Origin: Gemmatimonadota bacterium
GTDB lineage: Bacteria > GCA-2686955
DNA length: 13,419 nt
Direction of reading: 5' to 3'
Assembly (NCBI GenBank): GCA_002686955.1
Contig: NYZA01000100.1
Location: 1-13,419 of the forward strand
This document shows positions 1 to 13,419 of this stretch, piece after piece. Position numbers and translations under genes: made by a program. Position 1 is the first letter of the stretch. Each line of letters begins with the position of its first letter. The notes below the pieces were generated by a model. The model was not told the origin of the DNA and made no database searches. It saw only the letters and a list, made by a program, of their open reading frames with translations.

Positions 1-102
1 CCAAAGCAGTGCCGAAGCCAAAGCAGTGCCAAAGCCAAAGCAGTGCCAAAGCCAAAGCAGTGCCAAAGCCAAAGCAGTGCCGAAGCCAAAGCAGTGCCGA
101 AG
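1..102. repeat. 17-bp tandem repeat, six full copies
   Basis: Six head-to-tail copies of a 17-bp unit (ccaaagcagtgccRaag, where the variable base is g in copies 1, 5 and 6 and a in copies 2 to 4) run from the first base of the window. The array therefore may continue upstream. Because 17 is not a multiple of three, the unit cycles through all reading frames and leaves long stop-free frames that are not genes. No spacers separate the units, so this is a minisatellite and not a CRISPR array. It ends directly against the palindromic block at 105. Confidence 0.95.
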
Positions 103-104
103 CC

Positions 105-188
105 CGAAGGCGTTATGTAAACCAACGCAAAAACAACCAAGGAGCAGAGCCACGTACAGGAAGCGCGTTGGTTTACATAACGCCTTCG
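105..188. repeat. 24-bp perfect inverted repeat with 36-nt spacer
   Basis: The arms at 105-128 and 165-188 are perfect reverse complements over 24 bp and enclose a 36-nt, A-rich spacer (129-164). Each arm contains the 11-mer ttatgtaaacc or its complement (113-123 and 170-180). The same 11-mer is reused in the adjacent hairpin at 188-226. No gene lies inside. It could be a cruciform, a small non-autonomous mobile element, or paired recombinase sites. The sequence alone does not decide between these. Confidence 0.9.
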
Positions 189-226
189 ATATTATGTAAA
201 CCTGCAACGCAGGTTTACATAATATC
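188..226. repeat. 18-bp hairpin abutting the recD2 stop codon
   Basis: The arms 188-205 and 209-226 pair perfectly over 18 bp around a 3-nt loop (aac). The stop codon of the helicase gene on the minus strand occupies 229-231, so the hairpin begins 2 nt past the end of that gene. It may end transcription or protect the 3' end of the message, but no T-run follows it. It shares the ttatgtaaacc 11-mer (192-202 and, inverted, 212-222) with the neighbouring 105-188 inverted repeat, which points to a shared sequence family more than to a dedicated terminator. Confidence 0.85.
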
Positions 227-228
227 CC

Positions 229-2367
229 TTATCGGTCTGGTTGTGCCAACCGCTCCCGCAACCCCGAGTACCGCCGCCTCACCTGATCCCGCTGCACCGC
301 CAGCCTTACCGCCTCCTCCGTCCCCACAATGACTGCCAGCCTGCGCGCCCGGGTCAGCGCCGTGTACAACAGGTTCCGCTGCAGCATCACGAAGTGCTGC
401 GTCGATACCGGCAAGATTACCGCCGGAAACTCCGAGCCCTGACTCTTGTGAACCGAGACCGCATAAGCCGCCGTCAAATCGTCCAGATCGGCACTCGTGT
501 ATTCGGCCACCGATTCGCTGAAGCGTACCTCGAGCGTCTTCCCGTCCAGCGCGGCTACGACTCCGATATCTCCGTTGAAGATCAGCTTGTTGTAGTCGTT
601 GCGGATCTGCATCACCTTGTCGCCGACGCGGAACTCCCGCTGTCCGCGGATCAGTGCTTTCCCTTCGGGATTGATCGCGTCTCGGAGGCGCTCGTTCAGG
701 CGATCGGCGCCGGCATCGCCCCTGTACATCGGAGCGATCACCTGGATCTCATCGCGTGGGTGCAGGTCGTAGGCCTTCGGCAGTCGGGACGCGGCCAGAT
801 CGACCACGGTGTCCGCGATCTCTTCCGGCGTTTCGCGGCTCAGAAAGTAGAACCCGTGGCCGTTCGCAAGCTCCGGCATCTCCCCCTTGTTGATCCGATG
901 GGCGTTCGAAACGATGCGGCTGGTTTCGTCTTGGCGGAAGATCTGATCGAGCACGATCACCCCCCCCACGCCCGAGGCGATCAGATCTTTGAGCAGCGTC
1001 CCCGGCCCCACCGAAGGTAGTTGATCCACATCGCCGATCAGGATCAGCCTCGTCTCGCGCGGCAAGGCCCTGAGCAGATGGAGCATCAAGGGCACATCGA
1101 TCATCGATGCCTCGTCGACGATCAGCACATCGCACGAGAGCGGCCGGTCCTCGTTCCTCGTGAACTCCCCCGATTCCGGATCGAAGGCGAGCATGCGGTG
1201 GATCGTGCTGGCACGAAGATGCGATGCATCGGCCAAGCGCTTGGCGGCGCGCCCGGTCGGCGCCGCGAGGCCGACTTGCAGTCCGCGCAGGCCGAAGAGG
1301 GCGATCAAGCCCACCGTGATCGTGGTTTTTCCCGTGCCCGGCCCACCGGTCACCACGAGGATCTTCCTCTCAAGGGCCTGGTGGAGCGCCGCACGTTGTC
1401 GCTCCGTGAAGTCGAGCCTCTGCCTTCGGCCCACCTGGGCGATGTCGTCCTCGACCGAGCGGTGGGTGGAGCCCAGTTTCGGGCGCGCCGACGCAAGCTC
1501 GCGCAGGCGCCGGCCCACCTCGACCTCACAGGCGTACATTTCTGGGCGGTAGATGCGGTCCTCATCGCCGACCAGATCTCCGCGCGCGACCGTCAGCTCC
1601 AGCTCGTCACCGATCAGCTCGTGCTCGACCGAAAGCAGCTTCTCGGCCTTTCGCAGCAGGGGCGCCCGCGGCAGGTAGAGATTGCCTCGATCGGTGGCTT
1701 CGAGCAGCGCGTGCGCGAGTCCCGCACCGAGCCTCGATGGGTCTTCCGGGGGCAAGCCCAGCTCGCGGGCCAAAGCGTCGGCCGTCGCGAAACCGATTCC
1801 GCGCACCTCCTGGATCATGCGGTACGGATCCTCCTTGGCCACCCGCACCGTGTCTGCGCCATAGCGCCGGTGAATTCTGCCCGCGAAACCAGGGCCGATG
1901 CCATGGCTCTGCAGAAAGAGCATGATCTCTCGGATCTCTCGGTGGTCCGACCAGGCCTTGCGTACTTTCTCCGCGGTCGCCTTGCCGATCCCCCGGATTT
2001 CGACGAGGCGATGGGGCGCGGCATCGAGCACTGGAATGGTCTCGTCCTGGAAATGATCAACGACCTTCTTCGCGAGCGCGGCACCGAGCCCCTCGACCGC
2101 TCCCGATGAGAGGTAGCGCAGCACCCCGTCGGCGTCGTGCGGTTCGAGCACCGCGAAGTTTGCAACGCGTAGCTGGCGCCCGTAGCGCGGATGCTGGATC
2201 CATTCCCCTTTCGCGCGTACGCGCACGCCGGGATGAACACCCGGCAGCTCTCCGAGAGCGGTCGCCGACTCCCCTTTCGGCTCGTCCAGCGAGACCCTGA
2301 CGATGGCGAAATCGCTGTCGGGACTCTGGAACGTCAGCCGCTCCACAGTGAACGACAGGCTCTCCAT
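229..2367 (-). CDS. recD2: RecD2-type ATP-dependent DNA helicase (SF1B)
   Basis: This 712-residue protein is predicted to be a cytoplasmic 5'-3' superfamily 1B helicase of the RecD2 type, the form found outside RecBCD and linked to DNA repair. The N-terminus (about 1-75) looks like the RecD2 OB-like domain. Helix-hairpin-helix segments follow near 121-135 and 188-203. The helicase core shows a Q-motif-like stretch near 319-326, Walker A GGPGTGKT at 341-348, motif Ia (APTGRAAKR) near 369, Walker B VDEAS at 417-421, GDVDQLPS at 445-452, the motif IV arginine in FRQD near 477, SVHKSQGSEF near 638-647 and YTALTRAR near 668-675. Length and motif order match the family, so the protein looks intact. 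The ATG at 2367 sits only 11 nt beyond the nearest arm of the 2382-2556 inverted repeat, with just a weak ribosome-binding site (ggggtag). It is the only gene on its strand here and is divergent from the porin operon. Confidence 0.96.
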   Translation of the reverse strand: MESLSFTVERLTFQSPDSDFAIVRVSLDEPKGESATALGELPGVHPGVRVRAKGEWIQHPRYGRQLRVANFAVLEPHDADGVLRYLSSGAVEGLGAALAKKVVDHFQDETIPVLDAAPHRLVEIRGIGKATAEKVRKAWSDHREIREIMLFLQSHGIGPGFAGRIHRRYGADTVRVAKEDPYRMIQEVRGIGFATADALARELGLPPEDPSRLGAGLAHALLEATDRGNLYLPRAPLLRKAEKLLSVEHELIGDELELTVARGDLVGDEDRIYRPEMYACEVEVGRRLRELASARPKLGSTHRSVEDDIAQVGRRQRLDFTERQRAALHQALERKILVVTGGPGTGKTTITVGLIALFGLRGLQVGLAAPTGRAAKRLADASHLRASTIHRMLAFDPESGEFTRNEDRPLSCDVLIVDEASMIDVPLMLHLLRALPRETRLILIGDVDQLPSVGPGTLLKDLIASGVGGVIVLDQIFRQDETSRIVSNAHRINKGEMPELANGHGFYFLSRETPEEIADTVVDLAASRLPKAYDLHPRDEIQVIAPMYRGDAGADRLNERLRDAINPEGKALIRGQREFRVGDKVMQIRNDYNKLIFNGDIGVVAALDGKTLEVRFSESVAEYTSADLDDLTAAYAVSVHKSQGSEFPAVILPVSTQHFVMLQRNLLYTALTRARRLAVIVGTEEAVRLAVQRDQVRRRYSGLRERLAQPDR

Positions 2368-2381
2368 GCGCGGAGTCTACC

Positions 2382-2556
2382 CCATAATCCACCACCCAGT
2401 CCGCGATTCGCCATACGCCTCTTGACCTTATCCTTCGTCGCTCGCACCGATTTGATGCTCAACGTAGTTCTACTACGCCTGCGCTCAAATCGGTGCGGCG
2501 CCTCGACTAAGGCCAAGATTTGCACGGCGAATCGCGGATTGGGTGGCGGATTATGG
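2382..2556. repeat. 175-bp nested inverted repeat in a divergent intergenic region
   Basis: The outer arms 2382-2412 and 2526-2556 match as reverse complements at 29 of 31 positions. A second pair (2421-2430 with 2508-2517) matches at 9 of 10. An inner pair (2443-2455 with 2485-2497) is a perfect 13 bp, and the tip has a 6-bp stem (2463-2468 with 2472-2477) around a 3-nt loop. The whole thing can fold into one long branched or interrupted hairpin on either strand. It lies between two genes that point away from each other, so a terminator role is unlikely. An interspersed palindromic repeat, a MITE-like element or a structured RNA are all possible. It leaves 14 nt before the helicase start and 105 nt before the porin gene start. 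Confidence 0.9.
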
Positions 2557-2661
2557 TACCTCATTCGACTTGACTTCCCAGTCGTGCTCCGGCAAGCTGC
2601 CGACTTCGATCTAACTGAAAACGCGACTCATCCGCGCTACCATTTATCCCGGATAGGACCG
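2557..2661 (+). promoter_or_regulatory. Probable promoter and leader region of the porin-flavin operon
   Basis: This is the only unstructured stretch upstream of the three-gene operon and is more AT-rich than the coding DNA. TTGACT at 2570-2575 resembles a -35 box, but no convincing -10 hexamer sits 16-18 nt downstream of it, so no promoter is claimed at base level. A purine-rich ggatagga (2651-2658) just before the ATG at 2662 can serve as ribosome-binding site, although it is close to the start. Confidence 0.35.
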
Positions 2662-3873
2662 ATGCCCGAGCTCCGAACCATCGCCCCCATGATTGCCAGT
2701 GTGCTCCTCCTCTCGTCCACTCATCCCGCCCTCGGCGCCGCTGCCGAGGGGCCGGTCGTGGATCTGCCCGAAGAGGACGAACCCTTTCACGGCTCCACTC
2801 CCCACTACAGCCACCGACCTTCGAAGACGATCGTCGGCGGCTACGGTGAGCTCCACTACAACTACGCGAAGGAAGAGGATGCCGACGAGGGCTCCGCCGG
2901 GGTCGATCTGCACCGGCTCATCATCTATGTCGGTCACGAGTTCACGCCGGGGCTCCGGTTTTCGAGTGAGATCGAGATCGAGCACACCCTCGCGGGCGAC
3001 GATCTGCCGGGCGAAGTAGCGGTCGAGCAGGCCTACGTGGACTACGAGGTGTTCGATCGGGCATTGGCGATCCGCGCGGGATTGATGCTGGTGCCGATGG
3101 GGATCGTGAACCAGTGGCACGAGCCGCCCCTCTTCAACGGCGTGGAACGGCCGATGGTCGACAAGCTCATCGTTCCCTCCACCTGGCGCGAGCCCGGGAT
3201 CGGAATCGCGCTCTCTCCCGCGGAAGAATGGCGATTCGAGCTCTACGCGATGTCCGGACTCGACGCCGCCGGCTTCTCTTTGAAGAACGGGATCCGCAAG
3301 GGGCGCCAGGGCGGCGCGAAGGCAGTGGCGGACGGTCTGGCCTTCACCGGGCGGCTCGAGCATGAGCCGTTGCCGGGAGCGGTGTTCGGGCTCTCCGGTT
3401 ACTTCGGTTCTGCCGGAGCAAACGCCGGTCTCGACATCGATGTTCCGGTCGCGGGCGGCACTCTCGATGCGCGCTACAAGAAGCGGGGCATCGAGGCGCG
3501 CGCCGAGGTCGCCTCGTTCTCGATAGGCGACACGGAGGAGCTGAGACTCACCGACGGGGGCAATGGACCGGATGTCGCGTCACGGATCGTCGGCTTTTAC
3601 GGCGAGGTAGGCTACGATCTTCTGGCTCGGAGCGATCGCTCGGAGGCACTCGTGCCCTTCCTTCGTTACGAGCACTACGATACGGCTTCGAGCCTCGACG
3701 GCCGAGACAAGACAGCCGGCGACGAGGCGTACGCCGTGGACGACGTGGTTGTCGGGCTCAGCTTCCGTCCCGTTCCACAGGTGGCCTTCAAGGGCAATGC
3801 GACGATCCGCCAAAAGGGCGGAGTTGCCAAGGGCGAGACGCTCGTCGACCTTGGTGTGGGCTTCATGTTCTGA
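2662..3873 (+). CDS. Outer-membrane porin-like beta-barrel protein
   Basis: This 403-residue exported protein is predicted to be an outer-membrane beta-barrel of the phosphate-selective or alginate porin type. The N-terminus is a signal peptide (hydrophobic core IASVLLLSS at 11-19, small residues near ALGAAA). An acidic linker follows, then alternating amphipathic strands typical of a barrel, such as GGYGELHYNY near 59-68. The protein ends in GVGFMF, so the last residue is phenylalanine, the usual C-terminal signal for BAM-dependent insertion. The start at 2662 was chosen because it gives the signal peptide and has a purine-rich site just upstream. The same frame stays open to 2191, but that extension runs through the inverted repeat and antisense to the helicase gene. 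The FMN-binding gene starts 16 nt downstream, so an operon is likely. The substrate cannot be told. In this setting the barrel may pass an electron donor or acceptor. Confidence 0.8.
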   Translation: MPELRTIAPMIASVLLLSSTHPALGAAAEGPVVDLPEEDEPFHGSTPHYSHRPSKTIVGGYGELHYNYAKEEDADEGSAGVDLHRLIIYVGHEFTPGLRFSSEIEIEHTLAGDDLPGEVAVEQAYVDYEVFDRALAIRAGLMLVPMGIVNQWHEPPLFNGVERPMVDKLIVPSTWREPGIGIALSPAEEWRFELYAMSGLDAAGFSLKNGIRKGRQGGAKAVADGLAFTGRLEHEPLPGAVFGLSGYFGSAGANAGLDIDVPVAGGTLDARYKKRGIEARAEVASFSIGDTEELRLTDGGNGPDVASRIVGFYGEVGYDLLARSDRSEALVPFLRYEHYDTASSLDGRDKTAGDEAYAVDDVVVGLSFRPVPQVAFKGNATIRQKGGVAKGETLVDLGVGFMF

Positions 3874-3889
3874 GTCAAAAAGACCTTCC

Positions 3890-4483
3890 ATGCGTGACGC
3901 AATTCGACAGCGGATCCCCCGGGCGCGAGACACGCTCGGGGCCGCCCTCATAGCTGGCGCACTCGCGACTGCTGCGCCGGCACAGGGGGTCTATTGGACG
4001 AAGGCGGATCTGCTCAAATCGTTCTTCGCGGAGTGCGAGCGGGTCAGCTATCGGACGATCGATCCGAGCCCTTCGCAGGCCGCGCGATTGGCGAAGAGGC
4101 TCGGAGAGCCCGCGCGGGACGCGTACACGGTTTTTTATGGTGTCGGCAAGGGCGGAATCCGGGGCATCGCATTGATCGACGAGGAGATCGGGCAGCACAT
4201 GCCGATCACCTTCGGGGTTTTGGTCGGCACGGACGGAGCCGCGGAGCGGATCGAAGTGTTGGTCTATCGCGAGGCCTATGGAGACGAGGTTCGCGGGCAC
4301 CGCTTCACCCGACAGCTCGAAGGGAAGAGATCGACCGACCGGCTCCGCGTCGGTGATGATATCGATGCAATTTCGGGAGCGACGATTTCCGCTCACTCCC
4401 TCGTCCGTGGAGTGAAACGATGCCTGGTCCTGGCGGAGCTTCTAGTACTGGAGCCAGGCATGGTGGAAGTGCTGCGCCCGTGA
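3890..4483 (+). CDS. Exported FMN-binding protein with covalent flavinylation motif (RnfG/NqrC-like domain)
   Basis: This is a 197-residue protein. Residues 1-33 form a signal peptide (Arg-rich start, hydrophobic LGAALIAGALATAA, APAQG near the cleavage site), so it should act outside the cytoplasm. The C-terminal half is an FMN-binding domain. The sequence DAISGATISAHS (159-170) fits the D-x-(S/T)-G-A-T motif at which ApbE links FMN to threonine in RnfG and NqrC, so Thr165 is the predicted attachment site. No other redox motif is visible, for example no CXXCH. The protein is about as long as a minimal single-domain flavoprotein, unlike RnfG, which is part of a six-subunit complex absent here. 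It lies 16 nt after the porin gene and overlaps the next gene by 4 nt (GTGA). The role as flavin electron carrier is inferred from the motif and context. No apbE gene lies in the window. Confidence 0.85.
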   Translation: MRDAIRQRIPRARDTLGAALIAGALATAAPAQGVYWTKADLLKSFFAECERVSYRTIDPSPSQAARLAKRLGEPARDAYTVFYGVGKGGIRGIALIDEEIGQHMPITFGVLVGTDGAAERIEVLVYREAYGDEVRGHRFTRQLEGKRSTDRLRVGDDIDAISGATISAHSLVRGVKRCLVLAELLVLEPGMVEVLRP

Positions 4484-5037
4484 AGGTCTTCACCGGGAAC
4501 GGCTACCATGTGGCGAGTCTGCCGCTGCCGGTGAAATGTGTCTACACACTCTTCCTGATCTGCATCGCGCTGGGGATCTGGTCGTCGGTGGAGATCCATC
4601 GTGTGCGCGTTGGTGATGCGGATGGCGTCGCGGCGCGCTACGTGGGCGAGAGCGCGGCCTCGAATGGTGTAGCGGCGTCAGGTCCCTCGATTGAGCTTCC
4701 CTTCGGCGACGATTCGGCTACACCCGAGATCGATCTCGAATGGACCTGGATCCTCGATCTCTTCCACCAACATATTTTCTCGATCGCCGTGGTCTATCTG
4801 ATCCTAGCCCATCTGTTCGTGCTGACCGGCCTCCCCCCCGCTTTCTCGGGCGGAATCGTCTTCATCGCGGGGGCGGCGGCATTGGCGCACACGGCCGCGC
4901 CGCTTCTGATCCACTGGAGCGGAGGGCTTCTATGGCTGATGCCGGTGTCGGGCGCGGCGATGGCAATCAGCTGGTCGGTGATCGTTCTGTGGACGCTTTG
5001 GGCGATGTGGTTGGCTTTAGGGTCCGGGCAAGAATAA
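4480..5037 (+). CDS. Four-helix membrane protein with intramembrane histidines, probable redox partner of the FMN protein
   Basis: I do not recognise the family with confidence. This 185-residue protein has four likely membrane helices (about 18-37, 97-117, 123-146 and 149-180), with an acidic extracytoplasmic-looking loop of about 50 residues between the first two. Histidines lie in or at the ends of the helices: H96, H98 and H111 around helix 2, and H137 and H145 in helix 3. That pattern could bind b-type haem, which would make it the membrane electron donor or acceptor for the flavoprotein, but this is inference. The GTG start at 4480 was chosen because it gives a GTGA overlap with the upstream stop and has ggtggaag 10 nt before it. 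An ATG at 4420 in the same frame would add 20 low-complexity residues and a longer overlap. It is the last gene of the operon; its TAA is the first base pair step of the 5037-5100 palindrome. Confidence 0.75.
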   Translation: MKVFTGNGYHVASLPLPVKCVYTLFLICIALGIWSSVEIHRVRVGDADGVAARYVGESAASNGVAASGPSIELPFGDDSATPEIDLEWTWILDLFHQHIFSIAVVYLILAHLFVLTGLPPAFSGGIVFIAGAAALAHTAAPLLIHWSGGLLWLMPVSGAAMAISWSVIVLWTLWAMWLALGSGQE

Positions 5038-5100
5038 CTTGTCATTTGGCATCCCATCTGCACCAGATCTGCGGCACATCTGGGCGCCAAGATGACAAGT
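5037..5100. repeat. Imperfect palindrome at the 3' end of the porin-flavin operon
   Basis: The arm acttgtcatttggc (5037-5050) pairs with gccaagatgacaagt (5086-5100), with a single unpaired base. The 35 nt between them are themselves repetitive, with several cagatct-like pieces. The palindrome starts on the last base of the TAA stop codon of the four-helix protein gene, so it could shape the 3' end of that transcript. It has no T-run and is nearly symmetric, so it also could be an interspersed repeat. Confidence 0.75.
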
Positions 5101-5546
5101 CAGCTACCACCCGCAAAGCGGGTGGCTTGATGAAGGCCCCCAGAGGGGACCGTTACGGTACCCTCGCTGCCAACATGCGTGAGACATTTTCCCATCCCGC
5201 AATTAGTGTAGAAGGGCGAGAGGTGACGGGCCGATCCCCAGAGCGAGCTTTCGAGGTGGGGCTCATCCATCGGTCTCGCGCTGGATCCCGATGCTCTTCA
5301 ACTCCTTCGAGGGCGCTCGAGACGATGCGGGGGTGCATGACCGGTTGCTGCCAAGGCGCAAGTGCCCCGCGCACCACGTAGACCGCTTTTTGCCATGATG
5401 GCGGTTCACTTTGCTGGAGGGAGGGGGCGCTTCTTGGCTGGGGCAGTTGGCCCCAGCTCGGTGGTGTCCCCGAACTCGGCCGGAAACCCGCGGGCTGAAG
5501 TCCCCCCTCTTCATGCTCTTTCACCGACACCGAGAGCGATGGTCCG
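5101..5546 (-). mobile_element. Possible IS200/IS605-type remnant (no intact transposase)
   Basis: About 450 bp between convergent genes hold no supportable gene. Read on the minus strand, 5126-5102 is a hairpin (8-bp stem 5107-5114 with 5118-5125, loop of three) followed by gtagctgact. A GC hairpin followed by GTAGTTGAC is typical of the right ends of IS200/IS605 elements as I know them. Further in are an accg-tta-cggt palindrome (5150-5160) and a perfect 8-bp hairpin (5437-5444 with 5450-5457). An open minus-strand frame (5153-5563) shows no transposase motifs, neither Y1 HUH nor TnpB RuvC residues. This could be a decayed or non-autonomous copy, or unrelated structured DNA. The left boundary cannot be placed. 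Confidence 0.35.
5437..5457. repeat. Perfect 8-bp hairpin
   Basis: gctggggc (5437-5444) and gccccagc (5450-5457) pair perfectly around agttg. It lies about 90 nt beyond the 3' end of the slipin gene (minus strand) in the convergent region. Without a T-run on either side it is not called a terminator. Confidence 0.6.
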
Positions 5547-6437
5547 TCAATCCCCTCCCCCACCGCTCCTCTTCTCCGCGAACGCCTTGATCAGATCGAT
5601 CGGAACCGGGAAGACCACGGTCGAGTTGTTTTCGGCCGCCACCTCGGTCAGGGTTTGCAGGTAACGGAGCTGCAGCGCCACCGGCTCGGCGGCGATCGTC
5701 TCCGCGGCCTCGAAAAGGCGCTGCGCCGCCTGGAACTCGCCCTCGGCGTTGATGATCTTCGCCCGGCGCTCACGCTCGGCTTCTGCCTGCTTCGCCATCG
5801 CCCGCTGCATCTCGGTCGGCAGATCGACATGCTTCACCTCGACCGAAGCCACTTTGATCCCCCAGGGGTCCGACTGCGCATCGATCACCTCTTGCAGCCG
5901 GTGGTTGATATTGTCGCGGCCGGTCAAGAGATCGTCGAGCTCCGCCTCGCCCAGAATCGAACGCAAGGAGGTTTGCGCGATCTGGCTCGTCGCGTACAGA
6001 TAGTCCTCGACTTGAACGATCGCATTCACCGGATCCATCACGCGGAAATAGATGACTGCATTCACTTTCACCGAAACATTGTCGCGCGTAATCACATCTT
6101 GTGGCGGCACATCCATCGCGACCGTACGAAGCGATACTTTTTGGATGCGATCAATAAGGGGGATCAGGATGATCAGTCCCGGCCCCTTGGCCCCGATCAC
6201 GCGACCCAATCGAAATACGACGCCCCGCTCGTACTCCTTGAGCACTTTGAGCATCGTGGCAAGGATGAAAAGCAGCGCAACGAGCAAAGAGAGAAATGGC
6301 ATGATCGGATTCTCCAGTATTCGAGGAAAAGACGCAAAAAGACGCGGCCCGGCCGCCGCCACGAGCGCACCGGCGAGGATGGCGAGCACACCGGCCTTGC
6401 TCGGTTCCTTGCCCTTCGGATCGGGTTCCGGCTTCAC
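5547..6437 (-). CDS. Slipin: SPFH/band 7 (stomatin-like) membrane protein
   Basis: This 296-residue membrane-anchored SPFH-domain protein is of the bacterial slipin type that pairs with NfeD. A membrane helix lies near 48-65. The slipin hallmarks follow: [15 protein letters not shown] at 68-82, [10 protein letters not shown] near 111-120, DPWGIKV near 180-186 and the coiled-coil start [17 protein letters not shown] near 201-217. The GTG at 6437 overlaps the NfeD stop codon as GTGA, which argues for coupling, and adds a second hydrophobic stretch (17-30) to the usual form. An ATG at 6302 has a good ggag site 9 nt upstream and would give a 251-residue protein of normal slipin length, so either start is possible. 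Slipins form membrane microdomain oligomers. In NfeD-slipin pairs the protease is thought to cleave the slipin C-terminus, and the hydrophobic [14 protein letters not shown] tail (273-286) fits such a target. Confidence 0.92.
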
Positions 6438-7789
6438 CGCTCCACTTCCACCCGCAGATAGCGCCCCTCTACCGCCACCACACGCACCGAATCGCCCACG
6501 TCGAGCCGCCCCCCCTCCGCCGAGGCGAACCAGTACTCCCCGTTGACGAACACCCTGTAGGGCCGACCGCCTTCGTCGAGCACCGAACGCACCTGTCCGA
6601 TGCAGCCGATCAACCCCTCCGCCCCGGTCCGAACTCGGGCGCCCTGCGCCTTCAGAGCCATCCCCACGACGGCAAGAAAGAAGAGAAGAGTGAACGCGAC
6701 GACGGGAAGTACCACGGACACCACCGGGATAGCGAGAGATGGTTCGTCGATCAGTACGATCGACCCGAGCACCATACAGAGAATACCCGCGACGGTCAGT
6801 GCTCCATAGCTCGTGACCTTCACCTCGAGCATGAAAAAGAGCATCGCCAGGCCGATCAGCCCCACGCCGGCCCACGAGATCGGCACGACCTGGAATCCGA
6901 TGACGGCCAGCAGGATGCAGATCCCCCCGACGATCCCCGGGAAAAGGGTGCCCGGATTCCAGAGCTCGAAAAGGATGCCGTACGCTCCGAGGATCCCGAG
7001 CAGATAGGCGACGGTGGGGTTCGAGAGGACGAAGAGGAAGCCTTCCTTGCGGCTCATTTCGATCCGCTCCACGGGAGCGTCCGCCGTCTTCAAAACCACG
7101 GGCTCATCGCCGTCGACGACCACCGTGAGGCCGTCCACCTCCTCCATGAGCTCGCCGAGATCGCGCACCACGAAATCGATCACACCGAGCTCCAGCGCCT
7201 CTTCCGCCGTGGCCGAGACCGATTCCAAGACCGCCTTCTCGGCCCACTCGGCGTTCCGCCCCCGCTCAGCGGCGAGCGCACGCACATGAGCGAGAAAGTC
7301 GTTCTCGATCTTCTCGCGCATCGTCCCGTCGATCTCGCCGCCGCCGATCGCCACCGGATGGGCCGCGCCGATGTTCGTGCCGGGAGCCATCGCGGCCACG
7401 TGGGCCGCCATTGTGATGATCGCGCCGGCCGACGCCGCCCGTCCCCCCGGAGGACCGACCAGAACCGCCACCGGCACCTTCGATCCGAGAAAGGCCTTCA
7501 CGATGTCGCGCATCGATTCTTCGAGCCCGCCGGGTGTGTCGAGCTCGAGCACGAAGAGCGCGTTGCCCCGCTCTTCCGCGACCTCGAGCGTACGGATGAC
7601 GAAGCCGGCCGAGATCGGAGTGATCGGTCCGTCGACCGCCGCGACCACGATCCGTTCCGCACGGCCGGTGTCGGAGTGCGCATCGCCACCGGAGGCCGAG
7701 CCGAGCGCGCCAAGAGCCCCGAGCATCAGAAGAAGAAACGCCGAGCGCGCCGCCGGCCGAGTGGTCTTTCGTGGACTGCTCCGATTCAT
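6434..7789 (-). CDS. NfeD-family membrane-bound serine protease (ClpP-like) with C-terminal OB domain
   Basis: This 451-residue protein is the long form of NfeD. A signal peptide or anchor covers about 16-34. The ClpP-like protease domain spans about 45-235, with LDTPGG (83-88) and the catalytic serine in GRAASAG at S120. K160 is the likely general base, 40 residues later, matching the Ser-Lys spacing of archaeal homologues. Membrane helices fill about 250-380, and the last 60 residues ([11 protein letters not shown] to YLRVEVE) form the NfeD OB-like domain, including FVNGEYW. All parts are present, so the enzyme should be active. The ATG at 7789 has agga about 10 nt upstream. The gene is first in a two-gene unit with slipin. 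Its expected role is membrane protein quality control, with the protease domain outside the cytoplasm. It is divergent from the polysaccharide operon, with 63 bp between start codons. Confidence 0.95.
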
Positions 7790-7852
7790 CTGTCGTGGAT
7801 CCTGGTAAGGTCCCCCGTCCTCAACGTCTTGCCAACAGGTCGGATTCTACAC

Positions 7853-9487
7853 ATGTCACGCTCGATCGAAACAGCTCTGCTCGCGGCGCTCCTCTTCGGA
7901 GCCGCGCCCGCTTCCGGACTGCCGGCCCCACCTTTCGAGGTTCCGCTCAGGCACCGCCTCTACCCATTCGTGGCGCGGATTCAGGTGCGCTCCTCCGACC
8001 TGCCCCTATTCGCCCAGAGCCGACCCTACATCCGATCCGATGCCGCCAAGCTGATCCGCTGGGTCGAAAAGCGAGTGACCGAAGGCGCGCTCGTTCTCTC
8101 CGCGGGGGAGGAACACGATCTCGACGCCCTCCGCCGGGAGTTCGCGGCCGAGCTCGGGCGGGATGTAGAGGGCGCCGGCACCGAGCCGTACGCACTGGTC
8201 ATCGAAGAGGATGGGGATCGGCTCGTCCTCGATCTGTACGCCAGCGAGAGCTATGTAGCGGCGGGGGACGAAGCGACCGAGGCACTCGATCTGACCGCAT
8301 CGACGACCACGGTGGGCGGCCATATGAGGGCCACCCTCGGCGGCCGGCTTGCGCTTTCGGCCGATGTGCGCAACACCCGCTTGCAGGGCTCGAGCGGCCG
8401 CAGCACATTCGTGGCGCGCCACGGCCCCCCCTCGACCAAAGCGGGCGAGGAGGGGGAGTTTCAGGATTCCGCCGACGGCTATGCCGCGATCTCCACTCCG
8501 ATCGCCGATCTCTCGATCGGAAAATCGCTGCTCGATTGGGGGCCGGGGCGATCGGGCAGGCTGCTGCTCGGCTCCGACTCCTACGCCTTCGATCAGATCC
8601 GGCTGACCCGCGCTCTGGGTCCCTTGCGCTTCGTGGCGGTCCACGGCTGGGTGCGGGGTGACCACGAGCCCCGATACCTCGCCGCCCACCGGATCGAGGC
8701 GAAGATCCACCCGCGGCTCAGCTTGGGCGGGGGCGAGGCGGTGGTTTACGGGCAGACCGATCGTCTCGAATCGGAGCGTGAGCGCGGCGGGTTTCAACTG
8801 GAGTATCTGCTCCCGCTCTTCCCGCTCCACGTCGCGGAGCACTACCTCGGCGATCTCGACAACAATCTGATGTCGTTCGACGCCTTCTGGCTACCGGTCG
8901 ACGGTCTGGCGCTATGGGGCGAGCTTCTGATCGACGATTTCAACACCTCGCGGGCCTGGAACCATTTCGGGAACAAGCTCGGCTGGGTCGGAGGAGCCCG
9001 CGCCGTCTTCGGCTCGACCGGCATCGATGCTGGGATCGAGTACAGCCGGCTCGATCCCTGGGTCTACACGCACCGCCTGGATGGCCACAGCTACACCCAC
9101 TTCGATCGTTCCCTCGGCCACTGGCTTCTGCCGAATTCCGACGAGATTCGGGGGGACTTGGGATGGCGACCGATCGGAGCGCTGAGCCTAGAGTGTTCCT
9201 TTAGTATTCTTCGCTATTCCGTTGGCCATACGGCGGATGGAATCGGTGGTTACTTCGTGCCGGATACCGAACGACTAGATCCGTCGACCTACGACACACC
9301 GAAAAACGCCTTCACCGGAACGATCGAGACGACGCGCGAGCTCGAATTGCGGGCGGAGTGGGAGCCCTTCTACGAATGCTTCCTCCGTGTCGAGGCGGCC
9401 CGGCTCGAGATCGAGAATCTGGGCAACTCGGCCGGTGAAGATCTGAGCGATTCACGGATCGGGGTCGGCCTCCGTGTGGAGCGTTGA
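7853..9487 (+). CDS. Wzi-family capsule assembly outer-membrane protein
   Basis: This 544-residue exported protein resembles the Wzi capsule assembly family, which forms an outer-membrane barrel that holds group 1 capsule in E. coli. It has a signal peptide (hydrophobic 8-21, then ASG). An N-terminal segment (about 25-105) carries the pattern FAQSRPYIRSDAAKLIRW, common ahead of the barrel in Wzi-like proteins of environmental bacteria. The best family mark is KSLLDWGPGRSGRLLL near 224-239, with FDQIRL after it. Strand-like repeats fill the rest. It does not end in an aromatic residue (last residues GLRVER), which is unusual for a barrel. The ATG at 7853 was chosen for the signal peptide; the open frame upstream is antisense to the NfeD gene. 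It heads an operon with glycosyltransferases, which supports a surface-polysaccharide role. Confidence 0.75.
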   Translation: MSRSIETALLAALLFGAAPASGLPAPPFEVPLRHRLYPFVARIQVRSSDLPLFAQSRPYIRSDAAKLIRWVEKRVTEGALVLSAGEEHDLDALRREFAAELGRDVEGAGTEPYALVIEEDGDRLVLDLYASESYVAAGDEATEALDLTASTTTVGGHMRATLGGRLALSADVRNTRLQGSSGRSTFVARHGPPSTKAGEEGEFQDSADGYAAISTPIADLSIGKSLLDWGPGRSGRLLLGSDSYAFDQIRLTRALGPLRFVAVHGWVRGDHEPRYLAAHRIEAKIHPRLSLGGGEAVVYGQTDRLESERERGGFQLEYLLPLFPLHVAEHYLGDLDNNLMSFDAFWLPVDGLALWGELLIDDFNTSRAWNHFGNKLGWVGGARAVFGSTGIDAGIEYSRLDPWVYTHRLDGHSYTHFDRSLGHWLLPNSDEIRGDLGWRPIGALSLECSFSILRYSVGHTADGIGGYFVPDTERLDPSTYDTPKNAFTGTIETTRELELRAEWEPFYECFLRVEAARLEIENLGNSAGEDLSDSRIGVGLRVER

Positions 9488-10652
9488 GCTCACATGGATC
9501 GCCTGGGCCGTGGCGGCCCTCACCCTTTTTCATGCGGGGGCGGCTCTGTGGTTGATCCGCGGTATGGGTCGATCGTTGCCTGTAGAGAACGAGCGACCCC
9601 CGGTGAGCGTGGTCGTGGCGGCCAGGGATGAGGCGGAAGCGATCGGGGGGTTGGTTGCAGCTATCACGGGTCAGGACTACGAAGGTCCGGTCGAGCTGAT
9701 CGTCGTTGACGACCGCTCCGTCGATGGCACTGCGGACCACGCGCAGCGACACGCGGAATGCGTCGGCTCGGGCCGGTCGGTGAGGATTCTGCGTATCGCC
9801 CACACTCCCCCAGGAGTTTCCCCGAAGAAACACTCTCTCGGGGTGGGCATCGATGCGGCACGACACGAGCTTCTGGCCTTTACCGATGGGGACACGCGGC
9901 CCGAGCCGACATGGATTTCGGCGATGAGCACTCATCTGGGGGACGAGGTCGGTCTGGTGATCGGGCCGGCGCCGATCGATGGGGCGGGTTGGCTGGGGCG
10001 CGTCGCTTCGCTGGAGGCGCTCGGGCTGGGCGCGGTGGCGGCGGGAAGCGCGGGGGCGGGTTACGCACTGACCTGCACGGGTCGGAATCTGCTCTACCGC
10101 CGAAGAGCCCTGGCCGACGCTGGGGGAATGCAGGCGAGCGCGGGATTGGGGGCCGGCGACGACGATCTGACGATGGGCAGGCTGAGGGACGAGACCGAGT
10201 GGCGAATCGTGCATGCGCGGGGGCGCGCGGCGGCGGTGCGAGGGCGGGCGAAGCGCGAATGGGGAGATTGGATCGCTCAGCGCAGACGGCATGCATCGAA
10301 CAGCACGCGATTCGCCCCGCGCATCGTTGCCGGACTGGGGGTGCTCTATCTCTATCACCTGCTACCGATCTTGTTGGTGGGCATGGGGTTCGTCGCTTGG
10401 AATCCTCTCGGCTGCTGGGCTCTCGCGGGCGCGGCCTGGGGGGTCCGCGCGGCGATCGATTGGGGGCTTCTGGCGAACGCGGCGCGCCGCTTCGGTGAAG
10501 ATCCGCCGTCGATCGCGCTCGGGATCGTGGAGCCGCTTTTCAGTTTGATGGTGGTCGTGGTGGCTCCCCTCGGTATTCTTCGCGGCTATAGCTGGAAGGG
10601 CGAGCGTTTCCCGAGAGGCAAAGTGCGACCACCGAAAAAGAGGACGATATGA
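9474..10652 (+). CDS. Membrane-bound family 2 glycosyltransferase, variant lacking the usual QxxRW tryptophan
   Basis: This 392-residue protein has a GT-A catalytic domain between membrane helices (one at about 5-28, about three at 283-370). Visible motifs are VSVVVAARDE near 44-53, VDDRSVDGT at 78-86, the DxD-like TDGD at 137-140, and GDDD at 228-231 for the acceptor-side aspartate. The place where GT2 enzymes carry (Q/R)xxRW reads QRRRH (269-273), so histidine replaces the expected tryptophan. It ends with a YSWKGERF element like the WKGR motif of its downstream paralogue. The GTG at 9474 overlaps the Wzi gene by 14 nt. The next in-frame ATG would remove the first membrane helix. It would transfer sugar from a nucleotide donor on the cytoplasmic side of the inner membrane. 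Sugar and acceptor are unknown. Confidence 0.88.
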   Translation: MWSVELTWIAWAVAALTLFHAGAALWLIRGMGRSLPVENERPPVSVVVAARDEAEAIGGLVAAITGQDYEGPVELIVVDDRSVDGTADHAQRHAECVGSGRSVRILRIAHTPPGVSPKKHSLGVGIDAARHELLAFTDGDTRPEPTWISAMSTHLGDEVGLVIGPAPIDGAGWLGRVASLEALGLGAVAAGSAGAGYALTCTGRNLLYRRRALADAGGMQASAGLGAGDDDLTMGRLRDETEWRIVHARGRAAAVRGRAKREWGDWIAQRRRHASNSTRFAPRIVAGLGVLYLYHLLPILLVGMGFVAWNPLGCWALAGAAWGVRAAIDWGLLANAARRFGEDPPSIALGIVEPLFSLMVVVVAPLGILRGYSWKGERFPRGKVRPPKKRTI

Positions 10653-11848
10653 TGGCGGCGGAATCGCTCTGGATCGAGGGATGGCGCACGCTGCTCTTTG
10701 CGCTCTGCGGGGTGCATCTGCTCTTCGTGTCGGCGTTTTGGTTCGGCCTGGGGCGCTTGAAACGAAACCGCGCGGCGGAACAGCCGAGCGTCTCGATCGT
10801 GGTGCCCGCGCGTGACGAAGAAGCGCTGCTGCCCCGCTGCATCGAATCGCTCCAGCGACAAGAGGACTATCCGGCCGATCGGATCGAGATCATCGTCGTC
10901 GACGATCGCTCGACCGATACGACGGCGGAGATCGTTCGCCAGTACGCAAGGCACGACCCACGCGTACGCCTGGTGCGGGTCGATTCGAACCCAAAGGGGT
11001 ATTCGCCGAAGAAGAACGCCGTCGATCAGGGGATCGCGGCGGCGACGGGTGAGCTGCTCTTTCCGATCGATGCCGATTGTGAGGCCCATCCCAGATGGCT
11101 CGCCTCGATGGTCGGCTGCTTCGCGCCCGATGTCGCCATGGTCTCGGGCTTCGCCGAGCTCGATCGCCCGAACCATTCCGAGCGTACCTTCATCCGGATC
11201 CAGTCGCTGGAGCTGCTCTCCCTCTTCGCTTGCGCGGCGGGATCGACATCGATCGGCTGGATTCTGGCCTCTTCGGGAGCAAGCCAGGGGTATCGACGCT
11301 CGACCTGGGACCAGATCGGAGGATTCGGCGAAATCGGCCCGCTGGTATCGGGCGACGACGACCTGATGGTGCAGCGGGTGGCGCGCCTCGGCACGGGACG
11401 GATCGTCTTCGCGGCGGAGCCCGAAGCGCGGGTCTTGACCGAGCCGATGCGGACGGTGCGCGATTTCTACCGGCAGCGGAAGCGTTGGGGGTCGAAATAC
11501 ACCCATCATCGCCATTCGTACGCTGCCTTCTTGACCCTCTTCTACACCTTCAATCTGCTGCTTTTCTTCTCACCGGTGCTGGTCGTCTTGGCGCCGGGTC
11601 AGGCGTTGATCCCTTGGGTCGCGGCGCTGGCTCTGAAATGGGGTGGAGAGCTGATGCTGCTCCGGCGCGCGGCGATCGCGTTCGGACGGGTCGACCTGCT
11701 GCGTTACTTTCCGATCTGGGCCCTGCTCCATGTGCCGTACATCACATGGATGGGACCGGCGTCCCTTTTCGGCAAGGTGGTGTGGAAGGGGCGTGTCCAC
11801 GGCACGAGGTCGCTGATGGGCGATGAAGAGGGACGGCGAGCCGCGTGA
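10649..11848 (+). CDS. Membrane-bound family 2 glycosyltransferase with complete QxxRW motif
   Basis: This 399-residue paralogue of the preceding gene has the same layout: one N-terminal membrane helix (about 13-34), a GT-A domain and C-terminal helices (about 270-385). Motifs are VSIVVPARDE at 48-57, VDDRSTDTT at 84-92, DAD at 141-143, GDDD at 225-228 and QRKRW at 256-260, all intact. WKGR occurs near 369-372. It shares SPKK, the DxD, GDDD and WKG positions with the upstream enzyme, so the two likely arose by tandem duplication and then diverged. ATGA joins it to the upstream stop; a second ATG three bases later fits the aggacgat site better. The intact QxxRW and helices would allow a processive polymerase role, but homologues adding single sugars to lipids look similar. 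Confidence 0.9.
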   Translation: MMAAESLWIEGWRTLLFALCGVHLLFVSAFWFGLGRLKRNRAAEQPSVSIVVPARDEEALLPRCIESLQRQEDYPADRIEIIVVDDRSTDTTAEIVRQYARHDPRVRLVRVDSNPKGYSPKKNAVDQGIAAATGELLFPIDADCEAHPRWLASMVGCFAPDVAMVSGFAELDRPNHSERTFIRIQSLELLSLFACAAGSTSIGWILASSGASQGYRRSTWDQIGGFGEIGPLVSGDDDLMVQRVARLGTGRIVFAAEPEARVLTEPMRTVRDFYRQRKRWGSKYTHHRHSYAAFLTLFYTFNLLLFFSPVLVVLAPGQALIPWVAALALKWGGELMLLRRAAIAFGRVDLLRYFPIWALLHVPYITWMGPASLFGKVVWKGRVHGTRSLMGDEEGRRAA

Positions 11849-12567
11849 ATCTCGGTGGCGGAGCCTTGTTCGGGTCGGTCGCGGTCGCCGGCGCGGCGTT
11901 CTACGGCCTCGCCGCCACACGGGTCACGCGCCCGCTGCTCTGGGATCGCTTCTACGACCATGTGATCTGGCGGGGATCGACGGCGTCGCCCGCCCGATTC
12001 GCGCTCAGCTTCGACGACGGCCCCGACCCGGAGAACACTCCGCCTCTGCTCGATGTGCTGGAGAGGCACGGCGCCAGAGCGACCTTCTTCATGGTCGGGA
12101 AGCAGGCTCTGAGGAACCGATCGCTGGTGGAGCGGGTGGCGCGATCGGGGCACGAGATCGGCAACCACTCGCTCTCCCACAGGCGCATGATCTTCCTCTC
12201 GCGGACCGAGATCGAGAAGGAGATCGATGCGGGCGCGGATGCGATTCGCGACGCGGGAGGGGGTAGGACGAGCCTCTTTCGACCTCCCTACGGCCTGCGA
12301 GATCCCCGTCTGCTGTCGGCGACGGCGAAGCGCGGATACCGGGTGATGCTCTGGTCGGTGATGCCCTGGGACTGGACGCGACCGCCGGCGACCTGGATCG
12401 AAGGATGGCTGCGCCTGCGGGTGGGCGCCGGATCGATCGTCGTACTCCATGATGGCGGCGGAGACCGCTCCGCGACGGTCGAGGCGGTGGATCGGGTGCT
12501 GCCCGCGCTACGGGAGAGGAGGTTCGAGGCCGTGACTTTGAGCGAGCTGATCGAGAGGCCGGCGTGA
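11845..12567 (+). CDS. Membrane-anchored polysaccharide deacetylase (CE4/NodB domain)
   Basis: This 240-residue protein has an N-terminal hydrophobic segment (about 7-24) that would anchor or export it, then a NodB domain. All five CE4 motifs can be seen: SFDDGP at 55-60 (D57 base, D58 metal), HSLSH at 108-112 (metal histidines), RPPYG at 146-150, a WDW element at 175-177 and LHDGG at 201-205 with the catalytic histidine. The metal triad and catalytic residues are intact, so it should remove N-acetyl groups from a hexosamine-containing glycan. The GTG start gives a GTGA overlap with the glycosyltransferase stop and also with the following gene. A synthase followed by a deacetylase recalls PNAG loci (IcaA-IcaB, PgaC-PgaB), but the protein lacks the PgaB C-terminal domain. 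The substrate could also be peptidoglycan or a lipid-linked sugar. Confidence 0.93.
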   Translation: MNLGGGALFGSVAVAGAAFYGLAATRVTRPLLWDRFYDHVIWRGSTASPARFALSFDDGPDPENTPPLLDVLERHGARATFFMVGKQALRNRSLVERVARSGHEIGNHSLSHRRMIFLSRTEIEKEIDAGADAIRDAGGGRTSLFRPPYGLRDPRLLSATAKRGYRVMLWSVMPWDWTRPPATWIEGWLRLRVGAGSIVVLHDGGGDRSATVEAVDRVLPALRERRFEAVTLSELIERPA

Positions 12568-13412
12568 GGTTCCGACGGCTCGCTCGAGGTTGGCTCTTGG
12601 CCGCGACCACTCTGGGATGCCTGGGGGCCGCGCCGGCTGAACCGATGGCGGTGGTGCCCGAGGTGAGCACCTTTCGAATCGCTCTGGTGAATGTGCCGGT
12701 CGTCGAGGCCAGCCTTGCGATCGAACCGGACTCCCTGGGTGGAATCCTGGTCGAGGGCAGAGCGCGAACCATCGGAATCGGGGGGATCCTCTACCCGATC
12801 GACAACCTCTACCGCGCGCTCCTCGATCCGATGAGCGGGCTGCCGCGCTGGTGGGAGAAGAGGATCGATCAGGCCGATGTGCAGCAATCGTTGCACGCAA
12901 AGGCGAATCGGGAGATCGGATGGGTGGACTACGGGGAGCACGGAAAACGCCCCCTGATCGAAGGCGCGAGCTGGTTCATCGCGGTCGGGGCGACCCTTCA
13001 TCTGGAGTCGTGGGAGATCGGCACGTGCCGCGGCTATCCGCTCGAGATGGAGGGACGCAGGCTGACGATGACGCTACGGGGGCTGGAAGAGGTGGAGCGC
13101 AAAGTGCTCGGACGCACTCGGCGCTGTATCGTGGTCGAGGCTGAATTCTCCGAGCCGAAGCCCAGGGCCGACGATCTGCTCCCGCGGACCGATATGCTGA
13201 CCTACCACCTGATCGACGACGACTTCTCGTGGCGCTTCGTGGTCACGCGGGAGAGTCCATCGATGCTCGCCGCGATCGAGCTGAAGCGCTCCCCGATCTC
13301 GATTCGTGCCGAGCTGACCCGCTTGGAGCGGGGCGGAGACGCGTGGGTCAAACCGCGAGGGGGGCGGAGCTCCCACCGGCGGCGGGGTTCGAAAGCCGAC
13401 CCCCCGCGGTGA
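12564..13412 (+). CDS. Exported DUF3108-like protein
   Basis: This 282-residue protein has a signal peptide (about 8-25, ending near CLGAAPA) and a beta-rich body resembling DUF3108: an early strand pair with VPVVEASLAI, a GRARTIGIGGILYPIDNLYRALLD segment from about 65, a central WWEKRIDQADVQQS portion and the later paired strands ESWEIGTCRGYPLEM and RCIVVEAEF. The first cysteine is in the signal region (LGC), which leaves a lipoprotein possible, but no clean lipobox is seen. The last 25 residues are rich in Arg, Ser and Gly and look disordered. The function of DUF3108 is not established; members are found in periplasmic or envelope settings. The GTG start overlaps the deacetylase stop (GTGA), so it belongs to the polysaccharide operon. 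Confidence 0.6.
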   Translation: MRFRRLARGWLLAATTLGCLGAAPAEPMAVVPEVSTFRIALVNVPVVEASLAIEPDSLGGILVEGRARTIGIGGILYPIDNLYRALLDPMSGLPRWWEKRIDQADVQQSLHAKANREIGWVDYGEHGKRPLIEGASWFIAVGATLHLESWEIGTCRGYPLEMEGRRLTMTLRGLEEVERKVLGRTRRCIVVEAEFSEPKPRADDLLPRTDMLTYHLIDDDFSWRFVVTRESPSMLAAIELKRSPISIRAELTRLERGGDAWVKPRGGRSSHRRRGSKADPPR

Positions 13413-13419
13413 TGGCGGC
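13412..13419 (+). CDS. Start of a further operon gene, cut by the window end
   Basis: The stop codon of the DUF3108-like gene (13410-13412) overlaps an ATG at 13412, forming TGATG, and a GTG at 13409 would give the GTGA overlap used elsewhere in this operon. Only two to three codons are visible (Met-Ala if the ATG is used), so the product cannot be named. The call rests on the overlap pattern shared by the genes upstream. Confidence 0.4.

Follow-up and report, generated by a model that had tools for sequence, protein, structure and literature searches.

The closest described systems to the locus analysed here are those of flavinylation-based extracytosolic electron transfer (Meheust et al. 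2021, PMC8238504; Huang et al. 2024, PMC11334425), in which ApbE, an exported FMN_bind substrate and a small membrane partner are found together, frequently with iron transporters as neighbours. Flavinylation genes often neighbour iron transporters, and the survey of these clusters recognised groups, including FTR1-linked ones, for which no membrane source of electrons was identified (PMC8238504). The published partners are NapH-, MsrQ-, PepSY-, DsbD- and NqrB/RnfD-like proteins and DUF4405/FezC; the last of these are small His-containing membrane proteins encoded beside apbE or iron systems, and FezC is thought to build heme sites by homodimerisation (PMC11334425). A second point of comparison is provided by the FTR1/P19/Sif clusters (P19-FTR1 of C. 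jejuni; bfeUO-sifABCDE of B. breve), which contain FTR1, FtsX-like permeases, an ABC ATPase and an FMN_bind protein. In B. breve the FMN_bind protein is SifE, encoded with the permeases and the ATPase beside FTR1, and the cluster is needed under iron limitation (PMC5449479).

The stretch of DNA that we analysed (13,419 nt; hereafter the window) contains a compact run of three genes that shares the likenesses listed above with the flavinylation systems and differs from them in having a dedicated porin, a word absent from the main texts of both PMC8238504 and PMC11334425. The membrane protein of the run, for whose family we coined the name TM4A, belongs to none of the published partner types by Pfam or profile comparison and has four helices, as against six helices with four His in DUF4405. 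Set beside the FTR1/P19/Sif clusters, the window has only the porin, the FMN protein and the four-helix protein (TM4), whereas the B. breve cluster is Gram-positive and lacks a porin. The features of the run are as follows.

2662..3873, forward strand: porin ORF, ATG start, 403 aa, C-terminus ...GFMF.
3890..4483, forward strand: ORF of the exported FMN_bind protein, ATG start, 197 aa, 16-nt gap after the porin.
4364..4390, forward strand: flavinylation motif DAISGATIS, residues 159-167, with the acceptor Thr165 at 4382-4384.
4480..5037, forward strand: ORF of the membrane protein (TM4A), GTG start, 185 aa, 4-nt overlap with the FMN gene.
4765..4773, forward strand: HxH signature, His96 and His98, early in helix 2; candidate ligands of a heme or a metal.
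4810..4812, forward strand: His111, where helix 2 ends on the cytoplasmic side.

The original prediction, made from the DNA letters, was of three packed genes (a 16-nt gap, then a 4-nt overlap) for an outer-membrane barrel with a terminal Phe, an exported flavoprotein with the motif DAISGATIS and a membrane protein with histidines inside its helices. All three ORFs lie where it placed them, and each description is borne out: the porin was modelled with 16 strands and ends in ...GFMF, the exported protein matches the FMN_bind Pfam family and carries the motif at residues 159-167, and the HxH pair and His111 all fall within modelled helix 2. The GTG start of the membrane protein agrees with the N-termini of aligned homologues. 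Structure models and the positive-inside pattern are consistent with the further proposal of one protein for each layer of the envelope (outer membrane, periplasm and inner membrane), and the reported absence of cytochrome c from the set extends to the three families as a whole, in which none of 252 sequences contains a CxxCH heme-c motif.

Several other elements were seen in the window. Between recD2 and the porin gene, positions 2382-2556 form a near-perfect palindrome of 175 nt (arms of 49 nt at 84%, inner perfect arms of 13 nt, fold z-score -16), at least a dozen full or partial copies of which occur elsewhere in the genome at about 75-96% identity; because of these many copies it looks like a MITE/REP-type element. 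Just 3' of the operon, positions 5037-5100 include a short inverted repeat (ACTTGTCAT...ATGACAAGT); it is found again in this genome on contigs C143 and C150 and is possibly a dispersed terminator-like repeat. No Rfam families were found in the window. Further downstream, a tight overlapping run at 7853-13412 encodes a Wzi-like barrel, two family-2 glycosyltransferases, a polysaccharide deacetylase and one exported-looking protein, and is probably a surface glycan cluster.

The FMN protein consists of a single domain, which matches Pfam FMN_bind (PF04205) with 31.5 bits against a cut-off of 22. Its N-terminus is hydrophobic and signal-like and has no lipobox, so the protein is probably soluble in the periplasm. 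Two of the features on which the original prediction had been staked are present: Thr165 is identical in all 88 aligned module homologues (with Gly163 in 87), and an apbE gene is found in the same genome, on contig C150 (E 9e-71). Since ApbE is encoded in the genome and the acceptor threonine is invariant, the window protein is a predicted ApbE substrate and likely carries covalent FMN. RnfG and NqrC have the same FMN_bind domain and threonine acceptor motif, and we considered whether the window protein might be one of them; this identity was rejected, as the NCBIfam RnfG model gives 30.2 bits against a cut-off of 205 and no rnf genes are adjacent, the Rnf operon being separate, on C150. Besides apbE and a complete Rnf operon, that contig carries the one further FMN_bind gene that was detected in this genome, and this Rnf FMN_bind gene beside apbE therefore gives ApbE a second client. 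After the Rnf operon and apbE, the same region (L027) continues with genes for a multiheme c-type cytochrome, a ferredoxin-like protein and an NrfD-type membrane protein; the genome is therefore not free of cytochrome c. Searching the PDB by sequence with the FMN, TM4 and porin proteins returned no significant match.

The porin has a signal peptide and a C-terminal Phe, and its match to Pfam Porin_O_P (PF07396) is marginal at 22.2 bits against a cut-off of 20.9. The AlphaFold model (pLDDT 70, pTM 0.73) is a 16-stranded barrel which, in Foldseek searches, resembles trimeric porins including OprP (E 1e-13). The porin is thus like the phosphate-selective porins OprP/OprO in its 16-stranded barrel and in its weak Pfam match above the cut-off, but the module porins as a group are unlike them in that only 3 of 18 match Porin_O_P and the other 15 do not. 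Instead, a module-specific motif, N-x2-HEP...RP...PSTWRExG, is kept across 79 module porins including the window copy, and 78 of the 79 end in F or Y. The HEP, RP and PSTWRExG elements that the window porin has in common with the others identify it as the module's own type of porin. This porin may simply be a substrate channel, rather than part of the candidate electron path across the whole envelope.

The membrane protein matches no Pfam or NCBIfam family. Its AlphaFold model (pLDDT 72) contains four long helices (residues 16-44, 86-116, 120-146 and 150-181), and charge counts place both termini and loop 2 on the cytoplasmic side and the acidic loop 1 on the periplasmic side, giving a predicted N-in/C-in topology with an acidic periplasmic loop; because this pattern puts loop 1 outside, the HxH pair falls in the periplasmic half of helix 2. 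Among 85 core TM4A sequences His96, His98, His111, Tyr54 and Gly56 are conserved at 99-100%. His96 is present in 85/85 core and 36/37 distant homologues and His98 in 84/85 and 37/37, while His111 is found in 84/85 core but only 19/37 distant members. The window protein is itself divergent, with about 16-26% identity to its relatives, and lacks Asp137, Trp142, Arg145 and Lys154 of the core family. As the conserved His residues lie on a single helix, a bis-His heme would require an oligomer; the HxH would most likely bind heme b across protomers, and a metal site is possible.

TM4A was also compared with known folds and families. A kinship with DUF4405 was rejected (no PF14358 match at any TM4A place; hhalign probability 1.1%), and NapH-, MsrQ-, PepSY-, DsbD- and NqrB-like Pfam domains were absent from the 22 TM4A members checked. 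Foldseek with the TM4A model returned MAPEG-like bundles at E 0.05-1.4, and VIA-align gave Z 9.6 to styrene oxide isomerase (8pnu), with the tool's level for helical bundles at about 13; SdhC and MAPEG-like bundles were among the structural matches at levels expected of unrelated helical bundles. Two variants of the gene were also seen. In L028 (4016-4960) tandem TM4A genes (181 and 82 bits) occur, the first of which keeps His96 and lacks His98 and His111, and this pair might form a heteromer. In two genomes (L042:6078-6557 in G084; L040:6564-7037 in G099) the TM4A slot beside FMN_bind and apbE is occupied by a sequence-unrelated four-helix His-containing protein, which we call TM4B; hhalign detected no homology between TM4A and TM4B, and the member in L040 has a weak cytochrome b561 score (E 0.04).

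An initial FMN_bind search had already found porin-FMN-four-helix neighbours in unrelated genomes. A genome contig collection was then scanned with the membrane protein as the sole query, represented by three relatives, since the five seed TM4 sequences together made too diverse a profile for the purpose. The seeds had originally been found via FMN genes, so that the choice of seeds is biased and the linkage counts are not. The scan gave 80 loci spanning Dadabacteria, Methylococcales, Binatia and Deltaproteobacteria, with an FMN gene adjacent in 80/80 and a porin nearby in 72/80; several of the 8 loci with no porin stop at contig borders. In a survey spread over the domain TM4A was present in 43 of 386 genomes. 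Its 37 non-seed regions contained an FMN gene in 26 cases, a porin in 18, apbE in 15 and either FMN or apbE in 30, with varying gene order and strand. The one other genome of the window's phylum that was compared had no TM4 or FMN match. The linkage of the three genes is far above chance, and the co-occurrence that the original prediction depended on is thus conserved across phyla; because this linkage outlasts reshuffling of the genes, it points to a function shared by TM4A, the FMN protein and the porin. Among the individual loci, the FMN gene before TM4A at L038:9868-10748 (G058) looks decayed, with an in-frame stop, small fragments and a second TM4-like start, and a porin-FMN pair lies on contig C78 of that genome. 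About ten Methylococcales module loci (including L062, L063, L067, L092 and L103) have a gene resembling MauG/di-heme peroxidases near the module, and five loci have a small cytochrome c gene nearby.

Iron genes were counted within the stretches fetched around the loci. FTR1 lies near the module in Dadabacteria (L043-L046 and G072) and in G049, G058, L180 and G289; it is linked to the FMN gene in L029, L035, L043-L046 and L180 and stands beside TM4A in L038. In G049 and G058 FTR1, FtsX and ABC genes adjoin the TM4A module, which is the same set as in the FTR1/P19/Sif clusters. FeoB is near the module in L166, L167, L172, L173 and L182 (the G030 family and G181, with a weaker match in G360), and Fur in L028, L042, L083, L121, L163, L166 and L182 (G088, G084, G363, G360, G181 and two Deltaproteobacteria). 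Additionally, a TonB receptor gene separates the FMN gene from the TM4 gene in L032 (G075), and bacterioferritin lies near the module in L040 (G099). Many TM4A/FMN regions carry no iron gene, and in Methylococcales no iron transporter is conserved next to the module.

Fur-box-like sites, defined as 19-mers scoring at least 14/19, precede module genes in 38% of cases in Methylococcales against 8% of control promoters, and in 35% against 5% in other lineages, counts that are not independent because the promoters are related. Upstream of the Methylococcales porins (n=51), 39 regions reach 14/19 and 28 reach 15/19, compared with 5.1% and 1.1% of control windows, and the sites mostly lie 64-83 nt before the start of the porin ORF. 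The best-scoring control promoters are mainly the same sites read from a divergent gene. Sites of this kind also occur in Binatia, Dadabacteria and further lineages. Before the window porin the best score is 12/19, which is not above chance, and no iron gene was found in the window. The genome from which the window comes encodes a full-length FeoB and a Fur-family gene; FTR1 was not found in this assembly, which is 84.5% complete.

Taken with the linkage, the iron-gene neighbours and Fur-box-like sites of the relatives suggest that the three genes most likely reduce iron outside the cytoplasm for uptake. We propose that they form an assimilatory ferric-reductase module, Fur-controlled in relatives, and put the probability of this reading at about one half. 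TM4A would take electrons from the quinol pool and pass them to the periplasmic face through a cofactor (most likely a b-type heme) that the HxH pairs of at least two protomers would hold. ApbE would place covalent FMN on Thr165 of the exported flavoprotein, which would in turn reduce periplasmic Fe(III) complexes. Passage of iron complexes, or of Fe(II), through the outer membrane would be the task of the dedicated 16-stranded porin, and the resulting Fe(II) would enter via FeoB or FTR1, with the operon in relatives probably repressed by Fur. In this scheme the heme, the quinol donor, the iron acceptor, the direction of electron flow, the binding of Fur and the cargo of the porin are all what we infer. 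Judged by its sequence, the window copy would keep the ferric-reductase role, a reading weakened for this copy by its divergent TM4A and by the lack of a nearby iron gene and of a Fur box. That FTR1 was not found in the genome of the window also counts against it. The absence of His111 from about half of the distant TM4A members weakens the ferric-reductase reading more generally, as does the lack of a conserved iron transporter next to the Methylococcales modules.

A possible, if unlikely, alternative is that the same inner-membrane and periplasmic route serves another acceptor, such as a periplasmic reductase, quinone-like or organic compounds, or peroxide, and that control by Fur is part of a broader replacement of heme proteins by flavoproteins under iron shortage. 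The MauG/di-heme-peroxidase-like gene that adjoins about ten of the Methylococcales modules would fit such an acceptor, as would the many regions that have no iron gene, and the replacement of iron cofactors by flavins in iron-poor settings has been discussed (PMC8238504). However, the direct neighbours in unrelated lineages are FTR1, FeoB and a TonB receptor, with no common terminal reductase, and TM4A itself may need heme iron.

We consider it slightly less probable again that TM4A has no redox role and is a small metal permease or an anchor or assembly factor, its HxH binding Fe or another metal, with the flavoprotein drawing electrons from a partner elsewhere, for example Rnf. A single near-invariant HxH borne by one helix is no less like a metal site than like a heme site, the complete Rnf operon with apbE on C150 would offer such a partner, and an accessory role would suit the FeoB and FTR1 loci, where a permease is already encoded. 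Against this, the slot of TM4A is filled in G084 and G099 by the unrelated TM4B, as expected of interchangeable cytochromes, and the known flavinylation-linked membrane partners are often cytochromes (PMC11334425).

Two readings would carry the electrons further out. It is improbable, to our minds, that TM4A is an oligomeric b-type cytochrome of four helices with an HxH site, and as such a new class of protein for transmembrane electron transfer, which, together with a flavoprotein docked at the porin, would provide trans-envelope iron reduction free of heme c, at or beyond the outer membrane. That the porin and flavoprotein carry electrons over the outer membrane by a flavin-based route, equivalent to the Mtr and Pio porin-cytochrome conduits, and reduce extracellular iron or minerals is more doubtful still: the two are linked in most loci, the module porins share strongly conserved motifs and the module has no cytochrome c, but the model of the porin shows an ordinary barrel of 16 strands that resembles substrate porins and is smaller than the 26-stranded ones of Mtr and Pio, a single FMN domain cannot reach from one side of the outer membrane to the other, and in several regions FMN and TM4 genes occur with no porin detected.

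The tie between flavinylation and iron uptake is an already known theme (PMC8238504). What appears to be new is the TM4A family, its constant association with a porin of its own and the Fur-box-like promoters: none of them was found in the open-access literature searched, which yielded no description of an FMN-binding/porin/iron module or of such a module in methanotrophs. Because it stands almost always beside the flavoprotein, in many phyla and in cultured methanotrophs among them, TM4A is a concrete candidate for the missing membrane electron source. The ferric-reductase reading predicts a Fur-regulated bacterial pathway of ferric reduction that can be tested genetically, and for methanotrophs, whose demand for iron is high, the module may provide an iron route that is independent of siderophores.
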